64,000 nt of DNA from Deltaproteobacteria bacterium (GCA_019306065.1 JAFDMF010000007.1:1-64000), one strand, 5' to 3'. Shown: positions 1 to 64,000, counted from the stretch's first letter. Translations and numbers: made by a program. Notes: a model not told the origin generated them from the letters alone.

Positions 1-324
1 GCTTTAAAGATACGCAAGCCGGAAATTTATAGATCATTAGGAAACCAAAATCTAAGCATTAAAGAAGCGAAAAATTTTTTGAGACAAATCGGTTTAGATA
101 AAAAAAATAAATTAACTTTCTATTGGTGGTTTAAGATTCTATATATAGGCGGTGGATTAAAAGAATCGGAGATAGCCTCAAATAGTAGTAAGGATATTTA
201 TGAAGAAGCAGGCTTTACAAGCGAAAACGATTTAGCTCAATTTAAAGCCAGACTGGGGTGGGACAGTGAATTCAGCTTTAAAACAATTTTTTCCAGAATT
301 GGAAAACTTTCCGCTTGGAATTAA
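1..324 (+). CDS. hypothetical protein, 5'-truncated at window edge
   Basis: Open frame runs from base 1 (ALKIRKPEIYRSLGN...) through the 79..324 ORF; just upstream of the nucleotidyltransferase ORF. Confidence 0.5.
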   Translation, partial: ALKIRKPEIYRSLGNQNLSIKEAKNFLRQIGLDKKNKLTFYWWFKILYIGGGLKESEIASNSSKDIYEEAGFTSENDLAQFKARLGWDSEFSFKTIFSRIGKLSAWN

Positions 325-342
325 CAAGGTTGCAAAAACAGT

Positions 343-663
343 TTGACCGAATTAAAAAATATCTTAACCGAGATAAAACCTTATAAGGCAATACTTTTCG
401 GTTCCTACGGATATGGCAAAATCAAAGATGACAGCGATATAGATTTAATAGTTGTGCTGAATAAAAAAGATTTACCGAAAAATTTTGACGAAAGAAGCAA
501 AAATTACTCATTTGTAAAAAAATATTTTAAATTTTTGAAACATAAAATCCCTATGGATTTAATTGTATATACAAAGCAGGAATGGGATAATTTTATAAAG
601 GCAGACAATTCTTTTACCAGAGAAATTTTGGAAAAAGGGGAATTTTTAAATTCGGAATCTTAA
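343..663 (+). CDS. MNT-type minimal nucleotidyltransferase domain protein
   Basis: Motif ILFGSYGYGKIKDDSDIDLIVV (GSxxxG...SDIDL); TTG start. Confidence 0.8.
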   Translation: MTELKNILTEIKPYKAILFGSYGYGKIKDDSDIDLIVVLNKKDLPKNFDERSKNYSFVKKYFKFLKHKIPMDLIVYTKQEWDNFIKADNSFTREILEKGEFLNSES

Positions 664-670
664 AACAAAA

Positions 671-1690
671 ATGAGCAATAAAACCGCAGTAGCAATAAGC
701 GGCGGGATAGATTCTTTAACCGCCGCTTTTTTGTTAAAAAAACAAAAAAAAGATATTTTCGGAATACATTTTTTAACAGGCTACGAAAAGAATAAAATCA
801 ATATCCGATATATTGAAGATATATTAAAAATCAAAGTCCATACAATAAATATAAAAGAGGAGTTTGATAAAAAAATAGTATTCTATTTTATAAAAGAGTA
901 TAAAAAAGGAAAAACCCCCAACCCCTGCCTTGTATGCAACCCGAAAATCAAATTCGGCGTTATTTTAAACAATGCAAAAAAATTCGGCGCTTCCTGCATT
1001 GCCACAGGACATTACGCGCGCGTTGAAAAGAATCTTAATAATAAATGCCGTCTTTTTGCAGGAAAAGACAAAGCAAAAGATCAATCCTATTTTTTGGCGT
1101 TTTTAAAACAAACTCAATTACAAGCGGCAGTTTTTCCATTGGCGGGTTATACAAAAGAGGAGGTTAAAAAAATAGCCGAAAAAAACAGGCTGATTTTAAA
1201 AGCCGAAAAAGAAAGTCAGGATATATGCTTTATAAAAAATAAAAAATATTCCGAATTTTTAAATATTACGCAAAAAACCGGAGAAATCTGTAACAACTGC
1301 GGCGAAATAATAGGAAAACATAACGGGCTTCATCTTTTTACCATAGGGCAAAGAAAAGGGATAAATATTCCGGCTCAAAAACCGTATTATGTATTAAAAA
1401 TAGATCCGAAAAATAACAGGCTTACCGTAGGATACAAAGAGAATCTTTTATCAAACCGATGTTTTGTAAAACAGATAAACATAATAAATTGCCCGGATAA
1501 TAACAATCCGTTTAACATAAAAGCAAAAATAAGATACAGGCATACTCCTGCCAAAGGAATACTTTATTTAACAGAGGATAAAAAAAGCGGAAAAATAATA
1601 TTTGCCTGCCCCCAGTCCGCAGTTACGCCGGGTCAGGGAGCGGTATTTTATGATGCGGATGAAGTTATAGGCGCCGGAATAATAGAATAG
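671..1690 (+). CDS. mnmA: tRNA-specific 2-thiouridylase MnmA
   Basis: SGGIDS PP-loop, TPNPCLVCNPKIKFG, ATGHYAR, SQDICFI, HxGLHLFTIGQRKG motifs. Confidence 0.93.
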   Translation: MSNKTAVAISGGIDSLTAAFLLKKQKKDIFGIHFLTGYEKNKINIRYIEDILKIKVHTINIKEEFDKKIVFYFIKEYKKGKTPNPCLVCNPKIKFGVILNNAKKFGASCIATGHYARVEKNLNNKCRLFAGKDKAKDQSYFLAFLKQTQLQAAVFPLAGYTKEEVKKIAEKNRLILKAEKESQDICFIKNKKYSEFLNITQKTGEICNNCGEIIGKHNGLHLFTIGQRKGINIPAQKPYYVLKIDPKNNRLTVGYKENLLSNRCFVKQINIINCPDNNNPFNIKAKIRYRHTPAKGILYLTEDKKSGKIIFACPQSAVTPGQGAVFYDADEVIGAGIIE

Positions 1691-1731
1691 GGCAAACCCG
1701 CTAATTTTATATCTTAATTAATTATATTTTA

Positions 1732-3024
1732 TCAAACGGCTCCCATAAGTCTCGGTAAAAATAAAACAAGGTCCGGCATATAGGTTATTATAAACAGAAC
1801 AGCTATTTGTATTATTAAAAAAGGTATTACCGCTTTTGAAACATATATTATATTCCGCTTTGCAATTGCGCCCGTTATATATAAGCTTACTCCCATAGGC
1901 GGAGTGCAGTAGCCTATGGCAAGATTTACGGTTAATATAAGCCCGAAATGAAGCGGATCTATATTAAAAGCCGATAGCATAGGAAGACATACGGGACCTA
2001 ATATCATTGTAGCGGATATTATATCTATAAACATTCCCACTATTAAAAATAAAAAATTTATCACAAGCAGAAATATAGCGGGAGACTGTACTGTCTCCAA
2101 GACCGCTTCGGTAATTCTTCCGGGTATGTTGGAAAGGGTAAGATACCTGCCGAATGCAGTGGCGCAGGTTACTATTATTAACAAAGATGCGGAGGTTATG
2201 GCAGAATTTATTGTGATTTTTTTTATATCTTTTATTTTAATTGATTTGTGGATAAAAAATTCTACAAAAAAAGCATATACGCATGCAACTACAGCAGCTT
2301 CGTTTGCGGTAAATACTCCGGAAAATATTCCGCCGAATATTATAATAGGAAGCATTAAAGACCATGAGCTCTCTTTTAATATCTTTAAAACCTCTTTTGC
2401 GTTCGGAACCGGCTGACGAACTATTTTTTTATCTTTTCTGAAATAAAAATATGTATAAATAGATAATGCAAACATTATTAAAAAACCCGGAACAAAGCCT
2501 GAGGCAAAAAGCCCTTTTAAAGATACGTTGCTTATGGAGCTGTATAGTATCATTCCTATGCTCGGAGGAATTATTACTCCCAAATTAGGAGATGTAGTCA
2601 TTATTCCCAAAGTATATTTTTCAGGGTATCCGTTTTCTATTAAAGCAGGTATCATAAAACCGCCCAGAGCCACTACCGTTGCAACAGTTGAACCTGATAT
2701 TGCCCCGAAAAGTCCGCAGGCTATAACTCCCGCCATTCCAAGCCCTCCGGGCAGCCAGCTTACAAGCGAGTTTGCCACTTTTATAAGTTTTTCCACTATT
2801 GTTCCGGCAGTCATTATATTGCCGCACAAAATAAAAAACAGAACTACAACTAATGCAAAATTATCAAGCCCTCTAAAAAGGGTTTGAAAAAGAAGCAATA
2901 TAGGAAAATCGCTAAAACAAAAAAAACCGACAATCGAGGTGAAAAGCAGGCATAAAGCCACAGGTATATTTGTAGCCATACATCCTAATAAGATTAATAA
3001 TATAATCAGATCGCTTGTTTCCAT
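1732..3024 (-). CDS. dctM: TRAP transporter large permease (DctM-like)
   Basis: 430 aa hydrophobic, SGSTVATVVALGGFMIPAL, GMFIDIISATMILGPVCLP typical of DctM. Confidence 0.92.
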   Translation of the reverse strand: METSDLIILLILLGCMATNIPVALCLLFTSIVGFFCFSDFPILLLFQTLFRGLDNFALVVVLFFILCGNIMTAGTIVEKLIKVANSLVSWLPGGLGMAGVIACGLFGAISGSTVATVVALGGFMIPALIENGYPEKYTLGIMTTSPNLGVIIPPSIGMILYSSISNVSLKGLFASGFVPGFLIMFALSIYTYFYFRKDKKIVRQPVPNAKEVLKILKESSWSLMLPIIIFGGIFSGVFTANEAAVVACVYAFFVEFFIHKSIKIKDIKKITINSAITSASLLIIVTCATAFGRYLTLSNIPGRITEAVLETVQSPAIFLLVINFLFLIVGMFIDIISATMILGPVCLPMLSAFNIDPLHFGLILTVNLAIGYCTPPMGVSLYITGAIAKRNIIYVSKAVIPFLIIQIAVLFIITYMPDLVLFLPRLMGAV

Positions 3025-3036
3025 TATGATTGCTCC

Positions 3037-3540
3037 TTATTTGTCGGTTTTATTCTCTTTTAATTTGATAATATCATAATAAAAAATAAGCAGAACGCGC
3101 AGCATCATCATTGCGCCTGTAATCGGCAGTATTGCAAAAAGGTATTTTAAGGGTATTTTCATTATGATAGAATGCTGATTTGTAATCGCTTGAAGCGCGG
3201 TTAATTTACAGCCGTAGATTATAAGAAGAACGGAAAATGTCAAAAGGGTAAGATTGCTGAAGAAGGTAAGCGGAATTTTAAATTTCGGAAAAATTTGCAC
3301 GGTAGCGTCAACTTTTATCATCATTTCTCTTCGTATTGCAGCGCTGCATCCTACGAAGGTGGTATATATTATCACGTCTCGGACGAGCTCTTCCGACCAT
3401 GCAAGGCAGTAATTGAATCCGTATCTTAAGACCACGTTTATAAAGAGAGCAAAAAGAGCTATCATTACCGTAATAAACAAAGTCCAATCCTCGAAAAACC
3501 CGAGCGCTTTATCTAAAGAGCGCGTTATTTTTTCAATCAT
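3037..3540 (-). CDS. dctQ: TRAP transporter small permease (DctQ-like)
   Basis: 167 aa, NVVLRYGFNYCLAWSEELVRDVIIYTTFVGC signature. Confidence 0.9.
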   Translation of the reverse strand: MIEKITRSLDKALGFFEDWTLFITVMIALFALFINVVLRYGFNYCLAWSEELVRDVIIYTTFVGCSAAIRREMMIKVDATVQIFPKFKIPLTFFSNLTLLTFSVLLIIYGCKLTALQAITNQHSIIMKIPLKYLFAILPITGAMMMLRVLLIFYYDIIKLKENKTDK

Positions 3541-3721
3541 ATTTTTTCCTTTTTCATAAGGATTTTTTTCCGCTTCCTTAATTTAATAAGAAAGCGGAAT
3601 TTTTTTTATTTCGGCGGGTTATATTCATTATGAGAATCGCTTGGTTGCCGTAAGTATTTCGAGGATTAAAATTTTTCTTCAACGCCGAAATTAAGCAAAA
3701 GAGGGCTTTTTTCTACGGAAA

Positions 3722-4822
3722 CTATTTATATCCCATGTATTGTTGCACTTCCAAAAGAAAATTTTCCGGTTTGTATGTATCTTCGGTATCTTTAGTCTTT
3801 TTAGGATAGATTTTATTTATTTGTTCCGCATATTTTTGATGAACTGCATCTCCTTTTTCTTTTAAAGCGGCAAGTTGCTCTTCCGGAAGCGATAAGAATT
3901 CTATTCCGTTTTCTTTTGCTTGATTTATCTGGACGATTTCCTGTTGTTTGGTTTTTTCTCTTATATCTTTACATACTTCCGAAACAACCTCTTTGAAGGT
4001 TTTTTGAAGATTCGGAGGCAGACTTTCAAACCATGCTTTGTTAAATATCCATATAAAAAGTCCTTGGGCATAGTTTAAATAGGTATAATATTTTGCCACC
4101 TCAAATTTTTTGGTAATATTGCAAACCGAAGGGGTATGATCAAGCCCTGTAATAACTCCTTGTTTTAAAGCCGTAGGAACGTCCGGCCATGGCATAACTA
4201 CCGGATTAAGATTCCATTGCGTATATAAAAGTTGATTTACTTCCGCTTCGGCAACTCTAAATTTTACCTTTTTTGCATCTTCTATTGATTTAATCGGCGT
4301 TGTAGTAGCCCATCCGTAGTTTCCGTATCCTGTAATATCAAGTCCTATTATTCCCTGATGCTCCATAGCTTGCATGTAATGATCGAATAGTTTGCCGCTG
4401 TTTACAAATTTATCAAGCTTTTCAAATGAATTAATTAAAAAAGGCAGATTGACAAGTCCAAATCGGGGACCTAAATTGGTAGCCGCAACCGAACTTACTC
4501 CCATACCTTGAATCGCTCCCATTTGAAGCATATTTAAAACTTCCACCTCTCCGCCAAGTATGCTCAACGGTTTATAATCAATATATATCTGACCGTTGGT
4601 TTTTTCCCAAAGCTTATCTCTTATGGCAAAGCCTGTGGAAACTCCAGTCAAAACAGGATGGGAAACATTGGAAACAATGCAGGTATATTTTGCTCCCGAA
4701 GGATCGAATTTCGGTTTCCATGTCTCTAATGGATTTGAATCTGCAGCAGTTGCAAAGGATGCGAAAAATATACAGCAAATAAAAGATATAGCCGTCATTA
4801 AAGATAATTTTTTCGCTTTCAT
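3722..4822 (-). CDS. dctP: TRAP transporter periplasmic substrate-binding protein (DctP-like)
   Basis: Signal peptide, KVRVAEAEVNQLLY / MPWPDVPTALKQGVITG pattern of DctP family. Confidence 0.9.
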   Translation of the reverse strand: MKAKKLSLMTAISFICCIFFASFATAADSNPLETWKPKFDPSGAKYTCIVSNVSHPVLTGVSTGFAIRDKLWEKTNGQIYIDYKPLSILGGEVEVLNMLQMGAIQGMGVSSVAATNLGPRFGLVNLPFLINSFEKLDKFVNSGKLFDHYMQAMEHQGIIGLDITGYGNYGWATTTPIKSIEDAKKVKFRVAEAEVNQLLYTQWNLNPVVMPWPDVPTALKQGVITGLDHTPSVCNITKKFEVAKYYTYLNYAQGLFIWIFNKAWFESLPPNLQKTFKEVVSEVCKDIREKTKQQEIVQINQAKENGIEFLSLPEEQLAALKEKGDAVHQKYAEQINKIYPKKTKDTEDTYKPENFLLEVQQYMGYK

Positions 4823-5039
4823 TAAAAACCTCCTTTTTTTAAAAAGTTTAATCGGCAGCCTTTCGGCTTCCTGTTTTCCACAGAAAGTCTTTAAATTATT
4901 TTTTATAAATAAGCAACTTTAACATTTATATTATAATATATTTTTTGATTTAGAGGCGTTTTTATAACAGAGTTTCTATTTTTTATCGGCAACTATCATT
5001 AACTATCCGTATTCTCGCAGTATGCCGTTTCAGTCGGTT

Positions 5040-6242
5040 TTATCTTTGGCATATTCTTTTTTCGTCTTTTTTTATAAGGCTTGATATTGATTTTGCGGGG
5101 TTTTTAAATTTGCTTAAAAAGATCATAGCCGCAATTATATAAGGTTTATAACCTGCCTGTTGATATAACGGTATTTTATATCTGTCGAATACGGAAGCTT
5201 CAACTTCCCCTTTTTTGCAGGATACGCCGGTAATATCTGCAGGAAGGCAATGCATATATAAGGCTTTTCCTTTGTTTGTAAGTTTCATAAGTTTTTCGGA
5301 ACATTCCCAGTCTGTATGCTCTGCGTTTTGGGCAAGAAGCTCTTTTTCAAGGTTTTTTATAGCTTTAAAATCTCCTGCGCCGTAATAATCGGTTCTGTTT
5401 TTCATTGCTTCAAAAGGCGCCCAGCTTTTAGGGTAAACTATATCTGCATTTTCAAAAGCTTCTTCTATGTCGTTTGTTTTTTTTAAAGTTCCGCCAGATT
5501 TTGCGGCGTTATCGGCAGCTGTTTTTTCTACTTCCTGCATAACTTCGTATCCTTTGGGATGAGCAAGCGCAACCTCCATTCCGAAACGGGTCATAAGCCC
5601 TATTATTCCCTGAGGAACAGATAAGGGTTTGCCGTAAGAAGGGGAATATGCCCAAGTCATAGCTATTTTTTTACCTTTTAAGTTTTCTATTCCCCCAAAA
5701 GTATTTATAAGATGCATGGCGTCCGCCATTGATTGCGTGGGATGATCTATATCGCATTGAAGGTTTACAAGGGTTGGTCTTTGTTCCAAAATTCCTTTTT
5801 TGTATCCGTCGTCAACCGCTGTTGCCACCTCTTTCATATAAGCGTTTCCTTTGCCTATATACATATCGTCTCTTATGCCGATTATATCAGCCATAAAAGA
5901 CACCATGTTTGCGGTTTCTCTTACTGTTTCGCCGTGGGCTATTTGAGATTTGCCTTCGTCAAGGTCTGCAACCGCAAGCCCTAACAGGTTGCATGCGCTT
6001 GCAAAGCTGAATCTTGTTCTTGTGGAATTATCTCTGAAAATAGATATTCCGAGTCCGGAATCAAAAACCTTTGCCGAAATGTTATTTTTTCTTAACATAC
6101 TAAGCAGCCAAGCGGTTTTAAATACCGCGTCTATCTCATCATTTTTTTTATCCCATGTAAGCAGAAAATCGTTTAAATACATTTTTGAAGTATCAAGCGC
6201 TTCAAGTTGGTTTATAAGTTCTTCGGTTGAAATATTACTCAT
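5040..6242 (-). CDS. ygeW: YgeW-type (knotted) carbamoyltransferase
   Basis: IFRDNSTRTRFSFASACNLLGL, DLDEGKSQIAHGETVRETANMVSF, LVNLQCDIDHPTQSMADAMHL, ALYMHCLPADITGV. Confidence 0.85.
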   Translation of the reverse strand: MSNISTEELINQLEALDTSKMYLNDFLLTWDKKNDEIDAVFKTAWLLSMLRKNNISAKVFDSGLGISIFRDNSTRTRFSFASACNLLGLAVADLDEGKSQIAHGETVRETANMVSFMADIIGIRDDMYIGKGNAYMKEVATAVDDGYKKGILEQRPTLVNLQCDIDHPTQSMADAMHLINTFGGIENLKGKKIAMTWAYSPSYGKPLSVPQGIIGLMTRFGMEVALAHPKGYEVMQEVEKTAADNAAKSGGTLKKTNDIEEAFENADIVYPKSWAPFEAMKNRTDYYGAGDFKAIKNLEKELLAQNAEHTDWECSEKLMKLTNKGKALYMHCLPADITGVSCKKGEVEASVFDRYKIPLYQQAGYKPYIIAAMIFLSKFKNPAKSISSLIKKDEKRICQR

Positions 6243-6378
6243 TAATCGCTCCTCGTTTGTGTTTAAATGTCTTTAGTAATGGTTTTATATTCGTTAGGAG
6301 ATGCCTGTTTTTGTGTAATCATTTTTTTGTTTTTATAAATATTTTGTTTCTACGGGACGTTTGAATCGGCAAGTCCCT

Positions 6379-7332
6379 TTATGGAGTTATTATTGTTCCG
6401 TAGCCGTTTTTTATGCCGGCGCTTAAATTTTCCGGCGAGGTAATAATAACCTTTTTTCCTCCGTTTTCTATAAAGTTTATTGCGGCTTCTATTTTAGGCA
6501 TCATACTACCTGCGGCAAAATGTCCTTCTTTTAGATATTTTTTTATTTGATGTAATTGAACATGCTCAAGCGGTTTTTCCTGTTTTTTGCGAAAATTAAT
6601 ATAAACATGGCTTATATCGGTAGAGATTATAAAAAGCTCCGCTTTTATTTCTGCGGCAAGCATTGAAGAGGTTAGGTCTTTATCCAATACGGCGTCAATC
6701 GGCTTTAAGCAGCCGTCCTCTTTTTTTATTACGGGTATTCCGCCGCCGCCGCATGCTATTACTATATAATTGTTTTTTATAAGATTTTTTATAGGGTCTA
6801 TCTCTATTATTCGGGCGGGCGCGGGCGATGCAACGATTCTTCTAAATCCTCTGCCGGAAGGGTCTTCGGCAAAGATCCAATCCCGATACCTCTTTTTTAA
6901 ATCTTCGGTCATTTCCGGCGTAAAAAAGGAGCCTATAGGTTTGGAAGGATTTAAAATTTTTTTATCCTTTTTATCTACCAATACTCTTGTAACTACTGTT
7001 GCGGTTTTTAAAGCTTCGCCTTTTAAGTTAAGCTGGTTTTCAAGAGCGGTTTGTATTTGAAATCCTATAGCTCCCTGTGTATCTGCAACGCAGCTTGAAA
7101 GCGGAACCTGATGCATTTTTGCATGCTCATAAGCTATTGCGGAGCGTCTTAAAATAAAGCCTACCTGAGGTCCGTTTCCGTGGCATATAACAAGTCTGTA
7201 ATTTTGTTTTACAATATCGGCAAGATGACGGCATGTTTCCATTAAAGATTGATATTGATCCTCTACGCTTGTATTTTGCGGATTGCGTATAAGAGAGTTG
7301 CCGCCTATTGCCGCGACTACTATTTTTTTCAT
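6379..7332 (-). CDS. arcC: carbamate kinase
   Basis: AIGGNSLI, ICHGNGPQVGFI, IACGGGGIPVI, DAVLDKDLTSSMLA, AAGSMMPKIEAA motifs. Confidence 0.93.
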   Translation of the reverse strand: MKKIVVAAIGGNSLIRNPQNTSVEDQYQSLMETCRHLADIVKQNYRLVICHGNGPQVGFILRRSAIAYEHAKMHQVPLSSCVADTQGAIGFQIQTALENQLNLKGEALKTATVVTRVLVDKKDKKILNPSKPIGSFFTPEMTEDLKKRYRDWIFAEDPSGRGFRRIVASPAPARIIEIDPIKNLIKNNYIVIACGGGGIPVIKKEDGCLKPIDAVLDKDLTSSMLAAEIKAELFIISTDISHVYINFRKKQEKPLEHVQLHQIKKYLKEGHFAAGSMMPKIEAAINFIENGGKKVIITSPENLSAGIKNGYGTIITP

Positions 7333-7348
7333 CTTATTTCCTCTGTTT

Positions 7349-7486
7349 AAATTTCGCCGTATAAATTTGTATTTTGCCCGTTTTAGGCGTTGGATAAAAA
7401 TTTTAATTCTCGCAACACTTTAAGTATTACTGCGGTTAAAATTTTTATCTGACTTGAACTCTACTTTGTTATCCGGCGGAATTTTA
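7349..7486. repeat. Intergenic MITE-like palindromic repeat, family 1 copy D
   Basis: Shares termini (aaatttcgccgtataa... ctactttgttatccggcggaatttt) and internal gcggttaaaattttt with copies at 12738, 13901 and 52837. Confidence 0.7.
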
Positions 7487-7502
7487 TAATTCTTTTTTGT
7501 GA

Positions 7503-8825
7503 TTAACTGTTTTTAATAATGGGTGTTTCCTCTGATAAATATTTTTTTATATAATCAATTTCCTTTTTTTTGGTTTTAATATCTCCTTTGATTTTTGCCT
7601 CAAACAGCCGGTTTATAATTTCCGAAAAGATTGGTCCTGGCTTGATGCCTAATTTTATAATGTCGTTTCCGTTTGTTAGTATTTTTGTATTCTTTGCCTT
7701 TTTATAAATTTTAAAAATCTCTTCTCTTTTAACAGGGCTTTTTAAAGACGCCATCATATATAATATTAACTCGGTTTTGAAAACGGAAATTTTTCTATAT
7801 GCAGTTTTATTTTTTTCTATGTTTTTTAACAGGTTTTTTGCTTCTATCCGCAGGTCGCAAAAAAGTATTTTTTGATTATGCGGGATTTGAAAATATCGGC
7901 ATATATCTTCAGATGCCTCTTTGCCGCAATTATTGATTAAACCGATGAAATAGAGCGCCCATTCGGAATAATCGTTTTTTTTATACAATGAGATAACCTC
8001 CTTTATTCTGTTAAGAAAAGAGAGGGCGCCGGCGTTTGAAGCTATATCCGCATGTATGTTTTGCATTATTTTATACTCGAAAAGTTTTATTAAGGGCAAA
8101 ACAGGGTCTTTTTCTTTTAATATGTATTCTAATTCCGTAAAAAATCTTTTTCCGGAAAGACTGGCAAAGATATTTTTATCAACCGCCTCTTTTATAAGCT
8201 TTTGAGTATGCGGATCTATAGTAAAATTGAAGCGCGTCGCGAATTTTATTGCCCTTAATATTCTGGTAGGATCGTCTATAAAGCTTATATCGTGCAATAC
8301 TTTTACAGTTTTGTTTTTTATATCCTTTATGCCGGAATATATATCTGTTATTTCGCCGAAATTTTTCGGGCTTATGTTTATTAAAATTGTATTGATTGTA
8401 AAATCTCTTCTCATAACATCTTCGGATAATAAGCCGGCTTTTACTTGAGGCAGGGCAGCCGGCGCTTTATAATACTCGCTTCTTGCCGAAGCAATGTCTA
8501 TTTTTAAATTATCCGAAGTTATTAATGTTGCGGTGCCGAATTTTTTATGAGTTTTTAATTTCCAGCCTTTTGTTTCCGCAATTTTTTTTGCAAATTCCAT
8601 GCCGTTTTTTTCTATTACAATATCAATGTCGAAGTTTGGGGTATTTAAAAAAAGGTCTCGAACAAAACCTCCGGCAGCGTAAGCTTGGCAGCCGAATTGC
8701 TCGCTTGCTTTGCCTATTTCTTTTAATATGTTTAATATATTTTTCGGTATTGTTTTTATAATGTTATCTTTCAACTGAGGTCGTCCTGTTTCTATGTTGA
8801 TTATGCTTGAAAAGCTAGTTGTCAT
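7503..8825 (-). CDS. CCA-adding enzyme / poly(A) polymerase family nucleotidyltransferase
   Basis: AYAAGGFVRDLFLNTPNFDIDIVIE, RRDFTINTILINI, DIYSGIKDIKNK, DDPTRILRAIKFATRF. Confidence 0.9.
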   Translation of the reverse strand: MTTSFSSIINIETGRPQLKDNIIKTIPKNILNILKEIGKASEQFGCQAYAAGGFVRDLFLNTPNFDIDIVIEKNGMEFAKKIAETKGWKLKTHKKFGTATLITSDNLKIDIASARSEYYKAPAALPQVKAGLLSEDVMRRDFTINTILINISPKNFGEITDIYSGIKDIKNKTVKVLHDISFIDDPTRILRAIKFATRFNFTIDPHTQKLIKEAVDKNIFASLSGKRFFTELEYILKEKDPVLPLIKLFEYKIMQNIHADIASNAGALSFLNRIKEVISLYKKNDYSEWALYFIGLINNCGKEASEDICRYFQIPHNQKILFCDLRIEAKNLLKNIEKNKTAYRKISVFKTELILYMMASLKSPVKREEIFKIYKKAKNTKILTNGNDIIKLGIKPGPIFSEIINRLFEAKIKGDIKTKKKEIDYIKKYLSEETPIIKNS

Positions 8826-8886
8826 ACTTTATTATACGCGATAGTTTTTATCCAGTTATAAAATAATTTTTTTAAAGGAGCAAAAC

Positions 8887-10167
8887 ATGGGACATATCGC
8901 CGTAAAAGATGTTTATGAAAAACTCGGAAACAAAATAGATTCCCTTTCTACAAGGGTTGCTTTAAATAAAACCTTTTATGAAATTTTAAAAGAGCTTTAT
9001 ACGGAAAAAGAGGCGGATTTTATTTGCAGGATGCCTTACGGGTTTTCGAGCCTAAAAAAAATAGTAAAAGTTGCCAAGTTTTCGGAAGCGGCTGTTAAAG
9101 AGAGGCTTGCATCCCTTTGTTCAAAAGGGCTTGTTATGGATATTCTATCAAGAGGTAAATTTTATTATATGCTCTCTCCTATGGTTGTAGGAATTTTTGA
9201 ATTTACGATGATGCGCACAGACGATAAGGTTGACTCTAAAAAGATGGCTTCTCTTTTTCACCGATATATGCTTGGAGACGATGAATTTTTCGCTAAAAAT
9301 TTTAAAAGCGGAGATAAAGCGGCTATTATGAGAACTCTGCCTTATGAAGAGGCTATAAAAAAAAATGACGGATATGTAGAGATTCTAAGCTATGAAAAAG
9401 CGAAAGATATTATAGAACAGGCAAAAAAGATTTCCGTAGGGCTTTGCTCTTGCAGGCATGAAAAACTGCATCTTGATAAAAAGGAATGCGACATTCCTTT
9501 AGATACTTGCACAAGTTTTAATAAGTCTGCGGATTTTTTGATAAGAAACAATTTCGCAAAAGAGCTTTCAAAAAGCGGGATGCTGGAAAAACTTGCTCAA
9601 TCAAAAGAAGCCGGGCTTGTATTAAATGCGGATAACGTTCAAAAAAGCGTAAATTATCTGTGTCATTGTTGTAAATGCTGCTGTAATCTTTTTTTGGCTA
9701 TCAATAAGCATGGAATTACCAATATTATTATGACCTCCAATTTTATTGCCCAAATAGACCCGTCTTCATGCGTTGGCTGCGGTTTATGCGCGGATGCCTG
9801 CCCTGTTAACGCTATATCTATGATTGAAGATAAAAACAGCAATGCCAAAAAAGACAGAAGACCGAAAATAGACAAAAAATTTTGTCTGGGCTGCGGAGTA
9901 TGCGGATTAAAATGCAAAACAGAGGCTATAAAATTGATTCCGCGGAAACAGCGGGTTATTACTCCCGAAGATGCTTTGGAAAAGACGCTGCTTCAATGTA
10001 TTGAAAGAGAAACTTTACAATATCAGCTTTTTGACGACCCTAACAGAATAACCCATAAATTTGCCAGAACATTTGTAGGGGCTTTTTTAAGGCTTTCGCC
10101 GGTAAAAAGAGCGCTTGTAAGCGGACGGCTTAAATCCGCTTTTTTAAACTTTGTTAAAAAAGGATAA
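8887..10167 (+). CDS. 4Fe-4S ferredoxin-domain protein with N-terminal winged-helix-like region
   Basis: Two CxxCGxCxxxCP-like clusters (CVGCGLCADACPVNAI, CLGCGVCGLKCKTEAI) plus CHCCKCCCN cluster; N-terminal HTH-like segment. Confidence 0.8.
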   Translation: MGHIAVKDVYEKLGNKIDSLSTRVALNKTFYEILKELYTEKEADFICRMPYGFSSLKKIVKVAKFSEAAVKERLASLCSKGLVMDILSRGKFYYMLSPMVVGIFEFTMMRTDDKVDSKKMASLFHRYMLGDDEFFAKNFKSGDKAAIMRTLPYEEAIKKNDGYVEILSYEKAKDIIEQAKKISVGLCSCRHEKLHLDKKECDIPLDTCTSFNKSADFLIRNNFAKELSKSGMLEKLAQSKEAGLVLNADNVQKSVNYLCHCCKCCCNLFLAINKHGITNIIMTSNFIAQIDPSSCVGCGLCADACPVNAISMIEDKNSNAKKDRRPKIDKKFCLGCGVCGLKCKTEAIKLIPRKQRVITPEDALEKTLLQCIERETLQYQLFDDPNRITHKFARTFVGAFLRLSPVKRALVSGRLKSAFLNFVKKG

Positions 10168-10288
10168 GGGGCGGTTTTTTAGTCTTAACTAACCATATTA
10201 ATTATAACTAAACGGTTTACTTATTGCTTAATAGGGCTTATATATTGGTTAAAAAATATTTTATAAAAAAATAAAAAAGAATTGCATT

Positions 10289-10423
10289 ATGACTGTTGCG
10301 GTTAGAATATCGAACGATTTGATAAAAAAAGCGGAATTAAGATCAAAAGTCGTAAAAAGGTCTTTATCCGGTTAGATTGAATATTGGGCAAAAATCGGAG
10401 AGAAAAAATTTTTGTAGAAGCAA
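10289..10423 (+). pseudogene. ParD-like antitoxin remnant with in-frame TAG
   Basis: Translation MTVAVRISNDLIKKAELRSKVVKRSLSG*IEYWAKIGEKKFL*; IEYWAKIG is characteristic of ParD-like antitoxins. Confidence 0.65.
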
Positions 10424-10441
10424 CGGCAGAATATAATTGAA

Positions 10442-10673
10442 TTAACATTCCGAAAGCAATTTAAAATATTGCTCTCTTGATATTTCGGCGGTTTTCATAT
10501 TGGCTTGTATAATGTTTTTATCGATTTCACCATACTCCGGTATAATGACGGGACGCAAAACTCCTTCTTTAACATAAGCTCTATGAGAGCCGTTTTGCCG
10601 CTCAAAAACAAAGCCCGCTTTTTATAAAAATACATTCAAGTTTTTTCCAATGTATTGGCGTTAAGCGAGGCAA
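10442..10673 (-). pseudogene. hicA: HicA-like toxin, frame-disrupted
   Basis: Frame 1 (L/M)PRLTPIHWKKLECIFIKSG then frame 2 GFVFERQNGSHRAYVKEGVLRPVIIPEYGEIDKNIIQANMKTAEISREQYFKLLSEC*; break at an A5 run. Confidence 0.75.
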
Positions 10674-10999
10674 TGTTTTAAGCTTTTACTATCAGGAGAA
10701 AGAAGATGGAGCGGAATATTAATATAATCTTCTCTGTTTATTTGTTTTGTAGCTTTAGTATCGGCTTCAATAGGCGACGAATAACATTCAATGCCGCGCT
10801 GTTTAAGTGCTGCCTCTAGTACGCCTCGTTCGCAACAAGAAATTAAAAAAACAGTTAAAGCTTCATTTAAATTATTTTTTGCTTCTTCTTTGGTTTTGCC
10901 TTGGGTAAAAACGTCTAATATAGGACATGAAGCAATAAGCCATTTATCTTTTTTTTCTATTTTAACAGGAAGGCTGATCTCCATAGATATGTTAGGCAT
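10661..10999 (-). CDS. hicB: HicB-like antitoxin
   Basis: SLPVKIEKKDKWLIASCPILDVFTQGKTKEEAKNNLNEALTVFLISC; overlaps the downstream HicA start. Confidence 0.8.
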   Translation of the reverse strand: MPNISMEISLPVKIEKKDKWLIASCPILDVFTQGKTKEEAKNNLNEALTVFLISCCERGVLEAALKQRGIECYSSPIEADTKATKQINREDYINIPLHLLSPDSKSLKHCLA

Positions 11000-11360
11000 T
11001 TTTATCTCCGATTTTTATATGAATATAATTTAGTTAAAAAACTAATTAGTTGAAAAACTAACATAACTATCTACATATAAAAAAACATTATTGTCAATAT
11101 ATATATGTCGGCTATTCTATATATAAGCGTCAATATGTTGTGTTGAATAGCATTATATAATTATAAAAAATTATGTTACAAGCATTTTTTTGTCATTGAC
11201 GTCCCATTTGGAAAATAATTATATCATCAAAATAAAAAGAATTTTCAGCCTTATATTAATTCGTTTAAAGTAATATATTTTAAAAGCTCCTGTTTTTTAT
11301 TTTAAATTCTTCTTGAAAAATAAAATAAAATAAAATAATAAAGTTTCCTGTTTAAGTTAA

Positions 11361-11437
11361 AGGCGCGTAGCTCAGCTGGCAAGAGCGCTACCCCGACACG
11401 GTAGAGGTCGTTGGTTCAAGTCCAATCGCGCCTACCA
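11361..11437 (+). tRNA. tRNA-Val (anticodon GAC)
   Basis: Complete cloverleaf: AGGCGCG/CGCGCCT acceptor, GCTC/GAGC D-stem, CTACC-CCGACAC-GGTAG anticodon arm, GTTGG TTCAAGT CCAAT T-arm, ACCA end. Confidence 0.95.
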
Positions 11438-11467
11438 AAAAATTTTATAATCATATCGGACAACCTC

Positions 11468-12751
11468 ATGTTAGACGTCAAAAATATAAGACAAAATTTT
11501 TCTTTAATTAAAAAAGGATTGGAAAACCGCAATGCGGATATTAACCTTGAAGAGCTTATTTTATCGGATGACAAACGAAAAGAGATTCTTTTTGAACTTG
11601 AAGAGCTCAGATATAAGCGAAATAGCGTATCTGACAAAATAGCGGAGTTAAAAAGAGCAAAAGCGGATGCCAATAGTCTTATTTTGGAAATGCGGGAAGT
11701 TTCGGCAAGAATTAAAACTTTGGAAAAGGATTTATCCGATACGGAAGCGGAGATTAATAAAAGGCTTATAGTTATTCCCAATATTCCCCATTCTTCCGCG
11801 CCGGTAGGAAAAAACGAGGCGGATAATAAGCTTGTAAAAAAGGAAGGGACGCCGAAAAATTTTGATTTTGAGCCGAAAGCCCATTGGGATATAGGAGAGG
11901 CTTTAAATATTTTGGATTTTGAAAGAGCGGCAAAAATAACAGGCGCAAGATTTCCTTTATATTACGGCGCAGGGGCAAGATTAGAAAGAGCCTTAATTAA
12001 CTTTATGTTAGATATTCATACAATCGAACATGGATATAAAGAGACGCTTCCTCCTTTTATAGTAAATAGAAACAGTATGACGGCAACAGGGCAGCTTCCG
12101 AAATTCGAAGAAGACCTTTTTAAAATTAAAGGAACCGATTATTTTCTTATTCCTACGGCGGAAGTTCCGGTAACCAACATTTATAATAACGAAATATTGG
12201 CAGAAGCAAATTTACCGATTTTACATACGGCATACACTCCTTGTTTTCGTTCCGAAGCGGGGGCTTACGGAAAGGATACGAGAGGACTTATAAGGCAGCA
12301 TCAGTTTAATAAAGTGGAGCTGGTAAAATTTGTAAAACCGGAAGATTCTTATGCCGAGTTAGAAACTCTTTTAAAAAATGCGGAAGAGATATTAAAAAGA
12401 TTAAAAATTCCTTACCGAGTTGTTACCCTTTGCACCGGAGATTTAGGGTTTTCCGCGGCAAAAACTTATGACATAGAAGTATGGATGCCAGCCCAAGGGG
12501 TTTACAGAGAAATATCTTCCTGCAGCAATTTCGAAGATTTTCAGGCAAGACGGGCAAATATAAGATTTAAAAGAGAAGGCAAAAAGAAAACCGAATTTAT
12601 TCATACCTTAAACGGCTCCGGGCTTGCGGTAGGAAGAACCTTTGCGGCAATACTTGAAAATTTTCAACAAGCAGACGGTTCCGTAACAATTCCGGAGGCG
12701 TTGGTCCCCTACATGAACGGCATTAAAAAAATCGGTTGCCTAACTTCGTAG
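11468..12751 (+). CDS. serS: seryl-tRNA synthetase
   Basis: [22 protein letters not shown]-terminus; [50 protein letters not shown]; start moved inside the 11411 ORF because that overlaps the tRNA. Confidence 0.96.
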
Positions 12752-12870
12752 TTTGCCCGTTTGCGGCGTTGAAATTTTTTTTAATCCTCGAAATATTACA
12801 TATATTCCTGCGGTTAAAATTTTCGCAAGCCTTGAAAAAGAACAAACTACTTTTTTGCGTAACGGAATTA
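12738..12870. repeat. Intergenic MITE-like palindromic repeat, family 1 copy B
   Basis: cttcgtagtttgcccg...aatcctcgaaatatt...cctgcggttaaaattttcgcaagccttgaaaa...acaaacta; aligns to reverse complement of copy at 52837. Confidence 0.75.
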
Positions 12871-13887
12871 TACGTTGAAACGGAAATTAATTATATCCCC
12901 GTCCGCCACAATATAAGTTTTTCCTTCAAGCCTTACTGTGCCGGCTTCTTTTGCTTTCGGATACCCGCCCGCTTTTATTAGATCGTTATAAGCGACAACT
13001 TCGGCGCGGATAAACCCTTTTTTAATATCCGAATGTATTACGTCCGCGGCGTCTAATGCGGATGTCCCTTTTTTTATAGTCCAAGCCCTAACCTCGTCTT
13101 TTCCTACGGTAAAAAAGGATATAAGACCAAGCAGATCGTAAGACTTTTTTATCACCCTATCCATAGCCAAATCGGATATGTTGAACTCTTTTAAAAATTC
13201 AAAAGCCTCTTTTTCCGGCATCTGCATTATTTCATGTTCTAATTTTCCTCTTAATACCATTGTGTCGTCATCTGTCTTCTCTGTAAAAGACGGAATATTT
13301 TCATCTTCATCGTCGTTGTTAAATAGTAAAAGTTTCGGCTTTGCGGTTAAAAAAGTAAAACCTCTTAATTGGCGAGCCGTTGCTATTTTCGTATTTTTTC
13401 GGATAGGTTTTTCCGCTTCCAAAAGTTGTAACGCCTCTTTTAATAAAGATAATTCCTGATTATCTATCTGCTTTCCTCTTTTTTTATCTGTGGCAATCCG
13501 TTCTATTCTTTTTTCTGCGGTAATAAAATCCGCAAGAGTCAATTCTTGTTCTAATGTTAAAACATCTTCGTAAGGGGATATTTTATCGTCTGCATAAGCT
13601 TTAAAATTTTTTATTACCTGAATAATAGCGTCGCAGTCTCTTATATTATTATATGCGGTATCCTTTTCCGTTGCGTTTTCCTGTTTTTTGGGAAGAAAAT
13701 ATTTAATCTGAGCATAAATGGTTTTTTGCGGTTCAAACATTGCGGATAATTTGTCTATTCTTTTATCCGGCACAGTTACGGTTTCTAACCTGTCTTCGTT
13801 TTTAAAACCGCTATCAAATTTTTTTGTAAGGGCTTCAAACACCGTTTTTTTGCCGGATAAAGGCAGTCCTATAATTCCGAGTTTCAT
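12868..13887 (-). CDS. ychF: Redox-regulated ribosome-binding GTPase/ATPase YchF
   Basis: MKLGIIGLPLSGKKTVFEAL, C-terminal TGS domain RAWTIKKGTSALDAADVIHSDIKKGFIRAEVVAYNDLI. Confidence 0.93.
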   Translation of the reverse strand: MKLGIIGLPLSGKKTVFEALTKKFDSGFKNEDRLETVTVPDKRIDKLSAMFEPQKTIYAQIKYFLPKKQENATEKDTAYNNIRDCDAIIQVIKNFKAYADDKISPYEDVLTLEQELTLADFITAEKRIERIATDKKRGKQIDNQELSLLKEALQLLEAEKPIRKNTKIATARQLRGFTFLTAKPKLLLFNNDDEDENIPSFTEKTDDDTMVLRGKLEHEIMQMPEKEAFEFLKEFNISDLAMDRVIKKSYDLLGLISFFTVGKDEVRAWTIKKGTSALDAADVIHSDIKKGFIRAEVVAYNDLIKAGGYPKAKEAGTVRLEGKTYIVADGDIINFRFNV

Positions 13888-13900
13888 ATTCCCCCTGTTT

Positions 13901-14046
13901 AAATTTTGCCGTATAATTTCGTAGTTTGCTCGTTTTCTGCGTTATGCTTAAATTTTAAACCGTTACTTATTATTAATAAGCCTGCGGTTAAAATTTTTGC
14001 ATGCCTTACAAACGAACAAACCACTTTGTTATCCGGCGAAATTTTA
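13901..14046. repeat. Intergenic MITE-like palindromic repeat, family 1 copy C
   Basis: aaattttgccgtataatttcgtagtttgctcgttttctgcgttatgcttaaatttt ... gcggttaaaatttttgcatgcc...aacgaacaaaccactttgttatccggcgaaatttt. Confidence 0.75.
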
Positions 14047-14256
14047 TTATTATTTTTTACGATTAAATTTTTTAATAACGGGCGTTTCCTTTGTCCCTTT
14101 TAAAATTAATATAAAAGTTGTTTTAATTCTGTTTGTCAATATTAAAAACTTTTGATGTTTTTTACGCCTTCTTATAACTTGAAAATCGAACTATTATCGG
14201 ATAAGTATTTTTTTAACAAAAAAAATCAAACAATTTAAAAAGCCGGAAGTTTAACA

Positions 14257-17200
14257 ATGAATACCGATTTATCATTTATTACAAACCAAGAAAACATAAG
14301 CCTTAAAAAAAGGTTTAGGGTTTTAATCAAAGATTCATTATTTTTCGATTCCCTTTCCGCATATTTTTATTCAAGCGGTTTTTACGCCGTATATCCGGCG
14401 CTTAAAAATACAAAAAAAATAAGAATTTTAATCGGCATAGGATCGGATAAAAAAACATTCGATATTATAGAAAAAGGAAATATCGATAAACGCCCTCTTC
14501 TTGATTTTTCTTTTGCGGAAACCAAAACAAAGTTTGAAAACCAAGTTAAAACCGAAATGGCAAACTCTGCAGATAATAAAAAAGTGGAAGAAGGAGTTTA
14601 TAAATTTATAGAATGGATAAAAAGCGGCAAACTACAAATTAAAGCCTATCCGTCCCGCAAACTGCATGCCAAACTATACATTATGACATTTAAAGAAGGG
14701 GACAGAGACGCGGGCAGAATTATTACCGGCTCCAGCAATTTTACCAAAAGCGGATTGAGCGATAATTTGGAATTTAACGTAGAGCTTAAAAACAGAAGCG
14801 ATTATGAATTTGCAAAAAAAAAGTTTGAAGAATTATGGCAAGACGCGGTTGACGTAAGCCAAAAATATATAGACACAATTAACGGCAAAACATGGCTTGC
14901 TAAAAACATTACCCCTTATACGCTATACTTAAAGTTTCTTTACGAATATTTTAAAGAAGACCTTAATTTAAGCGACCAAACTTATATACAATATATGCCT
15001 TTCGGTTTTAAAAAATTTGAATATCAACGGCAGGCAATTTTAAACGCAAAAAAAATAGTTTCGGAATACGGCGGAGTTTTTATCGCAGACGTGGTAGGTT
15101 TGGGAAAAACATATATTGCGACAATGCTATCATCGCAGCTTGCAGGAAGAACCCTTGTTATAGCTCCTCCGGCTCTTTTAAAAAAATCTAACCCCGGCTC
15201 TTGGTCCAACCTATTTTCTGATTTTAACGTTCCGGCAGATTTTGAATCCGCAGGCAAGCTTGATCATATCTTAAAAAGAGGAACAGGTAAATATTCAAAC
15301 ATAATAATAGACGAAGCTCATCGTTTTCGTAACGAATCTACCGCAACCTACGGAAAGCTTGCCGAGATATGCCGCGGCAAAAAAGTAATGTTGGTAACCG
15401 CAACCCCCTTAAACAATACCCCGAAAGACATTTTAAGCCTTATTAAACTGTTTCAAGATTCTAAAAAAAGCGGCATTATGGAGGCTCCGGATCTGGAATT
15501 ATTTTTTGGAAGATTAGAAAAAAAATTAAAAAATTTAGACAGAAAAAAAGATTATGACAAATATATAGACATAGTTAAGCAAAACGCAAAACAAATCCGA
15601 AACAAAGTATTAAAACATTTAATGGTGCGCAGAACAAGAAACGAAATAAAAAAATATTTTGCGGAGGATATAAAAAAACAGGGCTTAAAATTTCCCAAAG
15701 TAGAAAGACCGACACCTCTTTTTTATCAACTTAATAAAAAAGAGGATGAAATATTTAATAAAACCATAAAGCTAATTACGGATGATTTTAAATACGCCCG
15801 TTATATGCCGATGCTTTATTATCAAGGAAAAATAAATCAATTTGAAGCTCAATCGCAAAAAAACTTAGGGCGTTTTATGAAAGTTTTGTTAGTTAAAAGA
15901 TTAGAAAGCAGTTTTTTTGCGTTCCGCAATTCCATAGAAAGATTTATTAATTCTTATGAAATTTTTTTAAAGGAGTTTAAAAACGGCTATATTTATATAA
16001 GCAAAAAAGATACCGCTAAAATATTCGAGGCGTTGCAGCAAGATAATGACGAAGTAATTCAAAAATTAATAGATAAAGGCAGGGCGGAAAAATATGAGGC
16101 AAAAGATTTCAATAAAAAATTAAAAACAGATTTGGAATACGATCTTGCAATATTAAAAAATATAGAAGATCTTTGGCGACAAGTTAAAAGAGATCCGAAG
16201 TTGTTAAAATTTAAGGACGAACTTTTACAAAATAAAATTTTAAAGAAAAACCATATAATAATATTTACAGAATCAAAAGAAACCGCAGATTATCTTTATA
16301 AAAACATAAATAGCGCGGATATAGGCAAACCTCTTAAATTTACCGGAGAATCCGGCGAATCTATCCGCGAAAAAGTTTTGGAAAACTTTGACGCAAACGT
16401 CCGCGAGCAAAAAAACGACTACCGAATACTTATTTCAACCGAAGTTCTATCCGAAGGGGTAAACCTGCATCGCGCAAATACGGTTATAAATTACGATATC
16501 CCTTGGAACCCTACGCGGATGATGCAGCGAGCCGGCAGAATCAACCGAGTAGCCGCTCCGTTTAGCAAAATCTATACATTTAATTTTTTCCCTACGGCTC
16601 AGGCAAACAGCCAAATAGGATTAAAAGAGGCTGCAAAAGTAAAAATAAACGCTTTTTTAACCCTTTTGGGCGGAGACGCGGAACTTTTAACCGAAGGAGA
16701 GCCCATAGCCTCCCATCAGCTTTTTGACAAATTAATTTCAAAAACCGCGGTAGAATCAGAAAATGACGAAGAAAGCGAATTAAAATATCTGCATACAATC
16801 AAAGAAATTCGAGAAAACCAACCGGAATTTTTTGAAAAAATAAAAAAACTTCCGCCAAAAGCCCGCAGCGCAAAAAAAAACAAAGAAATTAAAGACGAGC
16901 TTATAACATATTTTAGATCCGGAAAACTTCAGAAATTTTTTATTGCCAACCCAAAAACAAAAGCAAAAGAGTTAGACTTTATAACCGCCGCAGGCGTCAT
17001 AAAAAGCCGGGCGGACGCAAAAACCGAAAAACTTCCCAAAAGAATATACGGACTGCTTAAAAAAAACAAAAACGCATTTAAAGAATCTACAACTCAGGAA
17101 ACAGACGCTCCGTTTGTTAAAAAAGGAGCGGGCAGCGCGGTAAGAATTATAAAAATTTTAAAAGCAACCCTTAAAATCGGCAAACAACTAACCGACGAGC

Positions 17201-17445
17201 AAACAGATTACCTTAAAAAACTTATAACCCGTCTTAACGAAGGCGGCATACCTAAACAGACCTGTAAAAACTGCCTACAAGAATTAAACAAGCTTAACAA
17301 AAATATTTTAAATCCATTAAAAACTTTGGAGGTTTTGCAAACAACTATACCGGATAAGTTTTTGGAAAAGCATTATACGGATCGAGAAAACGAAACTTCC
17401 GAAAAGCGCGAAATAATATTATCTTTATATTTAAGAGGAGAATAA
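14257..17445 (+). CDS. PLD-like (phospholipase D superfamily) domain + SNF2/DEAD superfamily 2 helicase
   Basis: N-terminal LHAKLYIM...GSSNFTKSG (HxK...GSxN PLD-like), DVVGLGKTYIA Walker A, IIDEAHRF Walker B, VTATPLNN, TEVLSEGVNLHRANTVINYDIPWNPTRMMQRAGRINR. Confidence 0.9.
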   Translation: MNTDLSFITNQENISLKKRFRVLIKDSLFFDSLSAYFYSSGFYAVYPALKNTKKIRILIGIGSDKKTFDIIEKGNIDKRPLLDFSFAETKTKFENQVKTEMANSADNKKVEEGVYKFIEWIKSGKLQIKAYPSRKLHAKLYIMTFKEGDRDAGRIITGSSNFTKSGLSDNLEFNVELKNRSDYEFAKKKFEELWQDAVDVSQKYIDTINGKTWLAKNITPYTLYLKFLYEYFKEDLNLSDQTYIQYMPFGFKKFEYQRQAILNAKKIVSEYGGVFIADVVGLGKTYIATMLSSQLAGRTLVIAPPALLKKSNPGSWSNLFSDFNVPADFESAGKLDHILKRGTGKYSNIIIDEAHRFRNESTATYGKLAEICRGKKVMLVTATPLNNTPKDILSLIKLFQDSKKSGIMEAPDLELFFGRLEKKLKNLDRKKDYDKYIDIVKQNAKQIRNKVLKHLMVRRTRNEIKKYFAEDIKKQGLKFPKVERPTPLFYQLNKKEDEIFNKTIKLITDDFKYARYMPMLYYQGKINQFEAQSQKNLGRFMKVLLVKRLESSFFAFRNSIERFINSYEIFLKEFKNGYIYISKKDTAKIFEALQQDNDEVIQKLIDKGRAEKYEAKDFNKKLKTDLEYDLAILKNIEDLWRQVKRDPKLLKFKDELLQNKILKKNHIIIFTESKETADYLYKNINSADIGKPLKFTGESGESIREKVLENFDANVREQKNDYRILISTEVLSEGVNLHRANTVINYDIPWNPTRMMQRAGRINRVAAPFSKIYTFNFFPTAQANSQIGLKEAAKVKINAFLTLLGGDAELLTEGEPIASHQLFDKLISKTAVESENDEESELKYLHTIKEIRENQPEFFEKIKKLPPKARSAKKNKEIKDELITYFRSGKLQKFFIANPKTKAKELDFITAAGVIKSRADAKTEKLPKRIYGLLKKNKNAFKESTTQETDAPFVKKGAGSAVRIIKILKATLKIGKQLTDEQTDYLKKLITRLNEGGIPKQTCKNCLQELNKLNKNILNPLKTLEVLQTTIPDKFLEKHYTDRENETSEKREIILSLYLRGE

Positions 17446-17448
17446 ACA

Positions 17449-20400
17449 ATGGATAACGCCCAAGCAAAAAACATAATAAAAAAAACCTTTGAAGCGCCTT
17501 TTGATAAAGAGCGCTTTATATATTTTATAAAAAATTTTTTAAACAAAATAGACGAAACAAAGGCTTTTTCCATAAATTCCGAGTATATAAAAGATATGTT
17601 TAAAAGCGTAATTAACAGTTACGAACGCATAGCGACATATACTGCCCCGGACGATCAAAAAATAGACATATTGATAGTTAATCTACAAAAAAATCATTCA
17701 TTGGATCATGCCAGAACAGCCCAAAGAAACTTTGCGGGCAATTATCTTAAAAACAGAGGCGAAAAAGACGCGGGATTATTTGCCTTTGTCCCTCCCGATA
17801 AAAAAGACTGGCGTTTTTCTTTGGTTACAATCGATTATGAATTTAAAGAAACAAAAGCTAAAGAAACATTTACTCCCGCAAAAAGATACTCCTTCTTAGT
17901 AGGAGAAAACGAAGCGAGCCACACCGCCCAAAGCCGTTTGGTAAAAATATTTGCGCAAGACCAATCAAACCCTTCTCTTGCCGACCTTGAAGAAGCCTTT
18001 AACATAGAAAAAGTAACCGAAGAGTTTTTTTTACAATACAGAAAACTCTTTTTACAAGTTAAAGAGGCTCTCGATAAAATTGCCAAACAAAACCCAAACA
18101 TAAAAGCGGAGTTTGATAAAAAAAAGGTAGATACGGTTAATTTTGCAAAAAAACTTTTGGGGCAAATAATATTTTTATACTTCTTGCAAAAAAAAGGCTG
18201 GTTCGGGGTTGAGTTGGGCGAAAAATGGGGAACAGGCTCAAAACGGTTTTTGCGAGATATTTTTGAAAAAAAACATAAAAAAAATTACGACAACTTCTTT
18301 AACGACATATTAGAGCCCCTTTTTTACGAAGCCATTAGAACAGACCGAAGCCATGACGACCATTATTACAAGCTTTTCGACTGCAAAATACCATTTTTAA
18401 ACGGCGGATTATTCGACCCGATTTACGATTACGACTGGGTTAATACAGACATAAACCTCCCCGACTCTCTTTTTTCCAATAAAAACGAAGATAACCAAGG
18501 AAGCGGCATATTAGACATATTCGATCTATACAACTTTACCGTTCAAGAAGATCAGCCATTAGAAAAAGAGGTTGCAATAGATCCGGAACTTCTCGGCAAA
18601 GCTTACGAAAAGTTTAACGCGGTAAGGCGGGATAATTTTGAAGAGTTTAAACAGGCTTTAAAAAGCGGCAAAAAAGGGGACGAAAACAAATTTAATAAAA
18701 AATTCGGAGTATATTACACCCCGCGCGAAATAGTTCATTACATGTGCAGGCAAAGCCTAATAAATTATATTTACGCAGAAGCGAATAAAGCAAAACTTAT
18801 TCCGCCCCTTAAAAAACAGGAAATTAAAATATTAATAGAACAAGGAGAGTTTATATCCGAAAACGAGGTTGTCGCCGCCGAAAAACAGGAAAAAATAAAA
18901 AAAGGAGAACAACAAACATCCTCTTATAATTTCAAGCTCTCCCAATCTGTTAGAGATAACTCCAAAGCAATAGACAAATTACTTCAAAATATAAAAGTAT
19001 GCGACCCTGCAGTTGGCTCCGGGGCTTTTCCTGTAGGAATGATGAATGAAATAGTTGCCGCAAGAAAAGTTTTGGCTTTATCCGTAAAAAAAAAGGCTTT
19101 AAGCGATTACAATTTAAAACGCCAATGTATAGAACGCTCCCTTTACGGCGCGGATATAGACTCCGGCGCCGTAGAAATTGCAAAATTAAGACTATGGCTA
19201 TCTTTAATAGTTGACGAGCAAGATATAAAAAATATTAAGCCTCTGCCAAATTTGGATTATAAAATTGTATGCGGAAACTCTTTGTTAGGATTAAAAAAAG
19301 ACCTTTTAAATTACAAATTATTTGAAGAGATGGAACAATTAAAAGATAAGTTTTTTAACGAAACCAATCCTACTAAAAAAGATGAAGATAAAAATAAAAT
19401 TAATAATCTAATAAAGCAAATAAGCGGCGAAGATAAAGAATTTGATTTTAAGCTGTATTTTTCCGAAGTCTTTCGCGAAAAAAAAGGTTTTGATATAGTT
19501 ATTGCCAACCCGCCGTATGTATCTACAAAAGGAAGAGAAGAAACCGATAAAAAAGCTTTAAAAAAAGTGTATGAGTTCGTAGATGATTTATATAACCATT
19601 TTTATTTTAAAGCCGTAGAAATTGCTAATAACAATAAAGGGATAATTGCCTTTATATCTTCCAAAACATTTTGGACAATTCAAACCAAACATAATCTTCG
19701 CAACTTATTATTAAATAATAGAATAATAGAATTATACGATACTGCCAGCCCCTTTGAAGCAATGGTTGATACCTGCATAGCAATCTTTCAAAAAGATGCC
19801 GCTAAAGATTATACTTTAACAGTAAAAGACGGTAAAAAAAATTTGCTTAATCCTAAAACATATAAGCTTGATGGCAATATTTATAAAAACGCTTCTAACA
19901 ACGTATTTTTTATCCCGGATAATTTTAATATAGCCGTTTATAACAAATATAATTCTTATGTTAAAAAATTAATGAATAAATGGTGGGATAATATAAAAAC
20001 AAGCAGAAAAATAAAACAATGTAAAACGGAATTAGATAAATACAGAAAATTGTTAAAACCCGGAGATATAACTTTGCTTGGGCTTATTACGGAAGGCGGA
20101 CAAGGGCTTGCAACCGCAAATAACGGAAAATATATAGGCGTATTAGATAAAACCAAAGGAGCGGAAAACATAAAAAAAACCCGTCCTCAAAAACTGTTGC
20201 AAGCCGTTCTATCTCAAAACATTGCCGAACTTAATCTTATTAAAACCAAACGGGACGCTCAAGATTATTTGGAAACCCTTAACGAATTTAAGGAGCGCAA
20301 ATTATTTGACAGCCTTAAAGAAAAATACGGAAGAGATATTTTCGGGCAGGGATATTTATACAAGATTGTATCGAAAAATGAAATTGCCGACGTAAACAGC

Positions 20401-21039
20401 CTATCCGATAAAGAAAAGAAAAAAGGAATTTGCGGAAACAAAACCTTTGTTCCTTATGATAAAGGGGATAAATACGGCAACCGATGGTATTTAAAAACCC
20501 CTTATTATATTAATTGGAGCAAAGAAAACGTTAAATATTTATATGATAATTCGGGTAAAAAAGGGATAGGTATGCCTGTAGTTAGAAACCCCGATTATTA
20601 CTTTAGAGAAGGTTTTTGTTGGACAGATGTTAATTCTACCTATCTTAAATCAAGAATTAAAGAAAACGGCGTTTATGATGTTTTGAGTATGAGTTTATTT
20701 TCAATGTTAAATGCCGTTCCGAGTTGGTATATAGTTTCTTTAATAAATTCTCAATTGATTAGTGAATACGTTGATAATTTTATAAACAGCACAAGCCATT
20801 TTCAAATTAATGATGCTCGTCAACTGCCGATAATCATTCCAAACGAAAAACAGCTTCAAAATTTTGAGGTTATCTTTAATCAAGCCTATGAAACAAAGAA
20901 AAAAGAGTTTTCCAAACATATTACAAATAAAGAAGCCGAAAAACTATTAGAAGATATACAGAAAAAAATAGATAAAATGGTTTATAAACTTTACCGGCTT
21001 ACCGAACAGGAGATAAAAATAATAAAACTTGCAAAATAG
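17449..21039 (+). CDS. Eco57I-type N6-adenine DNA methyltransferase (Type IIG/PglX-like large methylase)
   Basis: YYTPREIVHYMC, VCDPAVGSGAFPVGMMNE (motif I), LYGADIDSGAVEIAKLRLWLSL, DIVIANPPYVSTKG (NPPY motif IV); C-terminal TRD-like region. Confidence 0.92.
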   Translation: MDNAQAKNIIKKTFEAPFDKERFIYFIKNFLNKIDETKAFSINSEYIKDMFKSVINSYERIATYTAPDDQKIDILIVNLQKNHSLDHARTAQRNFAGNYLKNRGEKDAGLFAFVPPDKKDWRFSLVTIDYEFKETKAKETFTPAKRYSFLVGENEASHTAQSRLVKIFAQDQSNPSLADLEEAFNIEKVTEEFFLQYRKLFLQVKEALDKIAKQNPNIKAEFDKKKVDTVNFAKKLLGQIIFLYFLQKKGWFGVELGEKWGTGSKRFLRDIFEKKHKKNYDNFFNDILEPLFYEAIRTDRSHDDHYYKLFDCKIPFLNGGLFDPIYDYDWVNTDINLPDSLFSNKNEDNQGSGILDIFDLYNFTVQEDQPLEKEVAIDPELLGKAYEKFNAVRRDNFEEFKQALKSGKKGDENKFNKKFGVYYTPREIVHYMCRQSLINYIYAEANKAKLIPPLKKQEIKILIEQGEFISENEVVAAEKQEKIKKGEQQTSSYNFKLSQSVRDNSKAIDKLLQNIKVCDPAVGSGAFPVGMMNEIVAARKVLALSVKKKALSDYNLKRQCIERSLYGADIDSGAVEIAKLRLWLSLIVDEQDIKNIKPLPNLDYKIVCGNSLLGLKKDLLNYKLFEEMEQLKDKFFNETNPTKKDEDKNKINNLIKQISGEDKEFDFKLYFSEVFREKKGFDIVIANPPYVSTKGREETDKKALKKVYEFVDDLYNHFYFKAVEIANNNKGIIAFISSKTFWTIQTKHNLRNLLLNNRIIELYDTASPFEAMVDTCIAIFQKDAAKDYTLTVKDGKKNLLNPKTYKLDGNIYKNASNNVFFIPDNFNIAVYNKYNSYVKKLMNKWWDNIKTSRKIKQCKTELDKYRKLLKPGDITLLGLITEGGQGLATANNGKYIGVLDKTKGAENIKKTRPQKLLQAVLSQNIAELNLIKTKRDAQDYLETLNEFKERKLFDSLKEKYGRDIFGQGYLYKIVSKNEIADVNSLSDKEKKKGICGNKTFVPYDKGDKYGNRWYLKTPYYINWSKENVKYLYDNSGKKGIGMPVVRNPDYYFREGFCWTDVNSTYLKSRIKENGVYDVLSMSLFSMLNAVPSWYIVSLINSQLISEYVDNFINSTSHFQINDARQLPIIIPNEKQLQNFEVIFNQAYETKKKEFSKHITNKEAEKLLEDIQKKIDKMVYKLYRLTEQEIKIIKLAK

Positions 21040-21276
21040 GCGGACGTCAATTCCGGCGCGACGCCTTTAGGGTATAGGTAACGTCCTTTGGGTCAAAGGC
21101 AACGTTATTTAAGTCATAATGCGGTTTTTTCAAGTTAAGACCCATTACAAATAATAAATGTAAACATTTTATTACAAATAAAAATTTCAACCGCAAAAAA
21201 AAAACCTTTTTATTTGAAAACCATAAAAAAAATATATAAACTCCAACATTATTAAAACTCTTTATAAAAAAAAATA

Positions 21277-22326
21277 ATGAAAAAAACAGACAAACAAATT
21301 ACAATACAAAATAATAGCGCCGAATTCTTACTTTATACCTCCCCGAATAAAGAGGTAAAAGTAGAAGTTCTTTTGCGCAATCAAACCATATGGTTAAATC
21401 AAAAGCAAATAGCAAAGCTATTCGGGGTAAATGTTCCCGCCATTTCAAAACACTTAAAAAATATTTTTGACGAAGGGGAGCTACAAAGAAAAGCAACTGT
21501 TTCCAAAATGGAAACAGTTCGAAAAGAAGGAAAAAAAGAAGTTTCCAGAAATATGGAGTTTTATAATCTCGATGCCATTCTTTCGGTAGGTTATAGAGTT
21601 AATTCGCGCGAAGCTACAATGTTTAGAATATGGGCGACCAAAACCTTAAAAGAATACATTATAAAAGGTTTTGCAATAGACGACCAAAGACTTAAAAACG
21701 GAGCCTATTTCGGACAAGATTATTTTAAAGAATTACTTGAAACAGTCCGCTCTATCAGAGCAAGCGAAAGAAGAGTCTATCAGCAAATTACCGATATTTT
21801 TGCGGAATGCTCTATAGATTATGATCCGAAATCCGAAATTACCAAAATTTTTTACGCAATGGTGCAAAATAAATTTCATTTTGCCATTGCGGGAAAAACC
21901 GCGGCAGAGATAATTTATGATAATACAGATCAAAACAAACCTTTTATGGGGCTTACAACTTGGAAGAATGCCCCGAAAGGAAGAATTTTAAAACTGGATA
22001 CGGTTATTGCAAAAAATTATCTGAAAGAAGATGAAATTGAAAAGCTTGAAAGAGCCATTTCCGGGTATTTCGATTATATTGAAAGACTTATTGAAAACAG
22101 AATATCCTTTACAATGGAGAAGCTGGCGGAATCGGTTAATAAGTTTTTAGAGTTTAACGAATATAAAATTTTAGACGGAAAAGGAAAGCTTTCTAATAAG
22201 CGGGCAAAACAGAAAGCATCTTTAGAATATGAGGAATTTAATAAAACCCAAAAAATAGAATCAGACTTTGACAAAGAAATAAAAAAAATTTTAAAAGCAA
22301 ATAGCAAAAAAATAACAAAACATTAA
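21277..22326 (+). CDS. rhuM: RhuM-family protein
   Basis: VEVLLRNQTIWLNQKQIAKLFGVNVPAISKHLKNIF, NLDAILSVGYRVNSREATMFRIWATKTLKEYIIKGFAIDDQRL. Confidence 0.9.
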   Translation: MKKTDKQITIQNNSAEFLLYTSPNKEVKVEVLLRNQTIWLNQKQIAKLFGVNVPAISKHLKNIFDEGELQRKATVSKMETVRKEGKKEVSRNMEFYNLDAILSVGYRVNSREATMFRIWATKTLKEYIIKGFAIDDQRLKNGAYFGQDYFKELLETVRSIRASERRVYQQITDIFAECSIDYDPKSEITKIFYAMVQNKFHFAIAGKTAAEIIYDNTDQNKPFMGLTTWKNAPKGRILKLDTVIAKNYLKEDEIEKLERAISGYFDYIERLIENRISFTMEKLAESVNKFLEFNEYKILDGKGKLSNKRAKQKASLEYEEFNKTQKIESDFDKEIKKILKANSKKITKH

Positions 22327-22341
22327 TATATAGGAGAATAA

Positions 22342-23553
22342 ATGAAAGAGGAAATAAATAAAGTCGTGCTTGCATACAGCGGCGGGCTTGATACCTCGGT
22401 AATAGCCCATTGGATTAAAACCAACTACAAATGCGAAGTAATATGCTTTTGCGCGGATCTGGGGCAGGGAGGAGAAGAATTAAGCGGATTAGAAGAAAAA
22501 GCGTTGGCGTCCGGCGCGAGCAAACTATACATAAGAGACCTTACAGAGGAATTTATAAAAGATTTTATATTCCCTACTATGCGCGCGGGCGCGGTTTATG
22601 AAAGAGATTATTTGTTAGGAACATCCTTTGCTAGACCTCTTATTTCAAAACATATGGTTGATATAGCGGCAAAAGAAGGAGCCGATGCAATAGCTCACGG
22701 AGCAACGGGAAAAGGCAACGATCAAGTACGGTTTGAAGTAAGCGTAATGGCTTTAAACCCTCAATTAAAAACAATCGCCCCATGGAGAGAATGGAATATA
22801 AAAGGGCGCGAAGATGCTTTGGCTTACGCTTTAAAACATAACATCCCCGTTACTCAGACAAAAAAAGATTTATACAGCAGAGATAAAAATATCTTCCATT
22901 TAAGTCATGAAGGCGGCATACTGGAAAATACATGGGCAGAACCGGAAGAAACTATGTTTCAGCTTTCAAACTCTCCGGAAAATGCGCCAAACAGCCCGAT
23001 TTATATTGAAATCGGCTTTGAAAAAGGAGACCCTGTAAGCATAAACGGCAAAAAAACCGATCCCGTCCGGCTTTTTACGCAACTTAATAAAATAGGCGGA
23101 GAACATGGAATAGGCAGAACAGATATAGTGGAAAACCGACTTGTAGGAATGAAAAGCCGCGGGGTTTATGAAACTCCGGCAGGAACAATCCTGTTAAAAG
23201 CGCATCAGGCATTAGAAAGCATCACATTAGATAAACATACAATCCAGTATAAAGACATATTGGCTTTGCAGTATGCAAAGCTTGTTTACGAAGGACTTTG
23301 GTTTACAAGACTTCGCAAATCTTTAGATGCTTTTTTTGACGTTACGCAGCAAAATGTTACCGGAACAGTCCGCATCAAACTGTATAAAGGCAATATAATA
23401 ATAGTAGGGCGTAAAAGCGAAAAAAGCCTTTATCATTCCGGTTACGCATCTTTTGAAAAAGAGGATGTTTATAATCAAAAAGATGCGGAAGGATTCATAT
23501 CTTTATTCGGGCTTCCTTTAAAGGTTGAGGCTTTGATAAATAAAGCAAAATAA
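22342..23553 (+). CDS. argG: argininosuccinate synthase
   Basis: [70 protein letters not shown]. Confidence 0.96.
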
Positions 23554-23634
23554 AAAAAACTTGACTTCGGATAATACTCAATATATTGTATAAATTCTTA
23601 AATATATAAAAAATAAAATAATATAGGTGATACT

Positions 23635-23874
23635 TTGGATACCGATTTTATATTAAAACAATTTGAAGAAATAGAACAAAAGGTTCAAAAACTGATAGAT
23701 GATATAAAACGATTAGAAGAAATAAAGCTGGAACTTGAATATAAAATTGAGGCTGTGGAAAAGGATCTGCAGGAAAAAATTTCGGCTGAAAGCCGTTATA
23801 TTGAAGAAAGAGAACTGATAGGTTTGAAAATAGGCGACGTTTTGGAAAAACTTGATACTATATCTATATCTTGA
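23635..23874 (+). CDS. small coiled-coil protein, ZapB-like cell division factor (tentative)
   Basis: 79 aa highly charged coiled-coil, TTG start, directly upstream of zapA. Confidence 0.55.
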   Translation: MDTDFILKQFEEIEQKVQKLIDDIKRLEEIKLELEYKIEAVEKDLQEKISAESRYIEERELIGLKIGDVLEKLDTISIS

Positions 23875-23919
23875 AGTTAATTTAATTTCCAACTGGCGTA
23901 AAAAGGGTAATGAAAAAAG

Positions 23920-24207
23920 TTGGAACAATTTATTACGATAGAACTTTTAGGACAAAAAAGTATTTATGCTGTGGATATTGAAGTATCCGAAGCTTATAAA
24001 ATAGTGGATTGCCTGATAAAAGAGGTTACAAAAGTGGAAAGGCAGGTTACAAAAAGACATAGCAGTCTATCAATATTAACCATAGCCGCTTTAAATATAA
24101 CGGAAGAATATTTAAATTTAAAAAAAAGACATAACGAACTTTTTTATCAAATTTCCGAAAGTTCCGCCGAATTGTTAAAAAAACTGAACGAGCATGACAA
24201 ACTCTAA
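23920..24207 (+). CDS. zapA: cell division protein ZapA
   Basis: ZapA-like N-terminus (ITIELLGQKSIYAV) and LTIAALNITEEYLNLKKR; upstream of 6S RNA and rny; TTG start. Confidence 0.8.
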   Translation: MEQFITIELLGQKSIYAVDIEVSEAYKIVDCLIKEVTKVERQVTKRHSSLSILTIAALNITEEYLNLKKRHNELFYQISESSAELLKKLNEHDKL

Positions 24208-24394
24208 AATTCCCCTGCTGTGCCCGTGATTGCAGAATATATTTTGAACCAATATCATAATATTAGGGCAACTTCACTGGTTTTGGTGCGCAAGTTCCGA
24301 TTTTACGGAAAAGCCTAAAGAAGCTATAAGAACGCCCGCCTTTGAACACAAGGTTCAAAGAGTTCTCTCAACACGGCATTTATGCGGGGGAATC
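24208..24394 (+). ncRNA. ssrS: 6S RNA
   Basis: Closing stem attcccctgctgtgcccgtgat...acacggcatttatgcgggggaat, long hairpin with central bubble, zapA-6S-rny context, T-run after 3' end. Confidence 0.85.
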
Positions 24395-24458
24395 CTCTTT
24401 TTTTACCCTTTTCACATCTCTTTTTCTTTCATCATAGTCCGGCAAAAAAGGAAAAATA

Positions 24459-26024
24459 ATGGATAAATATATACTATTGTCATTTTTAATAGGCTTATGC
24501 TTTGCAGGATGCGGAATTGCTTTTTGGCTTAAAGGAAAAATTTTGGCAAAAAGGTTTGGCGCCGCAGAAACTCAAGCGTTCGAGATTGTAGAACGGGCAA
24601 AAATAAAAGCGGAAAACTTTTTAAAAGAGGCTGAACTAGAAGCTAAAGACAGGCTTATTAAGCTTAAAAGCGATTTTGATACCGAAACAAAAGAGACCGG
24701 AGCAGAGCTTGAAAAACAGGAGAGACATCTGTTTCAAAAAGAGGAGAAACTTGATAAAAAAATTGAACAAATAGAAGAAAAAGCGTTATCCTTAACCCGC
24801 AGGGAGCATTCTTTAAAAAATAAAGAAAAAGAGATAGAAAAAAATGAAAAAAGCGCGTTAAGCATAGTAGAAGAGCAGGAAAAAAAGTTAGAAACAATAG
24901 CCGGCATGACATTTCGGGAAGCAAAAGAGTTTTTGCTTAAAAGTATGGAAAACGAGGCAAAATACGAAAGCGTAAAATTTCTTAAACAAATAGAAGCAGA
25001 AACAAAAGAGGCTGCGGATAAAAAAGCAAAAGAGATAATAGCTACCGCAATACAAAGATATGCAGGCGATTATGTGTCTCAAAGAACCGTATCTGTAGTA
25101 GGGCTGCCTAATGATGAAATGAAAGGAAGAATAATAGGTAGAGAAGGGCGCAACATACGCTCATTAGAGGCGGCTACAGGGATAGACTTTGTAATAGACG
25201 ATACTCCTGAAGCGGTTGTGCTTTCCGGATTTAATCCTGTAAGAAGAGAGGTGGCAAGACTTTCTTTGGAGGCTCTTATAGCAGACGGAAGAATTCATCC
25301 CGGACGAATAGAAGAGGTAGTAAAAAAAGCCGAAGAAGAGGTTGAGCAAATCATTAAAGAAGCCGGCGAACAAGCGGTTTTTGATCTGGGAATACACGGA
25401 ATTCATAAGGAACTTATAAAATATTTGGGCAGATTGAAATTCAGAACAAGTTATGCTCAAAACGTTTTACAGCATTCCATAGAGGTAGGCTCATTATCCG
25501 GGGTTATTGCATCAGAGCTGGGGCTTAATCCGAAATTGGCGAAACGTATTGGGCTTTTACATGATATAGGAAAAAGCATAGACAGAGAGGTTGAAGGAAC
25601 CCATGCTTTAATCGGAGCGAGACTGGCAAAAAAAAGCGGAGAAAAATCGATTGTAATAAACGCTATAGCAGCTCATCACGAAGAAACGCCTGTTTCTTCG
25701 GTTTATGACTGGATTGTTCAGGCTGCGGACAGCATATCCGGCGCGAGACCGGGAGCAAGAAAAGAGATTATAGAAAATTATATAAAAAGACTTGAAGATC
25801 TGGAAGGCATAGCAAATTCTTTTGACGGAATATCCAATTCTTATGCCGTTCAAGCAGGAAGAGAATTAAGAGTGCTTGTAGAAAGCGGCAACAAATCGGA
25901 CGAAGACGCATTTTTATTAAGCAAAGAGATTGTAAAAAAGATTGAAGAAACAATGACATTTCCGGGGCAGATAAAGGTTATGGTTATAAGGGAGACAAGA
26001 GCCATAGAATATGCCAATAAATAA
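24459..26024 (+). CDS. rny: ribonuclease Y
   Basis: N-terminal TM + coiled coil, KH (GRIIGREGRNIRSLEAATGIDFVIDDTPEAVVLSGF), HD domain (LLHDIGKSIDREVEGTHALIGA). Confidence 0.96.
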   Translation: MDKYILLSFLIGLCFAGCGIAFWLKGKILAKRFGAAETQAFEIVERAKIKAENFLKEAELEAKDRLIKLKSDFDTETKETGAELEKQERHLFQKEEKLDKKIEQIEEKALSLTRREHSLKNKEKEIEKNEKSALSIVEEQEKKLETIAGMTFREAKEFLLKSMENEAKYESVKFLKQIEAETKEAADKKAKEIIATAIQRYAGDYVSQRTVSVVGLPNDEMKGRIIGREGRNIRSLEAATGIDFVIDDTPEAVVLSGFNPVRREVARLSLEALIADGRIHPGRIEEVVKKAEEEVEQIIKEAGEQAVFDLGIHGIHKELIKYLGRLKFRTSYAQNVLQHSIEVGSLSGVIASELGLNPKLAKRIGLLHDIGKSIDREVEGTHALIGARLAKKSGEKSIVINAIAAHHEETPVSSVYDWIVQAADSISGARPGARKEIIENYIKRLEDLEGIANSFDGISNSYAVQAGRELRVLVESGNKSDEDAFLLSKEIVKKIEETMTFPGQIKVMVIRETRAIEYANK

Positions 26025-26164
26025 AACCCGTTGCTACAGGAACTAATTGTTTTTTTAAAAGTTTGCTTTTACTTAATTTTAAGCGTTGGATAAAAGTCTT
26101 ACCCCCTCGAAATAATAAAGGGATTTTTCGCTTTGTTCGAAATTTAAACAAGGACGTAGAATAA

Positions 26165-27457
26165 ATGAGTATATTGGAAATATTGCATCAAAGAGGCTTT
26201 ATAGAACAAACAACCCATCAAAAAGAGCTGGAAGATTATATTAATCAAGGCTCCGCTACCTGTTATATAGGTTTTGACCCTACGGCTTCAAGCCTTCACG
26301 TAGGAAGCCTTGTTCCTATTATGGCGCTTGCTCATTTCCAGCGTTGCGGACATAAACCTATAGCATTGGTAGGCGGAGGGACAGGCTTAATAGGAGATCC
26401 GAGCGGAAAAACCGAAACCAGAAAACTTTTGACAAAAGAAAAAATAAAAGAAAACAGCGCGGGATTAAAAAAACAGCTTACAAAATTTATAGATTTTACA
26501 AATGACAAAGCCCTTCTTTTAAACAACGAAAAATGGCTTACAGATTTAAAATATGTAGATTTTCTTAGAGATATAGGAAAACATTTTTCAATAAACAGAA
26601 TGATCAAAGCGGAAAGCTATAGAAGCCGTCTTGATTCCGAAGACGGACTTAATTTTATAGAATTTAATTATATGCTTCTTCAAGCTTACGATTTTTTAAA
26701 GCTTTTTGAAAGCAATAACTGCAAAATCCAGATGGGCGGCTCCGATCAATGGGGGAACATAGTCGCAGGAATAGATCTTATAAGAAGAATACATCAAAAA
26801 AACAGTTTCGGAATCACATTTCCTCTTCTTATTACAAGCAGCGGTAAAAAAATGGGTAAAACCGAAAGCGGAACCGTATGGCTTGATCCGGATAAAACAT
26901 CTCCTTATCAATATTATCAATTCTGGATAAATACAGACGACAGAGACTTAAAACGATTTATAGCGCTGTTTACCTTTTTGCCTATGGAAGAGATAGAAAT
27001 AATAGACAGCCGCGCGGACTCTCAATTAAACGAGGCAAAAGCGGTTTTGGCTTATGAAGCCGCCAAAATAGCGCATGGAAAGCAAGAAGCGGATAAAGCC
27101 TTTTTTGCGGCTTCCGGTATTTTCGGAGAAAAAATAATTTCGAGATCCTTTTTCCCTTCAAGCTGCATACCAAGAAAGATAAAAAAAACAGAGGATTCTT
27201 TGCCGACATCTTTAATAGAAAAAGAAAAATTTCAGGAAGGGTTGCCTGTTTTTAAACTCTTTTGCATTGCGGGTTTAACAACATCTAACGGCGAAGCAAA
27301 AAGACTTATAAAACAGGGCGGCGCGTATATAAACGGAAATCGGATAACAGACGACCAATACATAGCGACTACGACAGACTTTAAAAATAACATCCTATTG
27401 TTAAGAGCCGGTAAAAAACGATACCATAAAATAATTATTGCTCGGCAGCCTGATTAG
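26165..27457 (+). CDS. tyrS: tyrosyl-tRNA synthetase
   Basis: YIGFDPTASSLHVGSLVPIMALAH, GGSDQWGNIVAG, KMGKTESGTVWLD (KMSKS variant), C-terminal S4 domain. Confidence 0.95.
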   Translation: MSILEILHQRGFIEQTTHQKELEDYINQGSATCYIGFDPTASSLHVGSLVPIMALAHFQRCGHKPIALVGGGTGLIGDPSGKTETRKLLTKEKIKENSAGLKKQLTKFIDFTNDKALLLNNEKWLTDLKYVDFLRDIGKHFSINRMIKAESYRSRLDSEDGLNFIEFNYMLLQAYDFLKLFESNNCKIQMGGSDQWGNIVAGIDLIRRIHQKNSFGITFPLLITSSGKKMGKTESGTVWLDPDKTSPYQYYQFWINTDDRDLKRFIALFTFLPMEEIEIIDSRADSQLNEAKAVLAYEAAKIAHGKQEADKAFFAASGIFGEKIISRSFFPSSCIPRKIKKTEDSLPTSLIEKEKFQEGLPVFKLFCIAGLTTSNGEAKRLIKQGGAYINGNRITDDQYIATTTDFKNNILLLRAGKKRYHKIIIARQPD

Positions 27458-27596
27458 AATCCGAATCCTTTTTTTTGGTTTTGGTTTTTTTAAGACATAT
27501 CTTGTCTTTTTTTACGAATGCGCAGAGTTTAGGGTTATAATACTCTTTACAGTTCGAAGGATTATATAACGGACATTCCGGATATTTCTCAGACAT
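27435..27596 (-). CDS. small Cys-containing conserved-looking protein (53 aa), absent from supplied ORF track
   Basis: ATG-initiated ORF MSEKYPECPLYNPSNCKEYYNPKLCAFVKKDKICLKKTKTKKKDSDSNQAAEQ*, four Cys, overlaps tyrS 3' end. Confidence 0.55.
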   Translation of the reverse strand: MSEKYPECPLYNPSNCKEYYNPKLCAFVKKDKICLKKTKTKKKDSDSNQAAEQ

Positions 27597-27793
27597 TTAT
27601 AATTTTTCCCTATTTAGTTTATGTAAAAAAGCCAAAATTAAGCAAAAGAAATCTTTTTTATCCATAAGCTATTTAAAAAATAAAATATTTATTATCTTAT
27701 AATAACAATAATATAATATATAACATAAAATAAATGATATTACAATATGTTATTAAATCGACTGTAAACAGATAAAATCAAAATTATAAAAAT

Positions 27794-28447
27794 ATGAAAA
27801 AACGGCTTCTTATCCTAACAATTATATCTTGGTTTTTGTTATTTTCCTGCGCTTTTAATAACTCTGTTAAAAAAAAACGAGCCGAAGCCTTAAAAAATCT
27901 CGGTATAGCATACATGGCGGGCGGATATTACGAAAAATCTTTTGAAAAATTTACGGCGGCTCAAAAACTCAACAAAAAAGATTTCGTAATATACAATTGT
28001 CTGGGGCTGGTATACATGGCAAAGAAAGATTATAATTTTGCCATAAAAAATTTCCAAAAAGCTATAAAATTAAATCCCGAATATTTTGAAGCAAAAAACA
28101 ATCTCGGAACCGCTTACGCAAATATAAAAGATTGGGATAAAGCGATAGAAGCCTTTAAAACAATTAAAAAAAATTCTTCCTATAAAACATATCATTATCC
28201 GCTTACAAACATAGGCTGGGCATATTACAATAAAAAAGAGTATAAAAAGGCGGCGCTATATTATAAAGAGGCTTTAAAAATTTTTCCTGATTTTATAAAG
28301 GCGTTATACGGACTCGGAAAAACTTACATTGCAATAGGGGAATATAAAAACTCGGAAAAGCTTTTTAAAAAGGCGATTGCCATAGCCCCTTCAAGCGGTA
28401 TTGCAAAAAAGGCGGAAAAAGAATTGAAAAAAGCGCTTCGGTTTTAA
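27794..28447 (+). CDS. TPR-repeat lipoprotein
   Basis: Lipobox LFSCAF and tandem TPR units (A-x(7)-P-E-Y-F-E-A-x-N-N-L-G pattern). Confidence 0.85.
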   Translation: MKKRLLILTIISWFLLFSCAFNNSVKKKRAEALKNLGIAYMAGGYYEKSFEKFTAAQKLNKKDFVIYNCLGLVYMAKKDYNFAIKNFQKAIKLNPEYFEAKNNLGTAYANIKDWDKAIEAFKTIKKNSSYKTYHYPLTNIGWAYYNKKEYKKAALYYKEALKIFPDFIKALYGLGKTYIAIGEYKNSEKLFKKAIAIAPSSGIAKKAEKELKKALRF

Positions 28448-28514
28448 AATGAATATAAACGGCATATTGGAAAAAATAGATAACGGACAAAGAGATCTTT
28501 TTATATAAAAAATT

Positions 28515-29793
28515 ATGGATACCGATAAGATGGCAGTATTAACGGAACGAGATCATATAGGAATATTCGGCAGAATGAATGCCGGTAAAAGTAGCATAAT
28601 CAATTTATTAACTCAACAGGAGACATCTATAGTAGATTCTACTCCAGGAACAACCGCTGATACAAAAATAGCTTTACAAGAGATACACGGCATAGGTCCG
28701 GTAAAACTATTCGATACTGCTGGAATAGACGAAACAAATATACTCGGAGATAAAAAACGAAAAAGGGCGCTATCCGATTTAAAAGAATGCGATCTTATAC
28801 TACTTGTAATAAATCCTGCAAAAAGTAATTTTTCTGCCGAAAAAAAGATTATAAACCAAGTAATAGAACATAATAAACAGATACTTATAATATACAACCT
28901 TTTTAATTCGGAAGATAAAAACAACCTTAATAAAATAGAAAAAGAGATTTCCGCCATAAAATATTGTAAAAAAATAAACTTATCCGCCATAGATGAAAAA
29001 TTTCGGCAGCCTCTTATAGATTTTATCATACAAAATTTTGAATCAAAAAATCAAAAAATTCCGCTGCTACCCTTTCTTGTTAAAAACGATTATTATATAT
29101 TGGTAAATACCTATAGATGAAGAAACTCCGCCGGGCAGATATTTACGTCCGCAAGCAATGGTTCAAGAATACATTACCCGCAATTGGGCTTATCCTGTAG
29201 CTTTTAGATTAAATCTTAACAAAGCAAGAAGCGGTAATCTCCAAGCTATGGATAAAGAAAAAGAACGCTTTTTAAACCTTGTCAACTCATTTGCCGAGCC
29301 TCCTAAAGCTATAATAACCGATTCGCAAGCTATGGACATTATGTGGAGATGGGTTCCGGACAATATAAACCTTACAACCTTTTCAATAATAATGATAAAT
29401 TATATGAGTCGAGGACGCCTTAATCTGTTTGTAAAAGGATTAGAAGCCTTTAAAAGATTAAAAGAAGAGGATAAAATATTGATTGTCGAAGCCTGCAACC
29501 ATTCCCGCATAGCAGAGGACATAGGAACGGTTCAGATACCGAATTATCTGCAAAAAAGAATACCGGGCATAACAATAGAACACAACTTCGGAAGAGAGTT
29601 TTATGACAACGACCGCATAAAAGAGTATAAACTAATAATCCATTGCGGCGGCTGTATGATAACTTCGCAAAAACTTTCCGCAAGAATCAGAGACCTTATA
29701 AATATAGGGGTTCCTTTTACAAATTATGGATTGGTTTTATCGTATATGCAGGGCGAAGAAGCGTTAAAAAAGGTTTTAAAAATATGGGAATAG
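28515..29793 (+). pseudogene. hydF: [FeFe]-hydrogenase maturation GTPase HydF, disrupted by a single-base frame change near 29112
   Basis: ORF 28515..29120 carries the GTPase domain (GRMNAGKSSIINLL, DTAG); the other frame continues PIDEETPPGRYLRPQAMVQEY...IITDSQA...EACNHSRIAEDIGTVQIPNYL...IHCGGCM, the HydF Fe-S domain. Confidence 0.85.
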
Positions 29794-29956
29794 TTCGTTT
29801 CGCATTTTTTAATGCAAAACTTGTCAAAAATTATTTCATCCCGGATAATATCTGCTACGCAAATAAGCTTTGAACATATCAGAATCCAATATAAGCAGAT
29901 AAAAGCCCAATGACTAAAAATATTTTAGACACAAAAAAGGATGATTATGAAAACAA

Positions 29957-29990
29957 TCAAGGGATTTCTCGCTTTGCTCGAAATGACATG
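29957..29990. repeat. Family 2 repeat end (atcaagggatttctcgctttgctcgaaatgacatg), adjacent to tRNA-Gln 3' end
   Basis: Same motif at 49790-49825, 51000-51030 and elsewhere. Confidence 0.7.
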
Positions 29991-29996
29991 AAAAAA

Positions 29997-30070
29997 TGGC
30001 TGAGGGACCAGGATTCGAACCTGGATTAACGGAACCAGAACCCGTCGTCCTACCGTTAGACGATCCCCCA
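29997..30070 (-). tRNA. tRNA-Gln (anticodon CTG)
   Basis: Reverse strand TGGGGGA...ACGGG-TTCTGGT-TCCGT...CAGGT TCGAATC CTGGT CCCTCA GCCA cloverleaf. Confidence 0.94.
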
Positions 30071-30282
30071 TTATCTTAAAAACGACTGCTCTTGGTTACA
30101 TAAAGGATTAAAAACAGTCAAGTAAAATTAATACCCCCGTCCTTTTATTTTGTGTGCCTTCTATTCTTTAGGCATAAAGTCCGCTTCATAACAAAGTTTT
30201 GTTCGATTTTAAGGCATCCGAAAATACCCGTTGCTCGACAAGACAGGATAAAACGAGCAAAGCGCGAAGTTATACGGCGGGC

Positions 30283-31098
30283 TTAAAATTTTAAAAAAGC
30301 TAATATACCTATAATCCAGCAGTAAGGAGCAAAATAGTAGAATTTTCCTTTGTTAACTATTTTCATAAGAAAAACAAGGGCTATATATCCTGATACAAAA
30401 GCGGCAAAAGAGCCTGCGGCAATCATTTTAAAAGGAAGCATCTGATAATTAAAATTTGTTAAGCTTACTATTTGCGCTCCCAGTATTGCGGGTATCGATA
30501 ATAAGAAAGAGAATTCAGCGCATACTTCCGGTTTTATTCCCAGAAAAAGTCCGGCGGATATTGTCGAGCCTGATCGTGAAATGCCTGGTATAACCGCAAG
30601 CCCTTGAGCGGTTCCTATTAAAAGCGCTTTTTTAAAACCAAATTTTTCAATATCGGACTTATTATTTTTAATATATTTTGTAAGCCATAATATAACTCCG
30701 GTTATTATTAACATTATGCCGGTTATTTTAACCGAGCCGAACAGCTTTTGAACTGTAGAGCCTAATAAAAGCCCTATAATAGCAGTTGGAACGGATGCCG
30801 CAATAATTAAAAGAAGAAGTTTTATATCCGATTCCTTTAAAGCTTGGGAAAGTTTGCGTTTAAAGATTAATTTTATAAGTTTAAAGAAGCTTTTTATAAG
30901 TTTGCGTATTTTAGGCATGAAAAATATGATAATAGCTATAAGAGTTCCGAAATGAAGCGCCGTGTCAAATATAAAATCCGAGTCGCCGGATGTTTGTAAA
31001 AGATTTTGAAATATTACAAGATGCCCGGAGCTGCTTATAGGCAAAAATTCGGTTAAGCCTTGAATTATGCCGAGTATAACGGCTTTTAGTAGGGTCAT
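30283..31098 (-). CDS. uppP: undecaprenyl-diphosphatase UppP/BacA
   Basis: GLTEFLPISSSGHLVI and GISRSGSTISAGL motifs. Confidence 0.95.
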   Translation of the reverse strand: MTLLKAVILGIIQGLTEFLPISSSGHLVIFQNLLQTSGDSDFIFDTALHFGTLIAIIIFFMPKIRKLIKSFFKLIKLIFKRKLSQALKESDIKLLLLIIAASVPTAIIGLLLGSTVQKLFGSVKITGIMLIITGVILWLTKYIKNNKSDIEKFGFKKALLIGTAQGLAVIPGISRSGSTISAGLFLGIKPEVCAEFSFLLSIPAILGAQIVSLTNFNYQMLPFKMIAAGSFAAFVSGYIALVFLMKIVNKGKFYYFAPYCWIIGILAFLKF

Positions 31099-31256
31099 TT
31101 TTTATCCCTTTTGTTTATTTTTTATACTATTAACGGCATCGATAGCAATTTGTTACTTTTTTGTCTTTTATGAAAAGTTTAAATCGGAGATATGCTACGT
31201 TATAGAAAATCTTGCAAGGAAAAAATGTATAATTGTCAATTATAAAGGAATGTGCT

Positions 31257-31337
31257 ATGAATAATCTCTAATTAGGCGATTGCCTTGTCGTTTTACTGAA
31301 TAATATTGAATCGGAAGCAGTTGACCTGTCTATTTAA
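31257..31337 (+). pseudogene. N-terminal remnant of a DNA methyltransferase
   Basis: MNNL*LGDCLVVLLNNIESEAVDLSI*: resembles the xLxxGDCLEVLKxIPDNSVDL start of N4/N6 MTases, with internal stop and truncation. Confidence 0.5.
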
Positions 31338-31355
31338 CAAACAAAGAAATCAAAA

Positions 31356-33614
31356 ATGAAATCAAAAAACTTTATAGAAAGAGATATAGAAAATTTACTT
31401 GAACAACAACTATTAAAAAATAGTTGGGAGATAAATTTTCGAAATAAAAATAAAAATGTTTATCATCAACAAGCAAGAACAGAAGAAGAGAATAATAAAC
31501 TATTGGGATTAAAACCTGATTTCTGCTTATATATTGATAGAAATTCAAGCTGCCCTGAAATAATTATTGAAACTAAAAAGCCGAATATGAATTTGGCAAA
31601 GACCAAAGCGCAAGCGCTAAATTATGCGAAAATTTTAAATTCAAAAATAATTATCTTATTTGATGGGATTCAGACAAAAAGTTATTGGGTTGATAATGGA
31701 GAAGATTTATTAGAAAATGGACTTAAAGTAAATTCGATCAAAGATAAAAAATTTTACGGCAAATTTTTGTCAATAAATTCAAATCACTATATTGATACTA
31801 ATATTTCTATTAATTCAAAAGAAGAATTAATTGCAGTATTTGCTTTTACGAATCAAAAATTACGAAAAGCAGGCATTACAAAAGGAATGGAAAGATTTTT
31901 TGAATTTTCAAATCTTTTATTTCTGAAATTAATATCTGAAAAAAATGATATTGTATCCGAATCTATTCCGGAATATATTAAGTGGGAGAGTTACAAAAAC
32001 AAAGTAGGCGACGAATTATTAAGCTATATAAATAATACCGTGATACCCGCTTTAGAAAAAATATTCAATAGACAGAATGAAGAAACATTATTTTCAAAAT
32101 TAATAATTCAAGATGCCGTTGCTTTAAAACAAATCATAGATAAATTAGATAAACTAAATTTAAATGGTATAAAAACAGATATTAAGGGCGACGCTTTTGA
32201 ATATTTTATCCAAAAATATAATACGTCAAATAATGATTTAGGCGAATATTTTACGCCAAGACACATCGTAAATTTTTTAGTCCAACTTGCAGCCCCCAAA
32301 TATAGCGAAAAAATATATGATCCGTTTTGTGGTACGGGAGGCATATTAATATCTACCTTTAATTATGTTAAAGATATGTTAAAAGAAAATGGTTATCTCA
32401 CGGATTCGGTTTTAAAAGATTTAAAAGAAAATACGGTTTTTGGCAGTGAAATATCATCAAATGCAAGAATTGCAAAAATGAATATGATTTTAACCGGCGA
32501 TGGTCATAGTAATATCAATCAGAAAGATACTTTACTAAACCCGATTAAAGAGGAATTTGATATTGTTATCACAAATATACCTTTCAATTTAGAAGGCACT
32601 GCCCGAGATTTATATTCGCTTTTAAGTGATAACGGCAACTCGCAATCACTACAACATATTATAAATTCTTTAAATAAAAAAATAACATCAAGAGCTTATG
32701 TCATTGTTCCTGAAGCCGTACTTAATAATAAAGAATTAAAAAATTTTAGAAAATATCTAATAGACAACAGCTTATTAAAGCAAATTATATCTTTACCGGC
32801 AGGAATATTTTTACCATATACCGAAGCAAAATCTTCAATATTAATCTTGCAAGGCTTCAATAATAAAAAAATAGATGCTATTAAGTATGCAAGAATTAAA
32901 AATGACGGTTTTACTTTAACCCAAAGAAGAAGAAAAATAACTAATAAAGTAAACGATTTAGAAGAATATCTTTTTGATAATTCTTATGCTACTTATGAAA
33001 TTAAAACTCATAAAATAATTAATGACACTAATTATTCTTTTATATGGTTTAAATATTTTAATGAAATACCTGAAAACCACATTTTATTAAAACAAATATT
33101 AAAAGAGGAAAGAATTAAAAACATTAATTCATATGAAACAGTTACAGTTACTAAACATAATTTTTATGGGATAATAAGCGGAGAGGAGTATTGGGGCGAT
33201 TCATTTATATCGGTAACATCTGAAACGAATGAAGATTACAAAGTTTTGAACAAAAAATCAATAGCATATAACCCATCTCGAGCAAATACAGGGTCAATAG
33301 GTATTAATTTAACAAAAAAGAATGTGGCTGTTAGTAAAATGTATGTTACATTTAAAGTAGCAGACAAAAATTTTTTACCCGAATATGTATTTTTATGTTT
33401 AAAAAGTCAAGAAGGTATTCAAAATATTAAAGATAGATCTTTTGGATCTGTTAGACAATCTATAAGATTTGATGATTTATGTACTATTGCTATTCCAAAC
33501 ATATCTAAAATTGAACAAACAAAGCTTGTAAATATAGCAAATAAAAAATATCAAGACTACATAAAATACAAACAAGAATTGAGCCTGTTCGATATAAAAA
33601 AAAATATTTTATAA
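31356..33614 (+). CDS. Single-chain Type I-derived R-M enzyme: HsdR_N-like nuclease + HsdM-like N6 methylase + one HsdS-like specificity domain
   Basis: N-term KPDFCLYI...EIIIETKKP (PD-ExK-like), GEYFTPRHIVNFLVQL, YDPFCGTGGILISTF, FDIVITNIPFN, C-terminal specificity-like region. Confidence 0.85.
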   Translation: MKSKNFIERDIENLLEQQLLKNSWEINFRNKNKNVYHQQARTEEENNKLLGLKPDFCLYIDRNSSCPEIIIETKKPNMNLAKTKAQALNYAKILNSKIIILFDGIQTKSYWVDNGEDLLENGLKVNSIKDKKFYGKFLSINSNHYIDTNISINSKEELIAVFAFTNQKLRKAGITKGMERFFEFSNLLFLKLISEKNDIVSESIPEYIKWESYKNKVGDELLSYINNTVIPALEKIFNRQNEETLFSKLIIQDAVALKQIIDKLDKLNLNGIKTDIKGDAFEYFIQKYNTSNNDLGEYFTPRHIVNFLVQLAAPKYSEKIYDPFCGTGGILISTFNYVKDMLKENGYLTDSVLKDLKENTVFGSEISSNARIAKMNMILTGDGHSNINQKDTLLNPIKEEFDIVITNIPFNLEGTARDLYSLLSDNGNSQSLQHIINSLNKKITSRAYVIVPEAVLNNKELKNFRKYLIDNSLLKQIISLPAGIFLPYTEAKSSILILQGFNNKKIDAIKYARIKNDGFTLTQRRRKITNKVNDLEEYLFDNSYATYEIKTHKIINDTNYSFIWFKYFNEIPENHILLKQILKEERIKNINSYETVTVTKHNFYGIISGEEYWGDSFISVTSETNEDYKVLNKKSIAYNPSRANTGSIGINLTKKNVAVSKMYVTFKVADKNFLPEYVFLCLKSQEGIQNIKDRSFGSVRQSIRFDDLCTIAIPNISKIEQTKLVNIANKKYQDYIKYKQELSLFDIKKNIL

Positions 33615-33679
33615 GAAATAAAAAATAGATAGCAAATTTAAAAAGGCAAAGTCTAAAGGTAGACAAAAAACTATAAGAT

Positions 33680-34909
33680 TTATTTATATTTTCTGATTAA
33701 ATCATTTTCAAAAGCCTCTGTTTTTGTTAGTATAAAAGCGATTTGATTCGGCTGAGCACAAGGCGTTTCCATCATATCTTCGTCATAAACCGCTTCAATA
33801 GTATCTTGCGCAGGGGGGCTTAATTTTTTGAGTATTTCTATTTTATTTCCTTTTTCTATTTTATTGCGGGCTTCTATTTTTGTTAAATATAACTCGGTTA
33901 TATTATTTTTTTCAGACTGTTTTATAACTTTTCCCGCAAAAATTTTATTATCTTTAAAGGTTGTTTTAAAATAGTTTTGTTGCGGATAACCGAAATAAAA
34001 GCCTGTGCAGTATCCTCTGGCATTTATGGAATCAAGCTCCTTTTTTTGCCAGTCTTGCGCTTTGTAGTTTGAAGGATTGTTATAATAAGCGTTTAAAGCG
34101 CTTTTGTATGTGTTAACAACCGTTGCAAGATAATGTATTCCTTTCATTCTGCCTTCTATTTTTAAGGAGTTTATTTTCGCGTTTATCATTTCCGGTATAT
34201 GCTCTATCATACAAAGGTCTTTTGAATTGAATATGTATGAGCCTCGTTTATCTTCGTATATTTTCATTATATCTTGGGGGCGAAGTTCTTCGGTAAGATA
34301 ATATTTCCATCTGCATGGATGGGCGCATTCGCCTCGGTTGGCGTCTCTTTGGGATAGAAAAGCGCTTAAAAGGCAGCGTCCGGAATAGGATATACACATT
34401 GAGCCGTGAACAAAGGCTTCTATTTCAATTTGAGATTTTGTAGATATTTCTTTTATTTCAGCTATAGAAAGCTCTCTTGCTGCGTTTACTCTGGTTATGC
34501 CGAATTTTTTCCAAAACAGGGCGCTTTTGTAGTTTGTGGTGTTTGCCTGGGTGGAAAGATGAAGCGGTATATCCTGTATTAATTCTAAAGCGGCGGATAA
34601 TATGCCGGTATCTGCTATTATAAGCGCGTCCGGTTTTATTTCGTTCAGATTTTTCAGATATTTTTCTATCTCTTTTTGTTCGAAATTTTTTGAGTATATG
34701 TTGCAGGCAATATATACTTTTACATTTTTTTGACGCGCAAATTTAACCGCTTTATCTATTTCTTCTATGGTAAAGTTTTTGGAAAAGTTTCTTAAAGAAA
34801 ATTTTTTTCCTCCCAAATATACCGCATCTGCTCCGTAATGAATTGCTATTTGAAGTTTTTCAAAATCTCCGACAGGCGCCAAAAGTTCCGCTTTTTTTTT
34901 ATCTGACAT
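33680..34909 (-). CDS. U32 family peptidase-like protein (TrhP/YegQ-type)
   Basis: ELLAPVGDFEKLQIAIHYGADAVYLGGKKFSLR, EAFVHGSMCISYSGRCLLS, NRGECAHPCRWKY, SLKIEGRMK. Confidence 0.92.
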   Translation of the reverse strand: MSDKKKAELLAPVGDFEKLQIAIHYGADAVYLGGKKFSLRNFSKNFTIEEIDKAVKFARQKNVKVYIACNIYSKNFEQKEIEKYLKNLNEIKPDALIIADTGILSAALELIQDIPLHLSTQANTTNYKSALFWKKFGITRVNAARELSIAEIKEISTKSQIEIEAFVHGSMCISYSGRCLLSAFLSQRDANRGECAHPCRWKYYLTEELRPQDIMKIYEDKRGSYIFNSKDLCMIEHIPEMINAKINSLKIEGRMKGIHYLATVVNTYKSALNAYYNNPSNYKAQDWQKKELDSINARGYCTGFYFGYPQQNYFKTTFKDNKIFAGKVIKQSEKNNITELYLTKIEARNKIEKGNKIEILKKLSPPAQDTIEAVYDEDMMETPCAQPNQIAFILTKTEAFENDLIRKYK

Positions 34910-34912
34910 TTT

Positions 34913-35431
34913 TTATATATCATTTTCTGTGACGCCGGGTTTTTCTATATCATCTTCGGCTATTTTTATCCCGGAAGATACGTTTATATTATCTCCGTCT
35001 TGCAGAAGTTCGTCTATATTTACATTTTCGTCTATATCGTCTCTGTCTATATTTTCTTCTATTATGTTTATAAATTCGCCGTCGTCGTCTGTGGTTTTAG
35101 ATGCGGTTTTGTTATCTTCATGCTCCTCTTCTTCGGCTTTTTGTATGTAATCTTTATCATTTATAAGTATTTTTTCGAAATTTTTATTTTCGGAAGCCAT
35201 GTGTATTATTGTATCGGCTATTGCGGCGGTTGTTTTATAAGGGGGGAAGAATTTTGGGTTTCTTAAAGCTTCTATAACAGCCTTTTTTCCTTTCGGAAGA
35301 TCTTTTATAATAATGTTAGGGTATTGGTTTGTAGTAAGGGTAAAAAACTCCTCTTTGTTAAGTTCTCCCAATGCTTCGAGGGTTACGTTTTTTGTTTTGT
35401 TATTTATTGTTATTATATATTTCTCTTTCAC
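34913..35431 (-). CDS. hypothetical protein with acidic C-terminal tail
   Basis: 172 aa in tight tandem between U32 peptidase and lysC; D/E-rich C-terminal half. Confidence 0.7.
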   Translation of the reverse strand: MKEKYIITINNKTKNVTLEALGELNKEEFFTLTTNQYPNIIIKDLPKGKKAVIEALRNPKFFPPYKTTAAIADTIIHMASENKNFEKILINDKDYIQKAEEEEHEDNKTASKTTDDDGEFINIIEENIDRDDIDENVNIDELLQDGDNINVSSGIKIAEDDIEKPGVTENDI

Positions 35432-35480
35432 TATTTCTCCTTATATGATTATCCTGCATTTTTTCTGTTCTTTTTTTATT

Positions 35481-36770
35481 TTAAGATTTCGCCGTTATTT
35501 TCGGCGCTGTTTTTTTGCCTCCGTAATATAAGGAGACGTTGGATTTATCGTTGTCAAGATTAAAAGCGGTATGCAGAGTTCGGACAGCAAGTTCCGCATA
35601 TTTTGCCTCTATTAAACAGGAGATTCTTATTTCGGAAGTGGATACTATTATTATGTTTATGTTTTCTTGGGCAAGAGCCGAAAACATTGTGGAAGCGATT
35701 CCTGAATGGCTTTTCATTCCTACTCCTGTAACTGAAACTCTGGCGATGTTTTTATCGCCTACAACCTCTTGGGATGCTATTTTTTTTACTACCTTTTCGG
35801 ATAGCTCAAAGGCTTTTTTAAAGTCTGATATAGGAACCGTAAAGCTTATATCTGTTTGTTGGTCTTTAAGGGAATTTTGAACGATCATATCCACTATAAT
35901 GTTAGCCTCCGCTATAGGTTTGAATATTTTCGCCGCTATTCCGGGCGTATCCGGCACTTTTTTAAAGGTGATTAACGCCTCGTTTTTACTGGATGTTATT
36001 CCTGCTACTACCATTTTTTCGGTAATTAGATTCTCTTCTAAAACCACCGTTCCCTCCTTATCGTTAAAAGATGATCGGACATGTAAGGCAACATTATATT
36101 TTTTTGCAAATTCTACGGATCTTGTTTGAAGCACTTTTGCTCCTATGCTTGCCATTTCAAGCATTTCTTCATAAGATATTTCTTTGAGTTTTCTTGCTTT
36201 GGAACATATATTGGGGTCCGCCGTAAATACGCCTTCAACGTCTGTGTATATTTCGCATTTATCCGCTTTTATTGCTGCGGCTACCGCAACCGCAGAGGTG
36301 TCTGATCCGCCTCTTCCCAGCGTAGTAATGTTTTGATGTTGGTCGCATCCCTGAAAACCAGCTATAATTACTATTTTTTTTTGACCCAGAAGTTTTTTTA
36401 TATTATCGGAATCTATATCTGCAATTCGGGCGCTTCCGAAAAAGCTGTCTGTATGGATTTTAACCTGATGCCCCAGAAGTGAAGCCGACGGATAACCGAT
36501 GCTTTCTAATGTCATAGCAAGGAGCGCTACTGTGGACTGTTCGCCTGTGGCAAGCAGGACGTCGAGCTCTCTTTTATTTACCGAGTGCGATATTCGGTTT
36601 GCAAGTTCGATAAATCTGTCCGTTTCTCCTGCCATTGCGGAAAGAACCACAACTATGTCATTTCCCCGATCGAATGTTTTGGCCGCTCGTCTTGCTACCT
36701 CTTTTATTCTTTCGAGATTAGCAACCGAAGTGCCTCCGTATTTCTGAACAATTAATGCCATTTTTTCCAT
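35481..36770 (-). CDS. lysC: aspartate kinase
   Basis: LIVQKYGGTSVANLERIKEVA, TTLGRGGSDTSAVAVAAA, two ACT-like domains; likely start M at 36761. Confidence 0.96.
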   Translation of the reverse strand: MEKMALIVQKYGGTSVANLERIKEVARRAAKTFDRGNDIVVVLSAMAGETDRFIELANRISHSVNKRELDVLLATGEQSTVALLAMTLESIGYPSASLLGHQVKIHTDSFFGSARIADIDSDNIKKLLGQKKIVIIAGFQGCDQHQNITTLGRGGSDTSAVAVAAAIKADKCEIYTDVEGVFTADPNICSKARKLKEISYEEMLEMASIGAKVLQTRSVEFAKKYNVALHVRSSFNDKEGTVVLEENLITEKMVVAGITSSKNEALITFKKVPDTPGIAAKIFKPIAEANIIVDMIVQNSLKDQQTDISFTVPISDFKKAFELSEKVVKKIASQEVVGDKNIARVSVTGVGMKSHSGIASTMFSALAQENINIIIVSTSEIRISCLIEAKYAELAVRTLHTAFNLDNDKSNVSLYYGGKKTAPKITAKS

Positions 36771-37191
36771 GCCCCGTAAAACTGATAATTCGCAAATTAT
36801 CTGAAATTATTTTAAATTTTACTTCAAGATAATCAGAAAAAAAATTTTCTCCGAGTCTTTCCGCCCATTCTATGGCTATTATGCTTTTATGATCAAACAC
36901 TTCATAAAAGCCTATGTTTTCAAGATCATTTTTATCTTCTATTCTATACAAGTCAATATGAAAAAGATTTGTTTTACTCGGATATTCGTTTATCAGGGTA
37001 TAGGTGGGGCTTGTTATATAATGTTTTTCGGGTATTAAAAGTCCTTTTCCTATTCCCTGCACAAAAGCGGTTTTACCGCTTCCGAGTTTTCCGTATAAAC
37101 ATATTATTGAACCGCGGGCGATTTTTTCGCCTATAAATTTTCCTATTAAGCGTGTTTTTTCGATATTTTCGGACTTAATTGAGCAGTTCAT
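36718..37191 (-). CDS. tsaE: tRNA threonylcarbamoyladenosine biosynthesis protein TsaE
   Basis: CLYGKLGSGKTAFVQGIGKGL, SPTYTLINEY, FHIDLYRIED. Confidence 0.93.
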   Translation of the reverse strand: MNCSIKSENIEKTRLIGKFIGEKIARGSIICLYGKLGSGKTAFVQGIGKGLLIPEKHYITSPTYTLINEYPSKTNLFHIDLYRIEDKNDLENIGFYEVFDHKSIIAIEWAERLGENFFSDYLEVKFKIISDNLRIISFTGHGKNGINCSEIRRHFGC

Positions 37192-37239
37192 ATTTTTTAT
37201 AATTATACTTTTTTACGTCTAAATTTTAGTTATGGTTTT

Positions 37240-38802
37240 TCATATATTTAATCTGTGTTCTAATTTTTTTATTTCATAAGGAAGAGCCTCTATAATATCG
37301 GAAGCTATAAGCCCTACAAAGCCTTTTTTGCAGGCTGCAGCGTCTCCTGCTGCTCCGTGCATATATACTCCCATAATCGCGCTTATGTCCGGCGTATATC
37401 CTTGAGATATAAATCCTGCTATTATTCCTGTTAAAACGTCTCCGGTTCCGCCTGAAGCCATCCCTTGATTTCCGGTAGAGTTTATAAATACCGAGCCGTT
37501 CGGCATAGCTATTACTGTTCCTGCCCCTTTTAATATTAGTATTGCGTTGTATTTTCCTGCAAAATTTTTTGCCGCGTTTATTTTGTCTTTGCAAACATAA
37601 CTTGTATCTTTTTTTATAAGTCTTGCCATCTCTTTTGGATGGGGGGTAAGTATAAGTGGCGCTTTTGCCTTTTTTAATACTTCCGGGTTTCCGGATATAG
37701 CGTTTAAAGCGTCTGCGTCAATTACCATAGGAAGCGTAGCATCCTCTATTAATCTGTATATAAGCTTCTTTGTATTATTTTCGGTTCCAAGTCCGGGTCC
37801 TATTGCTATGCAGTTCTTACCTTTAAGAAGTTTTTTTATTATATTAAATGTATTGGCTTTTATAGTTTTTTTTGAAGTTTCCGGCAAAGGGTATGTCATG
37901 GCTTCGGTTACGCAGGATTCGACGATCGGGTTTATGCTTTTAGGAATCGCTATTGTAACAAGTCCCGTTCCGCTTCTTACCGCCGCTTTTGCCGTAAGTA
38001 TTGCCGCTCCTGTTTTGCCTGCCGAACCTGCTATTACAAGAAGATGTCCGCAATCTCCTTTATGAGTATCCGGCTCTTTTTGTAAAAATTTTGATTTTAT
38101 ATAATCTGCCGTTATAAGTTGCGTTTTAAGGGATGCTTTTTTAATGATATGAGGCGGAATGCCAATGTCTGCGACTTTAAGTTTTCCCGTATATTTTGCT
38201 CCAGGGTAAAGTTTTTGTCCTGTTTTTGCCAGCCCGAAGGCAACGGTATAATCTGCTATTATAGATGTTCCATTCGGCAATCCGGTATCGGAGTTTAATC
38301 CTGATGATATGTCTATTGCAAAGATAGGTTTTTTAAGGCTGTTTATATATTCTATTACATTTTTAATATGTTCTTTTACTTGGTATTTAAGTCCTGTTCC
38401 GAGTATCGCGTCTATCCATATATCTGCCGTATCCATTATCTTTTTATGATTATTGAATTTTTCGGGAGTATCCGCAATTATCGTCGGTATATTTAACGGT
38501 TGAAGAAGTTTTAGATTGTCTTTTGCTTCCCCTTTTATTTTTTTCGGGTTTGAAAATAAAAACAGGGTAACGTCGCAGCCGTAAGCATTAAGGCATCGGG
38601 CAATAACAAAGCCGTCTCCTCCGTTATTTCCTGCGCCTGCGGCTACGGCAATTTTTTTATTTAAGCTTTTTTCAAAGGTTTTGGCAAATATTTTTGCGGC
38701 TTCTCTTCCCGCGTTTTCCATAAGAATTCTTCCTGGTATTCCGAATTCTTCTATTGTGGTTTTATCTATTAATCGCATTTGCTCTGCGCTTACAAGATAC
38801 AT
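37240..38802 (-). CDS. nnr: bifunctional NAD(P)H-hydrate epimerase / ADP-dependent dehydratase
   Basis: AAGAGNNGGDGFVIAR, DAILGTGL, DISSGLNSDTG, GDCGHLLVIAGSAGKTGAA, GTGDVLTGIIAGF. Confidence 0.95.
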   Translation of the reverse strand: MYLVSAEQMRLIDKTTIEEFGIPGRILMENAGREAAKIFAKTFEKSLNKKIAVAAGAGNNGGDGFVIARCLNAYGCDVTLFLFSNPKKIKGEAKDNLKLLQPLNIPTIIADTPEKFNNHKKIMDTADIWIDAILGTGLKYQVKEHIKNVIEYINSLKKPIFAIDISSGLNSDTGLPNGTSIIADYTVAFGLAKTGQKLYPGAKYTGKLKVADIGIPPHIIKKASLKTQLITADYIKSKFLQKEPDTHKGDCGHLLVIAGSAGKTGAAILTAKAAVRSGTGLVTIAIPKSINPIVESCVTEAMTYPLPETSKKTIKANTFNIIKKLLKGKNCIAIGPGLGTENNTKKLIYRLIEDATLPMVIDADALNAISGNPEVLKKAKAPLILTPHPKEMARLIKKDTSYVCKDKINAAKNFAGKYNAILILKGAGTVIAMPNGSVFINSTGNQGMASGGTGDVLTGIIAGFISQGYTPDISAIMGVYMHGAAGDAAACKKGFVGLIASDIIEALPYEIKKLEHRLNI

Positions 38803-38933
38803 TTTTTCTCCGCTTAAAAATTTTTAAAATGGTTATATTTGGTTAAGAGATGTTCAAGTTTGTTTCCTCATCGATAAGAGCTGCTACGCAAAAAAATTTT
38901 GAACATCTTCGGCAAAGTTAATGCCATAAAAAA

Positions 38934-39641
38934 CTATAAGTTAAGTATGTTTTTAAGATATTCTTCTAATTTTTCAATGGAAGCAAGGTTTTTTTTAATT
39001 TTAAGGTTTGTTTTAAGTCTGCCTACGGTAATTATATTTCCTGCTTTTTCAAATAACGGTATATCGTTTTCTCCGTTTCCGAAAGCATAAACATTTTCTT
39101 TTTTTATATTAAAAAATTTCATTATTTTTTCAAGAGATTTACCTTTACTAACTTTTGCAGGAATAAACTCTACGCAGTCGCAATGAAAATATGTTGTTAT
39201 CTCTTTATGCCGAATGTAGGTTTTTGCTTTGTTATGGATTGATTCGATATTTTTTATATTATTAGGAAATATTGTAAGATTAATATGGTTTTGCTGAAAT
39301 CTGATTTTATTTTTGTATTCTGTAGTAAAATCGGTTTTTATTTTTAAAAACAGGTTTTGCAGTTTTTCGGATTTTTTGTATCTGTAATATTCGTTAGGAG
39401 GAAAATGAGCGTTCAATCTGATTATAGCGCCATTTTCCGCTATTATTACTGTGTCTTTTAATTTAAGAGCGCGGCAAAAGCCGGTTATGTATTCTACAGA
39501 TTTACCGGATGCAAAAGATAGGTGATGGTTTTTTATTATTTTTTTTAATATTGTTTTCATACCAAAACTTACGATTCCGTTGGTTTCGCGTATGGTTCCG
39601 TCTATATCGAAAACAAATAATTTTTGGTGTTTTTTTTTAAT
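38934..39641 (-). CDS. HAD-superfamily phosphatase (Cof/SPP-like), proposed AUU start
   Basis: Upstream extension of the 39560 ORF restores IKKKHQKLFVFDIDGTIRETNGIVSFGM (HAD motif I DIDGT); C-terminal YAFGNGENDIPLFEKAG. Confidence 0.75.
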   Translation of the reverse strand: MKKKHQKLFVFDIDGTIRETNGIVSFGMKTILKKIIKNHHLSFASGKSVEYITGFCRALKLKDTVIIAENGAIIRLNAHFPPNEYYRYKKSEKLQNLFLKIKTDFTTEYKNKIRFQQNHINLTIFPNNIKNIESIHNKAKTYIRHKEITTYFHCDCVEFIPAKVSKGKSLEKIMKFFNIKKENVYAFGNGENDIPLFEKAGNIITVGRLKTNLKIKKNLASIEKLEEYLKNILNL

Positions 39642-39791
39642 TGTTATCCTCTGTTTATAATTAAGATACAGAGATACAAAGTTGCAACGCCTCTGCCGTC
39701 TTGTTACAAAAAAACTTTGAGCCGCTTTTTTATAATCATTTTTTTTTGTGTTTAACTATTTAACTAATGTTGCGGCTGCCGTTATAGTAAA

Positions 39792-39971
39792 TTATTTTTT
39801 CGGACGAGGCGGCGGCGCCGGCGGCGGCGGTCTATTGCTTATCGGCGGCGGCGGCGGATTAACTCCTCTTATTCCTTGTCTCGGATCAACGGCAACGGGA
39901 GGAGACTCGTTGCGCCCGCGCTCTATTCTTCTACCGCTATCCCGCTTTAAATTTAATATTTTTTCAAACAT
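39792..39971 (-). CDS. small proline-rich protein (59 aa)
   Basis: MFEKILNLKRDSGRRIERGRNESPPVAVDPRQGIRGVNPPPPPISNRPPPPAPPPRPKK*, AAAGGGA-type RBS upstream, directly 3' of DUF6338-like gene. Confidence 0.6.
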   Translation of the reverse strand: MFEKILNLKRDSGRRIERGRNESPPVAVDPRQGIRGVNPPPPPISNRPPPPAPPPRPKK

Positions 39972-39984
39972 TTTATTTTTCCCT

Positions 39985-40581
39985 TTATTTTTCCATAAAT
40001 TCGACCAATTCCACCTCTTTAACGTCAACAAGTATTGATTTTACGCCTGTGATTTCAATTTCCTTATTATTATCATCAAGCCATAAAGGCTGTTCAATGA
40101 TAAAATGCCCCTTTTCAGGATCAGAAGGCCACTCGGTTGGCCAGCCATAAAGACGCTTTCCGTCTTTAAAATGAAGAACAATATAGGTTATATACTCTTC
40201 ATCATAAAAAGTGCCATACCATGTCGAAAAGTATGAAGTTTTTTTTGTAATACCCCATTTCCTTAATTTTTTATGAATTTTATCATTATTAATTAAGTAA
40301 GAAAAGGTTAAGCCTAATAAAATCGCGATAATTATAGACCAAATTAATTCGGAATTTGTATTCCATTCTAATAACGTCCCTATATTGCCTATAAAAACAA
40401 ATATACTTTTAACGCCATAAACCAAAGCCTGAATAAATATGGTAAAAATAAGAGCCTGCACAGTTCTTTCAAACGGGGATTGTTTCGGAAACGGCGTTAA
40501 GCTGTAAAATATTGAAGCCGATATGAACCCGGGTATAAGATAGCTAAGTAACTTTATAACGTCTATAGATAAAGTTTCCAT
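39985..40581 (-). CDS. DUF6338-like integral membrane protein
   Basis: LLSYLIPGFISASIFYSLTP N-terminal TM, three TMs, then YYTxYDEEYITYIVLHFKDGKRLYGWPTEWPSDPEKGHFIIEQPLWL. Confidence 0.7.
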   Translation of the reverse strand: METLSIDVIKLLSYLIPGFISASIFYSLTPFPKQSPFERTVQALIFTIFIQALVYGVKSIFVFIGNIGTLLEWNTNSELIWSIIIAILLGLTFSYLINNDKIHKKLRKWGITKKTSYFSTWYGTFYDEEYITYIVLHFKDGKRLYGWPTEWPSDPEKGHFIIEQPLWLDDNNKEIEITGVKSILVDVKEVELVEFMEK

Positions 40582-40639
40582 TTAATAATCTGCTCTTTAT
40601 ATTTTTATTTGTTTTAAAATTAATGTCAAGTCGTTTAAT

Positions 40640-42028
40640 TTAGGATGTTTTTTTATATTTTTCAAAATAGTTTTCCGTAAGCGCTACGGCAAGTCCGGTA
40701 TATAAAGTAGGGGTTAGCGCTTTAAGTTTTTTTTTTACCTGTTCCGGCGTTTTTTGAAGTCTATCTATAAAGGAATCAAGCTCCTCTTTTGTAACTTTTT
40801 TGCCTCTTGTAAGTTCTTTTAGCTTTTCGTAAGGAGCCTCTTCGTTGAATACTCTCATAGCGGTTTGGATTGGCTCCGCGAGAAGTTCTATGTTGTTTGT
40901 AAGGTCTTGTTGTATTATTTTGAAGTTCGGCTTGATTTTATCAAGTCCTTTTAATACGCTTTTTATTCCTATTATAAAGTATCCGAATATGGCGCCTATG
41001 TTTCTTAAAGCCGTGCTGTCTGTCAGGTCTCTTTGAAAACGGGAATTTAATAGTTTTACTGCAAGATGTTCGGCAATAGATATGCAGATTCCCATGTTTC
41101 CTTCGCTGTTTTCAAAATCTATCGGGTTTATTTTATGCGGCATTGTAGACGAGCCTGTTTCTTTTTCAATAAGCTTTTGTTTAAAATATCCGAAAGATAT
41201 ATAACCCCACATGTCCCTGTCAATATCTATTATTATTGAAGATGCTCTTGTTATAGAATGAAGGATTTCGGATATGTAATTGTAGCAGTTGATTTGGGTT
41301 GTATAAAGAGTCGATTTTACAAACAGATATTCGGATATAAATTTTTCGGATGCTTTTATCCAGTCTATATTAGGAAATACAAAATTATGAGCGTTATAGT
41401 TGCCGGAGGCGCCGTTAAATTTGGCGCAGGGTTTTATGTTGTCTAAAACTTTTAATTCTTCATTTATTTTGAATGCAAAATTAATGAATTCTTTGCCTAT
41501 GGTGGTAGGGCTTGCGGGCTGTCCGTGCGTTCTTGAAAGCATGGGGATTCTTTGATAATACTCGGCAATCCATTCTATTTTTGAAATAAGGCTTTCCAAA
41601 TGTTTTTTTGCAACATTTTTTCCTTTTTTTATCATTATTGCATAAGAGGCGTTATTTATATCTTCGGAGGTGCATCCGAAATGGATCCATTCTTTAAGCT
41701 TTAAAAGCCCTGCGGCTTTAAGACGTTCTTTTATATAATATTCAACCGCTTTTACGTCGTGGTTTGTTTTTGCTTCTATTGTTTTGATGCGTTTGGCGGC
41801 TTTTATATCAAAATCGTCGGATATTTCTTGTATGGTTTTTATCTCCGAATCCGAAATATCAAAGTTTATAAGTTTTAATTCTTTAATTATAAATTGAAGC
41901 CAGCTTATTTCTACAAATACTCTTTGTTCTATTAATCCGTATTCGGAAAAAATATTTTGTAATTCTTCTACGATTTTTTCGTATCTGCCGTCTAATACCG
42001 ATAATGCTTTTAAATTTATTTGTTTCAT
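40640..42028 (-). CDS. purB: adenylosuccinate lyase
   Basis: LDGRY, SRTHGQPASPTTIGKEF, GSSTMPHKINPIDFENSEGN. Confidence 0.95.
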   Translation of the reverse strand: MKQINLKALSVLDGRYEKIVEELQNIFSEYGLIEQRVFVEISWLQFIIKELKLINFDISDSEIKTIQEISDDFDIKAAKRIKTIEAKTNHDVKAVEYYIKERLKAAGLLKLKEWIHFGCTSEDINNASYAIMIKKGKNVAKKHLESLISKIEWIAEYYQRIPMLSRTHGQPASPTTIGKEFINFAFKINEELKVLDNIKPCAKFNGASGNYNAHNFVFPNIDWIKASEKFISEYLFVKSTLYTTQINCYNYISEILHSITRASSIIIDIDRDMWGYISFGYFKQKLIEKETGSSTMPHKINPIDFENSEGNMGICISIAEHLAVKLLNSRFQRDLTDSTALRNIGAIFGYFIIGIKSVLKGLDKIKPNFKIIQQDLTNNIELLAEPIQTAMRVFNEEAPYEKLKELTRGKKVTKEELDSFIDRLQKTPEQVKKKLKALTPTLYTGLAVALTENYFEKYKKTS

Positions 42029-42339
42029 TATGTTTATAATCCCGTTGGGTTATATATTTTTTTTGCGTTTTAATTTTAGTTAAGTATGTTGCGGTTAATC
42101 AAGATACAAAGTTTATTTTTACAGGTCAATCTTTAATATTTTTGCAATGTCATAGACGGATAAAATGAAATTTATAAAAGGGTATCGGTTGACATTTTAA
42201 ATAAAGAATTATTATAAGAAAAGCTTCATAAAAATAATAAAATGATTTTTTGCTTTGCTTGACAAGATATGATGGCAGTTTTTTTGCCATGTAATGTCAA
42301 TATTAAAAAAAAATAATCACAAAAAAGGAAGGTAACGCA

Positions 42340-42768
42340 ATGAAACAAGCCTGCCCCATATCTGTTGAAAGAGTAGATGAAAATGTTGTTAGAATCAATG
42401 CAACGTTGACAGTTTTATCTCTTATAATATTTTTATTTACGCCGTATAAATGGATTATTTTTGTATTGGGAGCCGATTTTGTAATAAGAGGTTTTTTAAA
42501 TAAAAAATATAGCTTTTACAGCGCAATAAGCAAGGCAATAGTTTCGCTTTTTAATGCAAAAGCTGCGCCGACAAATGCCGGACCTAAAATTTTTGCCGCA
42601 AAAATAGGGACTCTTTTTTGCGGTATTCTGATTATATGCGGTATTTTGAATTTGCAAAGCATAATTTTTGTTATAGGCATTATATTTATGTTTTTTGCTT
42701 TTCTGGAAGCCGCGTTCGGATTCTGCCTTGCATGCAGGATATATCCTTTTATACACAGAGATAAATAA
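42340..42768 (+). CDS. DUF4395-like membrane protein
   Basis: CPISVERVDENVVRINA..., three TMs, FLEAAFGFCLACRIYPFI. Confidence 0.75.
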   Translation: MKQACPISVERVDENVVRINATLTVLSLIIFLFTPYKWIIFVLGADFVIRGFLNKKYSFYSAISKAIVSLFNAKAAPTNAGPKIFAAKIGTLFCGILIICGILNLQSIIFVIGIIFMFFAFLEAAFGFCLACRIYPFIHRDK

Positions 42769-42868
42769 AAAAGCCCGCTGCATAACAAGGCTTGCCGCTT
42801 ATTTTCTGCGTTACAAAGTATTGATATGTTCTTAATGCGTAAGCTTTATATAAAAACAGGATACGCTC

Positions 42869-43747
42869 TTACTTACTTAAAGCGGTTTGGCTTTCAAAAG
42901 AGGAGCGCAGATGTAAATCTCTTTGCGGAAAAGGAATTTCTATATCAAGTTCTCTGAATTTTTTTACAATTTCAAAATGCAAAGAGGAAAGAGCGGAGTA
43001 ATAAAGAGTATGAGCCTCTACCCATGCGTAAAGTTTAAAATCCAAAGAGGATTCGCCCAAATTTAAAAAAAGAACAAGCGGAGCGGGGGCGTTTAAAACG
43101 TATTTGTTTTGACGGGCTATTTCCACAAGGGTTTTTTCTACCAAATCTACGTCCGAAGAATAGGAAACCCCTACTACAACATCTACTCTTACCCGCTTAT
43201 CAAGATGAGACCAATTTAATACATGCGATTCTATAAAATAGGAATTCGGAATAATAATAGTTCTTTCTCCGAGCGTCTGCACAGTTGTAGCCCTAATTTT
43301 TATATCCGTTACTATTCCTTCCAGACCTCCTACGGTTACTCTATCGCCCACCTTTATAGGTCTTTCAAAAAGCATAATAATACCGGAGATAAAATTAGAC
43401 GTGATATTTCTGAGCCCGAAACCTATACCTACCGATAAAAATCCGAACATAACCGCTATGCCGGTTATGCTTATGCCTACAAATTGAAGCGAAAAAAGAA
43501 AAGAAAGAATTAGCAGACTATATTTCATAACTCTTGTAATGGAAAAATGAAGCCCCTTATCAATAGACAGATGAGATAATATTTTTTTTGCTATAAATCG
43601 GACAAAAAGTTTGGAACTTATAAATAATAAGATAAAAACGCCAAAAAATATTAATATAGATAAAGGAGTTATTATAGTTCCGCCTAACATCGTAAGCTTA
43701 ACGTTAATAATTTTTTTTATAAAATCTATTAGTTGATTTAATTCCAT
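42869..43747 (-). CDS. MscS-family mechanosensitive channel
   Basis: GFGLRNITSNFISGIIMLFERPIKVGDRVTVGGLEGIVTDIKIRATTVQT. Confidence 0.93.
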   Translation of the reverse strand: MELNQLIDFIKKIINVKLTMLGGTIITPLSILIFFGVFILLFISSKLFVRFIAKKILSHLSIDKGLHFSITRVMKYSLLILSFLFSLQFVGISITGIAVMFGFLSVGIGFGLRNITSNFISGIIMLFERPIKVGDRVTVGGLEGIVTDIKIRATTVQTLGERTIIIPNSYFIESHVLNWSHLDKRVRVDVVVGVSYSSDVDLVEKTLVEIARQNKYVLNAPAPLVLFLNLGESSLDFKLYAWVEAHTLYYSALSSLHFEIVKKFRELDIEIPFPQRDLHLRSSFESQTALSK

Positions 43748-43924
43748 TATATTTTCCCAAGTTAAGTTCTATATAAATCGCGTTTTCTATCGGGTTATTA
43801 TAATAAGGCGTTATTTTTTAAAATCCGAAAAAATTGTAAAGCTTAACCGCTTCTTTTAAGTTTGCAAAAGTATCAGGCCTCATAATTAAATAGCCTTTTT
43901 TAACGGCTATGTCAATTATAGAAG

Positions 43925-44150
43925 AAAAATACAAAGGAGGAAAGATACAAAGGAAGAGAAGGAAAGAAAGATACAAAGTTTTGTTCCGTTTTTTAATTAT
44001 TTCAGCGCGGATTATAACTATTACAGAGAGCATATTGCATTAAAAACCGATTTTCCCTTCAGCCTTTTGCATCTTTCCTCCTCTGTATCTTCGTATCTTT
44101 TCTCTTCCTCTTTTCCTGTTCTCCTTTGTATCTCTGTATTGACAAGCCAA
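43925..44150. repeat. Inverted purine/pyrimidine-rich repeat (family 3, GATACAAAG/CTTTGTATC)
   Basis: aaatacaaaggaggaaagatacaaaggaagagaag... versus ...ctttcctcctctgtatcttcgtatcttttctcttcctc...ctcctttgtatctctgtattg. Confidence 0.6.
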
Positions 44151-44189
44151 CCATCTCTTATTATATTAAGTCAAATTTTTCGGAAAAAA

Positions 44190-44290
44190 ATAACAAAGAG
44201 ATTTATCGCTTCGCTTGACAGAACATTCGGCAATTTTTTTTGCCATTTCGGCAGGCGCAGAGCGGCGAGGAGAAATTTTTTAATTAAAAT
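44190..44290. repeat. Family 2 inverted-repeat element (TTTCTCGCTTCGCTCGAAATGAC-type ends)
   Basis: gagatttatcgcttcgcttgacag ... ccatttcggcaggcgcagagcggcgaggagaaat. Confidence 0.6.
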
Positions 44291-44311
44291 ATAAACAAAG
44301 GAAACTATATT

Positions 44312-44638
44312 ATGGGAAAAGATATTATAGAAATAAACGACGACAACTTTGAAGCTGAAATTTTAAAGTCTGATAAGCCGGTTTTAGTGGATTTTTGGGC
44401 GCCTTGGTGCGGACCTTGCAGAGCAATAGGTCCTATAGTGGAAGAGCTTGCCGAAGTTTACGGAGATAAAGTAAAATTTGCCAAATGCAACGTTGACGAC
44501 AGCCCAATAACCCCTTCAAAATACGGAATTCAAGCAATTCCTACCTTAATATTTTTTAAAGACGGAAAAAATGATTTGCCTATTACCGGAGTTGTTCCGA
44601 AAACCGAGTTAGAAAACAAGATAAAAGAGTTGTTATAG
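44312..44638 (+). CDS. trxA: thioredoxin
   Basis: VLVDFWAPWCGPCRAIGPIVEELA, IPTLIFFKDG. Confidence 0.96.
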   Translation: MGKDIIEINDDNFEAEILKSDKPVLVDFWAPWCGPCRAIGPIVEELAEVYGDKVKFAKCNVDDSPITPSKYGIQAIPTLIFFKDGKNDLPITGVVPKTELENKIKELL

Positions 44639-44648
44639 GATTAAAACA

Positions 44649-45584
44649 ATGAAAATAAAACCGGATTACGATCTTGTTATAATAGGCGGAGGACCTGCCG
44701 GATTAACAGCCGGTATATATGCTATGCGGGCAAAGTTGAACTGTATTCTTATAGAAAAAAAGATTCCCGGTGGTTTGGCGCTTATTACTGATTGGGTAGA
44801 AAACTATCCCGGATTTCCGGAGGGAATATCAGGAGCGGATTTAACCGATAAGTTTATAGAACAGGCAAAGCGTTTTGGTTTAAAAATAGAAAACGAAGCG
44901 GCGGAGGCAATATGGCTTGACGACGGTTTAAAAAAGATTAAAACCGATCAAAGACTTATAACTGCGGCGTCTGTTATTATAACTGCGGGAACATCTCCAA
45001 AAAAACTCGGAATAGAAGGGGAAACCTTATTTTACGGAAAAGGGGTTTCTACTTGCGCAACCTGCGACGGATTTTTTTACAGAGATAAGATAGTAGCCGC
45101 TATAGGCGGAGGAGACAGCGCGGTTCAGGAAAGCCTATTTTTAACTAAATTTGTTAAAAAAGTTTGGCTTATTCATAGACGCGACAGTTTAAGAGCGGCA
45201 AAAATTTTGCAGGAAAGAGCATTTAAAAATGATAAAATAGAAATATTGTGGGACTGTATTCCGAAAAAAATATCCGGCAGAAACGCGGTTGAAGAACTTA
45301 CCATTCAAAATGTTAAAACAGAGGAAATAAAAGATTTGTCTATAGACGGCTGCTTTATTTTTGCAGGCACAAACCCGAATACCGGCTTTTTGGGCGATCT
45401 TGTTAAAACAGACGAAAACGGATTTGTTTATACCGATAATAACATGGGAACCTCCGTAAAAGGATTATTTTGCGCGGGCGACGCAAGAAAAACCCCTTTA
45501 CGTCAAATAGTAACTGCAACGGGAGATGCTGCAATAGCGGTTGCAGGAGCGGAGAAGTATATTGAAAATTTTTATGAAAAATAA
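44649..45584 (+). CDS. trxB: thioredoxin reductase
   Basis: IIGGGPAGLTAGIYAMRA, CATCDGFFYRDK, GGGDSAVQESLFLTKF, GLFCAGDARKTPLRQIVTATGDAAIA. Confidence 0.96.
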   Translation: MKIKPDYDLVIIGGGPAGLTAGIYAMRAKLNCILIEKKIPGGLALITDWVENYPGFPEGISGADLTDKFIEQAKRFGLKIENEAAEAIWLDDGLKKIKTDQRLITAASVIITAGTSPKKLGIEGETLFYGKGVSTCATCDGFFYRDKIVAAIGGGDSAVQESLFLTKFVKKVWLIHRRDSLRAAKILQERAFKNDKIEILWDCIPKKISGRNAVEELTIQNVKTEEIKDLSIDGCFIFAGTNPNTGFLGDLVKTDENGFVYTDNNMGTSVKGLFCAGDARKTPLRQIVTATGDAAIAVAGAEKYIENFYEK

Positions 45585-46266
45585 TAAATTTGTGGTTATT
45601 ATTTTTGCCAGCTTAATATTATGTTTAGGCTGCAAGAAAATCAATTTCAACCTCTTTGGCGGTGATGAATACGATAAAATGGCGTCTGAATTAATTTACG
45701 ATGGAATGGAGAATTACAAAGCGGGAGATTATAAAGACGCGCTTGAAAATTTTCAAAAATTACAAGATATGTATCCATTTAATAAGTATGCGATACTTGC
45801 CGAATTAAAAGAGGCGGATTCTTATTATCAGCTTGGAAAATATAATGATGCCGTAATGGTTTATGAAGAGTTTGAAACCCTTCATCCCCAAAATGATGTC
45901 ATACCTTATGTGGCGTATCAGCAGGGGCTCTGCTATTTTGAACAAATAAAAACTCCTGACAGGGAACAAACCTCCTCTTATAAGGCTATTGAAGTTTTTG
46001 AAAGAGTAAAAGCGGATTACCCTAATACCGAGTATGCAAAAAAGGCGGACAAAATGATGATGCAATGCCTTAAAAGCATTGCGGCACATGAATTATATGT
46101 TGGCAAATTCTATTTTAAAGCTAAAGATTATAAAGCCGCATTAAGCCGCTTAAAAAGAGTGGTTATGAAGTTTCCGGACATGGGAACACATCACGAGGCA
46201 ATGCAGTATATAACCGAATCCGAAAATCAACTTAAAAATAAAGATAATAAAAAGGAGCAGAAATAA
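45574..46266 (+). CDS. bamD: outer membrane assembly lipoprotein BamD-like
   Basis: Signal/lipobox LILCLGC, TPR-like KAGDYKDALENFQKLQDMYPF; likely start at MKNNKFVV. Confidence 0.85.
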   Translation: MKNNKFVVIIFASLILCLGCKKINFNLFGGDEYDKMASELIYDGMENYKAGDYKDALENFQKLQDMYPFNKYAILAELKEADSYYQLGKYNDAVMVYEEFETLHPQNDVIPYVAYQQGLCYFEQIKTPDREQTSSYKAIEVFERVKADYPNTEYAKKADKMMMQCLKSIAAHELYVGKFYFKAKDYKAALSRLKRVVMKFPDMGTHHEAMQYITESENQLKNKDNKKEQK

Positions 46267-46269
46267 AAA

Positions 46270-46464
46270 ATGTCAAAAGAATGCGCAATATGCGGTAAAA
46301 AACATAAATCCGGCAATAACGTAAGCCACGCTCATAATATAACAAAACGCCGTTTTAATCCGAATTTGCAAAGCGTTAAAGCCCGCTTGGATAACGGGCA
46401 GGTAAAAAAAATATTAGCCTGCACAAACTGTATAAAGTCCGGCAGGGTTATAAAATCTGTATAA
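46270..46464 (+). CDS. rpmB: 50S ribosomal protein L28
   Basis: [30 protein letters not shown]. Confidence 0.96.
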
Positions 46465-46466
46465 CA

Positions 46467-46508
46467 AAAAGCTTTGCATAACTTTGTATTTTGTTATGCA
46501 AAGCTTTT
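46467..46508 (+). terminator. Rho-independent, probably bidirectional terminator after rpmB
   Basis: Perfect 16-bp stem AAAAGCTTTGCATAAC / GTTATGCAAAGCTTTT. Confidence 0.7.
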
Positions 46509-46787
46509 AATCGAATTATAAACAAAAGATATAGACGCAAAAAGGAATGATTGTTAAAATATTCCGTACCTAACGGCGCGAAGGATTTTTTTCTATAAAT
46601 ATTTAAGCCCTAACTGGGTTTGTAATATTAGGCTAATTTAAAAGTCCCGTAAGGGCGAAATATTATAAACATAAGAAACGCCAATGACTAATATTAGACA
46701 CAACAAGGGATGATTATAAAAAAGTATTTCGAGAATTACAATTTATTTGACGCAGAAATTGAGCAAAGGAAACATTTTTTATCAAAA

Positions 46788-47552
46788 TTAATAAAAAACC
46801 TTCATTAAAAACAACCCTTTTGCAGAAGCGGTTTTTCCTGCAAGACTTCTATTTTTTGATTTTAAAATTTTTTTGAAATTTTCCGGCGTTCTTTTACCCA
46901 AACCTACTTCAATAAGGGTTCCTACAATGTTTCGGACCATATATCTTAAAAAACCGTCCGCTTCTAATTGAAAAATAATATATCCGCCAGCCTCTTGATA
47001 TATATCCATATTTAAAATAGTTCTTATACTGTTTTGTTTGGGGCTTCCGGCTCCTTCAAACGCGCTGAAATCGTAAGTCCCTATTATAAAATTTAAGGCT
47101 TCTTTCATTTTAGTAAAATCTAACCTATTTTTTATATGCAAGCAATAGTTTCTGTTTATCGCGCAGCGGATAGGTTTGTTTAATACTCTGTAATGATAAA
47201 TTTTAGATTTTGCGCTGTACCTGGCGTGAAATTTATCATGTTCAATGCTGCATTGGAGAATAGCAATATCGTTTGGTAAAAGGGCGTTTAAACCTTTTTG
47301 CAAAGCTTTGCATTCTAATTTTGTATCGGAAAAAAATGACGCGGTTTGTCCGTAAGAATGAACGCCCGCATCTGTTCTTCCTGCTCCGTCTATGGTTATA
47401 TTCTTGCCGGTTATTATTTTTAAAACTTTTTCAATTTTTTCTTGAATTGTTTTTGCAGACTTTTGTTTTTGCCAACCGTTATACAAAGTTCCGTCGTATT
47501 CTATTATTATTTTAAAGTTTTTTTTCATTCGCATTATAATTTTTATTATCAA
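46788..47552 (-). CDS. truA: tRNA pseudouridine synthase A
   Basis: IEYDGTLYNGWQKQ, GAGRTDAGVHSYGQTASF, FLRYMVRNIVGTLIEVG; likely start at MKKNFKI (47528). Confidence 0.95.
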   Translation of the reverse strand: MIIKIIMRMKKNFKIIIEYDGTLYNGWQKQKSAKTIQEKIEKVLKIITGKNITIDGAGRTDAGVHSYGQTASFFSDTKLECKALQKGLNALLPNDIAILQCSIEHDKFHARYSAKSKIYHYRVLNKPIRCAINRNYCLHIKNRLDFTKMKEALNFIIGTYDFSAFEGAGSPKQNSIRTILNMDIYQEAGGYIIFQLEADGFLRYMVRNIVGTLIEVGLGKRTPENFKKILKSKNRSLAGKTASAKGLFLMKVFY

Positions 47553-47781
47553 TTTTTTTTTGTTTATATTCTTGTTATGAGATTTCTCCTCGCTTCGTTC
47601 GTCGATCTGTTTATATTCGGTTTTTGGAGATATTCAAGTTTGTTTTGCTCCGCTTTTTGCTTATCGCTTCGGATTTCTGACTGCGTTTTACGCAAAATAT
47701 GAAAACTTGAGCTATGCTCTCAAATCATATCTTGCGATTAAAAACCGTGTTTCTTTATCCCTTTGCCTCTTTGTATCTCTG

Positions 47782-49614
47782 TTACTTTATTACTCTATCG
47801 CTCAAAGCTGTTTTGATGCGACTTGCGGCTTCTTGATTGATTTTTAAAACTTTTTGTATATCTTGCGTATCTGCGTTTTTAATTTTTTTTACGCTTTTAT
47901 AATGTTTTAAAAGTAGCGCTTTTCTTTTTTTTCCTATTCCGTATATGTTGTCTAATTGTGAGGTTATGGTTTTCCGTTTTCTTAGATTTCTATGGAATGA
48001 AACTGTAAATCTGTGAGCTTCGTCTCTTATTTGCTGTAAAAAGGATAGGGTTTGTTTGTTGGCGCCAAAGTTTACAGGATTTGCTTTTAGATGTTTGTAT
48101 ATTTTATCTTCGATTTCTCCTTTTGCTTCATCTTTTTTTGCAATTCCTATAACTTGAAATTTATTTTTTATTCCGAGTTGTTCAAGGACTGATATTGCTG
48201 TGTTTAGCTGCCCTTTTCCGCCGTCTAATATTAGCAGATCCGGAAGTGTCTTTTTGTTTTTTTGCGGTAAAAATCTTCTTTTTAATACTTCTGCCATGTA
48301 TGCGCAATCGTTGTTTTCTTTTGTTTTTATTTTATATTTTCTGTAAGCCTTTTTTTCCTGTTTTCCGTTTATAAAAACTACCATAGCAGATACGGGGTTT
48401 GTTCCTGATGTGTTGGAGTTGTCGAAGCATTCTATTCTGTTGGGTATGTTGTTTATTTTAAGTATTTCTTTTAATTTTATGAGGTTGTTTGTTATGTTTT
48501 TGTTTGAGGCAAGTTTTTGTTGTAAGATGTTCTCGGCATTTGTAACGGCTGTTTTTATAAGTCCTGCTTTATCTCCTTTTTTGTAGCATAATATTTTAAC
48601 TTTTTTTTGTTTAAATTTAAAAAGGAGTTGTTCATTTGATTTTTTATCTTTTATATTTGCAGGTATTAATATTTGTTTTGGAATGAATGGCTCTTTTTCG
48701 TAATATTGTCTTATAAAGGAGGATAGAATTTCCTGTTTTTGATATATGGTGTTGTTGAATTCAAAATGTTTTGTTCCTACAAGCCTGCCGGCTCTTATGT
48801 AGAGTATGTTTATTATGTATAATTGGTGGTTTCCGGCTATTCCTATAACGTCTCTGTCTATTAGATCGGTATTTGATATTAGTTGTTTTTCTAATGTTTT
48901 TTCTATTGCAAATTTTTTATCTCTTAATTTCACGGCTTTTTCGTATTTTTTTAATTGCGCGGCTTTTTGCATATCAGAGGTTATTTTTTTTATAAGTTCG
49001 GGCGTTTTGCCTTTTAAAAATAGTATGGTTTCTTTGATTATGTTGTGGTATTCTACTACCGAAATTCTGTTTTGGCACGGGGCAAAACAGATGTTCATCT
49101 GAAAGTTTAAGCAGGCTCTTTTTCTAATTTCTATTTTTTTTGATCTGCATTTTCTTAATTTGAAGTTTTTATCTATAAATTTTAATGTCCGCTTTACTGC
49201 AGAACCGGATGCAAAGGGTCCGAAGTATATGGCGCCGTCTTTTTCTATTTTTCTTGCTATTGCAAGCCGGGGCCATTTATCTTTAATGTTTAATTTTAGG
49301 CATGGGTAGCGTTTGTCGTCTTTTAATATTACGTTATATTTTGGTTGATGGCGTTTGATTAGGTTTGATTCTAATATTAATGCTTCCTGTTCGGTTTTTG
49401 TAATGATAACTTCAAAATCGGATGTTTTGTTTATGAGCAGTTTTGTTTTGATTTCCTGTTTTGTCGAATTGTTAAAATATGAGTATAATCTTTTTTTTAA
49501 GTTTAAAGCTTTGCCTATATATATTATAATCCCTTTTTTATCTTTCATTAGATAAACGCCGGATGAATCTGATATGTTTTTTAATTTTTCGGTTATGTTG
49601 TTTGAAGCTTTCAC
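47782..49614 (-). CDS. uvrC: UvrABC system protein C
   Basis: GVYLMKDKKGIIIYIGKALNLKKRLYSYF, RIECFDNSNTSGTNPVSAMVVF, LPDLLILDGGKGQLNTA, C-term HhH. Confidence 0.96.
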   Translation of the reverse strand: MKASNNITEKLKNISDSSGVYLMKDKKGIIIYIGKALNLKKRLYSYFNNSTKQEIKTKLLINKTSDFEVIITKTEQEALILESNLIKRHQPKYNVILKDDKRYPCLKLNIKDKWPRLAIARKIEKDGAIYFGPFASGSAVKRTLKFIDKNFKLRKCRSKKIEIRKRACLNFQMNICFAPCQNRISVVEYHNIIKETILFLKGKTPELIKKITSDMQKAAQLKKYEKAVKLRDKKFAIEKTLEKQLISNTDLIDRDVIGIAGNHQLYIINILYIRAGRLVGTKHFEFNNTIYQKQEILSSFIRQYYEKEPFIPKQILIPANIKDKKSNEQLLFKFKQKKVKILCYKKGDKAGLIKTAVTNAENILQQKLASNKNITNNLIKLKEILKINNIPNRIECFDNSNTSGTNPVSAMVVFINGKQEKKAYRKYKIKTKENNDCAYMAEVLKRRFLPQKNKKTLPDLLILDGGKGQLNTAISVLEQLGIKNKFQVIGIAKKDEAKGEIEDKIYKHLKANPVNFGANKQTLSFLQQIRDEAHRFTVSFHRNLRKRKTITSQLDNIYGIGKKRKALLLKHYKSVKKIKNADTQDIQKVLKINQEAASRIKTALSDRVIK

Positions 49615-49734
49615 TTTTTTGATGGTTATTTTTTAGCAATCTCTTCCAATAATTTTTTTATATCTTCGAGCAATTTTACTTTTGTGTTTAACTATCTTTA
49701 ATAGCGGATGTTTCCTGTGTTTATATTCTTATTA

Positions 49735-49830
49735 TGAGATTTTTTTTCGTTACGCTCGTTGACATCACACGATAAAAAAATTTTCTTTCTGTCATTTTGA
49801 GCAAAGCGAGAAATCCCTTGATTATTTCCT
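49735..49830. repeat. Family 2 inverted-repeat element
   Basis: tatgagattttttttcgttacgctcgttgac ... ctgtcattttgagcaaagcgagaaatcccttg. Confidence 0.65.
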
Positions 49831-49848
49831 TTGCCTCTGTCCCCCTAT

Positions 49849-50598
49849 TTATTTTATAGAAACCAGATTAGATGCGAGTTCGCATGCAAACTCGCATGCT
49901 GTTTTTCTTGCGGATATAAAGTTGTTATCCGTAAATCCGGGTTTCCATTTAAATGTATATAGCTCGTCTGATACTGTTAGTAAGGAGCATACTTTAATGT
50001 TTTTAAATTTTCCTGTAGAAAAAAGAGCGGAGGTTTCCATTTCTACCGCTGCCGCGCCTTTTTTTTGATAATTTTTTACTTTTGTTATTGTTTCTCTGTA
50101 TATTGCGTCTGCCGTCCATATATCTGTTTTATGATATTTTTTTCCGTTTTTGATTAATAGTTTTTCAAGGCTTTGTAGAAGGCTGGTGTCTGGAAAGGAG
50201 ATTTGTTTTGCGCCGTAATCTTTAGAGATTCCTTCATCTATGAATGCGGATTTGGGTAAAATGATGTCTCCTATTTTTATGTTTTCGGATATTGAACCGC
50301 ACCATCCGATAAATATTATTTGTTTTACTCCGTATAAGATTAATTGTTCTAAAAGCATAACTGCATAAGGAGCGCCTACAAAGGGGCCGGTTACGGATAT
50401 GTTTTTAAATTCTTCGGTTCCTATGTGAATTCCGCTTATATCAAAATTTTTTTTTTTCGATATATCCGCTTTTAATATTTTGCATACTGTGTAAAGATCC
50501 GGATAGGTTGCAGTCATTAAAGCGGCAGAGGCAAGTTTTGTGATGTTTCTGCTTTTTACCGGATATACTATGGGGTTATCGAAATTTTCGGGATTCAT
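49849..50598 (-). CDS. nucleoside phosphorylase (PNP/UDP family)
   Basis: GPFVGAPYAVMLLEQLI, IFIGWCGSISENIKIGDIILP, AAVEMETSALFSTGKF, SDE. Confidence 0.9.
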   Translation of the reverse strand: MNPENFDNPIVYPVKSRNITKLASAALMTATYPDLYTVCKILKADISKKKNFDISGIHIGTEEFKNISVTGPFVGAPYAVMLLEQLILYGVKQIIFIGWCGSISENIKIGDIILPKSAFIDEGISKDYGAKQISFPDTSLLQSLEKLLIKNGKKYHKTDIWTADAIYRETITKVKNYQKKGAAAVEMETSALFSTGKFKNIKVCSLLTVSDELYTFKWKPGFTDNNFISARKTACEFACELASNLVSIK

Positions 50599-50620
50599 TT
50601 TTAATTTATCCGTTTTTTTA

Positions 50621-50875
50621 TTATTCGATTGAGGTTTGAGCGGTTATTTCTTCTTTTATTCCATCTATAATATCGTAAAGCCATAGTATATCTTCTACTG
50701 TAAGTCTGCCTGCTTTTAAAAAGCTTATTTGGTCGCTGTTTTTTTTTTTAGCCGCTCTGGGTCCTATTTGAACTTTTGCTTCTCCGCCAGCGTATTTGTT
50801 GATAGAGATTATAAGTCCAGTTTCTTTGCATTCCCATTTTTTTATTATTTTATCTTTTGAAGCGTCAAAGGGCAT
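50621..50875 (-). CDS. small hypothetical protein
   Basis: 84 aa ORF in tandem with nucleoside phosphorylase; GGEAKVQIGPRAAKK. Confidence 0.6.
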   Translation of the reverse strand: MPFDASKDKIIKKWECKETGLIISINKYAGGEAKVQIGPRAAKKKNSDQISFLKAGRLTVEDILWLYDIIDGIKEEITAQTSIE

Positions 50876-50994
50876 TTTTTTTCTCCTTTTAATTTATAAT
50901 TAAGATAGAAGCCATATCGTATCAGCTTGTATTGTGCGATTTTTGTAAACTCGTATGAAATAACTCACTGTGTCCCCCATTGAAAAGGGTGAAA

Positions 50995-51125
50995 TAATAA
51001 AGGAATTTCTCGCTTTGCTCGAAATGACAAATTTTTTATTTGGGCAGATGTTTTATCAAAAAGCCTTTTTTCGCTATGTCATTTCGACGAGCGCAGCGAG
51101 GAGAAATCTCATAATGAAAATATAA
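50995..51125. repeat. Family 2 inverted-repeat element (most complete copy)
   Basis: aaggaatttctcgctttgctcgaaatgacaaa ... tgtcatttcgacgagcgcagcgaggagaaatctcataatg. Confidence 0.75.
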
Positions 51126-51166
51126 CGATACGAAATAAACGGATATATATGTAAAGTCAATATGAT

Positions 51167-51697
51167 TTAATATAAAGGGGGTAATTTGTTTGCTTGGCGT
51201 TCTAAATTGATCATTTTTTTTTTTAATTCGGAGCCTCCGCCGAATTTGCCTACGGAGCCGTCTGTTTTGATTACTCTATGACAAGGGATGATTATAGGAA
51301 AAGGATTTGTTGCCATAGCGCCTCCCGTAGCGCGCGAAGCTTTCGGATTGTTTGCTGCTTCCGATAAGTCTCTGTAAGAGCAGACTTCGGCAAAGGGGAT
51401 TTCCGCTGTTTTTAAAAGAATTTTTTTGTAAAAAGGGGGATGGTTGTTTAAATCAAGTATGTCCCGATCTATTTGTATGGGGCATCCGTTATTAAAATAG
51501 TTTTTAATTGCAAAAGCGATTTTTTTTGCGTCCGTATTTTTTTTATCTTCAATGGAAGAGGCTGTGGAAAGGATTTTTTCTTTGATTGTTTTGAGTTTTT
51601 TTTCGGGCAATAAAACTTTTTTAAGAATAAAAGGGTTTTTTGTAAAGATGACTGCGCAGTATCCGTAAGATGTGTTTATAATAAGATGGTAAAGCAT
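51167..51697 (-). CDS. ogt: methylated-DNA-[protein]-cysteine S-methyltransferase
   Basis: IPFAEVCSYRDLSEAANNPKASRATGGAMATNPFPIIIPCHRVIKTDGSVGKFGGG (PCHRV). Confidence 0.93.
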   Translation of the reverse strand: MLYHLIINTSYGYCAVIFTKNPFILKKVLLPEKKLKTIKEKILSTASSIEDKKNTDAKKIAFAIKNYFNNGCPIQIDRDILDLNNHPPFYKKILLKTAEIPFAEVCSYRDLSEAANNPKASRATGGAMATNPFPIIIPCHRVIKTDGSVGKFGGGSELKKKMINLERQANKLPPLY

Positions 51698-51801
51698 AAT
51701 GTTATGAAACGGTTTTTAATTAAATATTCTTAGATAAAATGACCGATAAATATCGGCGGAATAAAAATGCCCCGCCGATATTTACGGATAACTCGGATGA
51801 A

Positions 51802-51990
51802 TTAAGTCTCTTCTACCGTGATAGCGTTAGATTCGCAAACCTCTATGCAGCTTTCACAGCCAAGACATTCTTCTGCATTTACAGGAACCGATTTTTCATC
51901 CTGCATTTCAAAGACTTCTACGGGACATACGTCAACGCATTCTTCGCAGCCTTCGCATTTATTGGCATCTACTATTGGATTAAAAGCCAT
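51802..51990 (-). CDS. 2[4Fe-4S] ferredoxin
   Basis: CEGCEECVDVCPVEVF and CLGCESCIEVCESNAI; start at MAFNPIV with GGAG RBS (ORF-track start at 52008 overlaps the RBS). Confidence 0.95.
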   Translation of the reverse strand: MAFNPIVDANKCEGCEECVDVCPVEVFEMQDEKSVPVNAEECLGCESCIEVCESNAITVEET

Positions 51991-52040
51991 TTTTTTCTCT
52001 CCTTTCACTTTTTTTTATAAAGATAAAAATATATAAAAAT

Positions 52041-52607
52041 TTAAATTTCGCACGTCTCTATCATAGAGCATATTTTTTTAAAAACATCGGTTAATCTTAA
52101 TATTCCGACTATTTTATTATTTTTTTCAGCCGAAGTTACAAGAACCGCATGATGTTTTCCCATTAAAAAATGTTGTATCCCATGATCTAATGTTCTGTCT
52201 TCTTTTATATACTCTCCCTCGGAGGGGGTATACATAAAATCTTTTATTTTTTTAGACGAAGCTTTTTTACAAATATCATCCAAGGGTTTATTCCAAAGAT
52301 CATATTCCATAAGTATTGACTTTAAAAAACCTGCGTCAAAATATCCGCCGGATGCTTTTGCAATTTCTTTTTCGTTTTCAATATATTTAGGCTCTAATGC
52401 CTTTAATATGTCGAACTGACTTAATTTGCCAACGACTTCTCCCGTATTGTTTAATACAAGAATTGATCTGAAAGCATATCTGTTTTTAGTATAAAAATTT
52501 TGGGCTGATTTTAATTCTATAACCGCTTCAAAAAGAGTGGCGTCTTCCGAAACGGTAGCATACTCGGATACAGATATCATTAAATCTTTTACATAATAGT
52601 TTTTCAT
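52041..52607 (-). CDS. CBS-domain protein
   Basis: VKDLMISVSEYATVSEDATLFEAVIEL...ILVLNNTGEVVGKLSQFDILKAL and second CBS unit. Confidence 0.85.
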   Translation of the reverse strand: MKNYYVKDLMISVSEYATVSEDATLFEAVIELKSAQNFYTKNRYAFRSILVLNNTGEVVGKLSQFDILKALEPKYIENEKEIAKASGGYFDAGFLKSILMEYDLWNKPLDDICKKASSKKIKDFMYTPSEGEYIKEDRTLDHGIQHFLMGKHHAVLVTSAEKNNKIVGILRLTDVFKKICSMIETCEI

Positions 52608-52836
52608 TCAATCCTCCGTTAATCTTATTATAAGGATTATTTACAAAAAGTTTCCATTATATTAATTGAAAACTCTCGTCAAGTTATATTATCGTTAAGA
52701 GAGGATGAGAGATACAACGGAGGAGAGTAATATTTATAAAAAAAGGCTTGCGAGTTATGATTATATGCTTTAAGGTTTAACAAAAATAAGCCTTTTAAGC
52801 GTTGGATAAAAATTTTAATCACAAAAAAGAATGATG

Positions 52837-52979
52837 AAAGTTTGCGGGATAACAAAGCGGTTTGTTCGTTTTCAAGGCTTGCAAAAATTTTAACCGCAGG
52901 AATACTAAAGTATTTCGAGGATTAAAATTTAAGCATAACGCAGAAAACGGGCAAACCGCTTTGTTATCCTGCAAACTTT
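52837..52979. repeat. Intergenic MITE-like palindromic repeat, family 1 copy A (near-perfect long hairpin)
   Basis: Ends aaagtttgcgggataacaaagcggtttgttcgttttc / gaaaacgggcaaaccgctttgttatcctgcaaacttt (about 34 of 37 complementary), palindromic centre ggaatactaaagtattt. Confidence 0.85.
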
Positions 52980-52995
52980 AAATATAGGAAAAGAT

Positions 52996-53613
52996 ATGAA
53001 TAATATAAAGGTAGTAACTTTTGATTGCGACGGCGTTCTTTTTGATACCAAAGACGTAAATCGTATGTATTATAATAAAGTGTTGGAATACATGGGGATG
53101 CCTCCGCTTACCGGCGAACAAACGGATTTTGCTCATATACAAACGGCGAGCGCAGTGCTTAGATTTTTTTTTAAAGATGACAAAAGCTATAACAAAGCGG
53201 AAGCTTTCAGAACATCTATGGATTATACCCCTTTTGTCGAATATATGAAAATAGAGCCATACCTTAAAACCCTTTTGAACAAATTAAAGCCGAAATATAA
53301 GCTTGCAATAGCAACGAATAGAACAAATACAATGCCTACGGCGCTTAAAGAATTCGGGCTTGAGCAGTATTTTGATTATGTAGTATGCGCGTTAGACGTA
53401 AAAAATCCGAAACCGGATCCGGAACAGCTTTATAAAATAATTGATTTTTTTAAAGTTAAACCAAAGCAGATAATTTATATAGGAGACGCCGTAACAGATG
53501 AAAAAGCCTCTTATGCGGCAGGGGTTCCTTTTGTAGCTTATGATAATAAAAAGCTTAAAGCCGATTTTTATATAAACGGATTGGAAGAGGTAGAAAAGAT
53601 TTTAAAGATATAA
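52996..53613 (+). CDS. HAD-family hydrolase (phosphoglycolate phosphatase-like)
   Basis: VVTFDCDGVLFDTKDVN, LAIATNRTNT, NPKPDPEQLYKII, IIYIGDAVTDEKASYAAGVPFVAY. Confidence 0.92.
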   Translation: MNNIKVVTFDCDGVLFDTKDVNRMYYNKVLEYMGMPPLTGEQTDFAHIQTASAVLRFFFKDDKSYNKAEAFRTSMDYTPFVEYMKIEPYLKTLLNKLKPKYKLAIATNRTNTMPTALKEFGLEQYFDYVVCALDVKNPKPDPEQLYKIIDFFKVKPKQIIYIGDAVTDEKASYAAGVPFVAYDNKKLKADFYINGLEEVEKILKI

Positions 53614-53614
53614 T

Positions 53615-53821
53615 TCACTGATTGCCAAGTCCGTTTTGAGCTCCGCAATCCGGGCAGCGCCAAGTAATTCCGTTGCAAGAGACGCCCCAAAAGTTTTCTT
53701 CCATGCAGGTTTGACACATTGCAAAACCGCATCTGCAGCGCCAGTAAAAAATATCCTCTTTTTTACAACAGCTGCAAAACTGCGGTTTGTTTATTTTACG
53801 CTTTTGTCTGTAAGAGCTCAT
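53615..53821 (-). CDS. small zinc-ribbon-like protein
   Basis: FCSCCKKEDIFYWRCRCGFAMCQTCM...WRCPDCGAQNGL, four CxxC-type pairs. Confidence 0.8.
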   Translation of the reverse strand: MSSYRQKRKINKPQFCSCCKKEDIFYWRCRCGFAMCQTCMEENFWGVSCNGITWRCPDCGAQNGLGNQ

Positions 53822-53824
53822 TTT

Positions 53825-54517
53825 TCAAATCAAATTTTTTATCTCATTTTTTGTAAGATAACGCCAGCTGCCTTCTTGAAGCCCGTTTAACAAAATATTG
53901 GCAAATCTGATACGTTTTAACTTAACAACTTTGTATCCGAGCGCGTCCGCCATTCTTCTTATTTGACGATTTCTGCCTTCTTTTAAAGTTATAGAAAAAG
54001 AATTGTTCGAAATTTTTTCGGTTTTTGCTTCTCTTGTTTTAACTCCGTTAATTACAACCCCTTTTTCCATTTTTAAAAGATGAAAGTTCGTAATAGGTTT
54101 TTTTACGGTTACTTCATATTCTTTTTCGTGATCAAAAGAGGGGTGTAAAAGCCGATGATGAATAGAACCGTCGTTAGTGAAAAGAATAAGTCCGCAGGAA
54201 TCTTTATCAAGCCTTCCGACCGGGAATATCCGTTCTTTAATTTTGATAAGATCCAAAACGGTTTTGCCTCGTTTATCTTTACAGGCAGATATATAACCGT
54301 CAGGCTTATTTAAAGCGAGATATAACATTTTTTTTGTAATAACCGCCGGCATCCCTTTATATTCAACCTTGTCTTTATCTACTTCTACCTTAACTCCCAA
54401 TTTTGAAACAACAGCGCCGTTGATTTTTACAAATCCATTTAATATATCTTTTTCCGCCTCCCTTCTGGAGCATATTCCTGCTTGCGAAAGATATTTTTGA
54501 AGACGCGTTAAAGGCAT
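53825..54517 (-). CDS. 16S/23S rRNA pseudouridine synthase (RsuA/RluB/E/F family)
   Basis: S4 domain RLQKYLSQAGICSRREAEKDI, FPVGRLDKDSCGLILFTNDG, EGRNRQIRRMADALGYKVVKLKRIRF. Confidence 0.94.
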   Translation of the reverse strand: MPLTRLQKYLSQAGICSRREAEKDILNGFVKINGAVVSKLGVKVEVDKDKVEYKGMPAVITKKMLYLALNKPDGYISACKDKRGKTVLDLIKIKERIFPVGRLDKDSCGLILFTNDGSIHHRLLHPSFDHEKEYEVTVKKPITNFHLLKMEKGVVINGVKTREAKTEKISNNSFSITLKEGRNRQIRRMADALGYKVVKLKRIRFANILLNGLQEGSWRYLTKNEIKNLI

Positions 54518-54848
54518 AATTTTTTTGTGTTAACCGAAACTATTTTTCAAACTTTTGTTCGGTTTTTTTAATTTAGAATAATATTTTTTTAAAAAACTTA
54601 TCGCGCAGATTATTAATTATTTCGTCCGTTATTAACTCCGTTTTTTATAGGCGTTTATTTGCGCAAAAAATATCATTTGCAAGCTTTAATTACAATAAAT
54701 AATTTAACGGGCAAAAGGAAAGAGGAAACAAGAGATTTTTCCGTTTTAAAATCTATGCTTGTTTATTTGTTATTATATTAATAATAAGCCTAAAAAGAGC
54801 GGAAGAGATAACAGGCTATTATTATCTGATATATTAAGAGGAATTATA

Positions 54849-57839
54849 ATGGAACAAAAATATAAAAAGTGGCTAACTTATTGGAAGAAGAGTTTATCCG
54901 ATTCATTAAAAGTTGATTTGGATATTGAGAAACTACGGCATTTTGAAATTGAAAATTTTAAAATGGAAACGCAAAATATATCCGAGCTTGAAAAAGTAAA
55001 TAGATTAATTGAGATTGAAGAAAGCCGAATAAATAAAAAAAGAGGAATTACATATAAAAAAAGCGAACATTGGTTGCGGATTAATGAAATTGAAATATTT
55101 ATCTCGCCAATAAAGATTAAACCGCTGCCGGAGAACTTAGTTTATTTAAAAGATAAAGAGCCGAAGTTTCCTTTTTGGTTTTCCGCTCGAATAGATAGAA
55201 AAGGGAAACTGAAAGCGCCCGAAGAAATATTTCCTTTGTTTCAAAGAAAATATTTGGAACCTTTGGCGGACGAAAAAACGGAATTTATTTTCGCAATGGC
55301 GGAAAATATAGACAAAGCCGCTACAATCGGTAAAGAAACGTATGAAGACTACTTAGATTATATAAACTATGTAAAAAATGTTTTTAATAAAGCGGTTAAT
55401 CAAGAGATCGAAAGCTATAAATACAAGGGATATGAAACGATTGAAAACGGGATTATATTATTGCCAAACGAAGAGATAAATGCGGGCGTTAGCATAATTA
55501 AACTTTATGAAAAAATTTTAAAAAAAAAGAGCCTGCCCGAATTATTAAAGACATTTATAACCCTTGATAACCGCAAACCGAACCCTCCGCTTGCGGTTTC
55601 CGATTTTATTAACGTTAATCCGTTGCACTTAGGGCAAATGGGAGATGAGTTTCCGCTTTCAATATCTCAACGAAAAAGCCTTTATACCTATTTACAGTCT
55701 AATGACAAAGTATTTGCCGTTAACGGTCCGCCCGGAACCGGAAAAACCACATTATTACAAAGTATTGTTGCAAATAAATTTGTAGAAAGCGCAATCAAAG
55801 GCGATAAGGCGCCTATAATCCTTGCTTGTTCAACCAATAATCAAGCAGTTACAAATATTATCGACAGTTTTTTAAAATCTAATACAAAAGAGGGAAAGCT
55901 TATGGGTAGATGGCTGCCTAAAGTCAGCGGTTACGCTACTTATTTGCCCGCAAGCGGAAAATTGGAAGCCGCGTTAAAAGGAATTAATTATAAAAAGCTG
56001 GATGGAGGCGGATTATTCGATAAAGTTGAAAACAGTTTATATCTGAATAAGGCAAAAGAATTTTTTATTGAGCAATGTTCAAATTATTTGGGAATACAAG
56101 TTTCTAATATTGCCGACGGAATCAAGAGACTTCAAAAAGAAATAGTTGAAGTTCAATCAATTTTCAAAGAAGCTCCTTTAATATGGAATCAATATTTAAA
56201 TGCCGAAAAATTATTTTTTACCGATTATGCTAATAAAGAATTAAAAGTTAAGCGATACTATTTTAAAAATTTTTTAAATGAGGATGCTTTTAGTATAGAT
56301 ATTTCTAAGTTAAAGATTTTGGAAGATAAAATCATATCATATTTTAAAAACGAGCCGTTATTTAGAAAACTGTTCTGTTTTTTCGGCTTTAAATCTTCAT
56401 TAAAAACCAGAGCCTCCGAAATTAGAATATTATTAAGAGATTCTTTAATAAAAGAAACAAACGGATTTGTTTTTATGCAGTATGCAATACTTGAAAAGAT
56501 TGATTCCAAAATAAAAACGGCAAAAAACATATTGGAAGCAATTGTAAAATGGAAAGAATGGAAAATAGACAATTCAATTATCGGAAATCCGCATAGAACC
56601 AAAAAGGAGTATCGGGATTTTGAGCAGTTAAAAATAAAAAATAATTCCGAACCGAATTGCTTTTACGAAGAATTGGACGTTTCGCTTCGCCATAAAGCAT
56701 TTCAACTTGCAACACACTTTTGGGAAGGAAAATATTTGTTAAAGCTTGAAGCCGATTTGCAAGTTGATAATTGCGATCCCCAAAAACAAGGAGAAGATAC
56801 GGTAAAAAATAGATGGCAAAGACAAGCAATGCTTACGCCTTGTTTTGTAGGCACTTTTTATATGGCGCCGAGGTTCTTTAGTTCCTTTAAGTTTTTACAG
56901 ACAGGAGAAGACGGAAGAAATATTTTTGACAATCCTCCTTTGTTTGATTTTATTGACTTGTTAATTGTAGATGAAGCCGGACAAGTTTCGCCGGAAATAG
57001 GAGTCGCTACTTTTTCGCTTGCCAAACAAGCCATAGTTGTAGGAGACGTAAAACAGATAGAGCCTGTTTGGAACATTACAAACAAAATAGATATAGGCAA
57101 CCTTAGAAAGCGCGAACTAATTAAAGATTATAAGGATTTAATTTATGAGAAATCGTTTGACCCGAAAGGATTTCTCGCTTCTACCGGAAGCATAATGCAA
57201 ATGGCGCAAAACGCTTCTAATTTTAAAGAAAACGGAATAATCGAAAAAGGGCTGCTACTCGTTGAACATAGACGTTGTTTTAATGAAATAATAAATTATT
57301 GTAATGTATTGGCTTATAATAAACAGTTAATACCGCTAAGAGGAAAAGCGCCGAAGAATCTACTTTTTCCGCCTATGTACTGCATTCATGTTCAAGGAAA
57401 TTCTACCGTTTCAAATACAAGCCGATACAATTTAAACGAGGTTAAAGCAATAGCAGCTTGGTTATTAAACAATAAAAAGGCAATAGAGACAAAATACGGG
57501 AAACTTGAGGATGCCGTCGGGATAATTACCCCTTTTGTAGGTCAAAAAAACAGCCTGATATATGCTTTGAAAAAAGCCGGCTTTGACGTTTATATATTAA
57601 AGTTAGGAACAGTTCACGCCCTGCAAGGAGCGGAAAGACCGATCATATTATTTTCGGCGGTTTATGGCAAAGGAGATTCCGGCGTTATGTTTTTTGACAG
57701 AGATAACAAACCGAACATGCTAAATGTTGCGGTTTCAAGAGCCAAAGATAATTTTATTATATTTGCAAATACCGAAATATTAGATAAAAACGCAAGTACC
57801 CCTTCCGGTATTTTGGCAAAACATTTAACATATAAATAA
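54849..57839 (+). CDS. Superfamily 1 DNA2/NAM7-like helicase
   Basis: NGPPGTGKTTLLQSIVANK (Walker A), DLLIVDEAGQVSPEIG, VVGDVKQIEPVWN, LVEHRRCFNEIINYCN, LNVAVSRAKDNFIIFA; start MEQKYKKW with AGGA RBS. Confidence 0.9.
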   Translation: MEQKYKKWLTYWKKSLSDSLKVDLDIEKLRHFEIENFKMETQNISELEKVNRLIEIEESRINKKRGITYKKSEHWLRINEIEIFISPIKIKPLPENLVYLKDKEPKFPFWFSARIDRKGKLKAPEEIFPLFQRKYLEPLADEKTEFIFAMAENIDKAATIGKETYEDYLDYINYVKNVFNKAVNQEIESYKYKGYETIENGIILLPNEEINAGVSIIKLYEKILKKKSLPELLKTFITLDNRKPNPPLAVSDFINVNPLHLGQMGDEFPLSISQRKSLYTYLQSNDKVFAVNGPPGTGKTTLLQSIVANKFVESAIKGDKAPIILACSTNNQAVTNIIDSFLKSNTKEGKLMGRWLPKVSGYATYLPASGKLEAALKGINYKKLDGGGLFDKVENSLYLNKAKEFFIEQCSNYLGIQVSNIADGIKRLQKEIVEVQSIFKEAPLIWNQYLNAEKLFFTDYANKELKVKRYYFKNFLNEDAFSIDISKLKILEDKIISYFKNEPLFRKLFCFFGFKSSLKTRASEIRILLRDSLIKETNGFVFMQYAILEKIDSKIKTAKNILEAIVKWKEWKIDNSIIGNPHRTKKEYRDFEQLKIKNNSEPNCFYEELDVSLRHKAFQLATHFWEGKYLLKLEADLQVDNCDPQKQGEDTVKNRWQRQAMLTPCFVGTFYMAPRFFSSFKFLQTGEDGRNIFDNPPLFDFIDLLIVDEAGQVSPEIGVATFSLAKQAIVVGDVKQIEPVWNITNKIDIGNLRKRELIKDYKDLIYEKSFDPKGFLASTGSIMQMAQNASNFKENGIIEKGLLLVEHRRCFNEIINYCNVLAYNKQLIPLRGKAPKNLLFPPMYCIHVQGNSTVSNTSRYNLNEVKAIAAWLLNNKKAIETKYGKLEDAVGIITPFVGQKNSLIYALKKAGFDVYILKLGTVHALQGAERPIILFSAVYGKGDSGVMFFDRDNKPNMLNVAVSRAKDNFIIFANTEILDKNASTPSGILAKHLTYK

Positions 57840-57899
57840 AAAGTTTGATAATTATTGTCCGTCCTTTTATCTGGCGGAATAAGAATACTTAAATAAAAA

Positions 57900-60800
57900 A
57901 TGAAAATAAAAAAAGTAAAACCGAGAAAGGCGCTTAACAAAGCCTTTTTAAAAGTAAAACCAAGCAGGATTGAAATTGAAAGTTTCAAAGCCAATCTTAT
58001 CCGGTTAATAGACAGAATAAACGAAGCGGAAACAGAAGAGTTTCATAAAAACCTCATTTCGGATTTTTTAAAAGACGCCTACTACAAACAAAACCATTTT
58101 ATAAACGCCAAAGGACGAAACGATCTTGTAATTTGTAACGGAAACAAGCCGGATAGTTCGGTCGGCGTAATTTTTGAAGTAAAAAATCCCGCCAATAAAA
58201 GCGAAATGATTACAACCGAAAAGCTATGCGCAAAGGCTTTTTACGAATTAACGCTTTATTATTTACGAGAGCGGATTACTTATAACAATATTGAAATAAA
58301 ACATTTAATTATTACAAACATCAACGAATGGTTCATTTTTGACGCTGCGCTGTTTGAACGCCTGTTTGCTCAAAACAAAAATTTTGTAAAACAATTTAAA
58401 GAGTTTGAGGGCGGACGTTTGACGGACATTACAACCGATTTTTTTTACAAACAAATTGCGGCGACGTTTATTAGAAACATTGAAACAGAAATTGAATTTG
58501 CCTACTTTAATCTTATGCAATATCAAAAGCCGCTTCGCAATACAGACAAAGCGGACGATAACAAGCTAATTGCATTGTTTAAACTACTTTCGCCGGAACA
58601 CCTTTTAAAACTTCCGTTTGCAAACGACAGCAACAGCCTCGATAAAAGCTTCTATGCAGAGTTATTACATATTATAGGTTTGGCGGAAACCAAAAAAAAA
58701 GGGAAAAAACTGATTGAAAGAAACAAAAAAGGCAAAAGAAATTCGGCAACCATTTTAGAAAGCGCCATAATGCAGCTTGACAGCTTAGATAAAATAAGCC
58801 GATTAGATTATCCAAACCAATTTGGCGACGCACAACAAGAGCGCTTATTTAATATAGGGCTTGAATTAAGCATTACTTGGATAAACAGAATCTTATTTTT
58901 AAAATTATTAGAAGCCCAGCTTATCGCTTATCATAAAGGGGACAAATCTTACGCGTTTCTTAACTTAAACAAAATAAAAAATTATGACGACCTCAACAGT
59001 TTGTTTTTTGAAGTATTGGCAAAAAAGAATGACCAAAGAAACCAAGACGTAAAAACAGCGTTTGAAAAAATACCCTATTTAAACAGTTCCCTTTTCGAAC
59101 CGACGGAACTTGAGCAGGCAACCTTATTTATAAGCAACCTAAAAGATGATAAAACAATTCCGATCATTTCAACAACCGTTTTAAAAGATAATAAAGGCAA
59201 AAAGCGAGCGGGCGGTTTATTAACTTTAGAATACTTATTTAAGTTCTTAGACGCTTACGACTTTGCAAGCGAAGGTTCCGAAGCAATTGACGAAGATAAC
59301 AAAACCCTTATAAACGCTTCGGTTCTTGGTTTGATATTTGAAAAAATAAACGGTTACAAAGACGGTTCCTTTTTTACTCCCGGTTTTATCACAATGTATA
59401 TGTGCCGCGAAACCGTTCGGAAAACCGTAATACAAAAATTTAACCAAACAAAAAAATGGAATTGCAAAAACCTCAATCAACTTTACAATAAAATTAAAGA
59501 CATCAAAGAAGCAAACAACATTATAAACGACATAAAAATATGCGACCCCGCCGTAGGCTCCGGACACTTTTTGGTTTCTGCTCTAAACGAAATAATTGCC
59601 GTAAAAAACGACTTAAACATTTTGCAAGACAGCGCGGGCAGGCGGCTTAAAGAGTATAATGTAGAAGTAGTAAATGACGAATTAATTATAACCGATGAAG
59701 ACGGAGAATTATTTGAGTATAACTATAAAAACAAAGAGAGCCAACGCATACAAGAAACCCTTTTTTATGAAAAGAAAACCATAATTGAAAACTGCCTTTT
59801 TGGAGCGGACATCAATCCCAATTCCGTAAAAATATGCCGTTTGCGTTTATGGATAGAACTATTAAAAAACGCTTACTACAAAAACGACGACGAGTTAGAA
59901 ACCCTGCCCAACATCGATATCAACATAAAATGCGGAAACTCATTAGTAAGCCGTTTTGCCATCGATACCGATTTAAGCAGAGCATTAAGAAAAAGCAAAT
60001 GGAATATTGAGACTTACAAAATAGCGGTTGCCGCTTACCGTAATGCAGACAATAAAGAGCAAAAGCGAGAGAAGGAAAAGCTGATTAATGAAATTAAAGA
60101 AGATTTTAGAGCGGAAATTTCATCAAACGACCCGAAAGTAAAAAGATTGAAAAAACTTAACGGCGATTTGCTTCTTGAAATGAGCAGAGGGAAACTTTTT
60201 GAAATGAGCAAAGAGGATGAAGAGGATTTTAACGAAAGAGTCGCGAAAATTACCGAAAAAAAAGAAAGGTTAAAAGCCGAAATTGAGGCGATAAGATCTA
60301 ATAAAATTTTTGATAACGCTTTTGAGTGGCGTTTTGAGTTTCCGGAAGTTTTAAATGATAACGGAGATTTTATAGGCTTTGATATAGTTATCGGCAACCC
60401 GCCGTATATCAGAGTTCAGGAATTGGAATGTCAATTAATAGATTATTATAAGGCTAATTTTCAAGTTGCTTTAAAACGAATTGATATTTCAATAATATTC
60501 ATAGAACTTTCCAAAAAACTTTTAAAAGAAAAGGGGTTTGCAACCTATATTACCTCAAATCAATTTCTTACGACTGAATATGGTTTTGCAATTCGAAAGT
60601 TCTTGAAAGAAGATTATAGGGTTTTTAAAATAATTAATTTTGGTGATTTGCCAGTATTTGAAGAAGCATTAACCTATGTAAGTATATTTCAGTTTCAAAA
60701 GGACAAACCTGATGACTTGGAGTATTACAAGGTTAATAAACTAGAAGAAGCTAAGATATTTAATTATCAAACAGAATTAATTGACTTCAAAAAACTTACT

Positions 60801-61658
60801 ACAGATAATTGGATTTTATCCTCAAACCAGAATATAAGACTAATTGATAAACTTAAGGGGTTTTCAACTTTAAAAGAATTCGGTAAATCTTGGGCGGGTC
60901 TTATTACTGGAATGGATAAATATCTAATGTTTGATAAAAAAGATATTGAAAAATACGGATTTGAAAATGAAGTTATTCTACCAGTTATTAGGGCAAATGA
61001 CTGTTCTAAATACTATTGTAATGCACCAACAAAACACGTAATTTATCCTTATAAATTTGAAAACGGAAAAACCATTTTATTAAAAGAAAAAGAATTGCGA
61101 ATAAAGTATCCAATTGCATATAAATATTTGGTTAGAAATAAAAGTGAACTTCTGAAAAGAAAAGATAGCCGAAAGTTGTTCGCAGATAAAGAAGGATGGT
61201 TTTCACTTACTAGATTTGGACAAAAAAGTATTTATAATCAGTTGAAAATTGTATCGCCAGGGGAAGTAAAGGATCATAAGTTTTGTATTGACAGATCGGG
61301 AGCAGGCTTTAGTTGTGCAAGAGTTTTTGCAATTACAATTAGTAATGATGAATTGAACATAAATTTTGTTTTAGCAATTTTAAATTCATTAGTTACTAAA
61401 TTTTTTATTCAAAGTAGAGCATCTCTTAAAGCAGGAGGTTATTATTCATATTCATCTAATGTTCTAAATCAAGTGCCAATCAAGAAGATTTCAACTAAAG
61501 AGCAGCAGCTATTTATTGACTTGGTTCAAAAAATTGATGAACAAAAAAAACTCGGCAAAGATTGCACAGTATTAGAAGACCAAATAGACCAACTCGTTTA
61601 CAAACTTTACAATCTTACGGAAGAGGAAATAAAAATTATAGAAAACAGCGTTAAATAA
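57900..61658 (+). CDS. Type IIG-like restriction-modification protein (Eco57I-type N6 methylase with N-terminal nuclease-like domain)
   Basis: N-term GRNDLVICNG...GVIFEVKNP (D-ExK-like), GSFFTPGFITMYMC, ICDPAVGSGHFLVSALNE, LFGADINPNSVKICRLRLWIELL, DIVIGNPPYIRVQE, C-terminal TRD-like region. Confidence 0.92.
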   Translation: MKIKKVKPRKALNKAFLKVKPSRIEIESFKANLIRLIDRINEAETEEFHKNLISDFLKDAYYKQNHFINAKGRNDLVICNGNKPDSSVGVIFEVKNPANKSEMITTEKLCAKAFYELTLYYLRERITYNNIEIKHLIITNINEWFIFDAALFERLFAQNKNFVKQFKEFEGGRLTDITTDFFYKQIAATFIRNIETEIEFAYFNLMQYQKPLRNTDKADDNKLIALFKLLSPEHLLKLPFANDSNSLDKSFYAELLHIIGLAETKKKGKKLIERNKKGKRNSATILESAIMQLDSLDKISRLDYPNQFGDAQQERLFNIGLELSITWINRILFLKLLEAQLIAYHKGDKSYAFLNLNKIKNYDDLNSLFFEVLAKKNDQRNQDVKTAFEKIPYLNSSLFEPTELEQATLFISNLKDDKTIPIISTTVLKDNKGKKRAGGLLTLEYLFKFLDAYDFASEGSEAIDEDNKTLINASVLGLIFEKINGYKDGSFFTPGFITMYMCRETVRKTVIQKFNQTKKWNCKNLNQLYNKIKDIKEANNIINDIKICDPAVGSGHFLVSALNEIIAVKNDLNILQDSAGRRLKEYNVEVVNDELIITDEDGELFEYNYKNKESQRIQETLFYEKKTIIENCLFGADINPNSVKICRLRLWIELLKNAYYKNDDELETLPNIDINIKCGNSLVSRFAIDTDLSRALRKSKWNIETYKIAVAAYRNADNKEQKREKEKLINEIKEDFRAEISSNDPKVKRLKKLNGDLLLEMSRGKLFEMSKEDEEDFNERVAKITEKKERLKAEIEAIRSNKIFDNAFEWRFEFPEVLNDNGDFIGFDIVIGNPPYIRVQELECQLIDYYKANFQVALKRIDISIIFIELSKKLLKEKGFATYITSNQFLTTEYGFAIRKFLKEDYRVFKIINFGDLPVFEEALTYVSIFQFQKDKPDDLEYYKVNKLEEAKIFNYQTELIDFKKLTTDNWILSSNQNIRLIDKLKGFSTLKEFGKSWAGLITGMDKYLMFDKKDIEKYGFENEVILPVIRANDCSKYYCNAPTKHVIYPYKFENGKTILLKEKELRIKYPIAYKYLVRNKSELLKRKDSRKLFADKEGWFSLTRFGQKSIYNQLKIVSPGEVKDHKFCIDRSGAGFSCARVFAITISNDELNINFVLAILNSLVTKFFIQSRASLKAGGYYSYSSNVLNQVPIKKISTKEQQLFIDLVQKIDEQKKLGKDCTVLEDQIDQLVYKLYNLTEEEIKIIENSVK

Positions 61659-61749
61659 GCGTAATGCAAACCAAATCTACAAACAAAGCAAAGGGTAATT
61701 TACGCTCCCTTTATATTTCATCCTTTAAACAAGCCGTTTTAACCTTCAA

Positions 61750-61848
61750 ATGATCAATATCAACGATGACATTACTCATTTCAACGATGAAATTGCCAAA
61801 GTAAGCTTCGGCATTGTTCGGACCCCGATTTATTATGATAAGTTATGA
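61750..61848 (+). other. 32-aa mini-ORF (possible gene remnant)
   Basis: ATG...TGA: MININD DITHFNDEIAKVSFGIVRTPIYYDKL*; protein-like composition downstream of Type IIG gene. Confidence 0.3.
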
Positions 61849-62275
61849 TTAAAATTTTAATAAAATTTTTTGCAGGTTTGTTAGTCTGCCCATTGCATTT
61901 TTTTATAAACCAATTTTTACTCTTGACTAAATTCTTTTTTTATAATTTATACGCCCTTTACATTTAAAATTGGGGATTGGATTTTTTACAATAACTAATT
62001 TGTAAAATTTTAATCATAAAATACGGATTTGCAGGTTTTGTTTTCCGTATTTTTGCAACTTAAATATTGATATTATAATGAAGATGAAATTTTTAATAAT
62101 AAAACTTCCGAATAAGCTTAACTAATGCGCGCTTTACTGCCTGCGCTTATGTTTTAAGTTGCGGGTTTTCAGTTCCTGACAAAACAGATTTCATTATGCC
62201 TCCTTTTTTAAAAGATATATCGGGGGATAATTATTTTATTATTGGCTATAATAGGATAGAAAAGAGAAACAATTT

Positions 62276-64000
62276 ATGAAAAACGAGATTCAAAAAGTAA
62301 GAAATATCGGTATAAGCGCTCATATTGATTCCGGCAAAACAACTCTTACGGAGCGGATTCTTTTTTATACCGACAGAATTCATACAATTCACGATGTAAA
62401 AGGCAAAGACGGCGTAGGCGCTACTATGGATTCTATGGAGCTTGAAAAAGAACGCGGCATTACAATCGCATCCGCGGCTACTTACTGCCAGTGGAGCGGT
62501 CATGAGATTAATATAATAGATACTCCCGGACATGTGGATTTTACAATAGAGGTTGAAAGGGCTTTACGGGTTTTAGACGGCGCAATCCTTGTTTTGTGCG
62601 CCGTAGGCGGAGTTCAGTCTCAATCAATTACCGTAGATCAGCAGATGAAAAGGTATAAGGCGCCTTGTATTGCATTTATTAACAAATGCGACAGAAGCGG
62701 AGCCTCGCCTTTTAGAGCAATAAAGCAGCTGAAAGAAAAATTAGGGCATAATGCGGTTGCTTTGCAAATACCTATAGGGCTTGAAGCTGATTTTAAAGGG
62801 GTTATGGATCTTGTAAAGATGAAGGCGATATATTTTGAAGGCTCAAACGGCGAAGAGGTTAAGATAGAAGACATACCGGATAATCTTGTTGCAGAAGCAG
62901 AAGCAAAAAGGGAAGAGCTTATTGACGCGGCGTCTATTTTTTCGGACCCGCTTACCGAAGCAGCGCTTGAAGACAGAGTAACGGAAACTCTTTTAATAGA
63001 CGCCGTAAGAATAGGAACCTTGCGTCGCGAATTAACTCCAGTTTTGCTCGGTTCCGCATATAAAAACAAAGGAGTTCAGCCTTTGCTTGACGCTGTAGGT
63101 TATTATCTGCCGTCTCCTGACGAAGTTAAAAACGAAGCGTTGGATATGGATAATGACGAGATGTCGATAGAGCTTAAAGCGGATATAAACGAGCCTTTGG
63201 CAGCTTACGCTTTTAAACTTGAAGACGGAAGATACGGACAGCTTACCTATGTTCGGGTTTATCAGGGCAAGCTTGCAAAAGGAGATACCGTATTTAATAT
63301 AAGAGTAGGCAAAAAGGTTAAAATAGGCAGACTTGTAAAGCTTCACGCAAATCAGATGGAGGATGTTGAAGCTATAAATGCAGGACATATAGGCGCATTG
63401 TTTGGAATAGAATGCTCTTCCGGCGACACATTTGTTTCTCTCGGCTCAAATTTTTCTATGACTTCGATGTTTGTTCCCGATCCTGTAATTTCTCTTGCTA
63501 TTTTTGCTAAAGATAACAAAAACCAGATTAACATGTCCAAAGCTTTAAACAGATTTACAAAAGAAGACCCTACTTTTAAAACCTTTATAAATCAGGATAC
63601 AAACGAAACCATTATAGAGGGTATGGGCGAGCTTCATCTTGAAGTATACATCGAAAGAATGCGCAGAGAATACGGAGCGGAAATAGATACGGGCAAACCG
63701 CAGGTTGCATATAAAGAAACAATTACCAGAAAAGCGGTATTTAATTATGTTCATAAAAAACAGACCGGCGGAGCTGGGCAGTTCGGAAGAATTGCAGGAT
63801 GGATAGAGCCTGTAACGGACGAAGATTTTGTTTTTGAAAATAAGATAAAAGGCGGAGCAATACCTATTCAGTTTATACCTGCATGCGAAAAAGGTTTTAG
63901 AGAGTCTATAAAAAAAGGACCAAAACATAAATTTCCGGTTACAGGCATAAAAATAGTAGTAAACGACGGCGCTTCTCATGCGGTGGATTCCAGCGAAATG
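62276..64000 (+). CDS. fusA: elongation factor G, 3'-truncated at window edge; resembles spd/mitochondrial-type EF-G1
   Basis: [96 protein letters not shown]; open to end, absent from ORF track. Confidence 0.95.

Follow-up and report, generated by a model that had tools for sequence, protein, structure and literature searches.

Two adjacent genes of a Deltaproteobacteria bacterium, encoding a PLD-SNF2 protein (here named HEL) and an Eco57I-type adenine methylase (MT), probably constitute a self-contained ATP-dependent restriction-modification (R-M) system, in which the order of a Type ISP enzyme is split into two genes and the nuclease is of the PLD type. Both genes were found in a DNA stretch of 64,000 nucleotides, which was analyzed as a whole and is referred to as the window. 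The pair is not a local curiosity and is present in more than 20 phyla. It combines a motor-nuclease with intact active-site residues and a methylase, and a variable recognition region is set against constant motor and catalytic parts; both are general features of ATP-dependent R-M systems. The first-pass annotation had suggested that the two genes may form an R-M-like system and that the PLD domain probably serves as its nuclease. This proposal is supported by invariant PLD residues, the strict pairing of both genes and a hypervariable MT C-terminus.

Both ORFs are intact, are orientated into the same direction and are separated by 3 nt (Table 1), and the coordinates and product lengths predicted earlier (1062 aa and 1196 aa) were reproduced. 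An AGGAG motif within the end of HEL is located 8 bases ahead of the MT start codon, which makes coupled translation of the two genes likely. The pair is located among housekeeping genes, with a YchF-like gene upstream on the opposite strand and a RhuM gene, argG, RNase Y and tyrS downstream. Promoter and terminator scans at the locus gave signals not clearly above those of shuffled sequences, and these were left unused. A second helicase and methylase are neighbours within the window at positions 54759-61658. This locus was rejected as a relative of the pair, since its helicase is unrelated to HEL and its methylase is a different IIG-type enzyme.

Table 1. Features of the HEL-MT locus, with positions in the window
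Feature	Position	Strand	Basis
HEL, putative restriction/motor subunit, PLD nuclease followed by SNF2-type SF2 ATPase, 1062 aa	14257..17445	+	Pfam, PADLOC, 63-member alignment
PLD (HKD-type) nuclease domain, residues 50-194; H137, K139, S159, N161 invariant	14404..14838	+	Pfam PLDc_2 E 1.6e-10, alignment
SNF2/ResIII first RecA lobe, residues about 254-474; Walker A DVVGLGKT 278-285, DEAH 352-355	15016..15678	+	Pfam, invariant columns
Helicase_C second RecA lobe, residues 657-765; motif VI QR.GR.NR	16225..16551	+	Pfam, invariant columns
RBS-like AGGAG for MT, overlapping HEL 3' end, 8 nt before ATG	17436..17440	+	Sequence
MT, putative modification/specificity subunit, Eco57I-type gamma N6-adenine methyltransferase, 1196 aa	17449..21039	+	Pfam, PADLOC PDLC03596 E 2.6e-279
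MT N-terminal domain, residues 1-160, candidate HEL docking domain; no conserved D-(D/E)xK set	17449..17928	+	Alignment, Pfam/PDB negative, r=0.69 with HEL
MT catalytic core, residues about 506-765; DPAVGSGAF (519-527), NPPY (687-690)	18964..19743	+	Pfam, alignment
MT C-terminal target-recognition region (predicted), residues about 800-1150; hypervariable, median 80% different between loci	19846..20898	+	Sequence comparison
RhuM-family protein, 349 aa, recurrent accessory, outside core pair	21277..22326	+	Pfam PF13310 E 1e-103, PADLOC PDC-S05

Pfam assigned PLDc_2, SNF2-rel/ResIII and Helicase_C domains to HEL. In an alignment of 63 HEL proteins the mean column identity was 64%, and the four PLD residues, the Walker A motif, DE.H and the motif VI residues were invariant. 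A profile search matched HEL to the PADLOC entry C3a139 'HKD+Snf2' (E 1.6e-49). The AlphaFold model of HEL is moderate (mean pLDDT 80); it resembles RapA and other SNF2 motors and matches SauUSI, an ATP-dependent restriction enzyme of the PLD/SF2 type (7clg, E 8e-12). Judged from these conserved residues, the PLD domain is the likely nuclease of the pair.

MT matched the Eco57I family of Pfam (E 4e-31), and among 50 aligned MTs the DPAVGSGAF motif was mostly invariant and NPPY was conserved in at least 90%. Its AlphaFold model is also moderate (mean pLDDT 75) and does not establish the fold of the recognition region, which was modelled poorly. Structural matches were BrxX/PglX, CamA and MmeI, with BrxX/PglX being the closest.

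The N-terminal 160 residues of MT were searched for a hidden PD-(D/E)xK nuclease, a candidate that was rejected. In the alignment D73, R89, R93, N94, W121 and R122 were conserved, but a D-(D/E)xK set was not among the conserved positions. The N-termini of 43 members gave only scattered chance matches against Pfam at E<=1, in line with the initial impression that MT has no obvious PD-(D/E)xK domain, and a profile of this region found no credible nuclease match among PDB sequences. For this region the predicted secondary structure runs through helices, strands, a helix and two strands. This order of elements would allow a degenerate REase-like fold, which we do not claim.

The C-terminal part of MT is hypervariable. 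In 45 of 46 homologues, residues 800-1196 shared only 10-21% identity with the MT of the window, the exception being locus L060 with 54%. This locus belongs to Thermoflavifilum thermophilum DSM 14807 and carries an intact pair with 3 nt between the genes, its HEL being 61% and its MT, over its length, about 60% identical. In the same homologues HEL was 51-67% identical and MT residues 1-450 were mostly 52-69% identical (range 36-69%) to the window. For 45 complete pairs the recognition regions had a median distance of 0.80, against 0.40 among the HEL proteins, and even pairs with HEL proteins 86-89% identical (11-14% apart) had recognition regions that were 76-83% different. R-M enzymes change their specificity by swapping recognition regions, and the hypervariable C-terminus of MT bears the signature of such a swapping target-recognition domain.

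Across the same 45 pairs, the correlation with HEL distance was highest for MT residues 1-160 (r=0.69), followed by residues 160-450 (0.60), the catalytic core (0.35) and the recognition region (0.14). Of 500 permutations, none reached the observed r for the two N-terminal segments, one did so for the core and 25 for the recognition region. Taken as indirect evidence, this fall in co-divergence with HEL from the N-terminus to the C-terminus points to the MT N-terminus as the likely docking surface for HEL. Simple linkage could partly account for the co-divergence, but linkage alone would not so simply yield a gradient in which the MT core and C-terminus co-diverge less.

A genome scan yielded 80 HEL loci, mostly with 51-70% identity over nearly the full length, in more than 20 bacterial and archaeal phyla. 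The hosts, assigned to phyla by their record titles, include Desulfobacterota, Nitrospirota, Chloroflexota, Patescibacteria, Bacteroidota, Planctomycetota, Thermotogota, Omnitrophota, Spirochaetota, archaea and others. MT was located downstream on the HEL strand in 63 of the 65 loci with usable downstream DNA. The spacing was -80 to +61 nt in 37 of these 63 loci and 222 nt in one, while 25 had a longer gap. Of the two exceptions, L046 retained only the start and the C-terminal part of MT and is read as carrying an internally deleted gene; in L090 no methylase was present in the 7 kb downstream of HEL. Conversely, of 297 genomes of the window's phylum searched with MT, 19 contained a strong match, and wherever the N-terminus matched, HEL was located upstream, in some cases with an insertion in between. 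The pair is also carried by the two other genomes of the genus, with a HEL identity of 83-84%, partly split by contig ends. Dozens of genomes share the pair at 50-83% identity, which puts the pairing far beyond chance. Distant HEL relatives (about 27-30% identity) also adjoin Eco57I-type methylases, so the helicase-methylase theme is wider than the HEL clade. One of these, the distant sister HEL of locus L032, matched PADLOC C3a139 with E 1e-137. No one-polypeptide fusion of HEL and MT was seen in a passing look at 96 genomes, in which no open frame exceeded 1524 aa among the matches listed.

RhuM-like genes were also located near the pair in loci L024, L039 and L043. At some loci genes for AlbA_2/HATPase regulators, Bro-N, Fic, MNT-HEPN, AbiEii, DUF559 or NYN proteins were inserted between HEL and MT. 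RhuM and Doc/Fic-type genes have been reported in R-M loci (PMC3710099). The accessory genes observed here (RhuM, Fic, Bro-N, AlbA, MNT-HEPN) are thus partly of the kinds known from R-M neighbourhoods and would fit an R-M identity of the pair.

Several known systems share features with the pair. Type III R-M systems (Mod/Res) likewise consist of two genes, one for a methylase with a recognition domain and one for a motor-nuclease, but the methylase belongs to another class and the PD-(D/E)xK nuclease is located at the far end of Res. The Type ISP enzymes LlaGI and LlaBIII have the same order of nuclease, ATP-driven motor, gamma-adenine methylase and C-terminal recognition domain (PMC3874165). 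They are, however, one polypeptide with an Mrr-like nuclease, whereas the pair keeps this order split after the motor over two genes, and its nuclease is of the PLD type and its motor of the SNF2/RapA type. SauUSI, a Type IV enzyme of Staphylococcus aureus, resembles HEL in the fusion of an N-terminal PLD nuclease to an SF2 motor, but it has its own recognition domain for methylated cytosine and no methylase partner (PMC7913695). CglI and NgoAVII are ATP-dependent R-M systems with a PLD nuclease and an SF2 motor as well (PMC4267653, PMC7913695); unlike in the pair, their PLD domain is joined to a B3 recognition domain, a separate Z1-type subunit supplies the motor and a third gene encodes the methylase.

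MT might instead be a self-sufficient Type IIG restriction-methylase, with HEL as an accessory or separate helicase-nuclease. Its match to the PADLOC entry PDLC03596 'REase_MTase_IIG' (E 2.6e-279) and the similarity of its model to MmeI, a single-chain enzyme, point in this direction, and the methylase and variable C-terminus of a one-chain Type IIG enzyme are indeed present. The N-terminal nuclease signature, however, was not found: the first 160 residues hold neither a nuclease profile nor a conserved D-(D/E)xK set. This same N-terminus co-diverges with HEL, and MT adjoins HEL almost without exception. We therefore regard a self-sufficient MT as unlikely. We consider a reduced DISARM or BREX-like system, acting by phage exclusion without a classical R-M enzyme, very unlikely. 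DISARM also combines PLD, SNF2 helicase and methylase functions, which had led to the suggestion of a DISARM compressed into two genes; moreover, the best NCBIfam matches were DrmD for HEL (E 4e-42) and the BREX protein PglX for MT (E 1e-39), and the modelled MT fold appears nearest to BrxX/PglX. These matches were far under the cut-offs (144.7 vs 610 bits and 135.8 vs 500 bits, respectively). The DrmC profile reached 20.7 bits on HEL (cut-off 133), and the PLD domain of the locus is fused to the motor, whereas in DISARM it is a separate gene (DrmC) accompanied by DrmA/DrmB. The genome (1.97 Mb, 93% complete) had no match to PF09369 (MZB), the one DUF1998-region profile searched, in agreement with the earlier remark that no DUF1998 gene is visible; the suggestion of a compressed DISARM was abandoned on the grounds of the DrmD score, the fused PLD domain and the lack of an MZB match. 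Neither did the genome contain a match to the DUF499 profile, and PglZ was found only below threshold on another contig (C19; 20.8 bits, cut-off 25), so that membership in BREX was rejected as well. The unit recurring in dozens of genomes is the two-gene pair itself.

The least probable reading is that of a DUF499-type 'BR' (BREX-related, Type-2) system which lost its ATPase and kept the HKD-Snf2 effector and the methylase. Type-2 BR systems do combine an HKD and Swi2/Snf2 effector with an adenine methylase, and the fused HKD-Snf2 layout of HEL is common to their effectors (PMC12839542). They further comprise, however, a DUF499 ATPase, DUF3780 and a methylase with DUF1156 (PMC12839542). Pfam detected no DUF1156 in MT, and the lack of a DUF499 match in the genome led us to reject membership. 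The two-gene form is moreover a large family of its own rather than a sporadic loss.

Under the preferred reading of a two-gene R-M system, the C-terminal target-recognition region of MT would read a short, probably asymmetric, DNA sequence, and MT would methylate one adenine at the recognized site and in this way protect the host DNA. HEL would dock on MT to form a complex, probably via the MT N-terminal domain. From unmethylated sites its SNF2-type motor would be released or driven to translocate or slide on the DNA at the expense of ATP, and the PLD nuclease may then cut the unmarked DNA, which would provide protection against phages. In SauUSI and BfiI the PLD active site is formed from two copies (PMC7913695); by analogy, two HEL copies may be needed per active PLD site. 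More tentatively, the pairs might represent a separate and unnamed 'split Type ISP' class of ATP-dependent R-M systems in more than 20 phyla: a PLD-SNF2 cutter targeted by MT, with N-terminal docking, a freely swapped recognition region and a PLD site that forms only when two motors meet.

The components themselves are already known to databases, whereas the pairing, its breadth and the swapping of the recognition region are contributed by the present analysis. When profiles of described defence systems were compared, DISARM and BREX remained below their cut-offs and PADLOC matched both proteins singly, C3a139 and PDLC03596 being separate entries. The description of the system as less characterised is hence fair for the pair, but less so for its parts, since PADLOC holds a related HKD+Snf2 profile and files the MT family as Type IIG. 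No paper naming the two-gene unit was found in the open-access literature, a scope that makes this a weak absence, and only related systems were encountered.

Profile libraries list MT under 'Type IIG' and HEL as a helicase of its own, and both may in consequence be miscounted in surveys of defence systems. If the proposed mechanism is true, the pair would be among the simplest ATP-dependent DNA immune systems, with two genes and one recognition domain, and it would provide a mechanistic link among Type ISP, Type III, SauUSI and BREX-related enzymes. The family would also offer many natural recognition-domain swaps for studying the evolution of sequence specificity.

The RhuM-family gene starts 237 nt after the end of the methylase (MT), and such a gene was also found downstream of the pair of PLD-SNF2 helicase (HEL) and MT in loci L024 and L039. 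Two IMG/VR contigs of 34 and 59 kb, both classed viral (L162 and L163), each contained a HEL-MT pair. These pairs are possibly carried by mobile elements, or host DNA may have been misclassified.

Features at and beyond the HEL-MT locus
Feature	Location	Match
RhuM-family gene	window 21277-22326	PADLOC PDC-S05
Type I-like N6 methylase, 752 aa	window 31356-33614	
Second helicase-methylase pair of the window: SF1 helicase, then neighbouring Type IIG-like enzyme	window 54759-61658	PADLOC MkoC; domains
Second PLD-SNF2 helicase of the source genome (L021)	contig C11, 6208-9582	
Three-gene relative (L147): Eco57I methylase, 412-aa protein, then PLD-SNF2 helicase	Thermus oshimai plasmid pTHEOS02, 3578-10363	
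Apparently internally deleted MT beside an intact HEL (L046)	10192-11735	

The SF1 helicase (1026 aa; MkoC match 3.5e-287) showed no kinship to HEL. Its neighbour of 1252 aa carried the domains DUF7149, DUF7814 and TaqI_C. The C-terminal stretch of the type I-like methylase resembled type I specificity subunits by match. Across the whole 2 Mb genome 15 Eco57I-domain matches were counted, 14 of them above the cut-off; either the genome is rich in restriction-modification genes or the profile is partly loose.

The middle protein of the Thermus arrangement had no Pfam match and is possibly a separate specificity subunit.

The L021 helicase shared 33-35% identity with HEL; it lies near a contig end, and no methylase was visible there. 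The two remaining genomes of the genus also have such a second helicase. In L046, the apparently deleted MT adjoins an intact HEL. If the cell tolerates HEL there with no functional methylase, this would suggest that HEL requires MT for target finding.
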